A stretch of DNA of 64,000 nt from Nitrosopumilus cobalaminigenes (GTDB lineage: Archaea; Thermoproteota; Nitrososphaeria; Nitrososphaerales; Nitrosopumilaceae): assembly GCF_013407145.1 (NCBI RefSeq), contig NZ_CP026993.1:496001-560000 (forward strand), in the 5' to 3' direction. A program made the translations under genes and the position numbers. Below are positions 1 to 64,000 of the stretch, one piece after another. The stretch's first letter is position 1. Every line of letters starts with the position of its first letter. The notes beneath the pieces were generated by a model. The model ran no database searches, was not told the DNA's origin, and saw nothing but the letters and a program-made list of their open reading frames with translations.

Positions 1-1
1 A

Positions 2-451
2 TTAGAATTGCTTACAAAAAATCAAATACTTGCAAATAGAGTGCATTTTCTAAACTATGATCAAAATCTTCCTGAAAAACTAAAAAAGTTGGGTTTTGTC
101 TATGATTCGTCTATACGACATTCTAAAGATCAAATAGATAAAAAAGAAATGGGTTACTCTAAAATTGATGGAATTTATGAATTTCCAATTACTTTGATGG
201 ATGCATACTTGTTTACACATATGAAAATCCATGAAGATGATCTGGTTTCTACCTTTCAAAAAACTTTGAATTATTCAAGATCTCTGAGAGATAATAACAT
301 CTTAACAATGATTTGGCATGATAATGTATTACAAATGAAGGGGGGGAGAAAATACAAAGATATTGTGGAATTCTTAGTTTCTCAAAATGATGTTAAAGTG
401 ATGAGTGGAATTAATGTAGTAGAAATGTTAAACAAAACAAACTCTTTTTAA
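2..451 (+). CDS. Polysaccharide deacetylase-like protein, C-terminal part (cut by window edge)
   Basis: The reading frame is open to the left edge, so the apparent TTG start at 8 is probably internal and the gene begins upstream. The visible ~148 residues resemble the C-terminal half of NodB-type polysaccharide deacetylases: a 'YEFPITLMD' strand, a 'MIWHDNVL' segment with a late histidine, and a final segment on the residues before the stop that matches the family's closing strand. The metal-binding Asp and His motifs of the N-terminal half are outside the window, so catalytic competence cannot be judged. A role in modifying surface glycans would be family knowledge only. Confidence 0.5.
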   Translation, partial: LELLTKNQILANRVHFLNYDQNLPEKLKKLGFVYDSSIRHSKDQIDKKEMGYSKIDGIYEFPITLMDAYLFTHMKIHEDDLVSTFQKTLNYSRSLRDNNILTMIWHDNVLQMKGGRKYKDIVEFLVSQNDVKVMSGINVVEMLNKTNSF

Positions 452-452
452 A

Positions 453-923
453 TTGATAGAAATCCAAATTAAACCTATGTTTTATCCTTTCTACATGTCT
501 TCTGATGAAATCTTCAAAATGTTTAAAATCGAATCTAAAAAACTATCTGGGTTTATTTCAAATGCATCTGATCCTAATTTAGAAATTTCTGCATTGGTTG
601 AGACATATTACCAAGTCATGAATGTGTCTTCTATGATCTCTATGCTTAGACAACAATTGAACCCAGATCTAGATCAAATATTGGATGAAATTGATAAAAC
701 TGAACTTATGATTTTAGAAGAATTCAATTCTGATATTCATCCAAAAATATTGGAAAATCTAAAAAGATCTATTCAAGAAACCACTTCTGTTTTACAGTCT
801 AATTTTGGTGAAAAATCCACAAAACAAATTGAAGATGAATCTCATCTATTTGATGAATTACGCAAAAAAATGAGTACTAAGGAATTCGTTGAACAATATG
901 ATAGTGAAATTTCTCATGATTGA
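453..923 (+). CDS. Hypothetical helical protein
   Basis: It starts at TTG one base after the upstream stop, with an alternative ATG at 477. The product (about 150 aa) is predicted to be mainly alpha-helical and acidic, without a transmembrane segment or recognisable catalytic motif. Its end overlaps the start of the methyltransferase-like gene by eight bases, so the three genes at 2-1737 look like one transcription unit. Function not recognised. Confidence 0.6.
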   Translation: MIEIQIKPMFYPFYMSSDEIFKMFKIESKKLSGFISNASDPNLEISALVETYYQVMNVSSMISMLRQQLNPDLDQILDEIDKTELMILEEFNSDIHPKILENLKRSIQETTSVLQSNFGEKSTKQIEDESHLFDELRKKMSTKEFVEQYDSEISHD

Positions 924-1737
924 AGAACTTGCAAAAAATCTAGTTGAATTAAAAAAAGAATTTGTTCCAATCTATGATGGTAATAGCCAGATACAAGAAG
1001 TAATTCCAAAATCAAAATCAGATTTATTTCCAATTGAAGAATCTCATTTAGAATTGCTACATGAATTTGCAACAAAGAATCCCATCTACTATAATTCCTT
1101 TGAGAAAAAAATTGGTACTATTGACTGCATTGTATATGAAGGTGACATTAACAAATATTGGCTAAACAGTATTCAGCATGGTTCAAGCAAAGCTCCTTTT
1201 TCCCCTACGTGGATAATGTCTGGATATGTTGGCTCGTTGCTTGCAAAAGAATTGGGGTATTTGCAAGTAATTGACATTGGTTCAGGTGATGGTAGGATTG
1301 CATTTTGTGCCAAAGTTTTGGGTTTGGAATCATACAGTATAGAAATTGATGATATGTTAGTAGATTTACAACATCTTCTTACATCTACACTAGACTTTCA
1401 TCCGTTTTGTTCTGATGCAGCTTCCTTTGATTATTCTTCATTGAATTTATCACGACCTATCTTTTTCATTGGGGGCCTTGCACAAATGGGCGGTACTTCA
1501 TTGGCATCTGGTGTACTGAAAACAATTGATTCTATTTCTAATCTGAAAAAAAATACTGGATGGGTATTTGCTGGAACTTTGTCTCAAAAATATGCTCCAG
1601 ATCCTAAAAACGAGGCTGGATGGGGAACTTTGATTGAAGAAAATAATCTAAAACCTGTTCAAACTGTTTCATTGCCCACTGCTTGGACTTTACATGAATC
1701 TGATGAAACTCCATACATTTTTGCTGAATCTATCTGA
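916..1737 (+). CDS. Class I SAM-dependent methyltransferase-like protein
   Basis: A glycine-rich motif I (VIDIGSGDGRI) lies near residue 115, followed by an acidic residue at the end of the next strand (SIEIDD), as in Rossmann-type methyltransferases that bind S-adenosylmethionine. The substrate cannot be read from the sequence. I chose the ATG at 916, which overlaps the previous stop as ATGATTGA; an in-frame TTG at 889 would add nine residues inside the upstream gene. It is the last gene of the leading cluster before tRNA-Arg. Confidence 0.6.
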   Translation: MIEELAKNLVELKKEFVPIYDGNSQIQEVIPKSKSDLFPIEESHLELLHEFATKNPIYYNSFEKKIGTIDCIVYEGDINKYWLNSIQHGSSKAPFSPTWIMSGYVGSLLAKELGYLQVIDIGSGDGRIAFCAKVLGLESYSIEIDDMLVDLQHLLTSTLDFHPFCSDAASFDYSSLNLSRPIFFIGGLAQMGGTSLASGVLKTIDSISNLKKNTGWVFAGTLSQKYAPDPKNEAGWGTLIEENNLKPVQTVSLPTAWTLHESDETPYIFAESI

Positions 1738-1775
1738 TAGCAATCCAAATTAAGCGTAAATTTCCAAAACTTTTT

Positions 1776-1850
1776 GGACTCGTTGCATAGCTTGGATAGT
1801 GCGATTGCTTGCGGAGCAATAGGTCGCCGGTTCGAATCCGGTCGGGTCCG
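1776..1850 (+). tRNA. tRNA-Arg (anticodon GCG)
   Basis: A full cloverleaf can be drawn. Acceptor arm GGACTCG pairs with CGGGTCC, followed by discriminator G. D-stem GCAT/GTGC. Anticodon stem ATTGC/GCAAT closes the loop TTGCGGA, giving anticodon GCG (reads CGC, Arg). T-stem GCCGG/CCGGT encloses TTCGAAT. No terminal CCA is encoded in full. No intron is present. The 3' end doubles as the attachment site of the element that follows. Confidence 0.95.
1835..1850 (+). repeat. Left attachment repeat (3' end of tRNA-Arg)
   Basis: The 16 bases AATCCGGTCGGGTCCG at the 3' end of the tRNA recur at 11441-11456 as AACCCGGTCGGGTCCG, the last 13 bases being identical. The repeat is very GC-rich for this genome and lies beside an integrase gene, as expected for a tRNA-targeted integration site whose tRNA is kept intact. 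Confidence 0.8.
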
Positions 1851-1901
1851 CCTTTCTCACGTTCTTTTTAAGTTCCATCATGCAAAAATACTTGATTTCG
1901 C

Positions 1902-3316
1902 TTGAAGATACTTAGAGAAGAATTGCAACAACAACGAGAAGAATTACCGATCGAACTATTCTATGCTGGATGCAAATCTCCTGAAACCAAGAAAAAATAC
2001 ACTAGAACTTTGCAGAAAATTCTGTGTGATGTATTGGAAGATGTACTTGAAGGAACCTTTGAGCAAAGAGCAAATCAACTAGTATCACACTCGCAAGAAA
2101 ATCCAAAATGGATTCAAGGAATTTTACTACAACTATCTGAGAAACTCCGACAACGCACCGAACTATCATCAGATCATGCAGACTATCTTAATCCAACATC
2201 TGTTAATAATTACTTCAAACCATTAAGAAAATTATTAGACATGAATGATATCCCTGTCTCCTGGAAGAGGATCTATTCCACATTTCCTGAATTAAACAAC
2301 ATGTCTGATTCACGAGGTTATACTTTACAAGAAATTCAAAAGATGTTGCAACATGCAAACGGTGCAATAGACAGAGCAATTATTTTGATTGCATCGAGTT
2401 CTGGAATTAGAGTTGGAGGATTTGAACTAAAATGGAAAGATGTTGTACCCGTTTACAAAATTGATGATAAAATAACATTTGACATTACAGAATCTCAAGA
2501 AAAACAAGCAGAGATTATCTGCGCCATGATTGCCATCTATAATGATTCTAATCAGAAATACCCTGCATTAATTACTCCGGAGGCATATGATGCTCTTCTA
2601 AACTACAAAATGGAATGGATTAAAGAAGTTGGACGAGAGCCAAAACCTGACGAGCCTATTTTCAAGCGTGAAGGCATTATGCCAATACCTGCAAAGCCTA
2701 CTGCAATCAAACAACGAATGGAAAGAATACTTGGACGTTCAGGAATTCGAACACCATTAGTAAAAGGCAAAAGACGACATGACGTTCCTGTTATGAATGG
2801 TTTTAGAAGATTCTGGAACAAGACGTGTAACGAAACCACTTCAAAAGATTCTACTTTGGCATCTCTGATCAAAAAAGAATACCTGATGGGACATTTGGAC
2901 TGGTGAAGACCAACAAAAATTATTTCAAAACTCAAGTTTCAGAATTAATTGAAGAATATCTTGGTGTTATTCCAAATCTGACAATATCAAATGAGAAGAG
3001 ATTAAAATTTGAAAACGAAAAGAAAACTAAAAAAATTGAAAAATTAGAACAACAACAAAGAGAAATTGATCAGTTGAAACTTGAAGTTAAGAGAATTGAC
3101 ATTAAAAACAAAATGAGTGAAGCCATGAAAAAACAATTTATTGTATGGGCCGAAAAGAATCCTGACAAAGCAGATGCTATACAAATAGCCAAAACTGGTT
3201 TAGGAAAAATGAATATTGATGATCTTGTAGAACATTATCTTTTAGAACATGATGGAAATATAGAAGGATTTTTAGAGAGAGTATCTAATTCAAAAATTTC
3301 TGTAGTTGATGACTAA
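1902..3316 (+). pseudogene. Tyrosine recombinase (integrase), frameshifted before the catalytic Tyr
   Basis: ORF 1902-2906 (TTG start, 334 residues) has an N-terminal SAM-like region and catalytic-domain boxes: the Arg in 'SSSGIRVGGFELKW' (R170), 'NGFRRFW' (Asn where His is usual, then R302), and 'YLMGH' (H331). It then stops at TGA 2904-2906. The rest lies in the -1 frame from 2903: 'KTNKNYF' with the expected nucleophilic Tyr, then a coiled-coil tail to 3316 typical of archaeal integrases. One insertion or deletion near 2900 would rejoin them. The gene sits next to its tRNA target. Whether this is decay, a sequencing error or programmed frameshifting is open. Confidence 0.8.
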
Positions 3317-3424
3317 GGTTCAACCCACGGGGATTCAGCCACTAAATTGAGGATGAAAATGGACGTAGATTAATTTGAAATAGGCTAATAGAATAAATTG
3401 GATTTAGAAAATCATCTCTAAAAA

Positions 3425-3664
3425 TTAACATTCCGCCATATCAAACAAGGCAAGTTTATCGTTAATGCATTGTTCAACTGAGTCATGACCTAACTCCAAA
3501 TAATTATCAGTACAATATTCGGTTAAATTTTCTCGTTGTCGCTCGATATTGTCCAGATCACATGATTTAGAGGATAAATGCTCAGTCCAGATTAAAACTC
3601 CAAAGAGAATTATCAAACCACAAAAAATTAAAATTGTAATTTTGATATATCTTGTCATCTTCAT
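3425..3664 (-). CDS. Small membrane-anchored Cys-containing protein (paralogue A)
   Basis: 79 residues: a single hydrophobic helix at about 7-27, then an outside domain with four cysteines (SC, YC, QC and terminal EC) and the signature 'YLELGHDSVEQCIND'. The next gene on this strand, 3727-3969, has the same layout and signature, so the two are a tandem duplication. The cysteines may form disulfides outside the cell. Function not recognised. Confidence 0.6.
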   Translation of the reverse strand: MKMTRYIKITILIFCGLIILFGVLIWTEHLSSKSCDLDNIERQRENLTEYCTDNYLELGHDSVEQCINDKLALFDMAEC

Positions 3665-3726
3665 TCCTTATTGATTATTTCATTATGTAAGATTTGATGA
3701 GGATGGGTTTTACCAAAAAATGATTT

Positions 3727-3969
3727 CTACATACATGCTCGTGGGTCGTACAATCCCATTTCATCATTTATGCATTGTTTTACTGAATCATGACCCCATT
3801 CTAAATATTTGTCAGGACACGACTCTGTCAAACGTTGATAGTATCGCTCTGTTACATTTGGGCAAGAATTTGGATCAAATGTAACTACTAAATAATCAAT
3901 TAAGAATAAAGCTCCAAAAATCCCCAATCCACAAAAAAACACGACTGTGATTTTGAGATATTTGTTCAA
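3727..3969 (-). CDS. Small membrane-anchored Cys-containing protein (paralogue B)
   Basis: 80 residues with an N-terminal hydrophobic helix (about 6-28) and an outside domain carrying 'YLEWGHDSVKQCIND' and four cysteines, clearly a duplicate of 3425-3664. It lies 62 bases upstream of that gene on the same strand, and the two share a 'GGTTTTTACCAAAAA'-like stretch upstream. A degraded half-match to the element's palindromic operator (4001-4013) precedes it, but it is too weak to count. Function unknown. Confidence 0.6.
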   Translation of the reverse strand: MNKYLKITVVFFCGLGIFGALFLIDYLVVTFDPNSCPNVTERYYQRLTESCPDKYLEWGHDSVKQCINDEMGLYDPRACM

Positions 3970-4038
3970 TGAATTGATTTGAATCGTACTGGTTTAAGGT
4001 TTAACATAGTTTGGTTTTTACCAAAAATTAGAAAGATG

Positions 4039-4058
4039 AATCCAAAAAGGCCTGAACC
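4039..4058 (+). repeat. Direct repeat, left copy, flanking the secreted protein gene
   Basis: AATCCAAAAAGGCCTGAACC here and AATCCAAAAAGACCTGAACC at 4965-4984 agree at 19 of 20 positions and bracket the gene at 4187-4933. Confidence 0.55.
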
Positions 4059-4186
4059 AATAATGAGATTAAATTAGTCATCAAAAGGGAATTGTATACT
4101 TTGTGACTCTAACAATTCAAAAAAGTGTAACAAAATTCCATAACAAAAAGGCACATTTATCATACATTGAGAATAACTGTTTTTCA

Positions 4187-4933
4187 ATGACTAGAACAAG
4201 TTTGTTAGCTATTCTAATTGCAGCAACCATTGCAATTACTATAACTCCACAAATTATGGCACAAGAAGAAAATACTGATGTTAGTGTGTGGGATTCAACT
4301 GTCATACCTGTCTTTGGAATATATTCAGTAGGAGGAAGTGGACAGATCGCAGGAAACTTTGCAGTTGATACTTTTGAGAAAAAAGATACTGCAATTCAAG
4401 TAGGTCTTAGGGCACAAGATAGATTTGATGGACCAATTGAACCAATAGGAAATGTTTACTTTGCACCAACAGGTGAATCTGCACCTGGAATTGCAAATTG
4501 GAATTTTGATTGGAGTGCAGATGCAGGAACTACATATCTGCAAGAACAACTAGGAAAAGATCTTACAAGTCAAGACTTGGAGGACTATACAGTAATTTTA
4601 GAAATTGTAGACACTGAAGGTAACACGTACTCTCTTGACTTTTTGGATATTCCATATCCTCCTGGACCAGTATTATTATCTCAGAGTTCTCAGAATGTAG
4701 GATTTGGATTCATAGGCTTGCCAATTGATAGTGCAGCATATGATATTTCATTATCTGTTTCAAATGATAAAGGAAGAACACTAGCTGAATCTGAAATCAC
4801 AGTAATTGTTACTGATGAGACACCAGATAATGGTAAGATAGACATTTGTCATAAAGGAAAGAAAACAATCAATGTATCAGTTAACTCAGTTACTGCTCAC
4901 CTTAATCATGGTGACACAGTAGGTGCTTGTTAG
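4187..4933 (+). CDS. Secreted protein with C-terminal ICHK...HGD motif (element copy)
   Basis: The ATG at 4187 gives a clear signal peptide (Thr-Arg-Thr then a hydrophobic core, cleavage after 'IMA'). An upstream start at 4103 would bury it and is less likely. The mature ~225 residues look beta-rich. The C-terminus has 'IDICHKGKK', 'NVSVNSVTAHLNHGD' and a final Cys, a short motif found at the end of many secreted microbial proteins. It is a close paralogue of 13476-14282 on the backbone (shared 'NTDVSVWDS', 'GGSGQIAGNFAV', 'QVGLRAQDRFDGPIEPI'). Probably an exported or surface protein. It is flanked by 20-bp direct repeats. Confidence 0.7.
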   Translation: MTRTSLLAILIAATIAITITPQIMAQEENTDVSVWDSTVIPVFGIYSVGGSGQIAGNFAVDTFEKKDTAIQVGLRAQDRFDGPIEPIGNVYFAPTGESAPGIANWNFDWSADAGTTYLQEQLGKDLTSQDLEDYTVILEIVDTEGNTYSLDFLDIPYPPGPVLLSQSSQNVGFGFIGLPIDSAAYDISLSVSNDKGRTLAESEITVIVTDETPDNGKIDICHKGKKTINVSVNSVTAHLNHGDTVGAC

Positions 4934-4964
4934 CCATACATCTTTTTTATTTATCTTAGATTCA

Positions 4965-4984
4965 AATCCAAAAAGACCTGAACC
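4965..4984 (+). repeat. Direct repeat, right copy, flanking the secreted protein gene
   Basis: Partner of the repeat at 4039-4058 with one mismatch. It lies just after the secreted protein gene and before the convergent RHH gene. Confidence 0.55.
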
Positions 4985-4987
4985 GTT

Positions 4988-5170
4988 TTAGGGGTTATTA
5001 TCAGATTCATTAAGTAATTCATCTCCAAAATTAAATTCTGATGAATTGTGAAGGCCAATCTCAAGACATGCAACAATGAAATCATTAATTGATTCACCAA
5101 TCAAGTTACATCGCTCTCTTAGTTCATCATGCATCTTCGTTGGTATACGGGCAGAAACAGTTCTAGACAT
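4988..5170 (-). CDS. Ribbon-helix-helix (CopG/Arc-like) DNA-binding protein
   Basis: 60 residues: a short beta strand 'RTVSARIPTKM', then two helices 'HDELRERCNLIGESINDFIVACLEIGL', matching the RHH fold that binds DNA as a dimer. The acidic C-tail is outside the fold. Two GTTTACA direct repeats 10 bp apart lie just upstream (5173-5189) and could be its own operator. No toxin partner is obvious next to it. Confidence 0.65.
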   Translation of the reverse strand: MSRTVSARIPTKMHDELRERCNLIGESINDFIVACLEIGLHNSSEFNFGDELLNESDNNP

Positions 5171-5172
5171 TT

Positions 5173-5189
5173 GTTTACACTAGTTTACA
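5173..5189. promoter_or_regulatory. GTTTACA direct repeats upstream of the RHH gene
   Basis: GTTTACA at 5173-5179 and again at 5183-5189, one helical turn apart and 2 bp before the RHH start. The spacing suits cooperative RHH binding and autoregulation, which is an inference. Confidence 0.35.
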
Positions 5190-5257
5190 TGATTTTTTAT
5201 TCTTAAGGACTACCAAAAATGTGGAACTTTACAGATTCAAACTCTTGTTATTTAATT

Positions 5258-5470
5258 TTATTTTTTAACATCTAAAGTTACAACAATTTCAGTTTCATCA
5301 TTATCAAGGCTGTCATCCAATCTAATTTTTTTATCTACAAGTTTGAATTCTTCAATTAAAGAACCATCTTCGGTAAATGTTCTGACTAGTTTACTTTTTG
5401 GGAGAACTGATACGTCACTAGCATCATGATATACTTTGATTGATTCTCCATTTTTTATTATAATTTTCAA
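5258..5470 (-). CDS. Small beta-rich hypothetical protein
   Basis: 70 residues, ATG start, acidic, with alternating hydrophobic and charged strands and no membrane segment or Cys. It lies within the element between the RHH gene and the micro-membrane gene at 5563-5640, both on the same strand. No family recognised. Confidence 0.5.
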   Translation of the reverse strand: MKIIIKNGESIKVYHDASDVSVLPKSKLVRTFTEDGSLIEEFKLVDKKIRLDDSLDNDETEIVVTLDVKK

Positions 5471-5562
5471 TCTATTCCTTATGTAAAATCATATAATAAA
5501 AAGTAAGATTCTATTTTAATACATAAAATTTTGTAATTCTAGACAAAATTCAAGTGTAAAAT

Positions 5563-5640
5563 TTACAATATAACGATACCAAAAATCTGTACAAGAATTG
5601 CCGCAATTGCAAATATTATGATTTTTACGCCCAAACCCAC
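5563..5640 (-). CDS. Micro-membrane protein (25 aa) under the palindromic operator
   Basis: GTG start at 5640 (in-frame TTG at 5646 as alternative). The product is almost entirely one hydrophobic helix ('IIIFAIAAILVQIFGIVIL') after a short Lys-containing head. A one-mismatch copy of the element's palindrome (5676-5688) lies 35 nt upstream, with a TATA-like GTTTATC between, the same layout as the neighbouring micro-genes. That recurrent architecture is the main reason to regard so short a frame as real. Confidence 0.5.
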   Translation of the reverse strand: MGLGVKIIIFAIAAILVQIFGIVIL

Positions 5641-5675
5641 ATACAATATCACACATGTTTAGTGATAAACTTAGG

Positions 5676-5688
5676 TAAACAATGTTAA
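5676..5688. promoter_or_regulatory. Palindromic operator A (TAAACAATGTTAA)
   Basis: One mismatch from TTAACAATGTTAA. It lies 35 nt upstream of the GTG of the minus-strand 25-aa gene. Confidence 0.65.
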
Positions 5689-5730
5689 TTCATACTTAAT
5701 ATCTTACAAGGAAGAAATTTGAAATTGGGA

Positions 5731-5814
5731 TTATTTTATAATTAAAACTAATGTTACGATCACTCCTAGGATCCCAATGAAAATCAATGTATTTCGAAGA
5801 TTTGATTTAATCAT
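5731..5814 (-). CDS. Micro-membrane protein (27 aa) downstream of the C2H2 gene
   Basis: ATG at 5814, six bases after the stop of the zinc-finger gene, so the two are probably co-transcribed from operator B. Residues 9-26 form one hydrophobic helix ('TLIFIGILGVIVTLVLII') with a positively charged N-terminus (Lys, Arg) and a final Lys. This is typical of single-pass micro-membrane proteins. Function unknown. Confidence 0.5.
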   Translation of the reverse strand: MIKSNLRNTLIFIGILGVIVTLVLIIK

Positions 5815-5820
5815 CTAATT

Positions 5821-5985
5821 CTATTTTTCTCTTTTTGGCTTTGAATGTGCTTTCATCATGTGGATTTTAGTTCGTTCAGGTGCAGAGAATGTGAGTCCGC
5901 ATATTTTACATTTATTTGTAAATTTTGTATCTTTTTTGAAAATATTTTTTATCCCTAGTTTTCCAAATGAAAAATTAGATTCCAT
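5821..5985 (-). CDS. Small C2H2 zinc-finger protein (54 aa)
   Basis: ATG at 5985. The sequence holds a textbook classical finger: C26-x2-C29-x12-H42-x4-H47, with a hydrophobic residue (Phe33) in the expected region. A Lys-rich N-terminal arm and a basic C-tail suggest nucleic-acid or protein binding. Operator B lies 35 nt upstream and a TATA-like TTATAAT between. It heads a two-gene unit with the 27-aa membrane protein and is divergent from the winged-helix gene at 6085. Confidence 0.65.
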   Translation of the reverse strand: MESNFSFGKLGIKNIFKKDTKFTNKCKICGLTFSAPERTKIHMMKAHSKPKREK

Positions 5986-6020
5986 ACAAATTAAGCAAAT
6001 TATTCATTATAAGCCATTGC

Positions 6021-6033
6021 TTAACATTGTTAA
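6021..6033. promoter_or_regulatory. Palindromic operator B (TTAACATTGTTAA)
   Basis: A perfect palindrome apart from the central base, placed between divergent genes: 35 nt before the C2H2 gene (minus) and 51 nt before the winged-helix gene (plus). Confidence 0.8.
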
Positions 6034-6084
6034 TTGACAATTAATTTCCCTAATAGTTAAAGTAGCAATATTTCAAACAACAGT

Positions 6085-6399
6085 GTGGTAGTTTCTAAAA
6101 AATATCGTGATAGAATTTACATAATTAAGGATATTATTTTGACCTTGTCTGAATATGGTCAACTCAACCAAACTTCATTGTTTAGTTTTTGTGGATTGAA
6201 CATTACAAAACATAAACAAATTCTAGAGAATTTGGAACAAAATGAAATGATTCAGAGAATAGAGTCTGTAGATGGTAAAAGAACCATCACCATCTTTAAA
6301 GTGACTCAAAAAGGAATGGATTTTTGTAATGAGATCATAGAACCGTTTGAAAAATTATTCCCAAGAAGTGGATTTTCTAATATCGAGAATCTTGGATAA
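6085..6399 (+). CDS. Winged-helix DNA-binding protein
   Basis: GTG start. The 104 residues form a compact winged helix: helices 'RIYIIKDIILTLSEYG', 'NQTSLFSFCGLN', recognition helix 'TKHKQILENLEQNEMI', then a wing with 'GKRTITIFKVTQKGMDF'. This matches the common archaeal small HTH type (HTH_45-like). It shares operator B with the divergent C2H2 gene and is a second candidate, besides the DtxR protein, for a regulator of the group. It converges with the membrane gene at 6400. Confidence 0.65.
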   Translation: MVVSKKYRDRIYIIKDIILTLSEYGQLNQTSLFSFCGLNITKHKQILENLEQNEMIQRIESVDGKRTITIFKVTQKGMDFCNEIIEPFEKLFPRSGFSNIENLG

Positions 6400-6768
6400 T
6401 TATTCCTCGTCTATCTTGTATTTTGATACAATATCTCTATCCAAATCTTCTCTTTTCTTCAAATAATTACAATATCTTTTATTCCAAGAATTAAGAGACC
6501 TGAATTGCTGTATTCCCGTAACCAACCATATTCCTGAAGTTACTAGAACTACGGTAAGTAACACTGTCAATAGTATTGCAAAATCCCCTTCATGTTCTAC
6601 CAAACTTAGAAAATTTGGATGAGTGAAGAGATATAATGAAATTCCTATAGCTAGAGGGGCTAAAATGAGAGCTGAAAATGAAACGCCCAACATCAATCCT
6701 TTGAGATGTTGAATTTTATCAATAAACAAATCCATTGAACTTAAGATGTTATTTCTATTGTCAGACAA
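6400..6768 (-). CDS. Two-helix membrane protein
   Basis: TTG start at 6768 (no ATG is available in frame before the next stop). 122 residues with two hydrophobic segments at about 25-48 and 63-88, separated by a short loop, and a charged C-terminal tail with 'KKREDLDRD'. Its stop directly abuts the winged-helix gene. Operator C (6890-6902) could drive it, with the expected transcript start near 6853. No family recognised. Confidence 0.55.
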   Translation of the reverse strand: MSDNRNNILSSMDLFIDKIQHLKGLMLGVSFSALILAPLAIGISLYLFTHPNFLSLVEHEGDFAILLTVLLTVVLVTSGIWLVTGIQQFRSLNSWNKRYCNYLKKREDLDRDIVSKYKIDEE

Positions 6769-6889
6769 GTGTACTATTCTCCAGATTATTTCTTTTCATG
6801 TTATCTAGACAAATTATGATTAAAGGACTATTAAAATTTCTCTGGAATATCACTGTATGATTTGTTTGTCTATAGTATTTAGGAAATAC

Positions 6890-6902
6890 TTAACATTGTT
6901 AA
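6890..6902. promoter_or_regulatory. Palindromic operator C (TTAACATTGTTAA)
   Basis: Exact copy, 36 nt before the ATG at 6939. On the other side, 36 nt away, is a GTG (6853), with a TATA-like CTAAATAC between, so the site may serve both directions. Confidence 0.8.
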
Positions 6903-6938
6903 TTTAGTTTTATTACAAATTCAATCCAATTGCAACGC

Positions 6939-7043
6939 ATGACAGAACAAGAAGATGCTGAAGAAGAAAATCTTGCAGATAAGAAAAATAAAGATTGGTG
7001 GAGATTAGAAAAATTTCAAATCGGAAGGAGTAGATTTCCCTAG
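6939..7043 (+). CDS. Acidic 34-aa peptide
   Basis: ATG at 6939, exactly 36 nt after operator C, stop at 7043 and two bases before the CxxC gene. The N-terminal half is strongly acidic ('EQEDAEEEN'). The C-terminal half is basic and aromatic ('KDWWRLEKFQIGRSRFP'). No membrane segment. The placement in the operator-controlled series and the tight junction with the following gene support it. Function unknown. Confidence 0.5.
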   Translation: MTEQEDAEEENLADKKNKDWWRLEKFQIGRSRFP

Positions 7044-7045
7044 AA

Positions 7046-7264
7046 ATGACTTTTTGCTGTAAGGGAATATGCGAAACATTGCAGACAGATAGGGTTCCTA
7101 CTGGGGCGATATACCAATCAGGACATAAAAGATGTTCAATGTGTTCAGTTTTTGTAAAAACTAATGATTTAAGATGTCCTTGTTGTGGGGTTCGTCTTAG
7201 AACTAAATCAAGAAATAAACATTCTAGGAAAAATATTTCCTTAACATTGTTAAGTGAAAATTAA
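7046..7264 (+). CDS. Small Cys-rich zinc-ribbon protein
   Basis: 72 residues with seven cysteines: 'CCKGIC' at the start, then 'CSMC' and 'CPCCGVRLRTK', forming a probable zinc ribbon, and a basic tail. Proteins with this 'CCKGIC...CPCCGxRLRTK' pattern are common in thaumarchaea. It follows the acidic 34-aa gene by two bases and shares operator C. Its last codons are formed by operator D, so coding and regulatory sequence overlap there. Confidence 0.7.
   Translation: MTFCCKGICETLQTDRVPTGAIYQSGHKRCSMCSVFVKTNDLRCPCCGVRLRTKSRNKHSRKNISLTLLSEN
7241..7253. promoter_or_regulatory. Palindromic operator D (TTAACATTGTTAA), inside a coding end
   Basis: Exact copy within the 3' end of the zinc-ribbon gene, 36 nt before the ATG at 7290. 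A TATA-like TTAAATATC follows. Confidence 0.75.
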
Positions 7265-7289
7265 ATATCTTGAAATCTGATTAAACTTA

Positions 7290-7361
7290 ATGCAGAGGCA
7301 ACTCACTCCAGAGAGGAAATATAGAATTATGAATTATTATGATAGGTTCATTTACACCTAA
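7290..7361 (+). CDS. Putative 23-aa basic peptide
   Basis: ATG 36 nt downstream of operator D, TAA at 7359-7361. The product is short, basic and aromatic ('RKYRIMNYYDRFIYT'). The only support is the operator-to-start spacing shared with the neighbours. It could instead be the 5' part of a small RNA. Treat as a candidate. Confidence 0.35.
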   Translation: MQRQLTPERKYRIMNYYDRFIYT

Positions 7362-7412
7362 GACACGGTAATTTCCTACTGCTTCTGCATTATTTTTATT
7401 ATATTTCAAGAG

Positions 7413-7425
7413 TTAACATTGTTAA
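7413..7425. promoter_or_regulatory. Palindromic operator E (TTAACATTGTTAA)
   Basis: Exact copy, with the palindrome extended to GTTAACATTGTTAAC, 37 nt before the TTG of the DUF1059-like gene. A TATA-like GTATATTAC follows. Confidence 0.8.
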
Positions 7426-7462
7426 CTGAAGTATATTACGTGCAAATTTAGAAAAATCATAA

Positions 7463-7624
7463 TTGGTAAAATTAAAGTGCAATGATTATGGTTTTGAATG
7501 TGATTTTGTAGTTGAAGGCGAAGTAGAGAAAGTACTTGACGACTTTGGAAAACATACTGATGAAGAACATGGAATAGACTATTCCAAAGAGTCTCTAATG
7601 CAGTTCATTTTGAGAAAATCATAA
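7463..7624 (+). CDS. DUF1059-like small protein (53 aa)
   Basis: TTG start, 37 nt after operator E. The pattern 'LKCNDYGFECDF...EGEVEKVLDDFGKHTDEEHGIDYS' with two Cys and two His matches the DUF1059 family of small bacterial and archaeal proteins. The Cys and His could bind a metal, but this is not established. It is followed after 22 bases by the insertase-like gene and probably forms an operon with it. Confidence 0.7.
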   Translation: MVKLKCNDYGFECDFVVEGEVEKVLDDFGKHTDEEHGIDYSKESLMQFILRKS

Positions 7625-7646
7625 ACAATGATGAGGTGAGCATTGC

Positions 7647-8303
7647 ATGATTGATTATTTAGATTACAATTTCATCTTGTTTTTCCTTGATAATGTATTT
7701 CTTCAAGGGGATGATGGAGGGATTTTCTCATTTTTGAGTCAAAATAGGCAGGCATTAGGAAGTGATGACCCGATAGTAAAGGGGGTAATTCTAACTCTAT
7801 TTGGAGTAACAGGGTTTGGAATCCTTCTCAATATTTTCAATTCTTTGGTCAGAAAGAAGATGGTTGATCAAGACAAGCTTTCACGAATCATGAAAGAAAC
7901 TCGTGGTTGGCAAAAAGAAAGAATGGCTGCAATGCGAGCAAAGGATCAAGCAAAGATTGCAGAGTTGGGTAAAAAATCATCTTACATGAACAAAATGTCC
8001 ATGGAGATGATGCAGATGAATATGAGACCAATGATGATTACTTTTGTTCCCTTAATTTTGATATTTTATCTTGTGTTGCCCCAGTTATTTGCCTATACTG
8101 TTGCATTCTCTCCAATCTCCCTTAATGTAATTCCGGGAGATTTATTCCAACTCACATGTACTGCAGAACAAGCATTGGATGTGGAGCATATTTGTTTTGG
8201 TAAAGAAAATGCACTTTACTTATGGGCATGGTATTTTCTATCATCTATATCGTTTAGTGGAATAATCATGAAATTGACAAAGACTTCAATGAATTTGTCT
8301 TAG
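7647..8303 (+). CDS. EMC3/TMCO1-type (DUF106) membrane insertase-like protein
   Basis: 218 residues with three hydrophobic segments (about 45-65, 130-150, 190-210) and a cytosolic basic coiled region between the first two ('KETRGWQKERMAAMRAKDQAKIAELGKK', then Met-rich 'MNKMSMEMMQMNMRPMM'). This is the layout of archaeal Oxa1/YidC-superfamily proteins related to EMC3, GET1 and TMCO1, which insert membrane proteins. A strong Shine-Dalgarno (GAGGTGA, 7634-7640) precedes the ATG. Archaea normally carry a housekeeping copy near secY; this one rides on the mobile element under operator E, next to genes for micro-membrane proteins. Confidence 0.75.
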   Translation: MIDYLDYNFILFFLDNVFLQGDDGGIFSFLSQNRQALGSDDPIVKGVILTLFGVTGFGILLNIFNSLVRKKMVDQDKLSRIMKETRGWQKERMAAMRAKDQAKIAELGKKSSYMNKMSMEMMQMNMRPMMITFVPLILIFYLVLPQLFAYTVAFSPISLNVIPGDLFQLTCTAEQALDVEHICFGKENALYLWAWYFLSSISFSGIIMKLTKTSMNLS

Positions 8304-8359
8304 CGAGAACACTGTTAAACGAACAAGCAGAAATATTTTCAAAGATGAACTGTTCTCGC
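8303..8359 (+). terminator. Inverted repeat right after the insertase-like gene
   Basis: GCGAGAACA (8303-8311) pairs perfectly with TGTTCTCGC (8351-8359). The stem begins on the last base of the stop codon and has a 39-nt loop. It may end or stabilise the transcript; no T-run follows directly, so the role is uncertain. Confidence 0.35.
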
Positions 8360-8396
8360 CACAATAATTATGAGGAATCCAGTATTTAGATAATAA

Positions 8397-8409
8397 TTAA
8401 CAATGTTAA
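8397..8409. promoter_or_regulatory. Palindromic operator F (TTAACAATGTTAA), before a noncoding region
   Basis: Exact copy. No reading frame starts at the usual distance. Instead the region 36 nt further on begins the candidate RNA 8446-8562. TATA-like TAAATATC lies at 8418-8425. Confidence 0.8.
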
Positions 8410-8445
8410 GTGAACACTAAATATCAAAATGTTCATTTTCTTCGT

Positions 8446-8562
8446 AATGTAGAAGTCAATATAGCCAACTAGCATAATTCCTAGAATGGATATGCCTCTT
8501 GCTAAGTCCTAGGATTCAATTCATCCTATTCCATCCAAACTGTCATTTTTGGCTTCTACATT
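8446..8562 (+). ncRNA. Candidate operator-controlled small RNA with paired ends
   Basis: The first ten bases AATGTAGAAG (8446-8455) are complementary to the last ten CTTCTACATT (8553-8562). An inner imperfect stem includes AATTCCTAG against CTAGGA...AATT. The start lies 36 nt after operator F, the same distance that separates other copies from start codons, with a TATA-like box in the right place. The only ATG near the start is followed at once by TAG, and neither strand holds a useful frame. The RNA itself is an inference; no expression is shown. Confidence 0.4.
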
Positions 8563-8566
8563 ATAC

Positions 8567-8579
8567 TTAACAATGTTAA
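8567..8579. promoter_or_regulatory. Palindromic operator G (TTAACAATGTTAA)
   Basis: Exact copy four bases after the candidate RNA and 42 nt before the ATG of the 28-aa membrane gene. TATA-like GTGTATATG follows at 8585-8593. Confidence 0.8.
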
Positions 8580-8621
8580 TCATTGTGTATATGCTCATAA
8601 CCTACTTTACAGATATTGCAA

Positions 8622-8708
8622 ATGAACAAACCTTCACGAAGAAAATTAATGGTTATTGGTACTGTCATTTGTAGTGGTGCACTATTAGGATTTGTTATTT
8701 TGGGGTAG
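8622..8708 (+). CDS. Micro-membrane protein (28 aa)
   Basis: ATG at 8622, TAG at 8706-8708. A basic head (KPSRRK) followed by one hydrophobic helix ('LMVIGTVICSGALLGFVIL') gives the usual inside-positive single-pass topology. It lies behind operator G with a TATA-like box between. This is the third micro-membrane gene in 3.2 kb. Function unknown. Confidence 0.5.
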   Translation: MNKPSRRKLMVIGTVICSGALLGFVILG

Positions 8709-8794
8709 TCAGTTGATTTGATATTTTTTTAAAGACATTTTATTGATTTTTCAAATTTTTAAAGTTTAATAATATTATATTCTAAATAATTTGT

Positions 8795-9100
8795 ATGCTT
8801 TTTGGAGTTTTTGCAGTACATAGCCCTGAATCTTGTCCTCTAAATAATAAAAAGAGCAAAACAACTTTCCTTAAAATTGAAAGTAAGCTGAAAAAGAGTA
8901 TCAAAAATCATAACATAAACAAACTAATCGCATTTTACATGTCTGTTTTAGAACATGAGTGGATAATCATTCTTGACGCCAAAAGTGCACATGACATTGA
9001 AACAATGTGTATGGATGTGGGAATATCTTCTACTAGTACTGTAAAAATCGTACCTTTAAACGAATTTTCAAAGGCTATAGAAAAAATAAGAAAATCTTAA
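8795..9100 (+). CDS. Small conserved-looking protein with 'HSPESCPLNN' motif
   Basis: 101 residues, ATG start, no membrane segment. The opening 'MLFGVFAVHSPESCPLNN' and alternating strands and helices suggest a small ferredoxin-like (DUF3303- or GYD-like) fold, as in other 'HSPExCP' proteins, but the family is not certain. No palindromic operator lies upstream, although an AT-rich TATA region does. It converges with the carbonic-anhydrase-like gene. Confidence 0.5.
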   Translation: MLFGVFAVHSPESCPLNNKKSKTTFLKIESKLKKSIKNHNINKLIAFYMSVLEHEWIIILDAKSAHDIETMCMDVGISSTSTVKIVPLNEFSKAIEKIRKS

Positions 9101-9107
9101 TATTTTA

Positions 9108-9479
9108 TTATTCAATTATTTCAACTTGAAATTGTTCATTGATCCATATGCCAATGATTGGTACGGGTAATTCCCATGATTTTATTTTTGAGATTGCATT
9201 TTTGATTTGTCTTATTTGTTCATCTTTTGAAACTTGATTTCCTTCACAATCATGATGTGCAGATACTAGTATAATTTGAGAGTTACTTTCATTTATAGAA
9301 TGGAGTACTTTTGAGTGAATTTTGGAACATTCATTATTGTTTGTAAATAATTTTACTACCCCATGCTCTGTAATTGTATCTACATTATCTACATTATAAT
9401 TGGTTTTTAACCATTGGTTAATTGGAAGTTGAATACGTCCATCAAGACAATTAATTGCGGTTCCAAATTTTGAACTCAT
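9108..9479 (-). CDS. Beta-carbonic-anhydrase-like zinc protein
   Basis: 123 residues with the beta-class metal motif: C11-x-D13-x-R15 ('CLDGR') and H75-x2-C78 ('HHDC'), and a 'TAINCLDGRIQLPI' opening. Known short members of this group conserve the zinc ligands, but not all have been shown to hydrate CO2, and at 123 residues it is shorter than classic enzymes (about 200). The ATG at 9479 is 39 nt from operator H, and the gene is divergent from the DtxR regulator, so both probably answer to the same signal. Confidence 0.65.
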   Translation of the reverse strand: MSSKFGTAINCLDGRIQLPINQWLKTNYNVDNVDTITEHGVVKLFTNNNECSKIHSKVLHSINESNSQIILVSAHHDCEGNQVSKDEQIRQIKNAISKIKSWELPVPIIGIWINEQFQVEIIE

Positions 9480-9518
9480 TTTATATTAACGTGATAATGG
9501 CATTGTTATAAAGTTGAG

Positions 9519-9531
9519 TTAACATTGTTAA
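9519..9531. promoter_or_regulatory. Palindromic operator H (TTAACATTGTTAA)
   Basis: Exact copy between the divergent carbonic-anhydrase-like and DtxR genes. Its start is 21 bp from that of operator I, placing both on the same face of the helix. Confidence 0.8.
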
Positions 9532-9539
9532 TTATTACA

Positions 9540-9552
9540 TTAACATTGTTAG
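9540..9552. promoter_or_regulatory. Palindromic operator I (TTAACATTGTTAG)
   Basis: One mismatch at the last base. A TATA box (TGTATATATT) follows at 9557-9566, predicting transcription of the DtxR gene from about 9588 with a short leader carrying a Shine-Dalgarno. Confidence 0.75.
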
Positions 9553-9625
9553 TTATTGTATATATTATGAAAACATATTTTGGAACATTGGAGAAAACTC
9601 TAAAAAAATATTTAGGTGATATGTT

Positions 9626-10063
9626 ATGACTGATGAAACTCTATTTGTTGGAACTGCGGATGCAGAACATATAGAGATGTATCTAAAAGCAATCTGGCAT
9701 CTCAAAGAAAGAAGAGAAGGTGTTAAAATTAGCACCATAGCCAACATGCTGAATGTAAGACAACCCAGTGTTGTTCAAATGCTTAAAAAATTAAATGCTA
9801 AAAATTTAGTTTCTTACAACAAAGCAGGAGTAAAATTGACAGAAGAAGGTCAAGAAATTGGTGCAAGTATGATGAGAAACAGCAGACTGTTGGAAGTTCT
9901 CATGGACAGTGCACTCAAAGTAGAAATTGATGAAGAAATGGTTTGTGGAATTGAACATCACATGAAAAAACAATTTACAGATGCTCTGTGCACAATGCTA
10001 AATCATCCACGAAAATGTCCACATGACCATGAAATTCCTATGGGCGACTGTTGTCAACAATAA
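9626..10063 (+). CDS. DtxR/MntR-family metal-dependent regulator
   Basis: 145 residues. An N-terminal winged helix (about 14-70, 'ISTIANMLNVRQPSVVQMLKKL') binds DNA. The dimerisation and metal region has 'GIEHHM' (E110, H111, H112) and the family's closing 'CPHDHEIPMGDCC' (C131, H133). Metal binding (Fe, Mn or similar) is family knowledge. Shine-Dalgarno AGGTGA at 9614-9619 supports the ATG at 9626. Twin palindromes upstream suggest autoregulation, and the same palindrome before seven other units makes this the best candidate for their regulator. Confidence 0.8.
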   Translation: MTDETLFVGTADAEHIEMYLKAIWHLKERREGVKISTIANMLNVRQPSVVQMLKKLNAKNLVSYNKAGVKLTEEGQEIGASMMRNSRLLEVLMDSALKVEIDEEMVCGIEHHMKKQFTDALCTMLNHPRKCPHDHEIPMGDCCQQ

Positions 10064-10070
10064 TCAAAAT

Positions 10071-11291
10071 TTAAGATTTAGAAATTTCTGACTTGAATGC
10101 ATTTCTCAGTAAAATAGGACCGATGAATATTGTTGCCAATATTACAAAAACTATGGTGGAGTAAATCTCATCTGAAAGTACTTCAAAAGCCAATCCTATT
10201 CCTGCAACAATAAATGCCACTTCACCTCGTGCCACCATCCCATATCCAATTCGTAATCCTTTTTTCTTGTTTTTCAAAAGAACAGATGCAGGAATTCCAC
10301 ACCCAAGAACTTTTGAAAATACTGCCAGTCCCAAAATCACTACAAACAAAATCCAGTTGATTGATGATATTTGTGTGATGTCAACATGAGCTCCTATTAT
10401 TGCAAAAAATAACGGTGCTACAACCACCTTTAATCTTCCAACAAATTCTCGTACTTGAATTGCTAATTTTGAGCCTGCAAGCCCCATCCCTGCTGCAAAA
10501 GCCCCTACTATGGGATTTAGCCCTACACTAGATGCGATAGCTGCCAAACCAAATGCTGATCCTAATGCAATACCTTGTCTTGTACCTCTTGCTTCAAGTG
10601 TTGAAGGATGTGTTTTAGAAGCTACATGTACAATTTTGGGTAAAATGTAAACTGCTCCAAGTAATATCAAAATCCAAAATCCAATTTGTGTAATTGTAGT
10701 AATGGCAATTGATTCTATTGTCGGAATTGTATTTAGTGTGACTAACGAAATTATTGCAGAAAATATGGCAAGACCTAAAACATCATCTAACACTGCTGCA
10801 TTTACCAAAATATTCCCTTCTTTGGTTTTTTCCTTTCCTAATTCCTCTAAAATAATTACAGATACAGCTATACTTGTAGCACTTAAAGTCGCTCCAACAA
10901 ATACGGCAGTTGTCCACTCATAACCCATCCAAAGTAAAACAAAATATCCTGTAACAAGAGGTACAATGACTCCCATTATTCCTATGATTGCAGATTTTGT
11001 ACCTGCTTTAATTAGATCATGAAATGTAAAATGTAATCCTGCTGAAAACAAAATGACTATTCCAGAAATTTGCCACAATGCTAACATTACTTGGTTTAGT
11101 TCAACAATTGGTCTACCAAAAATTGGAATTAATCCTCCCAAAGCAGCAGGACCTAAAATTATTCCTGCAAATACATATCCGATAACTTCGGGGATTTTAA
11201 AATGAGAACAAAGTCTACCTAAAAGTAATGCCGGAAGTACCAAAAACAAAATACCAATAATTGTAGGAATTACATCAAACTCAGACACCAT
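10071..11291 (-). CDS. CPA2-type Na+(K+)/H+ antiporter
   Basis: 406 residues with about 11-12 hydrophobic helices throughout. Recognisable family stretches include 'HFKIPEVIGYVFAGIILGP', 'GATLSATSIAVSVIILEELG', 'NAAVLDDVLGLAIF' (the paired-acid membrane region) and 'MVARGEVAFIVAGIGL'. This is the KefB/GerN group of cation/proton exchangers in the membrane. There is no C-terminal TrkA-N domain. It is the last gene of the element and converges on the DtxR gene. A 10-bp inverted repeat abuts its start codon. Confidence 0.85.
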   Translation of the reverse strand: MVSEFDVIPTIIGILFLVLPALLLGRLCSHFKIPEVIGYVFAGIILGPAALGGLIPIFGRPIVELNQVMLALWQISGIVILFSAGLHFTFHDLIKAGTKSAIIGIMGVIVPLVTGYFVLLWMGYEWTTAVFVGATLSATSIAVSVIILEELGKEKTKEGNILVNAAVLDDVLGLAIFSAIISLVTLNTIPTIESIAITTITQIGFWILILLGAVYILPKIVHVASKTHPSTLEARGTRQGIALGSAFGLAAIASSVGLNPIVGAFAAGMGLAGSKLAIQVREFVGRLKVVVAPLFFAIIGAHVDITQISSINWILFVVILGLAVFSKVLGCGIPASVLLKNKKKGLRIGYGMVARGEVAFIVAGIGLAFEVLSDEIYSTIVFVILATIFIGPILLRNAFKSEISKS

Positions 11292-11321
11292 TTATTGGAA
11301 TTTTATGTGGTTTCCAATAAA
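11291..11321. promoter_or_regulatory. Inverted repeat at the antiporter start
   Basis: TTTATTGGAA (11291-11300) and TTCCAATAAA (11312-11321) are perfect inverted copies 11 bp apart. The repeat overlaps the first base of the antiporter ATG, so it could be a repressor site or a leader hairpin that affects translation. Confidence 0.45.
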
Positions 11322-11440
11322 ACTATGATTCTAATTTGCAGATATGAGATTAATCCTCATGCCTGTATGTGCTAATTATATCTCCAAAATAATATCTGAA
11401 TCTGCGTGAAATGGAACGTACATAGAACTTCACAGACCCA

Positions 11441-11456
11441 AACCCGGTCGGGTCCG
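11441..11456 (+). repeat. Right attachment repeat (tRNA-Arg 3' end copy)
   Basis: AACCCGGTCGGGTCCG matches the last 16 bases of tRNA-Arg with one mismatch. No other tRNA sequence is present here, so it is an att remnant and not a gene. It marks the right end of the element, 18 bp before the ATG of the secreted gene at 11475. Confidence 0.8.
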
Positions 11457-11474
11457 TTTATCGTTTTGACTATA

Positions 11475-13388
11475 ATGTTTTTATCATCTAGATTTCGTGT
11501 GTTGAATTACTTGCAAAAAAGTTTGATTTATTCAATTGTTTTCCTAATTGCTGTAGGGTTATTTTCTTCTCCATTATCTTTTGGAGATTCTATTGATGAA
11601 TTAGAAAAAGAACGTATTCAATTGGATAAACAAAGAAAAATTTTTGAAGATAACCTTCAAACTATTCAGAATCAGATTAACGAATTATCATCAATTTTAA
11701 ATGATCTTAAAAATAATGATGTCTCTAATGATAAAATCGAAGATATTGAAGAGCAATTAGAAGAACTCTATGATGATAAATCAAAACTTGAAAAATCAGA
11801 AACTGATTTGTTGGAACGAGAAGCAATTTTTAAAGAAAAATGGAATGATGTTTCATCATCTCCTTCAATTACAAATACTTCTGATGATGCTTCAATTCCA
11901 GATTGGTTCAAGAGTAATGCAAAATGGTGGAAACAAGGACTAATCTCTGATGGTGATATAATTAATGCACTTGAATCACTAATCATCCAAGATATCATTC
12001 CATTGGATAAATTTGTAAAATCTCATTCTGGATTAGAACATGCTGCAGGTGTATCTCCTGGCGGCACATTTGTAATTGAAACTAATGATGAACCAAAAAT
12101 TCCCACTTATCAAAAAGATGTTTTTGGATATTGGAGTGATGGCCAAGTTTCAGATTCAGAAATTGTTAATTCTATTGGTCATCTGATGGCTGAAGGAATA
12201 ATAAATTCTGCCAAAATCCAGGCTGAAATTTCTGAAAGACAGGCAAAGTTTGATCAAAAGATGGCTGAATTGGACAAAGTGCTTGATTCGGATTCCAAAT
12301 TTATGGATAAAATTGATGGTGATGATGGCTCAACTACGGTAACTAATCCCGATGGTTCAAAAACAGTTGTTTTTGAAGACAAGTCATCAACTACTTTCTT
12401 TCCAGATGGTTCTCGAATAACCAATATTCCTAATGGAATGACAATGGATCCCTTTGGACTTTCATTTACAATTGATAAGTATCATACTTCTTATCAGGAA
12501 TCTGGCCATCCAACAATTTCAAAAATAATTGTTCATCCCGATGGTTCTAGAGATCTTTATCAATTTGTTGACACAAAAAGTTTCGAGGCATTTGAATTTG
12601 CAACTAGTTTCGCAGAAGGATTACTAATTACTGATTTAAAATCTGATTCTATTGTATCTACACCTTCATCTAATGTAGGAGGAATGCAACAATTATCTCA
12701 AATCACAACATTGACTATTGATGGAATTCAATTCCCTATTTCTCAATTTACTATTTGGAAATGGTCTGGGGAATGTGATGATGCATGGCACTATCACACT
12801 CCAACTGCTCAAGCTATTTCTGCAGATGGTGAAACAGGAATAGTTGATCCTGATCAGGAAAATTGTGGCTTTGGAAAAGTTGGAGAAGTTTTTGTTGGAA
12901 CTTGGTTTATGAGTCAAGATGAAATTGATAAATTCAGAGATAGAACCGATTCTGATCCTCTCACAAATGAGGCGATGATGGGAGGCTCTGATGATGAATC
13001 TACACCTGTTGATGTGAACCCTGGTCCTGCTTCTATTGAAGAATCTGATAGTGGATCAAAAATCACTTCATCAAAATCTGATATTCTTACAGATTATGAG
13101 GATTTTGACGGTGATGGAATTGCTGATGAAATTGATGATTCTCCTTATCTGGCATCTACTACATTTGGTTCTCTTGGAACTGGCTTACCTGGTGAAATTC
13201 TTGATTTGGGTGGCCTTGAAGTTAGAATTATTGGTTCTGATGAATTTGGTGTATTGACCATTGAGATTACAGATGATGGCAGTATGTTCAAATCTTACGA
13301 GGATGGTGAAGCACCACATGCGATAATCCAAGTTCTGGGGGTTGACCTTGAAATGGAACCTGGAATCTATGAATTTTCATTTGGATGA
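11475..13388 (+). CDS. Large secreted or surface protein with coiled coil, WWxxG-type repeats and Ca-binding-like loop
   Basis: I use the ATG at 11475. The frame extends upstream to 11406, but that stretch is the attachment site. The order is: signal peptide (about 1-38), coiled coil (about 42-120), two 'IPDWFKSNAKWWKQGLISD'-like repeats typical of thaumarchaeal exported proteins (the second is degenerate, 'DVFGYWSDGQVSDSEI'), a beta-rich middle with 'GSRDLYQF'-type strands, and 'DFDGDGIADEIDDSP', a thrombospondin-type-3-like Asp-rich loop expected to bind calcium. Probably anchored or released at the cell surface. The enzymatic role, if any, is unknown. Confidence 0.7.
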   Translation: MFLSSRFRVLNYLQKSLIYSIVFLIAVGLFSSPLSFGDSIDELEKERIQLDKQRKIFEDNLQTIQNQINELSSILNDLKNNDVSNDKIEDIEEQLEELYDDKSKLEKSETDLLEREAIFKEKWNDVSSSPSITNTSDDASIPDWFKSNAKWWKQGLISDGDIINALESLIIQDIIPLDKFVKSHSGLEHAAGVSPGGTFVIETNDEPKIPTYQKDVFGYWSDGQVSDSEIVNSIGHLMAEGIINSAKIQAEISERQAKFDQKMAELDKVLDSDSKFMDKIDGDDGSTTVTNPDGSKTVVFEDKSSTTFFPDGSRITNIPNGMTMDPFGLSFTIDKYHTSYQESGHPTISKIIVHPDGSRDLYQFVDTKSFEAFEFATSFAEGLLITDLKSDSIVSTPSSNVGGMQQLSQITTLTIDGIQFPISQFTIWKWSGECDDAWHYHTPTAQAISADGETGIVDPDQENCGFGKVGEVFVGTWFMSQDEIDKFRDRTDSDPLTNEAMMGGSDDESTPVDVNPGPASIEESDSGSKITSSKSDILTDYEDFDGDGIADEIDDSPYLASTTFGSLGTGLPGEILDLGGLEVRIIGSDEFGVLTIEITDDGSMFKSYEDGEAPHAIIQVLGVDLEMEPGIYEFSFG

Positions 13389-13475
13389 TTTTGATCTTTT
13401 AAAAAATTACGTGAAATTACTTACATAAGATCACACAAGATCATCTTTAACTAAAATAAGAATATCTTACAATTA

Positions 13476-14282
13476 ATGACTAAAACAATATTTGGAAGAA
13501 AACTTCTCATGTTAGCTACAATTACAGTACTAGTTACTGGTTTAACGTTAACAACAACTCTCGACGATGCCGAAGCAAAAAAAGTAAAAAATACTGATGT
13601 TAGTGTATGGGATTCAGATGTTTCAATTAATCCCATTACAGGAATATTTCCAATTGGAGGTTCTGGACAAATTGCAGGAAACTTTGCAGTAGAAACTAAG
13701 GACAAGAAAGATACAACAATCCAAGTTGGATTAAGAGCACAAGACAGATTTGATGGTCCAATTGAACCAATAAAAGATGTCTACATTGTTCCAACAGGAG
13801 AATCTACACCTGGTCTTAGGGCATGGAATTTTGACTTTAGTATTGATTCTGGTACTGAATTTCTTGAAACACAACTAGGAAAAGATCTATCCACAAGTAA
13901 TTTGGAAGACTTTGATGTGGTATTAGAAATTAAAGATGCCGAGAAAAATAAATTCAAACTTGATTTTGATTTGGGTGGAATTAATGCAAATCCTGTTGGA
14001 CCAATAATTCTATCTCAACAGTCTTGGAACATTGGATTTGGTTTTCTTGATATCCCTGTAGATAGTGAAGCATACAAAATTTCCCTTTCTGTTTTAGAAG
14101 ATGATGGAAAAAAAGGGAAAAAAGTAGCAAAATCTAAGATTACAGTATTAGTTACTGATCAAGTTCCTGAAGATGGCAAACTAGACATCTGTCATAAAGA
14201 AAAGACAAAATCAGTTTCTGTAAAGTCTGTTGCAAAACACATCGAAAAACACGGTGACACTATCGGTCCTTGTACTGAATAG
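13476..14282 (+). CDS. Secreted protein with C-terminal ICHK...HGD motif (backbone copy)
   Basis: 268 residues with a signal peptide (about 1-32, ending near 'DAEA') and a beta-rich body. The C-terminal 'LDICHKEKTKSVSVKSVAKHIEKHGD' with final Cys matches the short motif at the end of many exported proteins. It is a paralogue of the element gene 4187-4933, sharing 'NTDVSVWDSD', 'GGSGQIAGNFAVET' and 'QVGLRAQDRFDGPIEPI', with insertions of Lys-rich stretches. Probably a surface protein. Function unknown. Confidence 0.7.
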   Translation: MTKTIFGRKLLMLATITVLVTGLTLTTTLDDAEAKKVKNTDVSVWDSDVSINPITGIFPIGGSGQIAGNFAVETKDKKDTTIQVGLRAQDRFDGPIEPIKDVYIVPTGESTPGLRAWNFDFSIDSGTEFLETQLGKDLSTSNLEDFDVVLEIKDAEKNKFKLDFDLGGINANPVGPIILSQQSWNIGFGFLDIPVDSEAYKISLSVLEDDGKKGKKVAKSKITVLVTDQVPEDGKLDICHKEKTKSVSVKSVAKHIEKHGDTIGPCTE

Positions 14283-14419
14283 TATTCTTTTTTTATTTAT
14301 TTTATAATTTCAAAAGTAAAGAATCAAAATAATTTTAGAATAATAATTTCAAACGTTCAATTCCTTCTTTGAGAATCAATTTTACTCTTAATATGGGATG
14401 TTTTTGTGTTTTTTTCTAT

Positions 14420-14836
14420 ATGGATCTTAATAAAATTCTAGTTCCAGTAGATGGTTCGAAAAAATCCTTTGAAGCCCTAGATAGAGCAGTTACTCTTGCC
14501 GGATTTACACATGGCCACATTACTGCCATCAATGTAATTCCTCATGTTGCTGATGGAGGGCCAAGAACAAAGGCATTTGATAAACAATTGGTAGATGACG
14601 CAAAAATTGTTCTAAAAAAAGCAGAAAAACGTGTAGGAAACAAGAATGTAAAATTTACAACAAAAATTCTAAGAGGCTCTCCAGGACATGTTACATTACA
14701 TACTGCAAAAACAGGAAAGTTTGATCACATTGTAATGAGTACAACTGGTTCAGGAACTGCAAGTAAAGATATGATTGGAAGTGTATCAAATCATGTACTT
14801 CAAAAGTCCAAAATCCCAGTATATTTGATTAAATAA
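14420..14836 (+). CDS. Universal stress protein (UspA family)
   Basis: From the ATG at 14420, 138 residues start with the classic 'KILVPVDGSKKSFEALDRAV'. The C-terminal nucleotide-binding signature 'STTGSGTASKDMIGSVSNHVL' followed by 'KIPVYLIK' completes the single USP domain, of the ATP-binding type. A frame from 14369 would add an unlikely hydrophobic leader. The CBS protein follows 14 bases later, a frequent pairing for sensing energy status. Confidence 0.85.
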   Translation: MDLNKILVPVDGSKKSFEALDRAVTLAGFTHGHITAINVIPHVADGGPRTKAFDKQLVDDAKIVLKKAEKRVGNKNVKFTTKILRGSPGHVTLHTAKTGKFDHIVMSTTGSGTASKDMIGSVSNHVLQKSKIPVYLIK

Positions 14837-14850
14837 TTTGGAGAACTAGA

Positions 14851-15708
14851 TTGTCTGATTTAATTTCCATTTTGAAAAAACCAATTACCATTGAAAAAAC
14901 ATCCTCTCTAAGTCATACTATTTCAGAACTATTGAAAAACAAAATCAGCAGATTGATTGTGACTGAAAATGGTACTTCTGTAGGAATAATCACAGAAAAA
15001 GACATTGGATTATTCTTACTTGAAGATGATTCTGAAAAGAATCTTGATGAAATCCCTGTATCTCAAATCATGCATATGCTTACCTCTGTAGATGAATCAA
15101 TGTCTGTTGAGAAATGTATTGAAATAATGCTTGAAAAACAAATTGGCTCTTTGGGGGTTACATCAAACAGTCATGGGTTGATTGGAATAATTACAAAAAC
15201 TGACATTGCTCAACATTATGTCCAAAAATATCCCAAAACACACACAGTTGGAGATGTGATGACGATATCTTACATCTCTATGAATCATGATTCAACTCTT
15301 AGACATGCAGTATCTGAAATGATTGACAAAAAAATATCTAGACTTTTTATAAAAAATGAAAATAATGAACCGCAAGGAATCATGACATTTCGTGATTTGT
15401 TTCATGTTGCATTAGAGCAAGGCAATACCGACTCTGTTTTAGATACTTCTGATCCTGCAATCTCTATAGTTTTTACAAGAAAAGGATTCCTTTCTGATTC
15501 AGGATTTGGAAATACTATACAAGCAAAAGATGTAATGACTAAAACTTTTGAATCTGTGAATTTTGATGAAGATCTTACAGTAGCTTGTGAAGAAATGATT
15601 CAAAATAGAATTAATGGTGTTGGAGTTAAGATTAATGGTAAACTCGGTGGTGTAGTATCTAAAACTGATATTCTAAAAGCCATTTACATAAATAACAATT
15701 CTAAATAA
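14851..15708 (+). CDS. Four-CBS-domain protein
   Basis: TTG start. 285 residues hold four CBS motifs (about 1-60, 68-125, 135-195, 225-285), each with a '(R)LIVTENGTSVGIITEKDI'-like strand-helix pattern, i.e. two Bateman modules. CBS pairs bind adenosyl ligands such as AMP or ATP and usually regulate a partner. No catalytic domain is fused. It is probably co-transcribed with the USP gene. Confidence 0.85.
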   Translation: MSDLISILKKPITIEKTSSLSHTISELLKNKISRLIVTENGTSVGIITEKDIGLFLLEDDSEKNLDEIPVSQIMHMLTSVDESMSVEKCIEIMLEKQIGSLGVTSNSHGLIGIITKTDIAQHYVQKYPKTHTVGDVMTISYISMNHDSTLRHAVSEMIDKKISRLFIKNENNEPQGIMTFRDLFHVALEQGNTDSVLDTSDPAISIVFTRKGFLSDSGFGNTIQAKDVMTKTFESVNFDEDLTVACEEMIQNRINGVGVKINGKLGGVVSKTDILKAIYINNNSK

Positions 15709-15716
15709 TTTTTCAC

Positions 15717-16103
15717 ATGAGTGATTCAAAATTAAATCTTGATGAATATAATGAAAAGTGCAAGAACATTTTAGAAGATCCTGAAATTCTTTTTGCAGGG
15801 TTGTTGGATGGATTAGGTACTCTTTTAGCTGGGGGTTACAAACCAGGAACATGTTCGCGCTTGTCTGATGAACAACATCAAACCATTTGCGTTGAATTAG
15901 CATCACGAGTAACAAAAAGAAAAAAATTCAATTCTGAATTGGGCAATGTAAAATATTCTGCATCCCGACGTGATCGTGTGGTAATTATGAGTTTCCCTAT
16001 TTCTGATATGGCTGTAATGATACTTGCTGAACCTCACATCAATATTGACCGATTTGCATTTAGAATTCTCTCAAAACTTGATAGACAGTGGGGAGAAAAT
16101 TAA
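15717..16103 (+). CDS. Conserved thaumarchaeal protein (family A, roadblock-like layout)
   Basis: 128 residues, ATG just after the CBS gene. The pattern 'YNEKCKNILEDPEILFAGLLDGLGTLLAGGYKPG' followed by strands 'VKYSASRRDRVVIMSFPI' and 'MAVMILAEP' resembles 17003-17365 and 43395-43769 in this window: an N-terminal helix, a 'sensing' beta sheet with a Gly turn, and a final helix. The fold is suggestive of roadblock/profilin-like domains. Function unknown. Confidence 0.55.
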   Translation: MSDSKLNLDEYNEKCKNILEDPEILFAGLLDGLGTLLAGGYKPGTCSRLSDEQHQTICVELASRVTKRKKFNSELGNVKYSASRRDRVVIMSFPISDMAVMILAEPHINIDRFAFRILSKLDRQWGEN

Positions 16104-16127
16104 GAGTAAATTTGAATTTGATTTTAA

Positions 16128-16661
16128 TTATTGAGGAATTTTTACTTTAAATTCAAAACCATCTTCATCTGATTTAAAATCAGTAGTAGCATGTTTTGCA
16201 TCATTGAACATTTTGAAATAAATCATCCCATTGACATAGAGCCAATTATACCCCATGTCGCTATTTGCACAGACTATGGTTCTAACACCTTCGTTATCAT
16301 CATAATACAAATGATGTCCATTTTGCTTGAACCAACTAGACATGGTTTGGGTCATTTCTTCAAATTTCAGCATTGGGGAGAACAACTGCATACATGATAC
16401 CGTTGGTTGATATTTTGTTTCAATCCACTCATCTAACTCTTCCTTGGCAAATCTGTTGTACAATTGTTTCATTTCTTTTCGCTGAATGATCATGTCCTGA
16501 CGTTTGAAGCACTTACCTAAGACATCGATGTGATTATTGATGATATTTTCTGCAGTTTTGGTAGGTGACAAATTTTGCTCTTGAGCTAGTTTCTTTATTG
16601 AATTTGCATGGTCTTTTGTAAATCGTAAACTAAATACTTCATCTTTAGTCTTATCTGACAT
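16128..16661 (-). CDS. Hypothetical protein with RHH-like N-terminus
   Basis: 177 residues. The first 45 ('EVFSLRFTKDHANSIKKLAQEQNLSPTKTAENIINNHI') resemble a ribbon-helix-helix DNA-binding segment. The remaining ~130 form an alpha/beta domain with several Trp, Tyr and His residues and no motif I recognise. Possibly a DNA-binding sensor. Long for a simple RHH repressor (45-90 residues). Confidence 0.5.
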   Translation of the reverse strand: MSDKTKDEVFSLRFTKDHANSIKKLAQEQNLSPTKTAENIINNHIDVLGKCFKRQDMIIQRKEMKQLYNRFAKEELDEWIETKYQPTVSCMQLFSPMLKFEEMTQTMSSWFKQNGHHLYYDDNEGVRTIVCANSDMGYNWLYVNGMIYFKMFNDAKHATTDFKSDEDGFEFKVKIPQ

Positions 16662-16818
16662 TGGCTCTATCTGGGTATTTTTTCAATAAATACTCATCTG
16701 ATAATATGGCCTGAATGCTTACTTTACATGGAAAAGCTTACATTTCCCGAATCCTATGAATTTAAAGTATGATTATGTCGTTTCATGACTTACAACATTT
16801 TGGGGGAGGCTCAATAAA

Positions 16819-16932
16819 CTGACTTCTAAAATCTGTAAAAATTGTGGAAAAGAATTTGAAAATCGACAAAGTGACTTTTGTTCTCTAAAATGTGCATCTG
16901 AAAATCATGAAAAAGGAGTTTTGGACAAATAA
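16819..16932 (+). CDS. Small zinc-ribbon protein with apparent CTG start
   Basis: The frame 'LTSKICKNCGKEF...SDFCSLKCASENHEKG' has CxxC and CxxxC pairs typical of a short zinc ribbon, and its codons are protein-like. No ATG, GTG or TTG is available in frame between the upstream stop (TGA, about 16785) and the first Cys pair. The residue aligned with the usual Met is CTG at 16819. Either CTG is used or the gene has lost its start. Confidence 0.4.
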   Translation: MTSKICKNCGKEFENRQSDFCSLKCASENHEKGVLDK

Positions 16933-17002
16933 TGTTGTTATTTTCCTAAACATGCATCTCAATTTCTAAAACTCTAATAATTCGTCATACATCGTATAAT
17001 CA

Positions 17003-17365
17003 TTGGATTATGAGAATTTTTGTAAGCAAATTTTGGATGTAGACCCTAAAATCCGCTTTGCCACTGTATTTGATGAATGGTCAGTCAAGGTAGGAGGTGG
17101 GATGAGAGATGGTGTGGAAAGCTTACTTTCAGAACGTGCATCAAAAGAACTTGTTAATTTAGCAACCCTTGACTGGAAATCTAGAAAAGAAATGGCAAAA
17201 ATGCTTGGTAAAACAAAATACACGTTAGCAGAATTTGACACGATTAAACGATTCTCATTTTATCTTGGTGATGATTACTTACTCCTTGTAAGTGCTGAAA
17301 AAGAATGTGATACCAATCTCATAGTTGATCAAGTGATCAAACTATATTACAAAAATCAAAATTGA
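17003..17365 (+). CDS. Conserved thaumarchaeal protein (family A paralogue)
   Basis: TTG start; 120 residues. 'YENFCKQILDVDPKIRFATVFDEWSVKVGGGMRDGV' parallels the N-terminus of 15717-16103 and 43395-43769. A beta sheet ('KTKYTLAEFDTIKRFSFYLGDDYLLLVSAE') and a closing helix follow. Function unknown. Being one of several paralogues suggests a small sensor or adaptor. Confidence 0.55.
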   Translation: MDYENFCKQILDVDPKIRFATVFDEWSVKVGGGMRDGVESLLSERASKELVNLATLDWKSRKEMAKMLGKTKYTLAEFDTIKRFSFYLGDDYLLLVSAEKECDTNLIVDQVIKLYYKNQN

Positions 17366-17397
17366 ATCTTTTTATGAGCAAACAATGAACTAGTAAT

Positions 17398-17925
17398 ATG
17401 GAATTAAAATCTGAAAAATCAATTATAGAATATTTAAAAAAATTACCCGATGATACTATAATCAAATACTATCTTGATGTGGAGTATAGCCCATTCCCTA
17501 TTCTAGTCATTGAAGAGTATACTAGACGATTTAAAAGGAAAACCAAAAATGAAATTATTAAAGATCTTAAACTACAATCTCGACTTGCCAAAAAGAAAAC
17601 AAAAGAGCTTGGTTCAATGGCAAAGAAACGAAAACTAGTTGATGATGTAACTCGGGAAAAATCTGAAGAAATTATTAAACAAGCAAAGAAAAAAGGTTAT
17701 GAAATAAGTGAAAGACTAGCCTCTAGGGGAAGTATTCTGGGTTCAAAATTAAAAAAGAAAACAAAATCTGGAATTGAATCTGGAATGAAAGCAAAATCTC
17801 AACTAAAAACATCAAAACACAAAGATCTTGATTTGCTCAAAAAGCTTGGAGATTTACAAAAGGCAGGAATAATCACCAAAAAAGAATTTGAGGAAAAGAA
17901 AAAGAAAATCCTTTCTAAAATTTAG
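17398..17925 (+). CDS. Lys-rich coiled-coil protein with C-terminal SHOCT-like motif
   Basis: 175 residues: an N-terminal helical part, a long Lys/Glu-rich helix (about 45-140), and a C-terminal 'LDLLKKLGDLQKAGIITKKEFEEKKKKIL' that matches the SHOCT pattern (short C-terminal oligomerisation domain). No membrane segment. SHOCT usually caps otherwise unrelated proteins. The role here is unknown. Confidence 0.6.
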   Translation: MELKSEKSIIEYLKKLPDDTIIKYYLDVEYSPFPILVIEEYTRRFKRKTKNEIIKDLKLQSRLAKKKTKELGSMAKKRKLVDDVTREKSEEIIKQAKKKGYEISERLASRGSILGSKLKKKTKSGIESGMKAKSQLKTSKHKDLDLLKKLGDLQKAGIITKKEFEEKKKKILSKI

Positions 17926-17942
17926 AAAATTAATTCAAAATT

Positions 17943-18299
17943 TTATTTGATATATTTTTTATTTTGAAAATAATAATAACTTCCAATTTGTATGTCGATT
18001 GGTCCTGCATCAAGGGCTTTCACTCCTTCCATTAGCACTAATTGATAGCCTTCTTTTGTAACTTTATCAAATTCTTCAAAAAATTGGGGCTCATATCCTT
18101 TTTTCTTCCATAATACTACTATTGCTTCAGTTTTTAGTTGAAGAACTTCTTTGCTGCGCCAAAGTGATTTGATTCTTTTTGCATGTCCTACAACTTGTTT
18201 TTTGTCTTCCTCAAATTCAGTATGAAGTTCTTTTTTTACTGTGTCTTTAGTTGATTTATTTGGTTTAGTTTTTTTAGAAAATTTTTCTTTTATTCCCAT
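17943..18299 (-). CDS. Hypothetical basic protein
   Basis: 118 residues. The first ~35 are Lys/Thr-rich and probably disordered, followed by a compact alpha/beta part ('HAKRIKSLWRSKEVLQLKTEAIVVLWKKKGYEP', 'EGYQLVLMEGVKALDAGPIDIQIGSYYYFQ'). It converges with the SHOCT gene. No family recognised. Confidence 0.5.
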   Translation of the reverse strand: MGIKEKFSKKTKPNKSTKDTVKKELHTEFEEDKKQVVGHAKRIKSLWRSKEVLQLKTEAIVVLWKKKGYEPQFFEEFDKVTKEGYQLVLMEGVKALDAGPIDIQIGSYYYFQNKKYIK

Positions 18300-18375
18300 G
18301 ACCTAATTCTATTTTTCTTGTTTTAATACATGTTGATTTGCTCTTAACTTTAACATCTAATTATTTTGTTTTAAA

Positions 18376-19377
18376 TTATATTTTTATTCTAATCCCAAAT
18401 CTCTTGAGAAAAGATTGAAAACTATTTCCAGCATCGCTTGTAACATTTGATTTTAAAGTATCTAGTTCTATCCACTCTATTTTTTTTATTGATTTAATTT
18501 TTTCTGAAATTTTAAATGATACAAGTATTGTCTTTTTATTCTTGGGAGTCGAGTTCCATTTTATTGCATATGCAATTTGTGATTTATCTTTAAATGAAAC
18601 AGTGATATGTTGATTACTTCCATGATTGGATTTCTCAATTTTATTTGGATTTTTTAGAAAATTTTTGGCATAATTATGAAAACTTTCTAGGATCTCTATC
18701 ATTATTTTGTTTTTTTCTTTTTCATTTGGTTCTTTTTTCTTTATGTTTTTACTTTTAATGACTGCTGGATTCCCTGCTGCAAAAACATTGTCTGGAATAT
18801 TTTTTGTAATTACTGACCCTGCACCTATTATTGCATTTTTACCTATTATCACACCTGGCAATATCATAACATTCCATGGAATCCATGCATTATCTTTAAT
18901 CGTAATTGGTGAAAATTTGTTGGGGTATCCTTTGAGAACATTTTGCCATGCTCCATGTGTGAATATTTGAGAGTATCCTCCAACTCCAACATTATTTTCT
19001 ATAGTGATCTTTTTTGTTGGATTAAGATATGCTCGATAAAGTATGACGCAATCATTCCCTATGACAATTTCACTTTCTTCGCTTTGCATACCTCCGACAA
19101 AGACATTTCTATCAATTAGACAACGATCTCCAATACTAATTCCCTTGAATGAATTGATGACTGCTTGTTCTTTTATCTCTGATTTTTTGCCTATAGTAAT
19201 TTCTCCATCTGAAAAAAGTTTACAATCTGTTAATACGCTATCTGCGTCAATAGTTACTTTCTTCGCTTTAATTATTACTCCATCTAGTTTTGCATTATCA
19301 TGAATTATAATTTCTGATGCATCTATCTTAGAATTTTTCACTATCGCATTTTTTGCAATATTTTTTAATTTCTTCAT
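18376..19377 (-). CDS. Left-handed beta-helix (LbetaH) acyltransferase-like protein
   Basis: 333 residues. Residues about 5-205 show repeated hexapeptides ('AKLDGVIIKAKKVTID...', 'NAWIPWNVMILPGVIIGKNAIIGAGSVITKNIPDNVFAAGNPA'), the coil of LpxA-type acetyl- and acyltransferases, with the usual closing motif 'VFAAGNPAVIKSK'. A 120-residue C-terminal alpha/beta domain follows that is not part of the family core. It likely acylates a nucleotide sugar or an amino sugar; the substrate is unknown. Confidence 0.75.
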   Translation of the reverse strand: MKKLKNIAKNAIVKNSKIDASEIIIHDNAKLDGVIIKAKKVTIDADSVLTDCKLFSDGEITIGKKSEIKEQAVINSFKGISIGDRCLIDRNVFVGGMQSEESEIVIGNDCVILYRAYLNPTKKITIENNVGVGGYSQIFTHGAWQNVLKGYPNKFSPITIKDNAWIPWNVMILPGVIIGKNAIIGAGSVITKNIPDNVFAAGNPAVIKSKNIKKKEPNEKEKNKIMIEILESFHNYAKNFLKNPNKIEKSNHGSNQHITVSFKDKSQIAYAIKWNSTPKNKKTILVSFKISEKIKSIKKIEWIELDTLKSNVTSDAGNSFQSFLKRFGIRIKI

Positions 19378-19511
19378 AAATCCTCATTTCCTTGTAATTT
19401 CACTATTCTTCATCAATTCTCTTTTTTTTAAAAACTTGACTATTCAAATCCTGTTTTTTGTTTTAATACATTGTCTAATCTAATGTGAATGAAAAATAAG
19501 AAAAAATCCAA

Positions 19512-19700
19512 CTAGTATGATGCTGGAGTTGCTCTTCCCGACATATGCTCAATGTCTGGGTCTAGAAATTCTTTCTATCAAATCACTATTCCTCTGGTCG
19601 ACCATAGTCAATCCGTACCCACTAGTCGTGTTGAAAATCTAAATTTGGCTCTAAATTGGTCTTGTTTTGCTCTAGGATCTACATTTGGCTTGAATTCCAT
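19512..19700 (-). pseudogene. Possible decayed short gene or structured RNA
   Basis: In the 355-bp gap at 19378-19733 one minus frame starts at ATG 19700 and reads 30 coding-like residues ('MEFKPNVDPRAKQDQFRAKF'...), then TGA. It continues in the same frame through two more stops to a second coding-like stretch ('KEFLDPDIEHMSGRATPASY') and TAG at 19512. Base composition is less AT-rich than the flanks. This could be a broken gene, two micro-ORFs or a noncoding RNA. The rest of the gap shows nothing I can name. Confidence 0.25.
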
Positions 19701-19733
19701 ATACAAATCCACTCTTGGAACTAGGTGTGTTTT

Positions 19734-20894
19734 CTAGCTTTTGCTTATTTTGATATGGACTTTTTCACCTTTGTTTGAATTATTTTGATATATTGTTCTA
19801 GTCTTGTATCCTTGTTTTTGTAGACATCCATCCAAAACAGATACCCATGGCAATGAGTGTCCGCTATTTAGCTTAGATTCAACTGTAATGTTTTTTGTAT
19901 TTGCTTTAAAATTAACATGACCTGAACATGTAATTTGCATTACGGCATCCATTATCTCAATTACATCGTCTAGAGATTTTGTTTTTAATGAAATTCCATT
20001 CTTTTCTAACAGTTTGAACATGTCAGCTTCTGGTTTTTTTGATACCATTGAAGAATTTAGCATATACATCAAACCAGATTCGTTTACTGTTTTGATAATT
20101 TTATAAATTTCTTGGGCTTCTGCTTTTGTCATGTCTGCAAGAGCTTTGGTCTTTATTGCGTTTTTCCAAATATTTGAAAACATTTTTTCTTGATTTATGC
20201 CTAAAATTTCAGTAGATGAAAAGATGGCACCTTTTCCATTGTCATTATTTATCATCATTAATTCAGCTTCATCAAAAATGAAACAATTTTGTGCAATATC
20301 TGAGGCTCTAATTTCGACTCCATCTGGTATTGCCCTATATGCTTCAGAACAAATTTGAGTTGGAGCAACAAGTATCTTTACGTCTAAATTTCTACGTAAC
20401 ACTGATAACATCTGTTCTTTACATTCTGCCAGCAATCCGAATCCCCATTGATCAGTCATGATCTTGATTGATGATTTTGAACCTTCAATCATTGTTTGAA
20501 GTTGTAATAAAACATTATTTGCACTCAAATGAAAATATCTTTTTTCTTCTGAACCTCTAGACTTTCTGCTTTCCTCACTTGCTTTCTTCAAGTTAGAAAT
20601 TAAAGCGTTCATTGCATTTACTTTGTTAATTTGCTCATGGATGATTCCATCAAATGCATCTTCTGGAGCAATAGCTGTACACATAATGGGTTTACTTTTT
20701 GAAATGATGACTAGTTTTTTATTTTCTAATTTTAATAATGTTGGATAGATTTTTGTTCGTGGAATTTCAGAATAATAGGCTAACTCACTTGCTGAAATAG
20801 TACCTTTTGCAATGAGTGCTACATAGGCTTGGGCTTCATACTTGCTTAACCCAAATTCTTCTAGGCTGACTGTTAAAACGTGCTCATTTATCAT
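19734..20894 (-). CDS. TrmB-like transcription regulator
   Basis: 386 residues. A winged helix at about 5-85 ('LEEFGLSKYEAQAYVALIAKGTISASELAYYSEIPRTKIYPTLLKLENKKLV') is the TrmB-type DNA-binding domain. A coiled linker and a phospholipase-D-like sensor domain (about 120-270, 'SIKIMTDQWGFG...KILVAPTQICSEAYRAIPDGVEIRA') follow. The last ~110 residues are an extra alpha/beta domain. TrmB proteins usually regulate sugar or central metabolism; the ligand here is unknown. Divergent from the ESCRT-III-like/cdvC cluster. Confidence 0.75.
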   Translation of the reverse strand: MINEHVLTVSLEEFGLSKYEAQAYVALIAKGTISASELAYYSEIPRTKIYPTLLKLENKKLVIISKSKPIMCTAIAPEDAFDGIIHEQINKVNAMNALISNLKKASEESRKSRGSEEKRYFHLSANNVLLQLQTMIEGSKSSIKIMTDQWGFGLLAECKEQMLSVLRRNLDVKILVAPTQICSEAYRAIPDGVEIRASDIAQNCFIFDEAELMMINNDNGKGAIFSSTEILGINQEKMFSNIWKNAIKTKALADMTKAEAQEIYKIIKTVNESGLMYMLNSSMVSKKPEADMFKLLEKNGISLKTKSLDDVIEIMDAVMQITCSGHVNFKANTKNITVESKLNSGHSLPWVSVLDGCLQKQGYKTRTIYQNNSNKGEKVHIKISKS

Positions 20895-21008
20895 AATATT
20901 ACTTGATTTGTTATTAGGTAAAATTGAGAGCTAAATTCCTTTACACAAATACTCAAAAAAAATCAAAATTGTATCTGCAGATGGGTGTAACTGTGGTTAC
21001 TAAATAAT

Positions 21009-21617
21009 TTGATACACCGTCCTGATATACAAAATCTTGAAGTCCTAGTTGGTATGTTGGTAAAATATGATGTCAATCCATTAGAAATTGAAAATATATC
21101 TCATTCTGTAACTCTTGTTCCAAGATTAGAATATTCTGTAAATCTATTAGATGAAATAATTGATATTCTAAATGAAAAACAAATTAAATTAAAAGAATCA
21201 AACAAGGAATTATTTAATGATTTTGACGAATCTGACAAAATTCATGTGGAATCTTTAAAACTTGAGCATCTTGTGACTTATTCTTTGAATATTTTACAAC
21301 AAGTAAAAAAGAACATGAAACGTATCTCAAATGTAAGTAGTATTCCTGAAGTACTGCCTTCATCAATTCCTATGATTCGAACAGTCAGTGCTAAATTATT
21401 TGATATAATTCCTGTGTGTAGTCAAAAATTATCTGAAATATCTGTTCATTTAGGAAGCATTGTGCTTGATTCTGCTGCTTTAACTACTGCAAGTTTTGAT
21501 TTTAGTCAATCAAATAATGAATCCTCGACTTCACTTAATGAAGTAAAATTGATGGTAGACTCTAAATTAAGTAAGCAGTACCCTAATCTTGATTTTTTTA
21601 AACTATGCAACACTTGA
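21009..21617 (+). CDS. ESCRT-III-like (CdvB-type) protein
   Basis: TTG start, 202 residues, nearly all helical. The second half follows the CdvB/Snf7 pattern: 'LVTYSLNILQQVKKNMKRISNV' (helix 3), then 'SSIPMIRTVSAKLFDIIPVCSQKLSEISVHLGSIVLDSA', then 'SLNEVKLMVDSKLSKQYPNLDF', matching the family's final 'EA...E.KLKE.FPDLP' segment. The N-terminal helices are more divergent. It lies two genes upstream of cdvC, so a role in membrane scission or division is plausible. Confidence 0.55.
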   Translation: MIHRPDIQNLEVLVGMLVKYDVNPLEIENISHSVTLVPRLEYSVNLLDEIIDILNEKQIKLKESNKELFNDFDESDKIHVESLKLEHLVTYSLNILQQVKKNMKRISNVSSIPEVLPSSIPMIRTVSAKLFDIIPVCSQKLSEISVHLGSIVLDSAALTTASFDFSQSNNESSTSLNEVKLMVDSKLSKQYPNLDFFKLCNT

Positions 21618-21618
21618 T

Positions 21619-22104
21619 ATGTTAAATCAAAAACGAGATTTTTCAAAGGATATAGAACGAATTAGGTCCATCTCTTCTAAAATTGATAAAAAATTATCTG
21701 AGGTTAAATCTTCAGATGATTCTAAAATTGATAAACTTTCATTAGAAGAATTACAAGATTTAGATAAAATTGTAGGAATTGCTGATTTTATGATGTGTAA
21801 ATATGCTGATAAAAAAGATATGCGCTCAATTTTGAAACATTTCACCTCTATAATCAATGAGACTGCAAGCTCTTTGGTTGATTTGGATGATGAAGTATCT
21901 GAATTAATTCTGTCTGCTGAGGATTCTATTAACAAGGTCAAAGATATGCATACTAATATTTCAGAAAAATCTGATTTTAAAAAAAAATATCTTGACGGAC
22001 CTGAGTATGATGAGCATGAAACAAGTGGAATTAATTTAACCAATTTTGTGACAGAGATTAACACCGTAGAATACCAACAAAATTCTCGAGAAGATACTGC
22101 GTAG
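21619..22104 (+). CDS. Acidic helical protein between CdvB-like and cdvC
   Basis: ATG at 21619, one base after the upstream stop; a TTG at 21589 would overlap it. 161 residues, acidic, mainly long helices ('DFSKDIERIRSISSKIDKKLSEV', 'DLDDEVSELILSAEDSINKVKDMHTNISEKSDF') and a polar C-tail. No motif recognised. The tight spacing (9 bp to cdvC) suggests the same transcript and possibly an ESCRT partner. Confidence 0.55.
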   Translation: MLNQKRDFSKDIERIRSISSKIDKKLSEVKSSDDSKIDKLSLEELQDLDKIVGIADFMMCKYADKKDMRSILKHFTSIINETASSLVDLDDEVSELILSAEDSINKVKDMHTNISEKSDFKKKYLDGPEYDEHETSGINLTNFVTEINTVEYQQNSREDTA

Positions 22105-22113
22105 GTAATTAGA

Positions 22114-23307
22114 ATGAGTTTAGCCCCCCAAGAATTAGAAAACACAGCAAGCAAATATGCTTCTGAAGCCATCAAATTTGATTCCCAAGGTGCTCGTGGC
22201 ATGGCAATCACACATTATCAACAAGCAATTGATGCTCTAGTGAAACTATTACAATTATATCCTACCAGCAAACTAAATCAAATTTACAAAGAACGATGTA
22301 ACTCTTACCATGGTAGAATCAATGCATTACAACAGGCTCATGGTGTTGAGCCTGCAGTTGATCCTAAAGCTTCTGAATCAGATCAAAAGAAATCTGTTCA
22401 GCGACAAGAAAATGAAAATGATTTTGAAGAATTAATAATGAAAGAAAAACCTGATGTTACTTGGGATCAAGTCATTGGTTTAGATGATGCAAAAAGTGCT
22501 TTGCGTGAATCTATTGTTTATCCAACTAAAAGACCTGATTTATTTCCTCTTGGATGGCCAAAAGGAATGCTATTGTATGGTCCACCTGGAACTGGAAAAA
22601 CTATGCTTGCAGCAGCGACTGCAAATGAAATGGATGGATATTTCATCAATGTTGATGCCTCATCCATGATGAGTAAATGGTTGGGTGAAGCAGAAAAAAA
22701 TGTTTCAAAATTATTTGCTATGGCAAGACAATATGCTGAGAAAGAAGGAAAACCTGTTATTTTGTTTGTAGATGAAGTTGATTCACTATTAGGTTCTAGA
22801 AATAGTGAAGTTGGTGGAGAGGTGAGAACTAAAAATCAATTTTTAACTGAAATGGATGGTGTTAATGGTAAAGGAAAAGACTTGATGCTGTATGTAATTG
22901 GTGCAACAAACAAACCTTGGAGTCTTGACTGGCCATTTCTTAGAAGATTCCAAAAAAGAATCTATGTGTCATTACCTACCCAAGCCGCAAGAGAGAATCT
23001 CTTTGAACAATATACTGAAAAATTGAATAAAAGTATGAGAATTAACAATACTGATCTAGCAAAATTATTTGATGGATATAGTGCAAGCGATATCAAAGAT
23101 GTATGTCAAGCAGCACAAATTAAAACTGTTCATGAAATTTTTGATTCGCCTGATTATCATGAGCCAGTTGAAGGTGAAGAACCACTACAACCTAGAGCGC
23201 TTACAACTGCTGATTTCAAAAATATTATGGAAAGAAGAAAACCAAGTGTGTCGACAGAAATGATTCGTGCTTATCACAAGTGGAGCGAAGAGTTCCAAGC
23301 CCTTTAG
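22114..23307 (+). CDS. cdvC: CdvC, Vps4-type AAA+ ATPase of the Cdv division system
   Basis: 397 residues. An N-terminal MIT domain (about 1-75, three helices) binds ESCRT-III tails. A linker follows, then one AAA+ module with Walker A 'GPPGTGKT' (156-163), Walker B 'ILFVDE' (216-221), sensor 1 'VIGATNKPW', and the arginine finger region 'WPFLRRFQKRIYVSLP'. The Vps4-like C-terminal helix ends the protein. Family proteins remodel ESCRT-III filaments during archaeal cell division, using ATP in the cytoplasm at midcell. The ESCRT-III-like gene upstream fits. Confidence 0.9.
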   Translation: MSLAPQELENTASKYASEAIKFDSQGARGMAITHYQQAIDALVKLLQLYPTSKLNQIYKERCNSYHGRINALQQAHGVEPAVDPKASESDQKKSVQRQENENDFEELIMKEKPDVTWDQVIGLDDAKSALRESIVYPTKRPDLFPLGWPKGMLLYGPPGTGKTMLAAATANEMDGYFINVDASSMMSKWLGEAEKNVSKLFAMARQYAEKEGKPVILFVDEVDSLLGSRNSEVGGEVRTKNQFLTEMDGVNGKGKDLMLYVIGATNKPWSLDWPFLRRFQKRIYVSLPTQAARENLFEQYTEKLNKSMRINNTDLAKLFDGYSASDIKDVCQAAQIKTVHEIFDSPDYHEPVEGEEPLQPRALTTADFKNIMERRKPSVSTEMIRAYHKWSEEFQAL

Positions 23308-23378
23308 ACGAGCGATCAAAAAAATTTCTTTTTCTTACGCACAAAACTTAAATTCACATTCTTGCGGACTTAACGAGG

Positions 23379-24527
23379 GTCACAATTACTACAAAGAAAT
23401 CAATCCACGCAAAAAAGTTTGCAAAACTAGTTTTTGATGATGGTACTATTCTTGATGGTGATGGTTTTGGTTATTCAACTACTGTTTTTGGTGAAATTGT
23501 CTTTAACACTGGAATGGTTGGATATACAGAAGCTCTGACTGATCCTTCTTACAGTGGTCAAATTCTTACCTTAACATATCCTCTTGTTGGGAATTATGGT
23601 GTCCCCGATCCATCTATAGTTGATGAGGATGGAATTCCAAAATTCTTCGAATCAAGCAAAATCCAGGCAAGGGGGTTGGTTGTGCATGAACTATCCCTTA
23701 CTGCAAGTCATTGGAACCTTTCGATGACTTTAGATGAATGGATGTATAATGAGAAAATTCCTGGAATATCTGGAATTGATACTAGAGAATTAACTAAAAA
23801 ACTTAGAACTAGTGGAGTCATGATGGCAGCTCTTGTCGTATCTGATTCTGAAATTGATGTGGACGAAATAAAAAAGCAATTAGAATCTGCACCTCATTAT
23901 GATTCCGAGCAATTTATGGATGATGTTTCTACCAAAGAAGAAAAAATTTATGGTGATGATGAGAACACTGTAGTAGTAATTGATACAGGTGCAAAACATG
24001 CAATTCTTAGAAATGTTCGTGATATTGGATACAAAGTTGTTTTGCTTCCTTGGAATACTACTTATGAAAAAATAATGTCTTACAATCCAAAAGGAATTGT
24101 TCTTAGTAGTGGCCCTGGTGATCCTCAAAAATGTCCTGACACAATTGATGTAGTTAAAAAATTAATTCAAGATAATGTTCCAACCCTTGGAATTTGTCTT
24201 GGTGCTCAAATTATTGGTATTGCAGGAAACACTGAAACTTACAAACTAAAGTATGGACATCGTGGACAAAACAAACCTTGTGTCAATTTAGAAAATAACC
24301 AAGTCTATGTAACTAGTCAGAATCATGGTTATGGAATCAAACCTGAATCCTTGGACAAATCTGATTTTAATTTATGGTTTACAAATGCCGATGACAAAAC
24401 TGTTGAAGGAATTAAACACAAAACAAAGAACTGCATTGCAGTCCAATTCCATCCTGAAGCTGCACCTGGACCATATGATTGCAAATTTGTCTTTGAAGAG
24501 CTAAAACAACTAATGGAGAAAAACTAA
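23379..24527 (+). CDS. carA: Carbamoyl-phosphate synthase small (glutaminase) subunit
   Basis: The conserved frame starts well before the first ATG (23514), in residues matching the CarA N-terminus ('KLVFDDGTILDGDGFGY', 'FGEIVFNTGMVGYTEALTDPSY'). Back to the stop at 23349 there is no ATG, GTG or TTG. The likeliest start is 23379 (GTC) or 23385 (ATT), after GAGGGT and a TATA-like ACTTAAATT. The C-terminal glutaminase has 'LGICLGAQ' (nucleophile Cys) and 'QFHPEAAPGPYD'. It releases ammonia from glutamine for CarB. It overlaps carB by one base. Confidence 0.85.
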   Translation, partial: VTITTKKSIHAKKFAKLVFDDGTILDGDGFGYSTTVFGEIVFNTGMVGYTEALTDPSYSGQILTLTYPLVGNYGVPDPSIVDEDGIPKFFESSKIQARGLVVHELSLTASHWNLSMTLDEWMYNEKIPGISGIDTRELTKKLRTSGVMMAALVVSDSEIDVDEIKKQLESAPHYDSEQFMDDVSTKEEKIYGDDENTVVVIDTGAKHAILRNVRDIGYKVVLLPWNTTYEKIMSYNPKGIVLSSGPGDPQKCPDTIDVVKKLIQDNVPTLGICLGAQIIGIAGNTETYKLKYGHRGQNKPCVNLENNQVYVTSQNHGYGIKPESLDKSDFNLWFTNADDKTVEGIKHKTKNCIAVQFHPEAAPGPYDCKFVFEELKQLMEKN

Positions 24528-27500
24528 TGCCAAAAAATGAATCTCTAAAGAAAATCCTTGTTCTTGGTAGTGGTGCAATTAAAATTGGTGAAGCTGGTGA
24601 ATTTGATTATTCGGGAAGTCAATGTCTTAAAGCAATTCAGGAAGATGGAATCAAAAGCGTTCTCATCAATCCAAATATTGCAACTATACAAACTGATACG
24701 CGGTTTGCCGACCAAGTCTATCTTTTACCTGTCACACCTGATTATGTAGAATCTATCATAGAAAAAGAAAGGCCTGATGGAATCATGTTGGCGTATGGTG
24801 GCCAAACTGCTTTGAATTGTGGGGTCAAACTAGAAGAAGCTGGAATTTTACAAAAATATGGTGTAAATGTCCTTGGTACTCAGGTTCCTGGAATTAAAAG
24901 AACTGAGGATAGGCAACTTTTCAAGGATTCTATGAAGGAATGCGGTGTTCCTGTACTCAAAAGTAAAACTGTCACCAATTTTGAAGATGCCAAAAAGATT
25001 GCAGAAGAGCTTACCTATCCTGTGATTGTCCGTGTGGCGTATACTCTTGGAGGTCGAGGTGGAGGTGTTGCTCATAATGAAATTGAACTTCACGAAATTG
25101 TTGAAAGAGGAATCAAAGCATCCATGGTTGGTCAAGTTTTAGTTGAAGAATACATTGGTCATTGGAAACAAATTGAATATGAAATTATGCAAGATTATGA
25201 TGGAAATAATGTAATTGTGTGTAATATGGAAAATGTCCTTTCAATGAAAGTTCACACTGGTGACAACATTGTAGTTGCTCCTTCTCAAACAATTAACAAC
25301 CACGAATATCATATGTTACGTACAGCTGGTTTACGTGCAACCAAACATGTTGGAATAGTCGGTGAATGTAATATTCAATATGCACTTGATACTGTTTCTG
25401 ATAGATTTGTTGCAATTGAAATTAATCCTCGACTTTCTCGTTCTTCTGCTCTTGCAAGTAAGGCAACAGGATATCCTCTGGCATACATGTCCGCAAAGAT
25501 TGGATTAGGCTATAATTTGTCTGAACTAGTAAATAGAATTACAAAAAATACTACTGCATGTTTTGAACCTTCGCTTGATTACATTGTATGTAAACATCCT
25601 AGATGGGATTTCGCAAAATTTGAACTAGTAAATCCAAAACTTGGTCCTACTATGAAATCTGTTGGTGAAGTAATGGCAGTTGGTAGAACATTTGAAGAAT
25701 CTTTACAAAAAGCAATTAGGATGCTTGATATTGGAAATGATGGATTGGTGTTAAATCGCACCACCGGTAAATCATACACTGAAGAAGAGATTGAAGAAAA
25801 ATTATCTCATCATGATGACAAGATTTTGTACAATGTTGCAATTGCACTAAAGATGGGGCTTTCAGTTGATAAAATCTATTCACTATCATCAATTGATCCT
25901 TGGTTTATTGAAAAAATTAAAAATATTGTAGAAATGGAGTCTGAAATAAAATCCAAAACTCTTGATGTGTCCTTGATGCGTGATGCCAAGCAACTAGGCT
26001 TTGCAGATAAGCAGATTGCAAGAGCTATAGAAAAAACCCCTGATGAGGTACGTAATTTACGCAAGAAAATGGGAGTTGTGCCTGCAGTCAAGCAAATTGA
26101 CACGCTTGCAGCTGAATGGCCTGCAGTAACTAACTATCTGTATATGACCTATGGAGGATCTTCCAATGATATTCAAATTCCGTCTGATGAAAAAGGTGTG
26201 GTTGTAGTAGGTGCTGGTCCCTATAGAATTGGTAGTAGTGTTGAATTTGATTGGGGAACTGTTAACATGGTTTGGGGCTTGCAAGAAAATGGTGAGAAAA
26301 ATGTTTCAGTAGTTAACTGTAATCCTGAAACTGTTTCTACTGATTATGATATTTGTACAAGATTATACTTTGAAGAAATTACTCAAGAAAGACTGCTTGA
26401 CATTTCTGACTTTGAAAATCCTAAAGGTGTTATTACATGTGTTGGCGGGCAAACTGCAAATAACTTAACTCCTGGACTTGCAGAACATGGAATCAACATT
26501 ATGGGAACTGCAGCACATGATGTCGATAGAGCTGAAGACCGTTCAAAGTTTAGTGCAGAACTTGATAAACTTCATATTAAACAACCCCGATGGCAGGCAT
26601 TTTCAAATCTTAGCGAAGCAAAAAGTTTTGCACAAGATGTTGGTTTTCCTGTGATTGTTAGACCTTCATATGTTTTATCAGGAGCTGCGATGAAAGTTGT
26701 TTGGTCTCAAGAGGAATTAAAAACATATGTTAAAGAGGCAACTGATGTTTCCCCTGATCATCCTGTTGTGATTTCTAAATTTATGTTAAACTCACTTGAA
26801 GTAGATGTTGATGGAGTCAGTAATGGTAAAGAAGTTGTAATTGGTGCTATTGTTGAACATATTGACAGTGCTGGTGTCCATTCTGGAGATGCAATGATGT
26901 GTATTCCACCATGGCGTCTTAGTAACAAAACAATCGACACCATAAATGAATACACTAAAAAAATTGCTCTAACATTTAATGTAAAAGGCCCATTTAATTT
27001 GCAATTTTTAGTTCACGATGATCATGTCTATGTGATTGAATTGAATATCAGAGCGTCTCGTTCCATGCCATTTGTTTCAAAATTAGTTAAAACAAATCTA
27101 ATTTCCTTAGCTGCCAAAGCAATTTTGGATAAACCTCTGCCTAAAATCCCTGAAAATAAATGGCAAAAAATCCCTAATTATGGAATAAAGGTCCCGCAAT
27201 TTTCATTTATGGCACTTGATGGTGCTGATATTTCATTGGGTGTTGAAATGCAATCTACTGGTGAGGCTGCATGCTTTGGAAATAGTTTCTATGATGCTTT
27301 ATCCAAAGGATTGACTTCTGTTGGATATAATCTTCCAGCAAAAGGAACTGCTCTTGTTACAGTAGGTGGTGCAGAGAACAAAGAAAAACTTGTAGCATCA
27401 ATAGCCAAACTAAAACAATTGGGATTCAAAATTCTAGCAACTGAACATACTGCAGAATTCTTTGAAGAAAAAATAGGTGAAGTTGAAATTGTTCACAAAA

Positions 27501-27769
27501 TATCTGAACCAGACAGAAAACCAAATATTTCTGATTTATTATATGATCGAAAGATAGATTTCATCATAAATATCCCCAGTACTTCTACTTTAGAAAAATA
27601 TGTTGGAATGCTTGATGATGAATATCAAATTAGACGTAAATCATTGGAGTTAGGAATTCCAGTTCTCACTACTTTGGAATTGGCTGACTCTTTTGTTAAA
27701 ACACTAGAATGGCTAAGAGACAATGAAACAACCAAAGATCCTATAGAGCCTTACGATAATTATGATTAA
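24527..27769 (+). CDS. carB: Carbamoyl-phosphate synthase large subunit
   Basis: 1080 residues, full length for the family. Two ATP-grasp halves: 'GSGAIKIGEAGEFDYSGSQ' and the second 'GAGPYRIGSSVEFDWGTV' are the paired N-terminal motifs; 'RVAYTLGGRGGGVA' and 'RPSYVLSGAAM' are the nucleotide-grasp loops. The last ~140 residues form the MGS-like allosteric domain. It makes carbamoyl phosphate from bicarbonate, ammonia and two ATP for pyrimidine and arginine synthesis. The overlap with carA points to translational coupling. Confidence 0.95.
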   Translation: MPKNESLKKILVLGSGAIKIGEAGEFDYSGSQCLKAIQEDGIKSVLINPNIATIQTDTRFADQVYLLPVTPDYVESIIEKERPDGIMLAYGGQTALNCGVKLEEAGILQKYGVNVLGTQVPGIKRTEDRQLFKDSMKECGVPVLKSKTVTNFEDAKKIAEELTYPVIVRVAYTLGGRGGGVAHNEIELHEIVERGIKASMVGQVLVEEYIGHWKQIEYEIMQDYDGNNVIVCNMENVLSMKVHTGDNIVVAPSQTINNHEYHMLRTAGLRATKHVGIVGECNIQYALDTVSDRFVAIEINPRLSRSSALASKATGYPLAYMSAKIGLGYNLSELVNRITKNTTACFEPSLDYIVCKHPRWDFAKFELVNPKLGPTMKSVGEVMAVGRTFEESLQKAIRMLDIGNDGLVLNRTTGKSYTEEEIEEKLSHHDDKILYNVAIALKMGLSVDKIYSLSSIDPWFIEKIKNIVEMESEIKSKTLDVSLMRDAKQLGFADKQIARAIEKTPDEVRNLRKKMGVVPAVKQIDTLAAEWPAVTNYLYMTYGGSSNDIQIPSDEKGVVVVGAGPYRIGSSVEFDWGTVNMVWGLQENGEKNVSVVNCNPETVSTDYDICTRLYFEEITQERLLDISDFENPKGVITCVGGQTANNLTPGLAEHGINIMGTAAHDVDRAEDRSKFSAELDKLHIKQPRWQAFSNLSEAKSFAQDVGFPVIVRPSYVLSGAAMKVVWSQEELKTYVKEATDVSPDHPVVISKFMLNSLEVDVDGVSNGKEVVIGAIVEHIDSAGVHSGDAMMCIPPWRLSNKTIDTINEYTKKIALTFNVKGPFNLQFLVHDDHVYVIELNIRASRSMPFVSKLVKTNLISLAAKAILDKPLPKIPENKWQKIPNYGIKVPQFSFMALDGADISLGVEMQSTGEAACFGNSFYDALSKGLTSVGYNLPAKGTALVTVGGAENKEKLVASIAKLKQLGFKILATEHTAEFFEEKIGEVEIVHKISEPDRKPNISDLLYDRKIDFIINIPSTSTLEKYVGMLDDEYQIRRKSLELGIPVLTTLELADSFVKTLEWLRDNETTKDPIEPYDNYD

Positions 27770-27809
27770 TTTTAAAAAACATAAACACAAGTATTCTATG
27801 AAATAACAT

Positions 27810-28262
27810 ATGGCAAAAAAATTCTCTGATGATGAACTCGATGAAGTTCTAAGTAAGATTGTGAAATTTGATACTGATGGAATTCGTTTTATTCATTTGA
27901 AAAATAGTGTAAAGAAAAATTTTGTGAAAATAAAGATTGCAGAGTTTAAACTAAAAGATATTTTAGTTTTTTTAGATGAAAATAGTCTTGTACAGAGAAT
28001 TCCGTTTGATGACAAACCTGGATTTCATGATTTAACTCTCTACAGAATATCTGACAAGGGCAGAGATTTAATTGCAAAGTTTATTCGTGATCCTAATGAT
28101 GATTGGAATAAAAGTAGCTATTCCTCTAATGTGTTCTGTCAAAATTGTGGACATTCATATGAAATTCGTATTTCATATTCAAAAACTGTAAAAACATGGG
28201 CAAAATCAGAAAGATGTCCAAATTGTGCTATGAAAGGCACTCTTGAAACAAAAACAATTTGA
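27810..28262 (+). CDS. HTH-like protein with C-terminal zinc ribbon
   Basis: 150 residues. An N-terminal winged-helix-like part ('DELDEVLSKIVKFDTDGIRFIHLKN...FKLKDILVFLDENSLVQR') is followed by a four-Cys ribbon 'CQNCGHSY...RCPNCAMKG' near the end. This combination suggests a DNA- or RNA-binding protein. It follows carB by 40 bp but need not share its function. Confidence 0.5.
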   Translation: MAKKFSDDELDEVLSKIVKFDTDGIRFIHLKNSVKKNFVKIKIAEFKLKDILVFLDENSLVQRIPFDDKPGFHDLTLYRISDKGRDLIAKFIRDPNDDWNKSSYSSNVFCQNCGHSYEIRISYSKTVKTWAKSERCPNCAMKGTLETKTI

Positions 28263-29015
28263 TTAAATCACTTGTTTGATGTTTGATTCGTTTCCAATTA
28301 TTGTTCCATCCAATGTTATAATTTTTGCTTTGGATATTTCTTTAATTTTGTTAATGATTGGTGAGATAGATTTTTTGTATTGTTTTCTATGTGTTGCATA
28401 GAAATATTTGTTAAATGATGGCATTATTGTTATTTCAATCTCTCCAGTTTTATTTGGAAAAATATTTTCTTTTTCAGTTTTAATTGAAACCCATACTCTT
28501 TGACCGTTGATGATTGAATCTTCTTGAAAAAATACTGGATGAAGATGGCCCATAATGATTTTATCTACATGCGAAAAGTTTTCTGAGGGCATTGTATGTC
28601 CATGTGTTAACAAAATATTTTCTTCAACCATTCCTGTAGAGCTCATCATTGAAATATTGTCTGGAACTAGTTGCTGAATATTTGCATCATGATTTCCAGG
28701 AATTAAAATCACATCGCATTTTTCTTTAATTTTTTTAAAAAATAATGGAACTTCATTCCATTCATTTCTTGATATGCTTTTAATACTTGATTTAACATCC
28801 CCTAACAAGATTATTGAATCTGGTTTTTCTGTATCAATTATTTCAGATAATTCATGAATTAATTCGTTAATTGTTGAATTTTTACCTATGAAAATTTCAT
28901 TTGCAGCCATACTGTTTTCAAATCCAATGTGGATGTCTGTAACTATGAGATTCTTTTTCTCTCCTTCTAAAACCATAACTGGTTTTGATGGAACTATCCT
29001 TGTTTGTAACATCAA
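28263..29015 (-). CDS. Calcineurin-like metallophosphoesterase
   Basis: 250 residues with the full motif series: 'VTDIHIG' (DxH), 'ILLGDVKSS' (GD), 'LIPGNHDANI' (GNHD), 'LTHGHTMP' and 'IMGHLHPV' (GH.H), all of which coordinate the two-metal centre. It matches the archaeal single-domain phosphoesterases that often neighbour DNA repair genes. Substrate unknown. An alternative ATG one codon in is possible. Confidence 0.8.
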   Translation of the reverse strand: MMLQTRIVPSKPVMVLEGEKKNLIVTDIHIGFENSMAANEIFIGKNSTINELIHELSEIIDTEKPDSIILLGDVKSSIKSISRNEWNEVPLFFKKIKEKCDVILIPGNHDANIQQLVPDNISMMSSTGMVEENILLTHGHTMPSENFSHVDKIIMGHLHPVFFQEDSIINGQRVWVSIKTEKENIFPNKTGEIEITIMPSFNKYFYATHRKQYKKSISPIINKIKEISKAKIITLDGTIIGNESNIKQVI

Positions 29016-29046
29016 AGTTATACTGTAGATATCTGATTAAACCCTT

Positions 29047-29349
29047 ATGAACAAAGATCCAGATCGAATCCAAACACTTGTTTCTGAAAAACGTGTAAAA
29101 TTACATATTTTTGAGCCAACTCAACGAAAAATTTGGACTGTAGTTGGAAAAGGTGAAGAACATTGGATTGATCCTGAAAGTAACTATTGTTCTTGTCCTG
29201 GATTTTATTTTGGTAAACTAAATGGAAAATCAACTTGCTATCATCTTGAATCTGCACAATTAGCTAGGGATGAAAATCAAGTTGAAGAAATAATTTTCTC
29301 AGATGATGAATTTTCTGATTTTCTTTCTGGACTGATTTCTGATTTGTAA
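29047..29349 (+). CDS. SWIM zinc-finger protein
   Basis: 100 residues. The core 'NYCSCPGFYFGKLNGKSTCYHL' fits the SWIM pattern CxC...CxH, a zinc module found in archaeal and eukaryotic DNA-repair and ubiquitin-related proteins. It is divergent from the metallophosphoesterase with 31 bp between the two starts. The acidic C-tail is not part of the finger. A nucleic-acid or recombination role is possible but not shown. Confidence 0.7.
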   Translation: MNKDPDRIQTLVSEKRVKLHIFEPTQRKIWTVVGKGEEHWIDPESNYCSCPGFYFGKLNGKSTCYHLESAQLARDENQVEEIIFSDDEFSDFLSGLISDL

Positions 29350-29397
29350 TAATTAGTTATTAGAATGTGTTAATAACTAGAAATTCTTTATATTATC

Positions 29398-29649
29398 ATG
29401 GATGAAGCCCAACAAAACTCAGAAATTGAGAAAATTGCAAATATTATGGTTCACGATGACGTTTCCCCTGATGAACAAGATATTGAAAAACTAGCAAAAT
29501 ACAAAAATCAGATCAAGGAAGATTGTGGTCTTGATGATGAAGAAGCTATGAAAATGGTTTATGAAACATTACTGTATCGAAAATTAAAAAATTCTGATTC
29601 AAGTGATGTTTTAGAAAAAGGTAATGATTTTGGCGCTGGATTCAGCTAG
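29398..29649 (+). CDS. Small acidic hypothetical protein
   Basis: 83 residues, ATG start, acidic and helical ('EIEKIANIMVHDDVSPDEQDIEKLAKYKNQIKEDCGLDDEEAMKMVYETLLYRKL'), ending in a Gly-rich tail. It converges closely with 29651-29950. No family recognised. Confidence 0.5.
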   Translation: MDEAQQNSEIEKIANIMVHDDVSPDEQDIEKLAKYKNQIKEDCGLDDEEAMKMVYETLLYRKLKNSDSSDVLEKGNDFGAGFS

Positions 29650-29650
29650 T

Positions 29651-29950
29651 CTATTCTAAAGGAATAGTATCAACATCATCTTTTGAAACACCTTTCCAAA
29701 GACCAATCATTCCTTCTGGTTCAACTTCTTCAACTTTGGAAATTTGTTGAAGTTTGATATGATCTGGATTTGGAGGCATCCATAGCATTGCCATGTATTC
29801 CCCTACTTCTCCAACTTTGGTTGGTAAGGCCATGGTGATTTTATCTGCTGCAAATCCCTTTGCAGTTAATGCGTTTGTTGCTTTCTCTTTAAGATCCATT
29901 CTCCCGTGTAGGAACAAATAGATGCTTTTTTGAGTATCGATTTCTGCCAT
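29651..29950 (-). CDS. Small conserved-looking hypothetical protein
   Basis: 99 residues, ATG start, soluble, with strands and helices ('KSIYLFLHGRMDLKEKATNALTAKGFAADKITMALP', 'EYMAMLWMPPNPDHI'). Its pattern suggests a small alpha/beta fold. No catalytic motif seen. It is divergent from the ATPase subunit F-like gene. Confidence 0.5.
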   Translation of the reverse strand: MAEIDTQKSIYLFLHGRMDLKEKATNALTAKGFAADKITMALPTKVGEVGEYMAMLWMPPNPDHIKLQQISKVEEVEPEGMIGLWKGVSKDDVDTIPLE

Positions 29951-29993
29951 AAAATTACTGGATTTTCAAACTAAATCAACCTTTCCTGATCTG

Positions 29994-30332
29994 GTGCCTC
30001 CAAAAAGGGTTAAATTAGAACGTAGAAAATTTACAACTGTGAAAATATTCACTGTTGGAAGTAAATCGTTTGTAACAAGTTTTCAATTAGCTGGTATTCC
30101 AGGTAAAATATCTGAAAATCCTCAGAATGCTTTAGATGAAATAAAGACGTTAACTGATGATTCAGATGTAGGCCTAGTTTTAGTTAGTGATGATATTACT
30201 GAATCCATTAGTGATGAGTTGACTGCATTACGAGCAGAAAAATCTACTTTGGTATTTGCATTACCTGCAACTGGAAGTGAAAAAACCGAAGTTGATTACA
30301 GAGTAATGCTAAAGAAAATACTCGGCGTATAA
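29994..30332 (+). CDS. A/V-type ATP synthase subunit F-like protein
   Basis: GTG start; 112 residues. The body 'KIFTVGSKSFVTSFQLAGIPGKISENPQNALDEIKTLTDDSDVGLVLVSDDITESISDELTALRAEK' follows the subunit F pattern (central-stalk Rossmann-like fold), with 'GFRLAG', '..DVGLILI.' and 'I...I..L' equivalents. No other ATPase genes are nearby, so it could be the true subunit encoded apart from its operon or a paralogue. Confidence 0.65.
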   Translation: MPPKRVKLERRKFTTVKIFTVGSKSFVTSFQLAGIPGKISENPQNALDEIKTLTDDSDVGLVLVSDDITESISDELTALRAEKSTLVFALPATGSEKTEVDYRVMLKKILGV

Positions 30333-30364
30333 TCTACTTATAATCAAATTTCTAATGTTTTACC

Positions 30365-31393
30365 ATGAAAACTGCATCTGTTAAAGAATCCTCTGTGATT
30401 TCAATTGATGAAGCACCAAAACCCTCTTTGACATCTGGTGATATTTTGGTACAAATGCATGCTTGTGGAATCTGTGGTTCTGATTTGGAAAAAGTTTTTG
30501 GACAATATGGACAACCATCTATGCGTTTAGGACATGAACCTTCTGGAATTGTGTTAGATGTAGGTTCTGATGTAACTGAATTTAAAAAAGGAGATAGAGT
30601 ATTCACTCATCACCATGTTCCTTGCTATGATTGTCATTATTGTAATCATGGGAATGAAACCATGTGCCAAAAATATTATGAAACAAATCTTTCTCCTTGT
30701 GGATTATCTGAAGAATATGTTGTTCCAGGATGGAATGTTTCTCATGGCGGAGTTTTAAAAATTTCTGATTCACTAAGCTATGAAGAAGCTGCTATGATTG
30801 AACCATTAGCTTGTTGTGTTAGAGCATGGACAAAATTTTCTTATCAACAAGGAAACTCTACTGCTATTTTTGGTGTAGGTCCTACTGGAATGATGCACGT
30901 AATGCTTGCACATGCAAAAAAATTCTCAAAAATCTTCTGTTTTGATGTCAATGATTTTAGATTGGATTTTGCTAAAAAATTCAATATTACTGAATCCATA
31001 TCTTCAATGGATGAGAATAGAAAGCAAAAGATTTTAGAGAATACTAATGGTTTAGGTGTGGATGTGGCAATTGTTGCAACTAGTAGCCTCAAAGCATTAG
31101 ATGATGCAATAGATATGGTCAGAAAAGGTGGAACTGTGATGATGTTTGGTGTTCCTTCTAAAGGTGCAAAAATGGATTTAGATATGAGTAAAATATACTC
31201 TAAAGAAATTACTCTAGTTACAAGTTATGCTGCATCAGATTCTGATACAAAAGAAGCATTGGATTTAATTGAATCCTCTCAAATTGATGTCAAACAATTA
31301 ATCACTCACACATACACTATTTCTGAATCTCAAAAAGCATTTGATCATGCACGTACAGGTGAAAATGCAATGAAGATTATTATTACAAAATAA
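30365..31393 (+). CDS. Zinc-dependent medium-chain alcohol dehydrogenase
   Basis: 342 residues. 'HACGICGSDLEKVFG' and 'LGHEPSGIV' give the catalytic Zn ligands, 'CYDCHYCNHGNETMC' is the four-Cys structural Zn loop, and 'IFGVGPTGMMHVMLAHA' is the NAD(P)-binding Rossmann glycine motif. The overall type is threonine/sorbitol-dehydrogenase-like. The substrate cannot be told. It is followed 45 bp later by an aldolase-family gene on the same strand, so they may act in one carbohydrate pathway. Confidence 0.85.
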   Translation: MKTASVKESSVISIDEAPKPSLTSGDILVQMHACGICGSDLEKVFGQYGQPSMRLGHEPSGIVLDVGSDVTEFKKGDRVFTHHHVPCYDCHYCNHGNETMCQKYYETNLSPCGLSEEYVVPGWNVSHGGVLKISDSLSYEEAAMIEPLACCVRAWTKFSYQQGNSTAIFGVGPTGMMHVMLAHAKKFSKIFCFDVNDFRLDFAKKFNITESISSMDENRKQKILENTNGLGVDVAIVATSSLKALDDAIDMVRKGGTVMMFGVPSKGAKMDLDMSKIYSKEITLVTSYAASDSDTKEALDLIESSQIDVKQLITHTYTISESQKAFDHARTGENAMKIIITK

Positions 31394-31438
31394 GAAAGGC
31401 TTAAGAAGGGATTTTCATTCTTTCAAAATCGAAGAGAA

Positions 31439-32530
31439 ATGGATTGGGGATTAAAAAATAGACTTTCTAGAATAATTAAACCACAAAATAATCGTGCATT
31501 AATGTTGGCTGTAGACCATGGATATTTCCTTGGTCCTACTGAAAAACTTGAAGATCCAAAAAAAGTAATTGCTCCTTTGCTAAAGCATTGTGATTCTTTG
31601 ATGCTGACAAGAGGTGTTCAAAGAACATCTGTTTCAGCAACAAGTGATACTCCTATGGTGTTGAGAGTTTCTGGCGGTTCAAGTATTATTGGTGAAGATT
31701 TGTCTCAAGAAGACATCACTGTATCAATTGAAGATGCAATTAGACTGAATGCAAGTGCTCTTGCAATGTCTATTTTTGTTGGTTCAAAATATGAATATCA
31801 AACAATTGTAAATCTTGGAAAACTTGTAAGCGAGGCCGAAAAATATGGAATACCTGTATTAGCTGTAACTGCTGTTGGAAAAGAATTAGGTAAAGATGCA
31901 CGATATCTTTCATTAGCCTGTAGAGTTGCCGCTGAACAAGGTGCACATATTGTCAAAACTTACTATTGTGATAATTTTGAAAAGGTTGTACAATCTTGCC
32001 CTGTTCCAATTATTGTAGCGGGAGGAAAGAAAATTCCTGAGCGTGATGCATTACAATTAACGTATAATGCAATCAAAGCCGGTGCAGTTGGAGTTGATAT
32101 GGGTAGAAACATCTGGCAATCTGAACATCCAGTTCCTATGATAAAAGCTGCTAGAGCAATTATTCATGGAAATCTAAACGTTGATCAAGCTTTCAAATTA
32201 TACAAAAAACTAGTAAGTGAAGAACCAAAAAGGAAACAAAAATCACAAAAAAAGAAATCAAACAACAAAAAACCACAAAACAATCCTAATCAAAAGAAAT
32301 CAAACAACAAAAAACCACAAAACAATCCTAATCAAAAGAAATCAAACAACAAAAAACCACAAAACAATCCTAATCAAAAGAAATCAAACAACAAAAAACC
32401 ACAAAACAATCCTAATCAAAAGAAATCAAACAACAAAAAACCACAAAACAATCCTAATCAAAAGAAATCAAACAACAAAAAACCACAAAACAATCCTAAT
32501 CAAAACAAACCAAATCTTACTAAAAAATAG
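31439..32530 (+). CDS. LsrF/DhnA-type class I aldolase-thiolase with repeat tail
   Basis: 363 residues. Residues 1-260 resemble LsrF and DhnA-like class I aldolases: 'MDWGLKNRLSRII', 'LAVDHGYFLGPTEKLE', 'LMLTRGV', the Lys in 'IVKTYYCDNF', and 'VAGGKKIPERDAL', 'GAVGVDMGRNIWQSEHP'. The last ~100 residues are a basic Lys/Asn/Gln/Pro tail of six 14-residue repeats encoded by 42-bp tandem units, absent from the family norm (about 270-290 aa). Reaction inferred from family: carbon-carbon cleavage or thiolysis of a phosphorylated keto compound. Confidence 0.8.
   Translation: MDWGLKNRLSRIIKPQNNRALMLAVDHGYFLGPTEKLEDPKKVIAPLLKHCDSLMLTRGVQRTSVSATSDTPMVLRVSGGSSIIGEDLSQEDITVSIEDAIRLNASALAMSIFVGSKYEYQTIVNLGKLVSEAEKYGIPVLAVTAVGKELGKDARYLSLACRVAAEQGAHIVKTYYCDNFEKVVQSCPVPIIVAGGKKIPERDALQLTYNAIKAGAVGVDMGRNIWQSEHPVPMIKAARAIIHGNLNVDQAFKLYKKLVSEEPKRKQKSQKKKSNNKKPQNNPNQKKSNNKKPQNNPNQKKSNNKKPQNNPNQKKSNNKKPQNNPNQKKSNNKKPQNNPNQKKSNNKKPQNNPNQNKPNLTKK
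32252..32503 (+). repeat. Six tandem 42-bp repeats in the aldolase 3' end
   Basis: Units start at 32252, 32294, 32336, 32378, 32420 and 32462 and look identical. Each encodes KKSNNKKPQNNPNQ. The copy number is likely variable between strains through slippage. Confidence 0.95.
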
Positions 32531-32533
32531 AAA

Positions 32534-32938
32534 TTATCCATCAATTTTTGATAGATGAATATGTGCAATTTTCCATGTTGGTTGTTTAACAAGAACAAAT
32601 GTTGCACGTCCAGTAATTACCATGTGTTCTCCTGTGAATGCTTTGTTATCTACTAACATTCCTTTTTGAATTAATTCTAATGCTACAACTGCAGTATCTC
32701 CAAATAAGCTAATTTTTGGATTTTTTATTTCATACGTATAATCCGAAATACTAACAAATCTTAACTCTTCAAGTTCTATTGTAGTTTGATAGTCTTTAAG
32801 ATCATATGGTGGTAAATCACTAAAACTAGAGAATTTTGGATCATTAAGGTGGATGTCTTTGAGAGACTCTAAATTTTTTGTAATTCCTGCTTGAAATAAT
32901 GTCTCAATAACATTGATGATTTCTTCATTATCACTCAA
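32534..32938 (-). CDS. SnoaL/NTF2-like protein
   Basis: 134 residues with the SnoaL-type pattern: helix 'EEIINVIETLFQAGITKNLESLKDIHLNDPKFSSFSD' then strands ending 'GRATFVLVKQPTWKIAHIHLS', where the late Trp-Lys-Ile-x-His-x-His strand is typical of the NTF2-like/DUF4440 fold. No catalytic Asp-His can be assigned with certainty. Converges with the aldolase gene. Confidence 0.65.
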   Translation of the reverse strand: MSDNEEIINVIETLFQAGITKNLESLKDIHLNDPKFSSFSDLPPYDLKDYQTTIELEELRFVSISDYTYEIKNPKISLFGDTAVVALELIQKGMLVDNKAFTGEHMVITGRATFVLVKQPTWKIAHIHLSKIDG

Positions 32939-32981
32939 AACAGATCATTTCGAGTGGAGAAAATATCAGTTTAAGTCTTCT

Positions 32982-33036
32982 GGATAATCTAGAGTAAAAC
33001 CTCGAGCATTATCCGGATAATCTTTATTAATTATCC
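32982..33036. promoter_or_regulatory. Palindromic site cluster upstream of ilvB
   Basis: A perfect 14-bp palindrome ATTATCCGGATAAT (33008-33021) is flanked by single half-sites GGATAAT (32982-32988) and ATTATCC (33030-33036). It lies 125 bp before ilvB and about 45-70 bp after the start of the divergent SnoaL gene. The arrangement suits a dimeric regulator of branched-chain amino acid synthesis, which is an inference. Confidence 0.5.
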
Positions 33037-33145
33037 ATTGATTGTTTTTATGATTTCAATGGACGTAAAATTAACTAAAAAATTTGGCAATGATTTGCCT
33101 CTTGTTATTCTACTATAGTGTCCTAAAATTTACTAGCTTAAAATT

Positions 33146-34858
33146 ATGGAGAGAAATTTAATGAATAAAATGGAAAATATGACAGGTGCAAAGGCCTTGA
33201 TGACGGCTATGGAAAAAGAAGGCGTCAAACAAGTATTTGGATTACCTGGAGGTGCAAATCTTCCAATGTATGATGAATTTAATCGATGTGATATTAGACA
33301 CATCTTGGTAAGACATGAACAATCAGCAGCTCATATGGCTGATGGTTTTGGTAGAGTGAGTAGAAAACCTGGTGTATGCTTTGCAACGTCAGGTCCTGGC
33401 GCAACTAACATCTTAACTGGAATTGCAACTGCACAAGCTGATTCTGCACCAATGGTGGCAGTAACTGGACAAGTATCTGTAAACATGATTGGTAAAGATG
33501 CATTTCAAGAAAGTGATATTATTGGTATGGCCAACCCTGTTGTAAAATATGCATTTCAACCACGAAGCGCTAGCGAAGTTCCTGAAGTTGTAAAAAAAGG
33601 ATTCTTTATTGCTGAAACTGGAAGACCTGGACCTGTATTGATTGATGTTCCAAAAGATGTACAAACAAATGAAGAACCAATGAATTTCCCAGACGAATTT
33701 AAAATTCAAGGATATCATCCATGGGCTGATCCTGATATTGTTAATGTTGAAAAAGCAATAGACATGTTACTTCATGCAGAAAAACCAATCATCTTAGCTG
33801 GTGGTGGTGTAATTATTTCATCTGCATTTGCTGAATTACAATCAATTGCAGAAGCTCTCATGCTTCCTGTTGTTACAACTTTCAAAGGTAAGGGTGCATT
33901 TCCTGAAACACATCCTTTGTCATTAGGTCCAATAGGAATGCATGGACATGCAGAAGCTAATAAAATGATGGCTGAAGCTGATTGTGTTTTGGCTATTGGA
34001 ACTAGATTTTCTGATAGATCTGTTGGAACCTTTGAGGCATTTGAAAAACGATTAAAGATTATTCATATGGATGTTGATCCTGCAGAAATAGGTAAAAATC
34101 AAAATGCGCAAATTGCAGTAATTGGAGATGTACGTGTAAATCTTAGAGTAATGGTTAAGATACTTTTGCAAAAAGCAATTAGAAAATCAGAAGAAACTCC
34201 TTGGTTTAAACATGTACAAGAAACTAAAGCATACTGGAAAGAAAACTTGAAACTTCATCCGGGTGAGATGGGTGCTGCTAAACTTTTACGAAAATTACGT
34301 GAATTATTACCAAAAGAATCTATTGTTACCACTGAAGTAGGTCAACACCAAATGTGGGCATCATTGTTTTATGATGTAATACAACCTGGTACTTTCTTTA
34401 GTTCTACTGGACTTGGAACCATGGGTTGGGGTTTTCCAGCTGCAATAGGTGCTAAAGTAGCAAAACCTGATGTTCCTGTTGTAGATATTGCAGGTGATGG
34501 TAGTTTTAGTATGACTGAAAATTCTCTTGCAACTGCAGTGTTGGAAGATATCCCTGTAATCGTATTTCTTTTGAACAACTCTTCATTGGGTATGGTAGCT
34601 CAATGGCAAAGAACTTTCTATGATAGAAGAATGACTGGTGTAGAACAACACAGTTGTCCTGATTATGTTAAATTAGCACAGTCTTATGGTGCTCAAGGAA
34701 TTAGAGCACAATCTATGGATGAACTTGATAAAGCTATCAAAGATGCATTGAGCAGTGATGTGGCAACTGTAATTGACATTCCAATTGATCCTGAAGAAGA
34801 TGTCTTGCCATTTGTAGCTCCTGGAACTTCATTATCGGATATGATTTTACCCTCTTAG
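33146..34858 (+). CDS. ilvB: Acetolactate synthase large (catalytic) subunit
   Basis: 570 residues in three TPP-enzyme domains: 'GVKQVFGLPGGANLPMYDEF...RHEQSAAHMADGFGR' (N-terminal PYR domain, with catalytic Glu), a central domain, and a C-terminal PP domain with the ThDP motif 'DIAGDGSFSMTENSLATAVLEDIPVIVFLLNN'. It condenses pyruvate with pyruvate or 2-oxobutyrate to acetohydroxy acids. It heads ilvB-ilvN-leuA-leuB. Several in-frame ATGs (33146, 33161) are possible. Confidence 0.92.
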   Translation: MERNLMNKMENMTGAKALMTAMEKEGVKQVFGLPGGANLPMYDEFNRCDIRHILVRHEQSAAHMADGFGRVSRKPGVCFATSGPGATNILTGIATAQADSAPMVAVTGQVSVNMIGKDAFQESDIIGMANPVVKYAFQPRSASEVPEVVKKGFFIAETGRPGPVLIDVPKDVQTNEEPMNFPDEFKIQGYHPWADPDIVNVEKAIDMLLHAEKPIILAGGGVIISSAFAELQSIAEALMLPVVTTFKGKGAFPETHPLSLGPIGMHGHAEANKMMAEADCVLAIGTRFSDRSVGTFEAFEKRLKIIHMDVDPAEIGKNQNAQIAVIGDVRVNLRVMVKILLQKAIRKSEETPWFKHVQETKAYWKENLKLHPGEMGAAKLLRKLRELLPKESIVTTEVGQHQMWASLFYDVIQPGTFFSSTGLGTMGWGFPAAIGAKVAKPDVPVVDIAGDGSFSMTENSLATAVLEDIPVIVFLLNNSSLGMVAQWQRTFYDRRMTGVEQHSCPDYVKLAQSYGAQGIRAQSMDELDKAIKDALSSDVATVIDIPIDPEEDVLPFVAPGTSLSDMILPS

Positions 34859-34865
34859 GTGATTA

Positions 34866-35351
34866 ATGATGTGGGCTATTCTTTCTATTTTAGTTGAAAA
34901 CAAACCTGGAATCTTGTTTAAGGTAACTCATCTTTTTAGAGCAAGAAATTTCAATATTGATAGTATTTCTGTAGGGACTACTGAGAATCCTGACTATTCA
35001 AAAATGACTATTACAACATACGGTGATGAAAAACAGATCACCCAGATAGTCAAACAACTCGATAAAATGATTGATACTGTTAAAGTTGAGCGCTTAGATG
35101 AGCACAAAACTGTATTTCGAGAACTTAGTCTTTTTAAGATAAAACTTAGTAATGCTAATGATAGTATGGAGGTAAATAAATTAGCAAATGCATATGGCGG
35201 AAAGGTTCATGATGTTAAAAAAGACTCACTCATGGTAGAGTTAACTGCAACACCTGATCAAATCAAAGCATTTGAAGAATTAGCAAAACCATTTGGAATC
35301 TTAGATGTTGCACGAACTGGTGTTGCTGCATTACAGAGAAGTGGTGCCTGA
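34866..35351 (+). CDS. ilvN: Acetolactate synthase regulatory small subunit
   Basis: 161 residues with an N-terminal ACT domain ('ILSILVENKPGILFKVTHLFRARNFNIDSISVG') and the usual C-terminal regulatory half ('VNKLANAYGGKVHDVKKDSLMVELTATPDQIKAF'). ACT domains bind valine or related effectors and control IlvB. It begins eight bases after ilvB and overlaps leuA by one base (TGATG), so translation is coupled. Confidence 0.92.
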   Translation: MMWAILSILVENKPGILFKVTHLFRARNFNIDSISVGTTENPDYSKMTITTYGDEKQITQIVKQLDKMIDTVKVERLDEHKTVFRELSLFKIKLSNANDSMEVNKLANAYGGKVHDVKKDSLMVELTATPDQIKAFEELAKPFGILDVARTGVAALQRSGA

Positions 35352-36868
35352 TGGTAAATGTCAGAATTTTTGATACAACATTAAGAGATGGAGAACAAAC
35401 TCTCGGTGTATCATTATCACCAGATCAAAAATTAGCAATTGCAAAAAAACTTGACGAATTAGGTGTTGATGCTATTGAAGCAGGATTCCCTGTAATTTCT
35501 GAAGGTGAGTCCCAAGCTGTCAAAATGATAACATCTGAAGGATTATCTTGTGAAATTGCGGGATTAACTAGAACCATAAAAAAAGACATTGATGCAGCAG
35601 TTGATGCAGGATTAAATTATGTTCACACGTTTATTGCAACTTCTGACATTCACTTGGAACACAAGCTCCAAATGACTAGAGACCAAGCACTTGAAAAAGC
35701 AATTGAAGCAGTAGAATATGGAAAATCACGTGGATTGCAAGTAGAATTTTCAGCTGAAGATGCATCTAGAACTGACAGAGAATTTTTGAAAAAAGTTTTC
35801 GGCGATGTTGCAAAAGCAGGAGCTGACCGAGTTAACATTCCTGATACTGTGGGCTATTCTACTCCTGAATATATGGCTGAAATTACAAGAGATACAATTG
35901 AAGCTACGAAACTCCCAGTAAGTGTACATTGTCACAATGATTTTGGATTGGCCGTTGCAAATGCTTTGTCTGGAATTCATGCAGGGGCTGCATGTGCACA
36001 TGTAACAATTAATGGAATTGGTGAAAGGGCAGGAAATGCTTCATTGGAAGAATTTTCTATGGCTCTCAAATGTTTGCCTTATGAGCAAAATTATGAAACT
36101 AATATCAAATCTGAATTAATCTATGACACATCAAGATTCATCTCAAAAACTGTTGGTATCATTGTACAACCCAATAAAGCAATAGTTGGGGCAAATGCAT
36201 TTGGACATGAATCTGGAATTCATACACATGGTGTGTTGAATAATCCTCTTACTTACGAACCAATTAGTCCTGAATTAGTTGGAAGAAAAAGATGGCTCAA
36301 GGTTGGAAAACATGCTGGAGTTCATGGAATGAATGCAATGTTGGAAGAATATGGTGTAAAGCCAACTGAAGAACAAGCAAAACAAATTTTGGAAAAAGTA
36401 AAAGTTCTTGGTGATCAGGGAAAACAAGTTACTGATGTAGAATTATTATCAATGGCTAGTGAGGTTTTAGGTGAAAAAGAACTCAAAAGAATAGTCCAAT
36501 TAACAGGTTTTTCAGTTTCTACTGGAATTGGAACAATGCCTTATGCATTTGTGAAATTAAATGTAGATGGTCAAGATCATATTGGAACTGATTATGGAGT
36601 TGGTCCCGTAGATGCCGCATTAAACGCAATTCAAAAAATTACTGGAAAGATTTCAGAAATTAGAATTAAAGACTATGGTTTGGCATCTATTTCTGGTGGT
36701 TCTGGAGCATTGTGTGAAGTTACAGTAAAAGTTGAGGATCCTTTAGGAAACAAGGTTTCAGCAAAATCTGTTGGTGAAGATATTGTAACTACTTCTGTAA
36801 AAGCAGTAATTGACGCAATCAATAGAATCATGCTCAAAAAGATGCTTAGTGAAAAACAGGTTAACTAA
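35351..36868 (+). CDS. leuA: 2-Isopropylmalate synthase family
   Basis: 505 residues: a TIM barrel with 'IFDTTLRDGEQTLGVSLSP' (start of the HMGL-like fold), 'VEFSAEDASRTD', 'VHCHNDFGLAVANALSGI' (metal-binding His-x-His) and 'NGIGERAGNASLEE', then the C-terminal LeuA dimerisation and allosteric domain (about 375-500). It condenses acetyl-CoA with 2-oxoisovalerate. Citramalate and homocitrate synthases share this layout, so exact specificity is inferred from the ilv/leu context. Confidence 0.85.
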   Translation: MVNVRIFDTTLRDGEQTLGVSLSPDQKLAIAKKLDELGVDAIEAGFPVISEGESQAVKMITSEGLSCEIAGLTRTIKKDIDAAVDAGLNYVHTFIATSDIHLEHKLQMTRDQALEKAIEAVEYGKSRGLQVEFSAEDASRTDREFLKKVFGDVAKAGADRVNIPDTVGYSTPEYMAEITRDTIEATKLPVSVHCHNDFGLAVANALSGIHAGAACAHVTINGIGERAGNASLEEFSMALKCLPYEQNYETNIKSELIYDTSRFISKTVGIIVQPNKAIVGANAFGHESGIHTHGVLNNPLTYEPISPELVGRKRWLKVGKHAGVHGMNAMLEEYGVKPTEEQAKQILEKVKVLGDQGKQVTDVELLSMASEVLGEKELKRIVQLTGFSVSTGIGTMPYAFVKLNVDGQDHIGTDYGVGPVDAALNAIQKITGKISEIRIKDYGLASISGGSGALCEVTVKVEDPLGNKVSAKSVGEDIVTTSVKAVIDAINRIMLKKMLSEKQVN

Positions 36869-36901
36869 ATCCTAAAATCTCCCCTTGTTTGATGTGTAAT
36901 T

Positions 36902-37915
36902 ATGTATAAAATTTCATTAATCACTGGTGATGGTATCGGCCCTGAATTATCCGAATCTGCAGTATCTGTTTTGAATACAATTCATGACAAACTTGATTTG
37001 AAATTTGATATTACGAAATTATCTGCCGGCGACAAGGCATTATCTGAAACTGGAAAGGCACTTCCTGATGAAACAGTTCAAACCATCAAGCAATCTGATG
37101 TTTGTCTAAAGGCTCCAGTTGGTGAAAGCGCCGCTGATGTAATTGTGGTTTTGAGACGAATGTTAGATCTTTATGCCAATATTCGACCTGCAAAATCATA
37201 TCCACACATGCCCGCATTACGTGATGATATTGATATGGTGATTGTTAGAGAAAACACTGAGGATCTTTACACTGGAAAAGAATTTAGTTTAGGTGATTCT
37301 TCTGTTGCTCTAAGAATAATTTCAGAAGCTGCTTCTAAAAGAATAGCAAAATATGCATTTGAAACTGCAAAACAAAGAGATTCTATGAGAAAAGTAACTT
37401 GTGTTCATAAATCAAATGTAATGCGAGTAACAGATGGTATGTTTGCCAAAGCATGCACTGATGTTTCTAAAGATTATCCTGATATTTCATTTGAGCAAAT
37501 GTATGTGGATGCATGTGCGATGAACTTAATTCGTCAACCAGAACAATTTGATGTTGTTGTAACTACAAACTTGTTTGGAGATATTTTATCTGATGAATCC
37601 TCTCAAGTGGTTGGTGGTTTAGGTATGGCCCCTGCTGCAAACATTGGAGACAAATTTGCATTATTTGAACCCGTTCATGGTGCAGCATTTGATATTGCAG
37701 GGCAAAATATTGCAAATCCTTCATCCTTCTTACTTTCTATAAAAATGATGTTTGACTGGTTAGGAAAAAAACACAATGACTCAAAATGTATTGAAGTGGG
37801 TCAAAAGTTGGAATCTACCATATTTGATTTAGTAAAATCTGGAGTTAAGACTAAAGACATTGGTGGTGATAAAAGTACTTCAGAATTTACAAAACAAATT
37901 ACTGATAATCTCTAA
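36902..37915 (+). CDS. leuB: 3-Isopropylmalate dehydrogenase (isocitrate-dehydrogenase family)
   Basis: 337 residues. 'ITGDGIGPELSESAV', 'LRRMLDLYANIRPAKSYP' (substrate-binding Arg pair), 'MVIVRENTEDLYTGKE', 'VHKSNVMRVTDGMF' and 'NLFGDILSDESSQVVGGLGMAPAANIG' are the family's signature segments, and the last binds NAD. The product of LeuA/LeuCD is oxidatively decarboxylated. Homoisocitrate and isocitrate dehydrogenases are close relatives. LeuC and LeuD are not in the window. Confidence 0.85.
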   Translation: MYKISLITGDGIGPELSESAVSVLNTIHDKLDLKFDITKLSAGDKALSETGKALPDETVQTIKQSDVCLKAPVGESAADVIVVLRRMLDLYANIRPAKSYPHMPALRDDIDMVIVRENTEDLYTGKEFSLGDSSVALRIISEAASKRIAKYAFETAKQRDSMRKVTCVHKSNVMRVTDGMFAKACTDVSKDYPDISFEQMYVDACAMNLIRQPEQFDVVVTTNLFGDILSDESSQVVGGLGMAPAANIGDKFALFEPVHGAAFDIAGQNIANPSSFLLSIKMMFDWLGKKHNDSKCIEVGQKLESTIFDLVKSGVKTKDIGGDKSTSEFTKQITDNL

Positions 37916-37931
37916 ATTTTATTCTAAAACA

Positions 37932-38029
37932 ACGAGATACAAGGAAAACACGTTGAATCAAGGACGTATTCCTAACATGATGTGTTTTCCATACCAATCG
38001 TTCTACGACGCAGAACAACGGTTTCTCGT
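37932..38029 (+). ncRNA. Candidate structured RNA downstream of leuB
   Basis: An outer helix ACGAGA (37932-37937)/TCTCGT (38024-38029) encloses GGAAAACAC (37943-37951)/GTGTTTTCC (37982-37990) and GTTCT (38000-38004)/AGAAC (38012-38016). This forms a nested, three-stem fold. The stretch is GC-richer than its surroundings. It may be a free RNA, an antisense RNA (the stems also fit the minus strand) or a leuB 3' UTR element. The rest of the gap (37916-38323) shows a small possible ORF and a hairpin only. Confidence 0.35.
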
Positions 38030-38095
38030 CATAATCATTACGTGAAAATCATATTTAACAATGATCCTAATTTCCAACAAGTGATAATTTGAAAT

Positions 38096-38179
38096 CTATG
38101 ATATTTTCTGAATATATTCTTCATGAATTTTTTTCTGATTTTGAATTATCCACAAAAATGCTTCATAGTTTGAATCCAT
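38096..38179 (-). CDS. Possible 27-aa peptide
   Basis: ATG at 38179, TGA to TAG-free frame ending at 38096, product with aromatic-rich start and a charged helix ('YEAFLWIIQNQKKIHEEYIQK'). A longer frame to 38284 exists but its N-terminal part looks noncoding. Only the coding-like composition supports it. Confidence 0.25.
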   Translation of the reverse strand: MDSNYEAFLWIIQNQKKIHEEYIQKIS

Positions 38180-38190
38180 GAAAATTACTA

Positions 38191-38210
38191 GATCTTTTTT
38201 GATAAAGATC
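38191..38210. promoter_or_regulatory. Hairpin before the putative 27-aa gene
   Basis: GATCTTT and AAAGATC form a 7-bp stem with a six-base loop. Could be an operator or a transcript-ending hairpin. Confidence 0.3.
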
Positions 38211-38323
38211 AAAAAGTGTAAAAAAATTGATTTTTTGGTTTTGTATTGATTTTGTGCCTGTAGAACCTGCCAGTTTTGGGACATTGTGGTATATTTTATA
38301 ATCTGATTTTGAAAAAAATCAAT

Positions 38324-39427
38324 ATGAAATTGCTATCTTTTGTTTTTACTTTGTTTGTTTTGGGGTCTCTAGTTTTTGCTCCTCTTTTTGATTCTCAAGT
38401 GGCAACTGCTGAATCTATTTCTCCTAAAACTATGAAACTAAATGCCCTAAGTGAGCTTCAATCCCTTGAAATTGATAATAAAAAAGATCAAAAAAGAATT
38501 GCAAAAGCTGAAAATCATCTTGAAAAAAGCCTAATGGATAAATTTTGGGAAGATGACTATTCATTGAATTTTCTTGGAAAAAAAGTATTCACACATGAGA
38601 AAAAAGCTATCAAAGAACTAAGTAAAGTTAAATCTGTAGATATTTCTCATATTTCCACTTCTCTTGTAAATGCTGACATGGTTTTAGCTCAATTAGCAAT
38701 TGATCAAATCCCAAGTGACTCAAACAACAAAAAAATTATTAAAAAATTAAACAAGGCTATTGAAGAAATGGATAAAGCTCAAAAAGATTTTGATAAAAAT
38801 AAACTAGACAAATCTGTAGATCATTACAAAAAAGCATGGAAGATTGCATTTATGGGAGAAGATGTTGATGTTATTGAAATTGATAGTGCATCGTTAGATT
38901 ATAGCAATGATGGTGTCACTGATTATTATGTTCAATTGGAATACACTGGAAACAACAAAAAACCTGTAATCATTGGCTACAAAATACAAGATGAATGTGT
39001 TGATTTGGGACCAAAAGATCCATCTGATATCGGGGGTGACACATTTGATGATGCGGCAATGAAAATGGGTGTATCTACAATTTCCAAATCTGAATGGTTA
39101 ATTGATGATATGGTTGTATGGAATGATTGGTTTGAGAAAAAAAATAATGATGAGAACAAAATGGTTGATTTGGTTTATTCTCCTGTTCGAAAATTACCTC
39201 ATTTTGAGGAACTTGGCGGTGATAATGTAATTCAGGAAGGCGAGAGAAAATCTTCATTTGATCACTCTGCTTCAATCTCTAAATTAGGTGGGCAATCTGG
39301 TTGGGAAGGTTTTATGTATTTCAATGCACCTTCTGGTGACTATTTGTTGTGGACTGTACATCCTGCTGGGGGAATTGATGAATGTGATCGTTTAGCAGCA
39401 TTGGGAGTTCCAATTACTATTCCTTAA
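38324..39427 (+). CDS. Secreted protein, helical first half and beta second half
   Basis: ATG at 38324 gives a signal peptide (about 1-27, 'LLSFVFTLFVLGSLVFAP'); the longer start at 38276 would disrupt it. The mature part has Lys-rich helices (about 35-175) like thaumarchaeal exported proteins, then a beta-rich half with 'DYYVQLEYTGNNKKPVIIGYKI' and 'GWEGFMYFNAPSGDYLLWTVHPAGG'. Two cysteines could form a disulfide. Function unknown. Confidence 0.65.
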   Translation: MKLLSFVFTLFVLGSLVFAPLFDSQVATAESISPKTMKLNALSELQSLEIDNKKDQKRIAKAENHLEKSLMDKFWEDDYSLNFLGKKVFTHEKKAIKELSKVKSVDISHISTSLVNADMVLAQLAIDQIPSDSNNKKIIKKLNKAIEEMDKAQKDFDKNKLDKSVDHYKKAWKIAFMGEDVDVIEIDSASLDYSNDGVTDYYVQLEYTGNNKKPVIIGYKIQDECVDLGPKDPSDIGGDTFDDAAMKMGVSTISKSEWLIDDMVVWNDWFEKKNNDENKMVDLVYSPVRKLPHFEELGGDNVIQEGERKSSFDHSASISKLGGQSGWEGFMYFNAPSGDYLLWTVHPAGGIDECDRLAALGVPITIP

Positions 39428-39475
39428 TTTTAAAAATTACCAATTTTTATTAATTGCATATTTTATCAAAATTAT

Positions 39476-39607
39476 ATGGCTGACTGTTGCATTTGTAAAG
39501 CTGTTCCAGGAACTCTAAAAATAACTGATGGTAATCCAAAATATAAAGGAAAGCCAATTTGTAAAGAATGTGCTGGATATAGAAAACTACTCAAGGAAAC
39601 TAAGTAG
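39476..39607 (+). CDS. Small two-CxxC zinc protein (43 aa)
   Basis: ATG at 39476. 'CCICKAVPGTLKITDGNPKYKGKPICKECAGYRKLL': CxxC pairs 30 residues apart around a beta hairpin, a minimal zinc-ribbon. It overlaps the end of the convergent gene 39600-39854 by eight bases. Such micro zinc proteins are common in these archaea and often unannotated. Confidence 0.6.
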   Translation: MADCCICKAVPGTLKITDGNPKYKGKPICKECAGYRKLLKETK

Positions 39608-39854
39608 TCTCTTCTGATTTTGTTTTATTTTTAGCTGCCCATTCTTCGTACATTTTTATCAATTCATCTACATCTTTACCTTCTTCTGAATAAGTAACAA
39701 TGACTCCAAATGTTCCTTTTTTATCGTGACCTCTGGCAAAGTAACCCCAAAATGAATCTGGCAATTTTACAAAACTGTTTGAATCGTGTGAAACTCCGAT
39801 TAGATTATTCCCTATGACTTCGACCACTTTTTTTGCATCATTTTGTTCAATCAT
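39600..39854 (-). CDS. Hypothetical protein
   Basis: 84 residues, ATG start, soluble alpha/beta ('KKVVEVIGNNLIGVSHDSNSFVKLPDSFWGYFARGHDKKGTFGVIVTYSEEG...DELIKMYEEWAAK'). No motif recognised. Lies downstream of the zinc-ribbon gene 39902-40135 on the same strand. Confidence 0.5.
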   Translation of the reverse strand: MIEQNDAKKVVEVIGNNLIGVSHDSNSFVKLPDSFWGYFARGHDKKGTFGVIVTYSEEGKDVDELIKMYEEWAAKNKTKSEETT

Positions 39855-39901
39855 GATTAATCGAAACCTTCATGCCATAAAAATTTGAATAGTTTAAAGT
39901 G

Positions 39902-40135
39902 TTAATTGACGCCTTTTCTTCTACTAAGTTTTTCGCCTGTTTGTACGGCATCTTTTTCAAAATCGTCTAATTTCTTCTTCATTTCTTCTTTTTCTTCTTT
40001 AGTTAATTCTCGAATAATTGTATCTACACCATCTGCAAAATTTTCACATTTTTCACATAACCATAATGGTGCTTTGTCTTTTGCAAAAACAATTGGCAAT
40101 CTTCTTTCATTACATTGTTTACAGAATAATGTCAT
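39902..40135 (-). CDS. Zinc-ribbon protein downstream of aspS
   Basis: 77 residues. 'FCKQCNERRLPIVFAKDKAPLWLCEKCENFADG' gives two CxxC pairs forming a ribbon, followed by an acidic-basic helix. It starts 15 bp after aspS ends, in the order nusA-like, aspS, this gene. It may bind RNA or zinc. Function unknown. Confidence 0.6.
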   Translation of the reverse strand: MTLFCKQCNERRLPIVFAKDKAPLWLCEKCENFADGVDTIIRELTKEEKEEMKKKLDDFEKDAVQTGEKLSRRKGVN

Positions 40136-40149
40136 TATTTCTATCTCCT

Positions 40150-41436
40150 CTATGGACTCAATCTGTCCGGATCTCGTGGATACAATACTACTTCACGTAC
40201 ATTATCAATCCCAATCAGCGTAGTCATTAGTCTGTCTAGTCCCATACCCCAACCAGAATGTGGTGGCATTCCCCAATCAAATGTTTTCAAATGGTCTGCA
40301 AATTGTGTAGGATCTAATCCCTGTTCTTTTAATCTCTCTTGAAGCATTTCTGGATTGTGGAGTCTTGTTCCTCCTGAAGATAATTCTAAAAATCCATATT
40401 GTAAATCAAATGAGCGTGAAAGTGTTGCATCTTCATCTTTTTCTCTAATGTAGAATGGTTTTAGTTTCATAGGCCAGTCAGTCAAGAAGAAAAATCCTGG
40501 ATGGTTCTTGCCAATAATCCTTAGATGTGAATCAAGCAAGTCATCTCCAAATTCAATTTGCTCTCCCTCTTTTTTCAATTCTTCAACACATTGAGTATAT
40601 GTCACTCTCTCAAATGGTGCTGAAGGTACTTCTATTGTATGTTCGATGGTTTCTTGCTCTGTTTTACAATTCTCTGAAATATCTTTGTATACTGCCAAAA
40701 CAAGTTCTTCTAATACATTCATGACATCTTCATAGTCCATAAATGCAGCTTCAATGTCAATACTGGTAAATTCTGTTAAATGTCGTCCAGTATGTGAGTT
40801 TTCTGCTCGATAAAAGTTTGAAATTTCAAAAACTCTCTCTAATCCTATTGTCATTTGTTCTTTGTACAGTTGTGGACTTTGAGCAAGATATGCTGTTTTT
40901 CCAAAATATTCTAATGAAAATAAATCTGCTCCCCCTTCACTTGCACTTCCAATGATTTTGGGTGTTGTAATTTCTAAGAATTTTTTGTCTGCTAAAGTCT
41001 TTCTTAATGATTGTAATACATGATGACGTAATTTGAAAATTGAAGCTGTTCTTTGATTTCTCATATCTAGAGCACGGTGATTTAATCTGGTATCGATATT
41101 ACTTTCTAGTCTACCAATTGGATCAACTGGTAATGGGTGGATTGCTTTTCCCAACACTTCGATTTCATCTGCTTTAACTTCAAATGCAAAATCTCTGGCT
41201 TTTGTCTCTTGAACAATTCCTTTGATACTGACAACGCTTTGACGATTAATTTCACCTAAATTATCATTTAATTCCCCTTTGACTATCACTTGGGAAATTC
41301 CTGAAACATCTCTGAGTGTAATAAATGACATTTTGCCTAATTTCCTAAGGTCTTCAATCCATCCACCTAGTACAACTTGTTTTCCAATTAATTCTTGATT
41401 TAATTCAGAAATATCGTGAGTTTTTACAAAAACCAT
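40150..41436 (-). CDS. aspS: Aspartyl-tRNA synthetase (archaeal type)
   Basis: 428 residues, the normal archaeal length. An N-terminal OB-fold tRNA-anticodon domain ('GKQVVLGGWIEDLRKLGKMSFITLRDVSG') is followed by the class II core: 'FLEITTPKIIGSASEGGADLF' (motif 1), 'FEISNFYRAENSHTGRHLTEFTSIDIE' (motif 2) and 'SGWGMGLDRLMTTLIGI' (motif 3). It charges tRNA-Asp. Whether it also charges tRNA-Asn is not decidable here. It starts three bases after the NusA-like gene ends. Confidence 0.93.
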   Translation of the reverse strand: MVFVKTHDISELNQELIGKQVVLGGWIEDLRKLGKMSFITLRDVSGISQVIVKGELNDNLGEINRQSVVSIKGIVQETKARDFAFEVKADEIEVLGKAIHPLPVDPIGRLESNIDTRLNHRALDMRNQRTASIFKLRHHVLQSLRKTLADKKFLEITTPKIIGSASEGGADLFSLEYFGKTAYLAQSPQLYKEQMTIGLERVFEISNFYRAENSHTGRHLTEFTSIDIEAAFMDYEDVMNVLEELVLAVYKDISENCKTEQETIEHTIEVPSAPFERVTYTQCVEELKKEGEQIEFGDDLLDSHLRIIGKNHPGFFFLTDWPMKLKPFYIREKDEDATLSRSFDLQYGFLELSSGGTRLHNPEMLQERLKEQGLDPTQFADHLKTFDWGMPPHSGWGMGLDRLMTTLIGIDNVREVVLYPRDPDRLSP

Positions 41437-41438
41437 GT

Positions 41439-41969
41439 CTATCTTTTATCCTCAAATTCTATCTCAATGTCAAGGTTTCGGGCATTTCTGACTATTTGAA
41501 CAACTTTTTCAGTATCAATTGGAAATTTTGGAGTCCATTTACCTGATACCACTGCTTTTGTTTTTTGAACGCCGCCTGGAGCCCAGACAGCATTAATTGA
41601 TAGGATTTTTGTTGGAAAAAACAAGTCCTCTATGAATCGCTTGTCTGTTTCGTCTGCCTCGACTAGCCAAATTTTTCCTTTGAATTGATCTTGCAATGTT
41701 CGATATAGCGTCCTGCTTTGCCTAATTATCATGATGTCGTTTTTTGCTAAAGATAATACAAAATTCCCATCAAATTCTTTACAGGAAAATAGAGTAAAAT
41801 TTTCAATTTCTTTATTTGATTTCCCGATTTTTGCAAGATTCATTGATGCTTCTACATCTGCCTTTGTTAATTCCCCTGATTCTACCTTACTTTCACATTG
41901 GGGACATAGGATTGAATTTTTTGCATCAAAGCCACAAATAGGTAATTTCATTTGAATCGACTTTTTCAT
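41439..41969 (-). CDS. NusA-like KH-domain protein with zinc ribbon
   Basis: 176 residues. An N-terminal 'ICGFDAKNSILCPQCESKVESGELTKADVEAS' ribbon/linker is followed by a KH-like body ('LYRTLQDQFKGKIWLVEADETDKRFIEDLFFPTKILSINAVWAPGGVQKTKAVVSG'), the pattern of archaeal NusA-family proteins of about 150-180 residues. These bind RNA and are linked to transcription. Its position directly before aspS is consistent with a translation/transcription operon. Confidence 0.7.
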   Translation of the reverse strand: MKKSIQMKLPICGFDAKNSILCPQCESKVESGELTKADVEASMNLAKIGKSNKEIENFTLFSCKEFDGNFVLSLAKNDIMIIRQSRTLYRTLQDQFKGKIWLVEADETDKRFIEDLFFPTKILSINAVWAPGGVQKTKAVVSGKWTPKFPIDTEKVVQIVRNARNLDIEIEFEDKR

Positions 41970-42033
41970 TCTGATAATGTTGTTTATATCCCTTAGTGCA
42001 AAACAAAAATCATAGTTTGGATCTAAGAATACA

Positions 42034-42972
42034 ATGACTTTTCTAATTGTAAATGGATTATCTTCTAGATATTCTTCATCTAAGGGACCTGTTTATGCTG
42101 TTGATGATGTAGATTTTGAATTAAATCCTGGTGAGTCTATAGGGATTGCAGGCGAGAGTGCTTGTGGGAAAAGTACATTGGGGTTGTCATTAATTCGGAT
42201 GCTTTCTGGAGGAACTGCTCAAGGGACGATAACTTTTGATGGTGATTCTATTTTAGATATGGATGAATCTGTTTTTAATGATGAATATAGGTGGAAAAAA
42301 ATATCCATGATTTTTCAGGGTGCAATGAATTCTCTTGATCCTGTGTTTACAATTAATGAACAATTCATTGAAGTTTTGAAACAACATAATTTTGAAGGTG
42401 ACTCTAAACAATTAATTTTAGATGCCATGAATTCAGTACATCTTGAAGAACATGTTCTAAAAAAATACCCCCATGAACTTAGTGGTGGAATGAAACAAAG
42501 AGTGATAATTGCAATGGCATTATTATTAAAACCAAAATTTGTAATTGCAGATGAACCCACTACTGCATTAGATGTTTTAATTCAAGCACAAATTATCAAT
42601 TTACTCAAATCTCTCAAAAAAGATGGAATGTCAATTATGTTAATTACGCACGATTTAGCAGTTTTATCAGAAATTGCTGATAAAATTGGTATCATGTACG
42701 GGGGACAAATGGTTGAGTTTGGTTCTTCAGAAGAAATTTACAAAAATCCAAAACATCCTTACACGCAAGGTCTTTTGGAATCCATTCCTACTCTTAAAGG
42801 AAATATTCCAAAATATATCAAAGGAATTCCTCCTAGCTTACTTGATGCACCAACACAATGCAGATTTATTGATAGATGTCCATTAGCAATTGAAAAATGC
42901 AAAGAACTGCCTCCTAAATTTAAAACAAAAACTGGTTATGTTAGATGTTGGTTGTATGAAGATGAAAAATAA
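42034..42972 (+). CDS. ABC transporter ATPase, oligopeptide/dipeptide type
   Basis: 312 residues. Walker A 'GESACGKST', signature 'LSGGMKQR' and Walker B 'KFVIADEPTTALD' are intact, and the closing 'QCRFIDRCPLAIEKC' is the Cys-containing C-terminal motif of OppD/DppD ATPases, which may hold an Fe-S cluster in some relatives. No permease or binding protein gene is adjacent. The transporter partner must lie elsewhere, or this is a lone ATPase. Confidence 0.85.
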   Translation: MTFLIVNGLSSRYSSSKGPVYAVDDVDFELNPGESIGIAGESACGKSTLGLSLIRMLSGGTAQGTITFDGDSILDMDESVFNDEYRWKKISMIFQGAMNSLDPVFTINEQFIEVLKQHNFEGDSKQLILDAMNSVHLEEHVLKKYPHELSGGMKQRVIIAMALLLKPKFVIADEPTTALDVLIQAQIINLLKSLKKDGMSIMLITHDLAVLSEIADKIGIMYGGQMVEFGSSEEIYKNPKHPYTQGLLESIPTLKGNIPKYIKGIPPSLLDAPTQCRFIDRCPLAIEKCKELPPKFKTKTGYVRCWLYEDEK

Positions 42973-42974
42973 AT

Positions 42975-43268
42975 TTATTTTGAATTAAGATATTCTTCAT
43001 CAATTTTTTTTAAATATATTTCCTGTAACTGTGCAACCTCCCTTTCTACTGTGTTTTTACAAATCATTTTTGCGTACTGAATCAAATCTGGATTCTGTTG
43101 TGCTTTTTTAAACTCGTCAATTTTTTTAAATGATATTTGTTCAAACTTCATAATTTCCCTCAATTCTTTACTGATTTCTTCAGCCTTCATTTTCTCATAA
43201 TTTTTAGAATTTGATTTTCTGAAACTAATTTCATCTATTAGTTTCTCAATTTCATCTGGCTCTTTCAT
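42975..43268 (-). CDS. Helical hypothetical protein
   Basis: 97 residues, ATG start, almost entirely charged helix ('DEIEKLIDEISFRKSNSKNYEKMKAEEISKELREIMKFEQ'...), suggesting a coiled coil. It converges with the ABC ATPase gene and lies downstream of a micro zinc-protein gene on the same strand. Function unknown. Confidence 0.5.
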   Translation of the reverse strand: MKEPDEIEKLIDEISFRKSNSKNYEKMKAEEISKELREIMKFEQISFKKIDEFKKAQQNPDLIQYAKMICKNTVEREVAQLQEIYLKKIDEEYLNSK

Positions 43269-43295
43269 ACTGTGCTTTGAAATTACTCAAATAAG

Positions 43296-43391
43296 TTAAT
43301 TTTGTGTCTCTTTTTTATGTTCTAGAATATGTTTTAATCCGTCTGTCATGCTAAGTGAATCTAAATCAATTTCACAATACGGACACTTCAT
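43296..43391 (-). CDS. Micro zinc-finger protein (31 aa)
   Basis: ATG at 43391. 'CPYCEIDLDSLSMTDGLKHILEH' gives C3-x2-C6-x14-H21-x3-H25, a C2H2-like finger in a 31-residue protein. It starts three bases after the family-A gene 43395-43769 ends, so it is probably co-transcribed. Not recognised further. Confidence 0.5.
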   Translation of the reverse strand: MKCPYCEIDLDSLSMTDGLKHILEHKKETQN

Positions 43392-43394
43392 GTG

Positions 43395-43769
43395 TTAGGA
43401 GAATTTTTTAACAATTGGTAAGCATGAATCAATAATTCTTAGCATTTCAGATCTTATTACTTTTTTATCAATTGAAATCCACACTCTTGATTTTTTGATG
43501 GCAAAAGAAATGGTCTGAACCTTTTTCCTTTCTTCCCATACGAATTCTATTTCTCCTAGATTTTTATCAAAAAACCCTTCCAAATCTGTCTTAATTGCTA
43601 TGTGTGAAAATTGGTACTGAGTATTTTTTTCATTCAAAAGTGGCACTAAATCTGGTCTTCTTTTGTATGCTAACAGATTTCCACTTTCCCCAATCACGCC
43701 TACAAATCTGATGTATGGGCTGATTGTGGCTATAGTGTTACAAATATTTTCATAATCTTTTTTTATCAT
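43395..43769 (-). CDS. Conserved thaumarchaeal protein (family A paralogue)
   Basis: 124 residues. 'KKDYENICNTIATISPYIRFVGVIGESGNLLAYKRRPDLVPLLN' matches the N-terminal pattern of 15717-16103 and 17003-17365, here followed by 'VQTISFAIKKSRVWISIDKKV' strands. The three are spread across the window. A sensory or adaptor role is a guess; no ligand site is visible. Confidence 0.55.
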   Translation of the reverse strand: MIKKDYENICNTIATISPYIRFVGVIGESGNLLAYKRRPDLVPLLNEKNTQYQFSHIAIKTDLEGFFDKNLGEIEFVWEERKKVQTISFAIKKSRVWISIDKKVIRSEMLRIIDSCLPIVKKFS

Positions 43770-43859
43770 CTGATGGGGTTCTGAAAAGATGATATTTTAA
43801 TGAATTGCAAGCAATTCAATCTAGATCTAATTAAATAAAGCCTGAAAATAGTTTGATTT

Positions 43860-44492
43860 GTGGATTTTGTTGACATATTTCCATTTGCACCAGATGTAGG
43901 TTACTCTTTACTGGCTTTAGTCAATTTCTTTGGTTCCCTTGTACCCTTTGTTCCATTACCTGGATTTTTACTTCTTGCTACAATGTCTGTAGGAAATCAA
44001 TACGACTTGCACATTTTAGCATTAGTTTCTGCAATAACTGCAACTGTTGCTAAACAAATTATTTTCTATGTTAGTTATGGCGGAAGAAGAATAATCAATG
44101 AAAAAACTCGAAAACGAATGAGACCCTTTGAAAGATTGATCAAAAGATATGGTGCAGGTGCTGCCTTTTTTGCAGCTGCCACTCCGATTCCTGATGATTT
44201 AGTATATGTCCCCTTGGGATTGGCAAAATATAATCCCAAAAGATTTTTTGTTGCAACACTTACTGGAAAAATTGTACTAAGCTATTCCATTGTATTTATC
44301 TCTCATAATTTGGGATTATCTTTAGTAGAACCTTTTCTTGAAAATGTTGATGATGCAACACCTGTTTACATTGGAATAATTATTTTTGGTGTAATGATGA
44401 CTGCAGTAGTTGTATTGTTATTGAGATTGGATTGGGCAAGAATTCTTGGAAAATTTGCTCCTTGGACTTTGGATGAAAACAATAAAGATTAA
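43860..44492 (+). CDS. VTT/DedA-type membrane protein
   Basis: GTG start; 210 residues with about five hydrophobic segments. 'FFGSLVPFVPLPGFLLLATM' and 'KRYGAGAAFFAAATPIPDDLVYVPLGLAKYNPKRFF' match the VTT (VMP1/TMEM41/DedA) domain, whose members are lipid scramblases or transport-related in eukaryotes. Membrane location is certain, activity inferred. It converges with the MPG gene, overlapping by four bases. Confidence 0.75.
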   Translation: MDFVDIFPFAPDVGYSLLALVNFFGSLVPFVPLPGFLLLATMSVGNQYDLHILALVSAITATVAKQIIFYVSYGGRRIINEKTRKRMRPFERLIKRYGAGAAFFAAATPIPDDLVYVPLGLAKYNPKRFFVATLTGKIVLSYSIVFISHNLGLSLVEPFLENVDDATPVYIGIIIFGVMMTAVVVLLLRLDWARILGKFAPWTLDENNKD

Positions 44493-45052
44493 ACTTTAAT
44501 TTTAAAATTCCATAACTTGTCTGCTGCTTTTGAAATTCCTATTCTAGGCGATGCAATAATTTCTTTAGGTTTTATTCCTTGAGCAATATATATCTCTGAT
44601 TTTTTTGTTAAATCTATTCCATAATGTTCTTTTGTGATGTCTAATGCTTGAGCTAGTTTTGCTGGCCCATTGGTGAGATTTTTCAAATTTACACTTCCTC
44701 TATTTTTTTGCATAATTTCTATTCCTTTTAGAGGCTCAATTGCACGAATTAGAACCGCTCCTGCAGCAATTTTGGGAGTTTTGGCTACTATGTTAAAGCA
44801 AAAATACATTCCATAGGTAAAATAAACATAGGCTGAACCTATTTCTCCAAACATTATCTTGTTTCTATCTGTCATTTTACTAAATGCATGACTAGCTGGA
44901 TCATCTTTGTGCCTATATGCCTCTGTCTCTGTTATGATTCCTGAAATTTCTATTCTTCCAATTTTTCTAACAATTTTTTTCCCCAAAAGATTTCTTGCTA
45001 CAGTAACTGTATCTTTTGAATAAAATTCTCTAGGTAGTATATTCAATGTCAA
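44489..45052 (-). CDS. 3-Methyladenine DNA glycosylase (AAG/MPG type)
   Basis: 187 residues, typical length. 'RNLLGKKIVRKIGRIEISGIITETEAYRHKDDPASHAFSKMTDRNKIMFGEIGSAYVYFTYGMYFCFNIVA' contains the Glu-Thr-Glu-Ala-Tyr core of AAG-type enzymes, which flip and excise alkylated purines. It overlaps the UDG gene start-to-end by 23 bases, so the two repair enzymes are made from one transcript. Confidence 0.88.
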   Translation of the reverse strand: MTLNILPREFYSKDTVTVARNLLGKKIVRKIGRIEISGIITETEAYRHKDDPASHAFSKMTDRNKIMFGEIGSAYVYFTYGMYFCFNIVAKTPKIAAGAVLIRAIEPLKGIEIMQKNRGSVNLKNLTNGPAKLAQALDITKEHYGIDLTKKSEIYIAQGIKPKEIIASPRIGISKAADKLWNFKIKV

Positions 45053-45638
45053 TTTTTACTTTTTTCTTATTTTTTAATTCTGTCACTAAATCAAATAGTT
45101 TGACAATATCCTTTCCCAATACTTTGATTAATTCTTGATTGTAAATTGTTGCTGCTGGATGAACAGTTAAAAAATACAATTGATTGTCTTTTCGAACCAA
45201 TTTGCCTCTGAACTTTGTAATCTCGGAACCTCCTAATAGAGAATTAAATGCAGTATTTCCTAAAACACAAATAATTTTTGGTTTTATAATTGATATTTCT
45301 TGTTTTAAATAATCTTGACATGTTTCTCTCTCTATAGTTGTTGGAACTCTATTTTTTGGGGGTCTGCATTTTACTATGTTTGTAATGTATACCTGTTCTC
45401 TTAAAATTCCTGCCCCTTCTAGTGCTGCTGATAATTTTTTACCTGCAACCCCTATGAATGGCTCTCCATTTTTATCTTCATTTTTTCCTGGAGCTTCTCC
45501 AACAAATATTACATCTGACTTGAAATTTCCTTTACCTGGAACTGAATTTGTTCTAGTTTTACAAAGTTCACACTTTGTACATTCTATTACATTTTGTTTA
45601 ATACTTTCTAATTTTTGTTTCATTTTTTTAGTTTGCAC
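45030..45638 (-). CDS. Family 4 uracil-DNA glycosylase (Fe-S type)
   Basis: 202 residues. 'CTKCELCKTRTNSVPGKG' near residue 20 and 'VKCRPPKNRVPTTIERETC' supply the four Cys of the [4Fe-4S] cluster, 'FVGEAPGKNEDKNGEPFIGVAG' is motif 1 of the family, and 'TVHPAA' the late His motif. It removes uracil from DNA. It overlaps TldD-like upstream by 11 bases and MPG downstream by 23. Confidence 0.9.
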   Translation of the reverse strand: MQTKKMKQKLESIKQNVIECTKCELCKTRTNSVPGKGNFKSDVIFVGEAPGKNEDKNGEPFIGVAGKKLSAALEGAGILREQVYITNIVKCRPPKNRVPTTIERETCQDYLKQEISIIKPKIICVLGNTAFNSLLGGSEITKFRGKLVRKDNQLYFLTVHPAATIYNQELIKVLGKDIVKLFDLVTELKNKKKVKIDIEYTT

Positions 45639-47040
45639 TCTTTACTGTTGCAGTTCCTCTTATTGTTGGTCCTCCATTACCCATAATCATTGATTGCATA
45701 GGATCTCCCTTTCCACAATTAGTTATAGGTCTAACAGTAAAATCGTCCCCACATGCATCAATTGATTTGAAAAATTCTGGTGCTGTTCCCATGACTATGA
45801 CATCTTTTAGTAAATCTGTTATTTCTCCATTTTCAATTTTTTGTGCATATTGACAAGATATACTCCAATTGTATCGTTTCATATCGATTGAAGGGATTTT
45901 CATATTTGATATTAGATATCCGTGCTTGACATCCTTGATTATTTCATCTACTTTTGAATCTCCATTGGCAATACATGTGCATGCCATTCGTATTAGAGGC
46001 ATAAATCGATAATTTGTAGCTCTCATGTTGCCTGTTGGTGCAGAATTGAATATTTGGGCTGTTTCTCTATTTTGCATATGGTTTTTTAATATTCCATTTT
46101 CCACAAGTGTTGTTTTCCTTGTTTCAACTCCTTCATCATCGAATTGATACCATCCTAAACTTTCTTTTATTGTAGGATCATCAAACACGTTGAGTTTTTC
46201 CGAACCTATTTTTTCTCCCAATTTATTTTTCCACCATGCGCCTCCTGCCCATGCCATCTCTTTTCCTAATACTCTATCTGCTTCTGATGGATGCCCTAAT
46301 ATTTCATGAGTAAGCAATGATACGAAATCTGGATTCATAACTACTGTTGCTTTTTCTTCTTTTACTGGTTTAGCATTTGTTAATTGTGATGCTTTAGATG
46401 AAATGTTTTTTGCAGTTTTTTGAATTTTATCATTATTTAAAATCTGTTCCAATCCGCCTCTTCCTCCCTCAGTAATGTTTACTGATTGTGTAATTCCTGA
46501 ATCGTGTGCAGTTGCAATCATTTCTATAATTACATCGGTAAAATTTTGTAAGATTTCTGTTCCTTCTGAGTTGATAAAATATTTAGAATTTATTGAATAC
46601 CATGGATGAACAATAGATTTGATTATTTTTGGAGTCTCTAAAATAATTTTATTACACTCTAATCCAATTTTTATTATTTCATCTAATTCTGGTTTTTTCA
46701 ATACTGGATAATTTATTTTAATTTTTTTATTTGTATTTGGATAAAGTTTAATTTTATTTTCATTTTGATTATTAGTATTTTTTATAGAATTATTTATTGC
46801 TACTTTAACTTCTTCAAATGATTGCGGATTGGTAATTGAACAAAAACTCCACAAATTATCTTTTATAATTCTAATTCCTAATCCTCTGTCATCATTAGTT
46901 CTAACAAATTCTGTTTGATTATTTTCTAAAAGTACTGATTTTTGTTTTTGTTGCTCTGCTCTAGCATCGCAGTATTGGGCTCCTGTTCTACTTGCATAAT
47001 TTACTGCTTTTTCTGCAAAATCTTGTAATTTTGTATCCAT
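45628..47040 (-). CDS. tldD: TldD-type metalloprotease
   Basis: 470 residues. The HExxxH-like motif appears as 'LLTHEILGHPSEADRVLGKEMAWAG', and 'GNMRATNYRFMPLIRM' and 'GNGGPTIRGTATVKSAN' fit the TldD family. TldD works with TldE as a cytosolic heterodimer that cleaves small peptides. No tldE is visible here. It shares 11 bases with the UDG gene, with which it seems to form an unusual operon. Confidence 0.85.
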   Translation of the reverse strand: MDTKLQDFAEKAVNYASRTGAQYCDARAEQQKQKSVLLENNQTEFVRTNDDRGLGIRIIKDNLWSFCSITNPQSFEEVKVAINNSIKNTNNQNENKIKLYPNTNKKIKINYPVLKKPELDEIIKIGLECNKIILETPKIIKSIVHPWYSINSKYFINSEGTEILQNFTDVIIEMIATAHDSGITQSVNITEGGRGGLEQILNNDKIQKTAKNISSKASQLTNAKPVKEEKATVVMNPDFVSLLTHEILGHPSEADRVLGKEMAWAGGAWWKNKLGEKIGSEKLNVFDDPTIKESLGWYQFDDEGVETRKTTLVENGILKNHMQNRETAQIFNSAPTGNMRATNYRFMPLIRMACTCIANGDSKVDEIIKDVKHGYLISNMKIPSIDMKRYNWSISCQYAQKIENGEITDLLKDVIVMGTAPEFFKSIDACGDDFTVRPITNCGKGDPMQSMIMGNGGPTIRGTATVKSAN

Positions 47041-47080
47041 AACATCTGCAGATGTGGGTGGTTCGTAAATCTTCTGCTAT

Positions 47081-47221
47081 CTAGTGACTAGAAATTGCAG
47101 GCATGGTAAAGTAATATTCATCCTCAAAATCATAATCGGTCATACTTTTTTTGCGTAAAAATTCAAAATACTGTGTACAATTATTGTAAAATTCCTTGTT
47201 TTTTTGATTGTTTTCTTGCAT
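47081..47221 (-). CDS. Small hypothetical protein (46 aa)
   Basis: ATG at 47221, TAG at 47081. Charged and aromatic ('NKEFYNNCTQYFEFLRKKSMTDYDFEDEYYFTMPAISSH'), without a membrane helix. It fills most of the 249-bp space between the histidine kinase and tldD on the same strand. The protein-like composition is the only support. The remainder of the gap has nothing else. Confidence 0.45.
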   Translation of the reverse strand: MQENNQKNKEFYNNCTQYFEFLRKKSMTDYDFEDEYYFTMPAISSH

Positions 47222-47289
47222 GAGTTTGATATCTAAATATCCATTTTTTCAAGAGTGTGAGTGTTTTTAGTTCTGAGAGTTTGTTTTCT

Positions 47290-49176
47290 TTAAGCAGAAT
47301 TTAGAGGTGACTTTGTATTTTCATTGGCATTTTTTGGAATCATAAATGAAAATGTGGCTCCTTGATTTGGAACACTTTCAACTGTTATTTCACCAAGGTG
47401 ATTATCGATGATTCCTTTACAAATTGCTAATCCTAATCCACTTCCTCCTCTTTCTCTAGTTAATGTGGCATCTACTTGATAGAATTTTTTGAATAGGTTC
47501 TTTTGTTTTTCTTTGGGAATTCCCACACCGTTATCTTTTATTGAAATTCTTACATTATCTGGATTGTCATACATTGAAACTTCAATTTTACCTGGATTTG
47601 GTTGTATTGCAATGATGCTGTTTTTAATTAAATTAGTAATTACTTGTCCTATTCTTTCAGAATCGTGATTAATAATTAAACTTGTGGCATTTGTACTGAT
47701 TTCTATTTTATTTGATTCAGCCTCTGGCTTTAGTGTTTCAATTGCTTTTGTAATTGTATGTTTGACGTCTGTATTTTGTTTTGTCATTCTTAATTGTCCT
47801 AAATCTAACTTTTGAGCATCAAGCAAATCTGAAATAATTGATAACAATGTTTCTGAACTTGATTTTATAATGCTGATTCTTTCTTTTTGTTTGTCTGTTA
47901 ATTTCCCCAAGTGCTCATTTAGTAAAATGTCTGAGTATCCTTGAATTGGTACGAGAGGTGTTTTTAATTCGTGAGTGATCATTGCAAGAAATTCATCTTT
48001 TGCAATATCTGTCTTCTTTGCTTCATCTTCTTTCTCTTTAATTGTATTTGACATTATATTGAAATTTGTTACAAGTTGTCCAACTTCATCTGTACCCGAA
48101 TACTCTATCTTTTCACCATACACCCCTTCTTTTACTTTGGATAGGGCTTTACTGATTGATTCTAGAGGAGAAAGAGATTGCCTGATGACAAATAAGACTA
48201 AAATGAATACTGCAATGTCTACTATCAACAGAACTTGAATAATGATTTGTTCTTCTGATCCTTGACTTGTTAATTCATCGTTCCATGAATTTAGAAGTCC
48301 GTCTATATTGTTAAATAAATTATTTTTTTCATCATTCATTTCATTTTTTGCTAAATTAAACTCAGGAGATAACAGTGCCCTATCCTCGAGTATTTCGATT
48401 TTTATTTTAATTGATTCCCATAATGGATCCAATGTTCTTAATGCCTCTGAGTTTTCTCTTGGAATGGAAATTAATTCTTCATGCGTCATTCCGACACTTT
48501 CTACATCTAAATCTGATGTTGATATTTGTAATAATTTCCTCATTCCTATCTCAAACTGCAAATTCTTTTTTTGAAGTGTTTCTTGAGCATTTTCCCCTTC
48601 CCCTATTGAAATAAGCAGACTTTGTTGTCCTATGATCTTTGCACATTCAGCCAATTCTAATGCAATTTGTTTGTGTTCGTTGTAATCTCTGTCAAGTTTG
48701 GCTAAATCTTTACTTAATTGATCAGTATGTAAAACAAGTTCTTGATTTTTTTGTAAAACATAATTCATTGCACTTGTAGCTTCAGGATCAAATACTGAAG
48801 TCACTTCGACTTTCAATGCTTTTTCTTTGTATGTTTCCCATGATGACAACACTTTGTTATAATCTGGAATGAGTGATGTTGGAATGTTTCCTAATGTTTG
48901 TCCTTTGAATTCTCCACCATTTTTAATTTTTTCTAAAGTTGATTGAACTTCACCAATTTCTTTTTCAAGTTCTCCTTTATCTTCAATTACTCCCCTTGCA
49001 ACAGATGTAGCTAATCCTGAAATTGATTCAGCTTTCACTTTTACATCTCCGGCTCCGATAATAGAATATGATTGTGATGTCTCTATATTTTGATCTTGAT
49101 ATAATAAGAATAAATTAAAAACTGCGGCAATAATCAATATGGCAATTAGCACATATGCCTTACTGACTATCTTCAT
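47290..49176 (-). CDS. Membrane sensor histidine kinase
   Basis: About 628 residues from the ATG at 49176 (49188 is possible). Order: membrane helix (about 5-27), long outside helical sensor (about 30-320), second membrane helix (about 322-342), HAMP, HisKA with 'THELKTPLVPIQGYSDIL' (phospho-His), and HATPase with 'RIGQVITNLIKNSIIAI', 'DNGVGIPKEKQ' and 'GGSGLGLAICKGIID'. The extracellular part is a helical bundle without a named ligand. Divergent from the HPt and CheY genes, with which it likely forms a relay. Confidence 0.88.
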   Translation of the reverse strand: MKIVSKAYVLIAILIIAAVFNLFLLYQDQNIETSQSYSIIGAGDVKVKAESISGLATSVARGVIEDKGELEKEIGEVQSTLEKIKNGGEFKGQTLGNIPTSLIPDYNKVLSSWETYKEKALKVEVTSVFDPEATSAMNYVLQKNQELVLHTDQLSKDLAKLDRDYNEHKQIALELAECAKIIGQQSLLISIGEGENAQETLQKKNLQFEIGMRKLLQISTSDLDVESVGMTHEELISIPRENSEALRTLDPLWESIKIKIEILEDRALLSPEFNLAKNEMNDEKNNLFNNIDGLLNSWNDELTSQGSEEQIIIQVLLIVDIAVFILVLFVIRQSLSPLESISKALSKVKEGVYGEKIEYSGTDEVGQLVTNFNIMSNTIKEKEDEAKKTDIAKDEFLAMITHELKTPLVPIQGYSDILLNEHLGKLTDKQKERISIIKSSSETLLSIISDLLDAQKLDLGQLRMTKQNTDVKHTITKAIETLKPEAESNKIEISTNATSLIINHDSERIGQVITNLIKNSIIAIQPNPGKIEVSMYDNPDNVRISIKDNGVGIPKEKQKNLFKKFYQVDATLTRERGGSGLGLAICKGIIDNHLGEITVESVPNQGATFSFMIPKNANENTKSPLNSA

Positions 49177-49236
49177 AACAAAAAACACATAGCGTAGACT
49201 ATAAAAATAATGGGTGAATTTTATTTAATGTACATA

Positions 49237-49581
49237 ATGTCTGATGAATTCATTGCTGTTGCTTCTAAAGAAGTGAATGACGATATTGAATCATTAGAAA
49301 ATATTTTGAAATCTTGCTCTGATGATAATGATGTTGTCAAAAATTCCAGTTTGTTTCAAAAACATACTCATAAAATTAAAGGCCTTGCCCCGATGATGGG
49401 AAAAGAATCCTTGGGCAGTTTTTCATCATCTCTTGATGATTTATTCAAAAAGATGATTGATGGTACTCATTATGATGGCATTTTTGCTGCAATATCTGAA
49501 TCTGTCATTACAATGAAAAAATCCATGAATGAGCCTGAATTTAATTTTAGTCAAATTTCTGATAAAATCAAACAATTTTAG
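49237..49581 (+). CDS. HPt phosphotransfer protein
   Basis: 114 residues from ATG 49237 (an earlier ATG at 49210 is possible). A four-helix-bundle pattern with 'FQKHTHKIKGLAPMMG', where the central His is followed by KIKG, matches HPt domains that relay phosphate between response regulators. It is divergent from the kinase and followed by a CheY-like receiver 50 bp later. Confidence 0.75.
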   Translation: MSDEFIAVASKEVNDDIESLENILKSCSDDNDVVKNSSLFQKHTHKIKGLAPMMGKESLGSFSSSLDDLFKKMIDGTHYDGIFAAISESVITMKKSMNEPEFNFSQISDKIKQF

Positions 49582-49632
49582 TCAAATTTTCAATGCTGAA
49601 GTTTTTTAATATGGCATTTTAAATTATAGTTG

Positions 49633-49989
49633 ATGGCAAAAATCTTGATTGCAGATGATTCTGATGCAATTCGTTTGGTCTTAAAAGATATTTTGTCAAT
49701 TGGTGAACATGAAATAGTTGGAGAGGCAACTGATGGGGCAGAAGCTGTAACTTTCTATAAACAACACAACCCTCAAATTTTACTACTTGATTTGGCAATG
49801 CCAAAAAAAGATGGATTCACTGTTGTTAAAGAAGTAATTGAATATGATCCTAAAGCAAAAATTATTTTGATCACTGCTAGTGATGATCAAAAAGTAATTC
49901 AGCAATGCTTGGATCACGGTGCATCATCTTATATCTCAAAACCATTTGATTTTAATGGTGTTTTAGAATCAATAAAGTCTCTAACTTAA
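49633..49989 (+). CDS. CheY-like response regulator receiver
   Basis: 118 residues, the size of a lone receiver. 'KILIADDSDAIRLVL' supplies the acidic pair, 'ILLLDLAMPKKDG' the phospho-Asp, 'ILITASDD' the Thr/Ser switch and 'YISKPFDF' the conserved Lys. There is no output domain. Together with the HPt and histidine kinase it forms a phosphorelay module of a kind expanded in thaumarchaea. Confidence 0.88.
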   Translation: MAKILIADDSDAIRLVLKDILSIGEHEIVGEATDGAEAVTFYKQHNPQILLLDLAMPKKDGFTVVKEVIEYDPKAKIILITASDDQKVIQQCLDHGASSYISKPFDFNGVLESIKSLT

Positions 49990-50022
49990 GAAAGCAATTT
50001 AGGGAATAAAATAATTAAAAAA

Positions 50023-51855
50023 TTGATTAATAATTTGTCAAAAATTGTATCTGATACTAGTGTAATAATTAACGGTCAACTTTTATCCCAAATTGAATCT
50101 GGTGCCGTCAGAAATTCTGAAATCATTATCCCTCAAGCTGTTTTTGATGAGCTTCAATCACAGGCATCTAAAAAAAGAGAACAAGGATTTGTCGGTCTTG
50201 AGAAAATTAGAAAATTAAAATTATTATCTGGAAGTCATGGGTTAACTGTAATTGTCGGTGGGTCTCATCCAACTTCTGATGATGTGAAACTTGCAAGCAG
50301 TGGTAGAATTGATTCACTAATTGTTGATATGGCCAAACAAAATAATGCAATTTTATACACTTCTGATCGTGTGCAACATTTAGTTGCACAGGCTGAAGAT
50401 GTTGAAACTGTTTTCTTAAAATCTGAAATAAAGAATGAGTCTTTAGAATTTCTCAAATTCTTTGATTCAGAAACTATGAGCATACATCTTAAGGAGAATC
50501 AGTGTCCCTTGGCCAAAAAAGGCAAACCCGGAGAATTTGTTTTAACAAAATTAAACGATGAACTTCTTTCAAAAGATTATTTGGAAATGATGTCCTCTCA
50601 AATTTTAGATCTTGTAAATGTGTATGATTCTAGCACTTTGGAAATATCAAAAACTGGTGCATCTGTAGTTCAACATGAAGACTATCGAATTGCAATTACC
50701 TATCCTCCTTTTTCAGAATCTTTTGAAATAACCATAGTTCATCCAATTGTAAAAATGTCTCTTGATGATTACACTATATCTGAAAAATTAATGGAAAGAT
50801 TTTCTGATAGTGCAGAAGGTATTGTAATTTCTGGTTCACCCGGCTCTGGAAAAAGTACGTTGGCATCTGGCCTTGCAAATTTTTATAACAACAAAGGAAA
50901 AATTGTTAAAACATTTGAATCTCCACGTGATTTGCAAGTTGATTCTGGAATAACACAGTACAGTAAACTAGATGGAAGTTTTGATAACTCTGCAGATATT
51001 TTATTACTTGTCCGGCCTGATTATACTATTTTTGATGAAGTAAGAAGACGGGAAGATTTTACCACCTTTGCTGATTTGAGATTAACTGGAGTTGGAATGG
51101 TTGGTGTTGTACATGCAAATTCTCCCTTGGATGCAATTCAGCGCTTCATTGGAAAAATTGAACTAGGAATTATTCCTAATGTTTTGGATACTGTGGTTTT
51201 CGTAAAAGATGGAGGAATTCAAAAAGTCTATGACTTGGAATTAAAGGTTAAAGTTCCTACTGGGATGACTGAATCTGATTTAGCAAGACCTGTAATAGAA
51301 ATTAGAAATTTTGAAGACAATACACTAGAACATGAAATTTACACTTTTGGTGAGGAAAATGTCATTGTACCCGTAGGTAAAAAAACAGAAAAAATAGGAA
51401 TTGAAAAACTTGCTGAGGATAAAATTAAAGAAACTTTCAGACAATATGACCCACGCGCAGAAGTTGAAATTTTAACTGATAATCGTGTCAAAGTCATGGT
51501 TGACGAACAATACATTGCATCAATCATTGGTAGAGGTGGTTCAAACATTAATGATATTGAAAAATTACTCAATGTACACATTGATGTTGTTGAAAAAACA
51601 TCTAATGATATTTCAATGACTTCAAATGATTTACCCTTTAGTTTTTCAGAATCCAAAACGGCATTGCTTTTAACTGTAAATAGAGATTTTACAGCAATGC
51701 ATGCTGATATCTATGCAAATGAAAAATTCATTGCATCAGTTAGGATTGGAAAGAAAGGACAAATTAAAATTCCAAAACGTTCTGATGTTGCACGAAACTT
51801 GATGGATTTAACATCTTCTCAAAATGAAATCAAAATTTTCCTTAAAGATTTTTAA
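50023..51855 (+). CDS. PIN domain-ATPase-KH fusion protein
   Basis: 610 residues. Order: PIN-like domain (about 8-125, acidic 'VSDTSVIING' and 'DSLIVDMAK'), a VirB11/PilT-type ATPase with Walker A 'GSPGSGKST' (about 275) and 'LLVRPDYTIFDEVRR' (Walker B region), and a KH domain with 'IIGRGGSNIN' (about 505). This combination is archaeal-typical; members are thought to act on RNA, but the role is not settled. Its end overlaps the convergent MntR-like gene by 14 bases. Confidence 0.82.
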   Translation: MINNLSKIVSDTSVIINGQLLSQIESGAVRNSEIIIPQAVFDELQSQASKKREQGFVGLEKIRKLKLLSGSHGLTVIVGGSHPTSDDVKLASSGRIDSLIVDMAKQNNAILYTSDRVQHLVAQAEDVETVFLKSEIKNESLEFLKFFDSETMSIHLKENQCPLAKKGKPGEFVLTKLNDELLSKDYLEMMSSQILDLVNVYDSSTLEISKTGASVVQHEDYRIAITYPPFSESFEITIVHPIVKMSLDDYTISEKLMERFSDSAEGIVISGSPGSGKSTLASGLANFYNNKGKIVKTFESPRDLQVDSGITQYSKLDGSFDNSADILLLVRPDYTIFDEVRRREDFTTFADLRLTGVGMVGVVHANSPLDAIQRFIGKIELGIIPNVLDTVVFVKDGGIQKVYDLELKVKVPTGMTESDLARPVIEIRNFEDNTLEHEIYTFGEENVIVPVGKKTEKIGIEKLAEDKIKETFRQYDPRAEVEILTDNRVKVMVDEQYIASIIGRGGSNINDIEKLLNVHIDVVEKTSNDISMTSNDLPFSFSESKTALLLTVNRDFTAMHADIYANEKFIASVRIGKKGQIKIPKRSDVARNLMDLTSSQNEIKIFLKDF

Positions 51856-52306
51856 AATTATCGATAATTTTTGGATTTGCTTTTAGAAAAGTAATAAATT
51901 TTCTTAATTGTTTGATTGTTTTTGGGTTTAGGTGATGTTCTATCCCTTCTGTATCTTGGTTTGCAGTATCATATCCAACTCCTAAGATTTCAAAAAATTC
52001 TAACAATATTCCGTGTTTTTGTCTAATCCCTTCTGCAATTTTGATTCCTTTATTTGTTAGATTTATTCCGTGATATTTCTCATATTCCAAAAACCCATTT
52101 TCATCCAATCTTTGAAGCATTTTGGTAACACTGGGTGCACTAACATTCATGTATCTTGAAATGTCTAATGTTGTTGCATATCCTTTTAACTCAACTAATT
52201 CTGAAATTATTTCCAAATAATCTTCCATTCTTGTACTTGAACGTGTTCTCTCTGATTGATGTGCAGCTTTGATTGAATCTAGTCTTTTGTAATTTTTAGA
52301 CTTCAT
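51842..52306 (-). CDS. MntR/DtxR-type metal-dependent regulator (backbone copy)
   Basis: 154 residues. N-terminal winged helix ('EDYLEIISELVELKGYATTLDISRYMNVSAPSVTKMLQRLDENGFLEYEKYHGINLT') and metal/dimer region with 'DTEGIEHHLNPKTIKQLRKF', close in layout to MntR. Unlike the element's DtxR it lacks the Cys/His tail 'CPHDHEIPMG'. No copy of the element's palindrome is near it. Presumably it governs Mn or Fe uptake. Confidence 0.8.
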   Translation of the reverse strand: MKSKNYKRLDSIKAAHQSERTRSSTRMEDYLEIISELVELKGYATTLDISRYMNVSAPSVTKMLQRLDENGFLEYEKYHGINLTNKGIKIAEGIRQKHGILLEFFEILGVGYDTANQDTEGIEHHLNPKTIKQLRKFITFLKANPKIIDNFKNL

Positions 52307-52440
52307 GTTATCTTTGTAACTAAATTAAATCTAGTATAATTGGGTGTCTTTTGACTTGGATTTGGTTACTCTTTGTTGACTTGAAAGTGACCGTAGTTGA
52401 TCTTTGATTCTTAACTAATTTCTTCTAAATCTAGGTTGGA

Positions 52441-52791
52441 ATGGTTGATCCCCTAAAGGCACGTCTAGATAAATTACGAAAATTCTCTGATTCTGCTAAA
52501 AGAAGAGCCAGCTTATACGCTGAAGTCTCAACTATGGATGACAAACATACTGCCCGTTCATTAGGAGCACTTCAAAAAGCACCTGCTCCTGGAAAAAAAC
52601 TCCAAAAAATTGGGTTTTTGATGTTATGGGTCCCTGAACCTACTGGTGTTACATGTGCTATAGGAGGTCCAATGATAGTTGCCGGGCGATACCTTGACAA
52701 AAAGTACAATGGTTCAACACTTCATGATATTGGTCATCAGACAAAAAATACAATGTCTTCGATTTCTGATTTTAAGAATTCTGTAATGTAA
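52441..52791 (+). CDS. Conserved-looking protein with hydrophobic Gly/Pro-rich middle
   Basis: 116 residues, ATG start. A basic N-terminal helix ('DPLKARLDKLRKFSDSAKRRA') is followed by a hydrophobic middle with 'GFLMLWVPEPTGVTCAIGGPMIVAGRYLDKKY'. It is too short and Pro/Gly-rich for a certain membrane helix. No family recognised. Confidence 0.5.
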   Translation: MVDPLKARLDKLRKFSDSAKRRASLYAEVSTMDDKHTARSLGALQKAPAPGKKLQKIGFLMLWVPEPTGVTCAIGGPMIVAGRYLDKKYNGSTLHDIGHQTKNTMSSISDFKNSVM

Positions 52792-52830
52792 TCTCCCTTA
52801 GTTTTTAAAAGGATTGAAACAAATTCCTTT

Positions 52831-53322
52831 ATGACTACTCGTGCACAAGCATTAATCCCAATTACGATTGCTGCTGTAATTATTGGTGTTATTGGAATGC
52901 TTACTCTTCCAAGTGACAGTAAACTTGAATCTGTTGAATTTCCACGAGGAACGATATTGGTTGATGATGTTGCGCTTGAAGTTCAAATTGCAGATTCTGA
53001 ACCAAGACGTGTACGTGGATTAATGTTTCAAGATCAATTGCCTCCTGATCAAGGAATGATTTTTGTTTTCAAGGAACCTGGGTTGTATTCTTTATGGATG
53101 CTTAACATGCAATTTCCTTTGGATATGATTTGGTTTGATCTTGATGGAAATGTTGTACATATTGAAAAAAATGTACCTCCTTGCAAAACTGCATTAGAAA
53201 TTACTACTTGTCAGAGTGTTGTACCTGATGATGACGCATCGTATATTCTTGAAGTGACATCTGGATTTATAGATCAAAACAATATCACAAAAGATTCTAA
53301 ATTAACAATTATCTCTATTTGA
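52831..53322 (+). CDS. DUF192 secreted or membrane-anchored protein
   Basis: 163 residues. An N-terminal hydrophobic helix (about 8-28) anchors or exports the protein; then the DUF192 pattern 'EVQIADSEPRRVRGLMFQDQLPPDQGMIFVFKEPGLYSLWMLNMQFPLDMIWFD' and 'ASYILEVTSGFI'. The family has a beta-barrel fold and no settled function. ATG start. Confidence 0.8.
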   Translation: MTTRAQALIPITIAAVIIGVIGMLTLPSDSKLESVEFPRGTILVDDVALEVQIADSEPRRVRGLMFQDQLPPDQGMIFVFKEPGLYSLWMLNMQFPLDMIWFDLDGNVVHIEKNVPPCKTALEITTCQSVVPDDDASYILEVTSGFIDQNNITKDSKLTIISI

Positions 53323-53362
53323 TATTGCAAAAACTTATCTTTGAATACGAATTTTCTAAATT

Positions 53363-53995
53363 ATGAATAAATTTATTCTAATCTCTATTCCTGTAGTAAT
53401 TGGAATAATAATTTTATCTTCTTTATTGATATCTAACAATGAATCTGTTGAACCTGAATCTAATTTAATTTATGATGCTGGTTTTACCTATTATGATATT
53501 GAAAAAATTCGAAATATTTTAGCAGAACAAAATATTTTTGTTTCTTCTCCTACTGCAATTACTGATCAAACGATTGATCAATATTGTACTTATTTCCAAA
53601 AAGGACTTCCTAGATCTGTAGAGTATTGTACAACTACTGCTGTAGTGAATGCTGATGGTGATACAATAGGGAATATCAATATTGGTGGTAATACTCAATC
53701 TCCTATTTTGGCAATTGCTAATCTTGAAACATCCTCCCTAGAGTCAAATCAAGAGGAAACAATTGCAGTGTTTAAAACTATGATTGAGACACTTGTTTGT
53801 GATTGTTGGGATGAAAAAAAATCTGCAGATTATGAATCTGTTACTGACTGGATGGAAGGTGTTAGAACGTTTTATTATGATTCAGACCAACGTAGCATAA
53901 CATCAAAAATTGATAATTTGGCTGATCATGAAATATTCTTAGAAATCACTACTATGGATAACTCTGTTTTGCAGACATTAATTATTCTAAAGTAG
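53363..53995 (+). CDS. Membrane-anchored extracytoplasmic protein
   Basis: 210 residues. An N-terminal hydrophobic helix (about 3-23), followed by an outside domain rich in Asn, Thr and acidic residues, with four Cys in pairs ('QYCTYFQ', 'EYCTTTAVV', 'LVCDCWDEKK'). It lies between the DUF192 and TSUP genes on the same strand. Function unknown. Confidence 0.55.
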   Translation: MNKFILISIPVVIGIIILSSLLISNNESVEPESNLIYDAGFTYYDIEKIRNILAEQNIFVSSPTAITDQTIDQYCTYFQKGLPRSVEYCTTTAVVNADGDTIGNINIGGNTQSPILAIANLETSSLESNQEETIAVFKTMIETLVCDCWDEKKSADYESVTDWMEGVRTFYYDSDQRSITSKIDNLADHEIFLEITTMDNSVLQTLIILK

Positions 53996-54032
53996 TTTAA
54001 TTATATGATGGATTTCTTTGATTGATGCTATT

Positions 54033-54803
54033 ATGATTGATCAACTATGGCTTATTGTATTAGGATTTGGTGCAGGAATTCTAGGTTCTATGATTGGTCT
54101 TGGTGGTGGAATAATTGTTGTTCCTGTTTTAACATTTTTGGGGTTTTCACCAACAGTTGCAGCAAGTAATAGTTTGTTTGCTGCATTAAGTAATGCTACT
54201 GCATCTACAATTTCATATTCCAAACAAAAACGAATTGATTACTCTTTGGGTATTAAACTTGGATTACTTTCAATACCTGGTACTGTTTTAGGTGCAATTG
54301 TTTCTACTGACATTGCACCTGATCTTTTTAAAATTTTATTTGGATTTGTATTAATTGCATCTGCAGCATATATTTTTCTCCGGAAACAAATTGAAACTAA
54401 AGAAAAAATAATTTCAAAACAAATAATGATTTTTGCTATAGGTGCCAGTTTCTTTGCAGGCGTTATTTCTTCTTTCTTTGGAATTGGTGGTGGTATTGTC
54501 TTTGTTCCTTTGATGGTAGTTGGAATGGGAATGGCAATGAAAAAAGCTGCACCTACATCACAATTGATTTTATTATTTGCGTCTTTCTCTGGAGTAGTTG
54601 TACATAGTCTACTTGGGCATCCTGACTTTATTCAAGCTGGATTGTTAGCAATTGGTTCTTTTATCGGTGGACTAGTTGGTGCAAGATTATCTATTGATGT
54701 TAAGGAGAGATATTTACAAATCCTAGTCTCAGTTGTGATTTTAATTGCCGCTGCAAAATTGTTTATTGATTCCATGTCTGTAAATATTTCATTAGGATTT
54801 TAG
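54033..54803 (+). CDS. TSUP (TauE/SafE) family sulfite/sulfonate exporter-like
   Basis: From ATG 54033 (TTG 54018 is an alternative) 256 residues with about eight hydrophobic segments. The duplicated motif 'GFGAGILGSMIGLGGGIIVVPVLTFLGFSP' and 'GVISSFFGIGGGIVFVPLMVVG' is the TSUP signature. Family members move sulfur compounds such as sulfite, sulfoacetate or thiosulfate. The substrate here is unknown. Confidence 0.85.
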   Translation: MIDQLWLIVLGFGAGILGSMIGLGGGIIVVPVLTFLGFSPTVAASNSLFAALSNATASTISYSKQKRIDYSLGIKLGLLSIPGTVLGAIVSTDIAPDLFKILFGFVLIASAAYIFLRKQIETKEKIISKQIMIFAIGASFFAGVISSFFGIGGGIVFVPLMVVGMGMAMKKAAPTSQLILLFASFSGVVVHSLLGHPDFIQAGLLAIGSFIGGLVGARLSIDVKERYLQILVSVVILIAAAKLFIDSMSVNISLGF

Positions 54804-54855
54804 CCTCGCTAATCTTTTTGTGTTTTTATACTAATTTTGTAATACATATTGTTCG

Positions 54856-54900
54856 TTAGGTCTTATGACCTAAGGGCGGGGGAGACTAGTCGGCTCTCCT
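54856..54900 (+). ncRNA. Candidate GC-rich structured small RNA
   Basis: TTAGGTC (54856-54862) and GACCTAA (54867-54873) form a perfect hairpin with a TTAT loop. GGAGA (54881-54885) and TCTCC (54895-54899) form a second stem, joined by GGGCGGG. T-rich sequence follows from 54903. A TATA-like box (about 54828-54836) is at the right distance for a start near 54856. In an AT-rich intergenic region this compact GC island suggests a small RNA, without an ORF. Other bases of the 54804-55058 gap are featureless. Confidence 0.45.
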
Positions 54901-55058
54901 GTATTTTTACTTTCTATATTGATTTTGCACATATGTTTTCTTAAATCTAGTTTTCTATTAAAAAGAAATTCCCATATTTGGGACTTAATACTATAAGATA
55001 ATAAGATAAAGTATGATTACCATATTAGAGTAAATTATGACGATGAATTTGGGGTTTA

Positions 55059-55670
55059 ATGTACATGGTTAGTTGTATTGTGATAGATGACGATGTAGAT
55101 ATCGTTGATGTCTTTTGTGAATTGTTGAATGTAGTTAATGTTGATGTACTAGGAATTGGAACTGATGGTAATGATGCGTTAACTTTGTATGAGAAACACC
55201 GTCCTGACATTGTTTTTACTGATTTACAAATGGATAGATGTGATGGGTATCATGTAGTCGAAACAATCAAAGATGTTTATCCTAAAGCAAAAATTGCAGT
55301 AATTACTGGTGATCTTAATGCAACATCCTCACTAATCCTTAATTTATTGAAGATACCTATAATCAAAAAACCATTTGACACTCATGAAATTAAACAACTA
55401 ATCAATGATATCTTCTTAATAGATCATACGATGCCTTCTTCATTTGAGATTCAATACAAATTCCTAAATGACGTGAATGTTTATTCTTGCAATGTTAATT
55501 ATCAACAATATAGAAATTTCAAATCATTGCCTGTCATAGAAGAATGCCTAGTCATAGATTCTAGTAAAGGTGATCTCTCTAATCTCAATGAAATGGAAAA
55601 TGCCCTTCAATTAGCAGTAAAAAATGATGTTACCTCTATCCGTAAATTATCGGAGATTGTTCCTGAATGA
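55059..55670 (+). CDS. Response regulator receiver with short output region
   Basis: 203 residues (ATG 55059, or 55065). A receiver domain (about 1-120) has 'VIDDDVDIVDVF' (acidic pocket), 'IVFTDLQMDRCDGY' (phospho-Asp) and 'IKKPFDT' (Lys). The C-terminal ~80 residues are unlike known DNA-binding domains. The winged-helix gene follows 52 bp later. Confidence 0.8.
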   Translation: MYMVSCIVIDDDVDIVDVFCELLNVVNVDVLGIGTDGNDALTLYEKHRPDIVFTDLQMDRCDGYHVVETIKDVYPKAKIAVITGDLNATSSLILNLLKIPIIKKPFDTHEIKQLINDIFLIDHTMPSSFEIQYKFLNDVNVYSCNVNYQQYRNFKSLPVIEECLVIDSSKGDLSNLNEMENALQLAVKNDVTSIRKLSEIVPE

Positions 55671-55730
55671 CTCTGAGAATGACTTCATGTATTTGGAATA
55701 TTAATATGAAAGTATTAACAAATGAGAATT

Positions 55731-56342
55731 ATGGCTGAAATAGATACTTTTTTTGCACCCTCACTTGAAAAGATGATTCGAGATAATCTGGGTGATACTA
55801 CGTATCACAGTATTCAAAATCGCCTATTTGAAAAATATGGTGCATCGATCACTGAATCTATAATTGATTTTAGAAAATTAGATTCTGTTCTTAGAGAATT
55901 TTTTGGTGCAGGAGCTGAAGGTTTAGAAAAGAAATTCTTGGATAAGATTTGTTGTATTAAATCTAAACAAGATAAAGCTGAAAATAGATTTACTATATCT
56001 GATCCTGAAATCAGTCAATCAATTCTAAAAGCATTCAGTGATGATGAAATGTCAAAAATTCTCAATGCCTCTATTGGAGAACCTTGGACTATTTCCGAAA
56101 TCTTAGAAAAATTAAACATTCCTACAACATCTGGTTATAGAAAAATTAATTTATTGATTGAACAAGGACTGTTGGTAAAATCTGGGTATGACTTTACAAC
56201 AAATAGACGAACTGTTGACAAATACAAATCACTATTCGATAATGTGAATATTGATTTCAACAATAAAGTTACAGTGAATGTGCAATTTACACCTGAAGTC
56301 ATTGAGAATAGTACTGTATTACAAACAGTCTATAGTAACTAA
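55731..56342 (+). CDS. ArsR-like winged-helix regulator with helical N-terminal domain
   Basis: 203 residues from ATG 55731 (55722 also possible). About 100 N-terminal residues form a helical domain ('FFAPSLEKMIRDNLGDTTYHSIQNRLFEKYGASITESIIDFRKLDSVLREFFGAGAEGLEKK'). A winged helix follows ('LNASIGEPWTISEILEKLNIPTTSGYRKINLLIEQGLLVKSGYDF'). Proteins of this layout are numerous in thaumarchaea. Paired with the receiver gene, it may be its effector. Confidence 0.65.
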   Translation: MAEIDTFFAPSLEKMIRDNLGDTTYHSIQNRLFEKYGASITESIIDFRKLDSVLREFFGAGAEGLEKKFLDKICCIKSKQDKAENRFTISDPEISQSILKAFSDDEMSKILNASIGEPWTISEILEKLNIPTTSGYRKINLLIEQGLLVKSGYDFTTNRRTVDKYKSLFDNVNIDFNNKVTVNVQFTPEVIENSTVLQTVYSN

Positions 56343-56552
56343 AATAATTTTTATTCTAAATGAATTGATAATAATTATTTTATTTTATATCTGATCTGCT
56401 TTTTATTTTTAGTTTAAAAATTTCATTATACCTATTGTGAAAAATATATTGGTATCTGCAGAAAACTTTTCCTAAATAACAAATTTGCTTACTTTGTTCC
56501 CTCTCAAACCCTATTTGATAAATCACAATATGATCATAATAGACTAACCCTG

Positions 56553-56690
56553 ATGTTATCTTATGATGAAATACTTATTGAAAAATCTAAATTAGCTGCT
56601 ATGTATGTGACTCCTGAATCTGATAGACTCTCTGGAAAATTTGAATATTTGATAATTCTTTGTGCTGATACAACACTGCCTGAAAATTAA
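56553..56690 (+). CDS. Small hypothetical protein (45 aa)
   Basis: ATG 56553, TAA 56688-56690; 'MLSYDEILIEKSKLAAMYV' then 'SDRLSGKFEYLIILCADTTLPEN'. Amphipathic, protein-like. It lies in the 479-bp gap at 56343-56821, otherwise featureless apart from the next candidate. Confidence 0.35.
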   Translation: MLSYDEILIEKSKLAAMYVTPESDRLSGKFEYLIILCADTTLPEN

Positions 56691-56752
56691 TTTTGAAATC
56701 TTTAGTATGATTCCTACGACTCTGTTAAATACAAAAATTACCTGATAATTAT

Positions 56753-56815
56753 ATGACTATTTTATACGTCCCAATAAGACCTTCAAGAAGAAATGATGAA
56801 GAATTAGAAGATTAG
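56753..56815 (+). CDS. Putative 20-aa peptide
   Basis: ATG 56753, TAG 56813-56815, 'TILYVPIRPSRRNDEELED'. A short basic then acidic peptide, preceded by a TATA-like AT-rich stretch. Weak evidence. Confidence 0.25.
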   Translation: MTILYVPIRPSRRNDEELED

Positions 56816-56821
56816 TTTTTA

Positions 56822-57274
56822 CTATTTTGGCGTTTCTTTTTTAATCCTGTAGATGTTTCTCTTTGAAATAACAACTATGTCATTGTCCTGTGACATTCCT
56901 TCATAATCTATAGATATTTTTCCAAATTCATCGTCAATGTCATTTGTTTCTGATACTGTAAATTTTAATTTTAAAACTTGATCCGTGTATAGTGGTTTGA
57001 GAAATCTAGTGTTTCTATTTTCCCACTTTGGATCTCCGTCTGTTCCCAGAAAAATAATGTCATTCCCGTAAATCTGATTTAGTCTTGTAAATTCTCCTTC
57101 CATTCTTGATAAAATTGCTCTGCCTGAAACTAGTTGCTGTTCTCCTTTCTTTTTATTTTCTAGAAATGCATTTCTTACTCTAGAAAATTTAAGGTATTCT
57201 TCTAATTCTTTATCTGAAATACTGCATGTGGAATAAAATGAGTCTCCTACTCTGAATTCAGAAAATTTTTTCAT
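56822..57274 (-). CDS. Hot-dog fold protein, MaoC-dehydratase-like
   Basis: 150 residues. 'FSEFRVGDSFYSTCSISDKELEEYLKFSRVRNAF' resembles the opening of MaoC-like hydratases, and 'VSGRAILSRMEGEFTRL' the central helix, where the catalytic Asp/His pair usually lies; the His is not obvious. It starts three bases after the tandem-SDR gene ends. Together they could form a fatty-acyl-like or 3-hydroxyacyl pathway step. Confidence 0.55.
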   Translation of the reverse strand: MKKFSEFRVGDSFYSTCSISDKELEEYLKFSRVRNAFLENKKKGEQQLVSGRAILSRMEGEFTRLNQIYGNDIIFLGTDGDPKWENRNTRFLKPLYTDQVLKLKFTVSETNDIDDEFGKISIDYEGMSQDNDIVVISKRNIYRIKKETPK

Positions 57275-57276
57275 TA

Positions 57277-59040
57277 TTATCTTGATTCATCAACACAGAA
57301 AGTAACTTCTGATGATGAAGCAGAGATATCTGATACAAGGAAATTAAACGCATCAGCAATTTTTTCATTATTTGGTTCTGAACCTGTAACTGAACCTGGG
57401 AATATCGTAAATAATCTAATTTGTGATTTTAATACATCACTCAATTCTTGATTTACAGTTGTTGTAAACGGTCTTAGTGCTCCTCTAAACACTTCAACTT
57501 GAGCTCTTTGAGTTCCTGTAACTTTACGTCCAATGGGTAAATCTGGACCGATGATCATGATTGAACCTTTTGTGTCTTTGAATAATCTTGGATCTTTTCC
57601 TCCTCCTGGTACAAATTGTTCTAATGCTCTTTGAGCAACAGTTGCAGGAGTTGAGATGAATTTTGCAACTAGTTCTTCCCAACCTACTCTGCTTAATTCT
57701 GTTAATTTTTCAACTTCTGGAAGTTTTCCTGTGATGTGAATCACACCTAGAATATCTCCAATGTTTGTTTTAGCTGTGTTTAACCACTTTGAAACTTCTT
57801 CTGGGTTTGTAATATCTACAACATGTGAATGGAATTTTCCACTAATTTGTTCTTGCAAGTTTGTAGGAGTTGTTTGTGAGATAAAACATGCCACTTTTCC
57901 ACCATTCTTTTCCACATGACCTGCCAAGTATTCTACTCTTTCTGCATCTGCTTTGTCAGTTGCATCAACTGTAAACACTACAGCTTTTCCACCAAAGTCT
58001 GGCTGATGAACTCCTGGGGTGGTGGTTCCGACATGAGCTTTAACTGGATAAAATACTCTATCTCCTGGAATTACTTTGCCGTTAATTATTTTTGCAATCT
58101 CGTCATCACACAAATTCAGAACTGACTCTGCAACTTGTGTTTGTGACAAAAATTCTTTGTTTGCAATCATATGTGATGTATTATTTTGAACTTTTTCTGC
58201 TATTGTTTGAATTTTGGTTAATAGATTGGTAAATGTTTCAGTTAATTTAGCAACATCTTTTCCATTTGCTAATTTTTCTGCAGTTTTTGCAATTCCTTCT
58301 TTATCTACTCCATCAGCTAAAATACATTCTAACAAATCATCTTTTGCTTCTTCAACTTCAACTGGACTCAAGTCTTCAAATCCACTGACTCTCATAAATT
58401 CAGCAGCTGCTTTTGGATAAACTGTTTTGTAAATTCTATCTGAATGAACAGGACCTGGATTTGTTGCAATAGAAATAATTCCTTTATCAGTTAATTCCCA
58501 TGACATGCATTCAGCTAGTCTATTCTTTGCACCTTGTGATGCAGTATATGGACTTCTAAATCTGTAAGGTCTCTGTTCTAATGGCCTTTCTTCTGTAAAG
58601 AATGTTGAAATTGTAATTATTTTTCCACCTTCTTTCATTACTTTTAATGCTTGAACCGAGCCCCAGAAAGTACCTGTTAAATGAATTCCAATTGTACTTT
58701 TGAATTCATCTAATGGTGAATTTGGAAAACATGTGACAGGGCCTGACACACCTGCATTGTTAATTATGTAATCTATTGTAACATTGTCATTCTTTAGAGA
58801 ATCAAACATTCCATTCATTGCAGTTTCATCTGAAACATCAACCCCTGAAAAAATTCTCACTGATGCATTTGTACCTTGAGGAATTTTTCCTTCAAGTTCC
58901 TTTGCTGCCTCTTCTAGTGGCCCTTTTCTTCTTCCAAGAATAATTACACTTGCTCCTTCCTCGACAAATTTCGTTGCGATGGCTTTACCAATTCCAGTAC
59001 CACTTCCTGTGATTAGAGCAATTTTATTTTGAAATTTCAA
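57277..59040 (-). CDS. Tandem short-chain dehydrogenase (two SDR domains), malonyl-CoA-reductase-like architecture
   Basis: 587 residues: SDR domain 1 (about 1-265) has 'LITGSGTGIGKA' (NAD(P) loop), 'IINNAGVSGP' and the catalytic region 'ITISTFF...SPYTASQGAKN', where the usual YxxxK lysine is Gln; 'TNPGPVHSDRI' follows. SDR domain 2 (about 345-587) is a diverged Rossmann domain. Two SDRs in one chain of this size match one half of Chloroflexus malonyl-CoA reductase. A role in the thaumarchaeal 3-hydroxypropionate/4-hydroxybutyrate cycle is a hypothesis. Confidence 0.75.
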   Translation of the reverse strand: MKFQNKIALITGSGTGIGKAIATKFVEEGASVIILGRRKGPLEEAAKELEGKIPQGTNASVRIFSGVDVSDETAMNGMFDSLKNDNVTIDYIINNAGVSGPVTCFPNSPLDEFKSTIGIHLTGTFWGSVQALKVMKEGGKIITISTFFTEERPLEQRPYRFRSPYTASQGAKNRLAECMSWELTDKGIISIATNPGPVHSDRIYKTVYPKAAAEFMRVSGFEDLSPVEVEEAKDDLLECILADGVDKEGIAKTAEKLANGKDVAKLTETFTNLLTKIQTIAEKVQNNTSHMIANKEFLSQTQVAESVLNLCDDEIAKIINGKVIPGDRVFYPVKAHVGTTTPGVHQPDFGGKAVVFTVDATDKADAERVEYLAGHVEKNGGKVACFISQTTPTNLQEQISGKFHSHVVDITNPEEVSKWLNTAKTNIGDILGVIHITGKLPEVEKLTELSRVGWEELVAKFISTPATVAQRALEQFVPGGGKDPRLFKDTKGSIMIIGPDLPIGRKVTGTQRAQVEVFRGALRPFTTTVNQELSDVLKSQIRLFTIFPGSVTGSEPNNEKIADAFNFLVSDISASSSEVTFCVDESR

Positions 59041-59141
59041 TTTAGATAAAATCTCAAAACTTTTGTAATATTTAATTCGATTGATCTTTGAGTCAAAAAA
59101 TACAGAATATCTTTATTTGTGGGTATGATTGATGATTTTTA

Positions 59142-59378
59142 ATGCATGATACAGAGTCTGACACATTTGTCTATCAAACATGGCCTGAAAAATTTGCTGG
59201 CATGCTAAAGGAGATCGGCATTGATTCTGAATCTAAAGAAATTGGAACTGATGAAATTGAAAATGATGATTACTATAGTAGATATTTTGCTCAAACACCT
59301 AGAATGGTAACTAATAGAGGATGTATTGATATCAAGAATTCGAACATTGACGCAGTACAAATAATTCAAAAGGGATAA
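59142..59378 (+). CDS. Small acidic hypothetical protein
   Basis: 78 residues, ATG start, with 'TFVYQTWPEKFAGMLKEIGIDSESKEIGTDEIENDDYYSRYF'. No membrane helix or Cys pairs. It precedes 59381-59758 by two bases, so the two are one unit. Function unknown. Confidence 0.5.
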   Translation: MHDTESDTFVYQTWPEKFAGMLKEIGIDSESKEIGTDEIENDDYYSRYFAQTPRMVTNRGCIDIKNSNIDAVQIIQKG

Positions 59379-59380
59379 TC

Positions 59381-59758
59381 ATGCAAGATCCTAATCCACT
59401 TCCATGGGGCGCACTAGATAGGTTTCAAGCTCAATTTATTGTACGAAAGGCCACTGGTAATTCGTATAACAACTATGTTGCCAAAACCAAACTTACTACT
59501 AAAGGGCATTTTGCCTCAAAAACTGTTGTCAAAGTAGAATGGAATGGTTCTGGTAGTCTTGCATCAAAACTAAATGCAGATACTGAACTAAATGATATGA
59601 TTGCAAAACAATCAGTAAAAGATGCAACAATCTACGTAGAGCCCACTGAAGTTGCAGTAAGAATTAGAAGTAAATGGGACAATCATATTGCTTTTGGAAT
59701 CACAAAAGAACTCTTTGAAATCTATGACCGAATTGCAGGTCACATAAAATCCGTCTAA
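59381..59758 (+). CDS. Conserved-looking hypothetical protein
   Basis: 125 residues, ATG start, beta-rich in the second half ('SKTVVKVEWNGSGSLASKLNADTELNDMIAKQSVKDATIYVEPTEVAVRIRSKWDNHIAFGITKELFEIYDRIAGHIKS'). No motif recognised. It overlaps the convergent endA by four bases. Confidence 0.5.
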   Translation: MQDPNPLPWGALDRFQAQFIVRKATGNSYNNYVAKTKLTTKGHFASKTVVKVEWNGSGSLASKLNADTELNDMIAKQSVKDATIYVEPTEVAVRIRSKWDNHIAFGITKELFEIYDRIAGHIKSV

Positions 59759-60291
59759 GCTTTCCACCAATCTAAAGCCAAGAAATCTACTTTCTCTTTG
59801 CCTTTAGGAATTGCCAAGATGAATTGTTTCTTAACACTTGTAGCTAGTCTGCCTGCTAGAACAATACCTGTGGATGTAATTGGTTCACTTCTTGTATACA
59901 CTTGAATTAAAAATGGAGCATGATCAATTCCTGGTCCTTTCTCATAAACTGCAAAGTCACATCCAAATTTAATTCCTGGATTGATAATGTACCCTTTATC
60001 TCTAAAATTCTTGTATACTAGATATTTTTTATCAAATTCATGAACTTCTTTTTTACATATTTCAATTAATTCATCAACTGTTACTCTTTGTTTGGATTTT
60101 GTAATTGTAATTTTTTTATTTTCTAATAGATACAATCCTTCTATAAGATCTAAAATTAATGGAGCATCTATTTCTTCAATTTTTGGTTTTGGTATGCCTA
60201 TTGGTTTCCCGTAATATCCTTGACTGAAAAGTTTTCGTGAATCCTCAATATTCCATACTATGATTCGATTTTCGATTAATTCGCTTTTCAT
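59755..60291 (-). CDS. endA: tRNA-splicing endonuclease
   Basis: 178 residues, the size of the homodimeric archaeal form. The catalytic triad lies in 'DFAVYEKGPGIDHAPFLIQVYTRSEPITSTGIVLAGRLATSVKKQFILAI' (Tyr, His and Lys in order). 'YLVYKNFRDKGYIINPGIKFGCDFAVYEKGP' is the family core. It cuts introns at bulge-helix-bulge motifs of pre-tRNA. Confidence 0.9.
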   Translation of the reverse strand: MKSELIENRIIVWNIEDSRKLFSQGYYGKPIGIPKPKIEEIDAPLILDLIEGLYLLENKKITITKSKQRVTVDELIEICKKEVHEFDKKYLVYKNFRDKGYIINPGIKFGCDFAVYEKGPGIDHAPFLIQVYTRSEPITSTGIVLAGRLATSVKKQFILAIPKGKEKVDFLALDWWKA

Positions 60292-60382
60292 TGTCTTTGT
60301 ATGTTATTCTCTGTATATGAATTCTATAGGAAAATAGAATATCTAAATTGAAAATAAAGTAAAAGTAGTGAGGTTTTGTTGG

Positions 60383-61036
60383 TTATAGGCTCAATGCTAA
60401 TAGAATGAAAGAATCTGATACTCTTTGACATTTGTCTGCCATTTCTTCAATTCCTTCAATAACATCTTTGATCAACATTAGTTCTTTTGTATTTGTAACT
60501 TCTGTGAGAAGTTTCAATGTTGCTTGTCTGTATTTGATGTCTATTTCTCTCTCTATTGTTTGAGTTTCTTGTGCCAACTCGATGGCGTTTGCAGTGTTTG
60601 TGTTAAGACTACGAATGATTTCATTTAGTTTGTAAACTTCGTCTACAACTAATTCAATCAGTTTTGTAATATCTTTATCCAGTTTTGCACTCTTTAGAGT
60701 TGTAATTTTTACATTTGATAGTTTGAATGAAATGCCTGTGATATAACCTGCAATCTCATCCATTGTATATGCTGTATTTAGAAGATTTTCTCTGTTCATG
60801 ATTAATCCTCCAACATCGGCAACTTCTCGTGTAATTTTTCTTCTCAAGTTTTCAACTTCTTCTTCAATTGTTGAAATTTGCTCTAGTGTGTTTTTGATTC
60901 CTGATTTGTCTTTTTTCATCATTAGTTCAGGTAGTGTTGCAAGTTCTCTGGATGCATTTAGAATTCTATTGATTTCGTCTTGTAAAACTGCTATAGCCTT
61001 TCTTTTTGCTTGAACTTCAAGCTCTCCGCTATACAT
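60383..61036 (-). CDS. PhoU-like / DUF47 protein
   Basis: 217 residues, all-helical: 'LATLPELMMKKDKSGIKNTLEQISTIEEEVENLRRKITREVADVGGLIMNRENLLNTAYTMDEIAGYI' and a second repeat ending 'IKDVIEGIEEMADKCQRVSD', the pattern of the TIGR00153/PhoU-like family. These regulate phosphate transport, usually next to a PiT-type transporter, which is not seen here. Confidence 0.8.
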   Translation of the reverse strand: MYSGELEVQAKRKAIAVLQDEINRILNASRELATLPELMMKKDKSGIKNTLEQISTIEEEVENLRRKITREVADVGGLIMNRENLLNTAYTMDEIAGYITGISFKLSNVKITTLKSAKLDKDITKLIELVVDEVYKLNEIIRSLNTNTANAIELAQETQTIEREIDIKYRQATLKLLTEVTNTKELMLIKDVIEGIEEMADKCQRVSDSFILLALSL

Positions 61037-61103
61037 AACAAAAATGAAAAAACTCTGTGGTAATTTAAATCCTTTATGGTTTTAGAACTTTTTTGAGCAC
61101 GAA

Positions 61104-62870
61104 TCACATCAAATTTTTGTCATGTGCTACTTTTTTCTGACCTTTGTATAATGAGATGACTTCCTCATTTGTTGATGCATCCTCTACTGCTTTTTCAACT
61201 CTAATTTTCCCTGTGAATTTTGGAAATCTTAATGCTAGTCCTGCATCTTTGCGAATTACATCTAGTGCTGCTTTGTGAATTGGACTAAGAGTGATTTCTG
61301 ATGCAACTACCTCGATTACTAATTCTGGTTCAAACCATACATCTGCTTCCATCTCACTTACTATTCGTGGATTTTTTTTAATTGAAACTTTGGGATGTAA
61401 TATTTGATATAACTGATCTAGAGATTCATCTGAAAAACCTGTTCCTACTTTGCAAATACTTGGAAACGTATCTTCATCTTCATCATATGTGGCTAAGAGT
61501 AATGTTCCATAACTTCCTGTCCTTCTTCCTTTCCCAAAAAATCCACCGATTACGACAAGGTCTAAACTATCGCCCAACTCGTTTCTATATTCGCGTTTAA
61601 GCTTTAACCAATGACTGCCCCTGGAACCTGCTTGATATGGTTTATCTAGCATCTTTAACATCAAACCTTCGCTTCCTGCATTGATACTGTTTTCCATAAA
61701 GTCTTCAATTTCACTTTCATTTTTTACCGTGCTCATTGGAATGTACTTTGAAAATTCATCTTCTTTGACATGTTTTTCAAGTTTTTCTCTTCGTTCTTTG
61801 TAACTTAATTCAACACAACTTTTGCCATTACAAAATAAAATATCAAAAAAGTTTACTGTGATTGGATATTCTGTAACTGCTTTTTCTATTTTGTATTTTC
61901 TTCTTCGATGCATTAGTTCTTGAAATGGTAGAAATTCTCCTGTATTCTCATTTATTGCAACAGCTTCTGCTTCTAAAATTATGTTGTCTGCAAGTATGTT
62001 TTTAGGAATTTTTTCAATAATGTCTGGATAATAACTTTCAATCCTTTCTAAACTCCTAGAAAATAATTCTACTTTTTCCCCTTCAATGTGTAATTGAACT
62101 CTTTCTCCGTCTAGTTTGTATTCTGCAGCAAATTCATTCCCCATCTTTTCAATTGCTTCTTGTTCACTTTTCACTCTGTCAGCTAACATTGGTCTGATTG
62201 GATTGAACAAAACAATTTCAAATTTTTCAATTCCTTCTAGGCCTTTTGTTGCAATAGTTTCTGCAACTTTGCCCAAGTCGCTTGATACGTTGTACGCATA
62301 TTGAAGTTTTTTTCTATTTTCTTTATCTCCTGAAAATGCTATTGCTAAAGCATCCATTACAGTATTTTCTGCAATTCCTAGTCTCAAAGTTCCTAACAAA
62401 ATTTTCAAAATAAAACTTGCCTCTAATGGGGTTGCGTCATTTAGCAAACTAGAAATGTATTTCATTTTCATATCTTGAGATCTAGATCCTCCTAGTTTTG
62501 CAATTTTGAATAATGTATCGTATACTCTTTCTACAGTAATGTCTTCAACTAGAAATGTAGTCTGTGTTTTTTGTTCCAAAATTATTGAAGATGCATGGCC
62601 GAGATCTCCGCCTTTCCTGTATTCGTCTTCGATTTTTTTAATAGGAATTCCTGAAGATTTTGAAATTGCTCTAATTGCAAGTTTCTCTGCAACTCCTAAC
62701 TCAATTCCTTCAAAGTCTGGTCTTAATTTTCCTTGAATGAGGTATACTATTTTTGATATTACATCATGCGGTGTTTTTTCAAATAGTTCAACTAAAAATT
62801 GTGTTAATTCTAGTCTTTTTCTAGTTGATTCCATTTTGTTAAATGACTCAGCTAAAATTGCAAACTCCAT
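61104..62870 (-). CDS. lig: ATP-dependent DNA ligase
   Basis: 588 residues, normal archaeal length. N-terminal DNA-binding domain (about 1-215), nucleotidyltransferase with the KxDG motif 'EYKLDGERVQLHI' (K252 adenylated), 'EAEAVAINENTGEFLPFQELMHRRRKY', 'EGLMLKMLDKPY', then the OB-fold with 'VVIGGFFGKGRRTGSYGTLLLATYDEDEDTFPSICKVGTGFSDESL'. It seals nicks in DNA with ATP. Confidence 0.95.
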   Translation of the reverse strand: MEFAILAESFNKMESTRKRLELTQFLVELFEKTPHDVISKIVYLIQGKLRPDFEGIELGVAEKLAIRAISKSSGIPIKKIEDEYRKGGDLGHASSIILEQKTQTTFLVEDITVERVYDTLFKIAKLGGSRSQDMKMKYISSLLNDATPLEASFILKILLGTLRLGIAENTVMDALAIAFSGDKENRKKLQYAYNVSSDLGKVAETIATKGLEGIEKFEIVLFNPIRPMLADRVKSEQEAIEKMGNEFAAEYKLDGERVQLHIEGEKVELFSRSLERIESYYPDIIEKIPKNILADNIILEAEAVAINENTGEFLPFQELMHRRRKYKIEKAVTEYPITVNFFDILFCNGKSCVELSYKERREKLEKHVKEDEFSKYIPMSTVKNESEIEDFMENSINAGSEGLMLKMLDKPYQAGSRGSHWLKLKREYRNELGDSLDLVVIGGFFGKGRRTGSYGTLLLATYDEDEDTFPSICKVGTGFSDESLDQLYQILHPKVSIKKNPRIVSEMEADVWFEPELVIEVVASEITLSPIHKAALDVIRKDAGLALRFPKFTGKIRVEKAVEDASTNEEVISLYKGQKKVAHDKNLM

Positions 62871-62906
62871 TTTACTTATCTATGTAATCTTGAATAAAAG
62901 TCTGAA

Positions 62907-63317
62907 TTAGATGTATCTAAAAATTGTTGGTTTATCTGACTTTGGAAGATCTGAAACTAGTGCAAAGTTGTAAAATGGATATGCCTCTTTGTATTGTTTC
63001 ATAAAACTCCATGCCACATCATGTGTTTTGAATTCTGTTCTAATTCCATCTATCTTGCTTTTTTTCCCATACACATCAAAAGGGACAACAGAGTATTCTT
63101 TTGGACGGTTATGTGGTCTTGCTTTGAGTAGCCATGCAAATGCAAATATGAAAACTGCTCCTAAAATCACATATTCTCCAGCAATTTTGAAAAATGCTAA
63201 AATTACTCCTGGAATAGTTTGTCCAAATAACACTGCAACGAAACTTGAGAAAGATATGACTGCTAATGCTGTGAAAATATACGTCTTCCAATCAAACACC
63301 TTTTGAAAAGCATTCAT
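62907..63317 (-). CDS. Two-helix membrane protein
   Basis: 136 residues with hydrophobic segments at about 14-32 and 40-64, then a basic soluble tail ('KARPHNRPKEYSVVPFDVYGKKSKIDGIRTEFKTHDVAWSFMKQYKEAYPFYNFALVSDL'). It lies between the ligase and FBP genes on the same strand. Not recognised. Confidence 0.55.
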   Translation of the reverse strand: MNAFQKVFDWKTYIFTALAVISFSSFVAVLFGQTIPGVILAFFKIAGEYVILGAVFIFAFAWLLKARPHNRPKEYSVVPFDVYGKKSKIDGIRTEFKTHDVAWSFMKQYKEAYPFYNFALVSDLPKSDKPTIFRYI

Positions 63318-63382
63318 AAACTAATATGAGTACGTAGTTTTTTGATTTAACTATTTCCTATGATTAGCAAGATCTGAAATGA

Positions 63383-64000
63383 CTAATCTGGATCTTCGTA
63401 ATTCTCTTTCTTTTCACCGCTGGATGTCTCTTCCATTGGCTTCATCTTAGCTTCAAGAATATCCATTCTTGCTCTATATCCTTCAGCATATTCTAGTTCT
63501 GATGGAACAAGTGTTGCTGGATGAATGAATCCTTGACTTCTAATTGCTATTGCTTTCTTTGTAGCATTTTCTCTAATGTAGTCCCAATCTGGAGTTGAGA
63601 ATCCATCAAATGGTCCAACTAGTTTCCCATTATGCATGCTGAATACTAGTGATTCTACAATTGGAATACAAAAGTTGATTGATGCTGCCGAGTTTAATTT
63701 TACTGGCATTAATGGCATGTTGTGACTACCTCTTGTATTTCCTGCAACATAGTGTGGATTGTTAAAGACACTTCCGACTTCTTCTGTGGCTGGGAAGTTC
63801 TTTTGAGTTCTTACTAGCATGATTGGATCATCTTTTCCAACATATGTTCCTGCAATGTTGTGTAATCTATCAGTTGATGCATCGAGAATTGGTTCTCCAT
63901 CTTTGGTGTACACTGAATCTACGACATATCTTCCTGGATACATCAATGCAGCTTCGATGGTTGGCTTGTCTTCCCATAAACGTAAGGATGCAATTTGTGC
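63383..64000 (-). CDS. fbp: Fructose-1,6-bisphosphate aldolase/phosphatase, C-terminal part (cut by window edge)
   Basis: The frame is open to the right edge. The visible ~205 residues match the archaeal bifunctional enzyme: 'RLWEDKPTIEAALMYPGRY', 'YTKDGEPILDASTDRLHNIAGTYVGKDDPIMLVRTQKNFPATEEVG', 'HYVAGNTRGSHNMPLMPVKLNSAASINFCIP'. This enzyme makes fructose 6-phosphate in gluconeogenesis through both aldol and phosphatase steps. The N-terminal half lies outside. Confidence 0.9.
   Translation of the reverse strand, partial: AQIASLRLWEDKPTIEAALMYPGRYVVDSVYTKDGEPILDASTDRLHNIAGTYVGKDDPIMLVRTQKNFPATEEVGSVFNNPHYVAGNTRGSHNMPLMPVKLNSAASINFCIPIVESLVFSMHNGKLVGPFDGFSTPDWDYIRENATKKAIAIRSQGFIHPATLVPSELEYAEGYRARMDILEAKMKPMEETSSGEKKENYEDPD

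Follow-up and report, generated by a model that had tools for sequence, protein, structure and literature searches.

Among the described systems closest to this locus, sRNA162 of Methanosarcina mazei is an archaeal small RNA with both cis- and trans-encoded targets (PMC3510493), IsrR is an iron-repressed, iron-sparing small RNA of staphylococci (PMC9410917), and OmrA and OmrB are twin bacterial small RNAs with a known regulator and known targets (PMC12692685). The 64-kb stretch of Nitrosopumilus cobalaminigenes DNA analyzed here (the window) carries two RNA elements, RNA A and RNA B, that can be set beside each of them. Like sRNA162, they would be archaeal small RNAs that pair with mRNAs through unpaired domains, a mode of action only proposed for RNA A and RNA B; they differ in being operator-controlled, closed-ended and present as two sister copies, with no known sequence relation or target (PMC3510493). 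The likeness to IsrR is a functional analogy only, that of a member of a metal-type repressor regulon with a proposed action on mRNAs; IsrR is bacterial, whereas the candidate repressor here is a winged-helix protein with no known ligand, and only the accompanying genes hint at metals (PMC9410917). As with OmrA and OmrB, two apparently homologous small RNAs possibly differ in their targets, but the bacterial pair is unrelated to them in sequence, and regulator and targets are known for OmrA and OmrB alone (PMC12692685).

A known RNA family was rejected, since a tRNA was the sole match in the window to Rfam 15 at the gathering score and nothing overlapped RNA A or RNA B even at E values up to 5. 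Our survey of the open-access literature found no report of either RNA or of their regulon, and no regulatory small RNA for ammonia-oxidising archaea. Most likely, this RNA family works like the regulon-controlled small RNAs of other organisms while lying outside any described family.

Direct reading of the window places RNA A downstream of operator F (Table 1), with 36 nt (8410-8445) between the operator and the predicted RNA start, AATGTAGAAG (8446-8455). The exact reverse complement of this start, CTTCTACATT, occupies 8553-8562 and begins 107 nt after 8446, and a further 4 nt (8563-8566) lead to operator G. These distances are exactly those of the preliminary description, which had also reported that operator F has no open reading frame at the usual spacing; indeed, the ATG at 8447 runs straight into TAG. 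The 10-nt complementary ends given there are likewise exact, but the stem is longer, as pairing continues inward to form a 14-bp terminal stem, P1 (AAUGUAGAAGUCAA/UUGGCUUCUACAUU, with one U-G pair). The + strand of RNA A folds at -30.3 kcal/mol (z -4.6), a value matched by none of 200 shuffles, and the folding energy of RNA B is also low. Because no T run precedes operator G in the window, the 3′ end of RNA A is uncertain.

Table 1. Operators, promoters, RNA elements and candidate repressor in the 64-kb window (window positions)
Feature	Position	Strand	Remarks
Operator of winged-helix gene and divergent C2H2 mini-protein gene	6021-6033		
Winged-helix protein, candidate repressor	6085-6399	+	HTH_45, weakly Sso10a-like
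Operator between zinc-ribbon gene (7046-7264, +) and 111-aa membrane protein gene (-)	6890-6902		
Operator of RNA B	7241-7253		
TATA box of RNA B	7262-7269	+	TAAATATC; 8 nt after operator 7241
RNA B	7288-7392	+	P1 7288-7300/7380-7392; P2 7314-7320/7371-7377; TTTTT on the 3′ side
Operator of DUF1059 (7463-7624) and EMC3/TMCO1-like (7647-8303) genes	7413-7425		
Operator F	8397-8409		TTAACAATGTTAA
TATA box of RNA A	8418-8425	+	TAAATATC; 8 nt past operator F; conserved among copies of both RNAs
RNA A	8446-8562	+	Transcription start predicted at or adjoining 8446 from equidistant leaderless genes
P1 5′ arm of RNA A	8446-8459	+	AATGTAGAAGTCAA
P1 3′ arm of RNA A	8549-8562	+	TTGGCTTCTACATT
Operator G	8567-8579		Precedes 28-aa membrane peptide (8622-8708)
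Operator between carbonic-anhydrase-like gene (-) and DtxR-type gene (+)	9519-9531		

RNA B is 105 nt long, closed by UAAUGCAGAGGCA/UGCUUCUGCAUUA and spaced from its operator as RNA A is; the preliminary description included neither this RNA nor its inner helix, nor the putatively autoregulated winged-helix gene. Genus-wide DNA and promoter-pattern searches recovered RNA A 8 times and RNA B 17 times. A covariance model built from these 17 RNA B copies (R1) also picked out the window's RNA A, scoring 32.8 bits (E 2e-5) at 8443-8565 compared with 22.2 bits for the opposite strand. The two RNAs likely share a common ancestor, although this is not proven, because the likeness seen by R1 sits mainly in the terminal stem.

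A refined RNA B model from 23 copies (R2) matched strongly in 29 of the 250 Nitrosopumilaceae genomes, distributed over three genera; at the genus level, 15 of 95 genomes hold RNA B. All 16 strong matches outside R1 (6 identical in sequence to R2 copies through other records, 10 new to both models) carry the operator, intact or with a single mismatch, 31-33 nt upstream, together with a TAAATA box. Two genomes each hold three RNA B copies on separate contigs, every one with its operator (L179, L180 and L181 in G128; L070, L071 and L072 in G047), so by this count RNA B multiplies within genomes. One weak match (L100, G012:C1:41008-41100) has lost its 5′ half and has no operator, and its genome is without a close winged-helix orthologue; it looks like a decayed RNA B remnant after loss of the regulator. 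The family consists of RNAs of roughly 100-140 nt with their ends paired together, carried by ammonia-oxidising archaea and preceded by promoters that have the proposed repressor site in common.

Covariation analysis of the homologues, a check named in the preliminary description, revealed compensatory changes in the terminal stem. The third pair of the P1 core is U-A in RNA A against C-G in RNA B, and at the fourth pair G-C replaces A-U in one RNA A copy (L067); among RNA B copies P1 is almost invariant in sequence. Across the 8-bp core in 41 copies of RNA A and RNA B, we counted 316 Watson-Crick, 9 G-U, 0 A-C and 3 other cells, the wobbles representing perhaps five or six independent events. 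Since these wobbles are permitted on the + strand only, they argue for an RNA transcribed from that strand.

The inner helix P2 of RNA B provides most of the covariation signal. In the model-fitted alignment of 23 copies, which leans toward structure, 91% of cells pair and 6 pairs changed on both sides, giving 22 doubly changed cells versus 6.4 in shuffles, with none of 500 shuffles reaching 22. Direct pairing reveals P2 as well, with variants such as AGGAAAU/AUUUCCU, AGGAAAG/CUUUCCU, GGGAAU/AUUCCC and AGGAAAAAC/GUUUUUCCU. Shuffles on the first MAFFT alignment of RNA B yielded no covariation signal; MAFFT and RNAalifold missed the helix because of indels, and it emerged once the copies were realigned to the covariance model. 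The RNA A copies of the window's clade gave no consistent inner helix, and a clear one occurs only in L065, L067, L075 and L081. With operator, TATA box and their distance shared among homologues and with compensatory changes in P1, the original proposal of a stem-closed RNA of about 117 nt within the regulon is supported, and 8446-8562 very probably encodes a structured RNA of that regulon.

All seven exact copies of the operator in the 1.56-Mb genome fall within a single 3.5-kb cluster in the window, which marks the operator as highly specific. Many genes that bear it are leaderless and start 35-37 nt downstream, as far from the operator as the RNAs, and we place the predicted RNA 5′ end at the base of the stem for this reason. 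Because homologues keep the operator and TATA box at equal distance, both RNAs are assigned to the TTAACAWTGTTAA regulon. Its members include the winged-helix protein, C2H2 and Cys-rich mini-proteins, DUF1059 with the EMC3/TMCO1-like protein, and the 111-aa membrane protein, to which relatives add a membrane cupredoxin (PF13473, E 5.5e-8). Given the shared operator, the RNAs are probably induced jointly with this group of small proteins of metal-binding type, and the cupredoxin and zinc-type mini-proteins suggest metals as the inducing signal.

Two further features of the cluster were observed. Behind operator G, the 28-aa membrane peptide occupies the place of the relatives' 160-aa membrane-anchored cupredoxin under the same operator, and the copper domain has apparently been lost in this species. 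On the opposite strand, too, a TAAATA box stands 8 nt from operator F, and some 35 nt beyond it lies a 55-nt hairpin (GGCGAGAACA/UGUUCUCGCU; 8304-8359, -) conserved in L011 and L066, which could represent either a further, third small RNA or a terminator hairpin belonging to the EMC3-like gene.

Orthologue distribution points to the winged-helix protein, whose gene starts about 52 nt downstream of its operator, as the likely best candidate for the repressor. Orthologues with at least 77% identity occur in exactly the 15 genus genomes with strong RNA B matches. Family-wide, RNA B is present in 25 of 26 genomes with a close orthologue; of the remaining four genomes with RNA B, three carry an orthologue at 55-57% identity. 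This co-occurrence owes partly to linkage in one locus, and a close orthologue was not found in three operator-bearing genomes (G010, G011 and G051), two of which are fragmented or incomplete. The winged-helix protein is preferred because its orthologues track RNA B while the DtxR-type gene is near-universal; the DtxR-type protein (9626-10063) was rejected as regulator, its gene being present in 94 of 95 genus genomes and RNA B in 15. Within 9108-10063, the DtxR-type and carbonic-anhydrase-like genes have operators 9519/9540 in common. Since a second, 87% identical DtxR-type copy exists elsewhere (G000:C1:119565-119990), the window copy was apparently drawn into the regulon.

What sequence comparison itself shows is the unit of operator, promoter and RNA, the paired ends, P2 in RNA B, the strand and membership of the regulon; binding by the winged-helix protein, stability through the paired ends and mRNA pairing are inferences. 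These features are consistent with a model in which each RNA would have an archaeal promoter to itself, where 8 nt separate the palindromic operator from the TATA box and about 20 nt the TATA box from the start, with transcription starting at the base of the 13-14 bp stem that joins the RNA ends. The winged-helix repressor would bind the operators and thus control both RNAs jointly; derepression would yield the RNAs together with DUF1059 and the zinc-finger and Cys-rich mini-proteins, and in relatives the membrane cupredoxin. The closed ends may protect the RNA. Two unpaired segments of RNA B are conserved, namely CUCC between P1 and P2 (30 of 33 copies) and the apical UUCRUUU (25 of 33), and we propose that CUCC, which is complementary to the Shine-Dalgarno GGAG, and the apical UUUCRUUU..CUGCC could pair with target mRNAs. 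For the explanation as a whole, a repressor-controlled pair of closed-ended RNAs acting on mRNAs, we estimate a probability of about 55%. As a separate point, action on mRNAs in trans is a roughly balanced proposition, and a regulatory role in the same response as the regulon is plausible.

The most serious alternative is that the RNA is real but binds protein, as a sponge, scaffold or decoy, for example for a co-regulated zinc-finger mini-protein, instead of mRNAs. The near-invariance of P1, conserved in sequence besides pairing, suggests a protein-binding role as well, and several of the regulon's genes specify small C2H2 or Cys-rich proteins. The other conserved parts of the RNA, however, are unpaired segments, as expected for RNAs that pair, and an RNA-binding protein was not identified. 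We regard protein binding in place of mRNA pairing as improbable, at perhaps one chance in a handful.

Weaker is the view that the elements are cis-acting 5′ leaders (riboswitches or attenuators) reached by read-through into the next gene. The interval from RNA B to the following operator and gene is often 25-44 nt, that from RNA A in the window to operator G is 4 nt, and part of the copies have no T runs. Yet the downstream gene varies (DUF1059, C2H2 protein or cupredoxin) and is served by a separate operator and promoter, and RNA A in L066 and L011 is followed by T runs with no operator nearby, which makes a leader function unlikely.

Less likely still is that the element is a leaderless, structured mRNA encoding a very short peptide from a start codon hidden in the stem. 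The 5′ arm of RNA B does contain an AUG (GUG once) at the start position of leaderless regulon genes, opening frames of 14-50 codons with MQKQ-like beginnings. But the peptides diverge, CUCC falls in all three frames (20/11/2), and in seven of the eight RNA A copies the start codon, AUG or GUG, is followed at once by UAG. RNA B as a peptide gene was rejected because its frames are not conserved; on this comparison, conservation of the RNAs acts on nucleotides, without a conserved reading frame.

Taken alone, the stem of RNA A is only moderately surprising and not decisive: the window contains 44 exact 10-nt inverted repeats with loops of 60-200 nt versus 36 in Markov controls, and about 0.07 would be expected by chance within 5 nt either side of the RNA A spacing, all operators together. 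A single 10-nt inverted repeat at such spacing being just moderately rare, a chance repeat, DNA-binding element, terminator or mobile element with no RNA gene might be considered, but conservation of the stem in other genomes excludes a chance repeat, and the operator and TATA spacing fixed across three genera, the wobble bias to the + strand, the covarying inner helix and the conserved loop segments make this reading highly improbable.

For the reading we prefer, a repressor-controlled RNA pair acting on mRNAs, the broader consequence is tentative and less likely than not: the two closed-ended RNAs might alter the translation of many mRNAs by masking ribosome-binding sites, perhaps sparing copper or zinc proteins, an idea prompted by the cupredoxin and the many zinc- and Cys-type mini-proteins of the regulon, and might perhaps constitute the first such family described in ammonia-oxidising archaea. 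These archaea account for much of marine nitrification, and the conserved RNA family, with its defined promoter, operator and candidate repressor, occurs in Nitrosopumilus zosterae NM25 and Nitrosopumilus salaria BD31; because these carriers have been cultured, its expression, binding and targets are directly testable.
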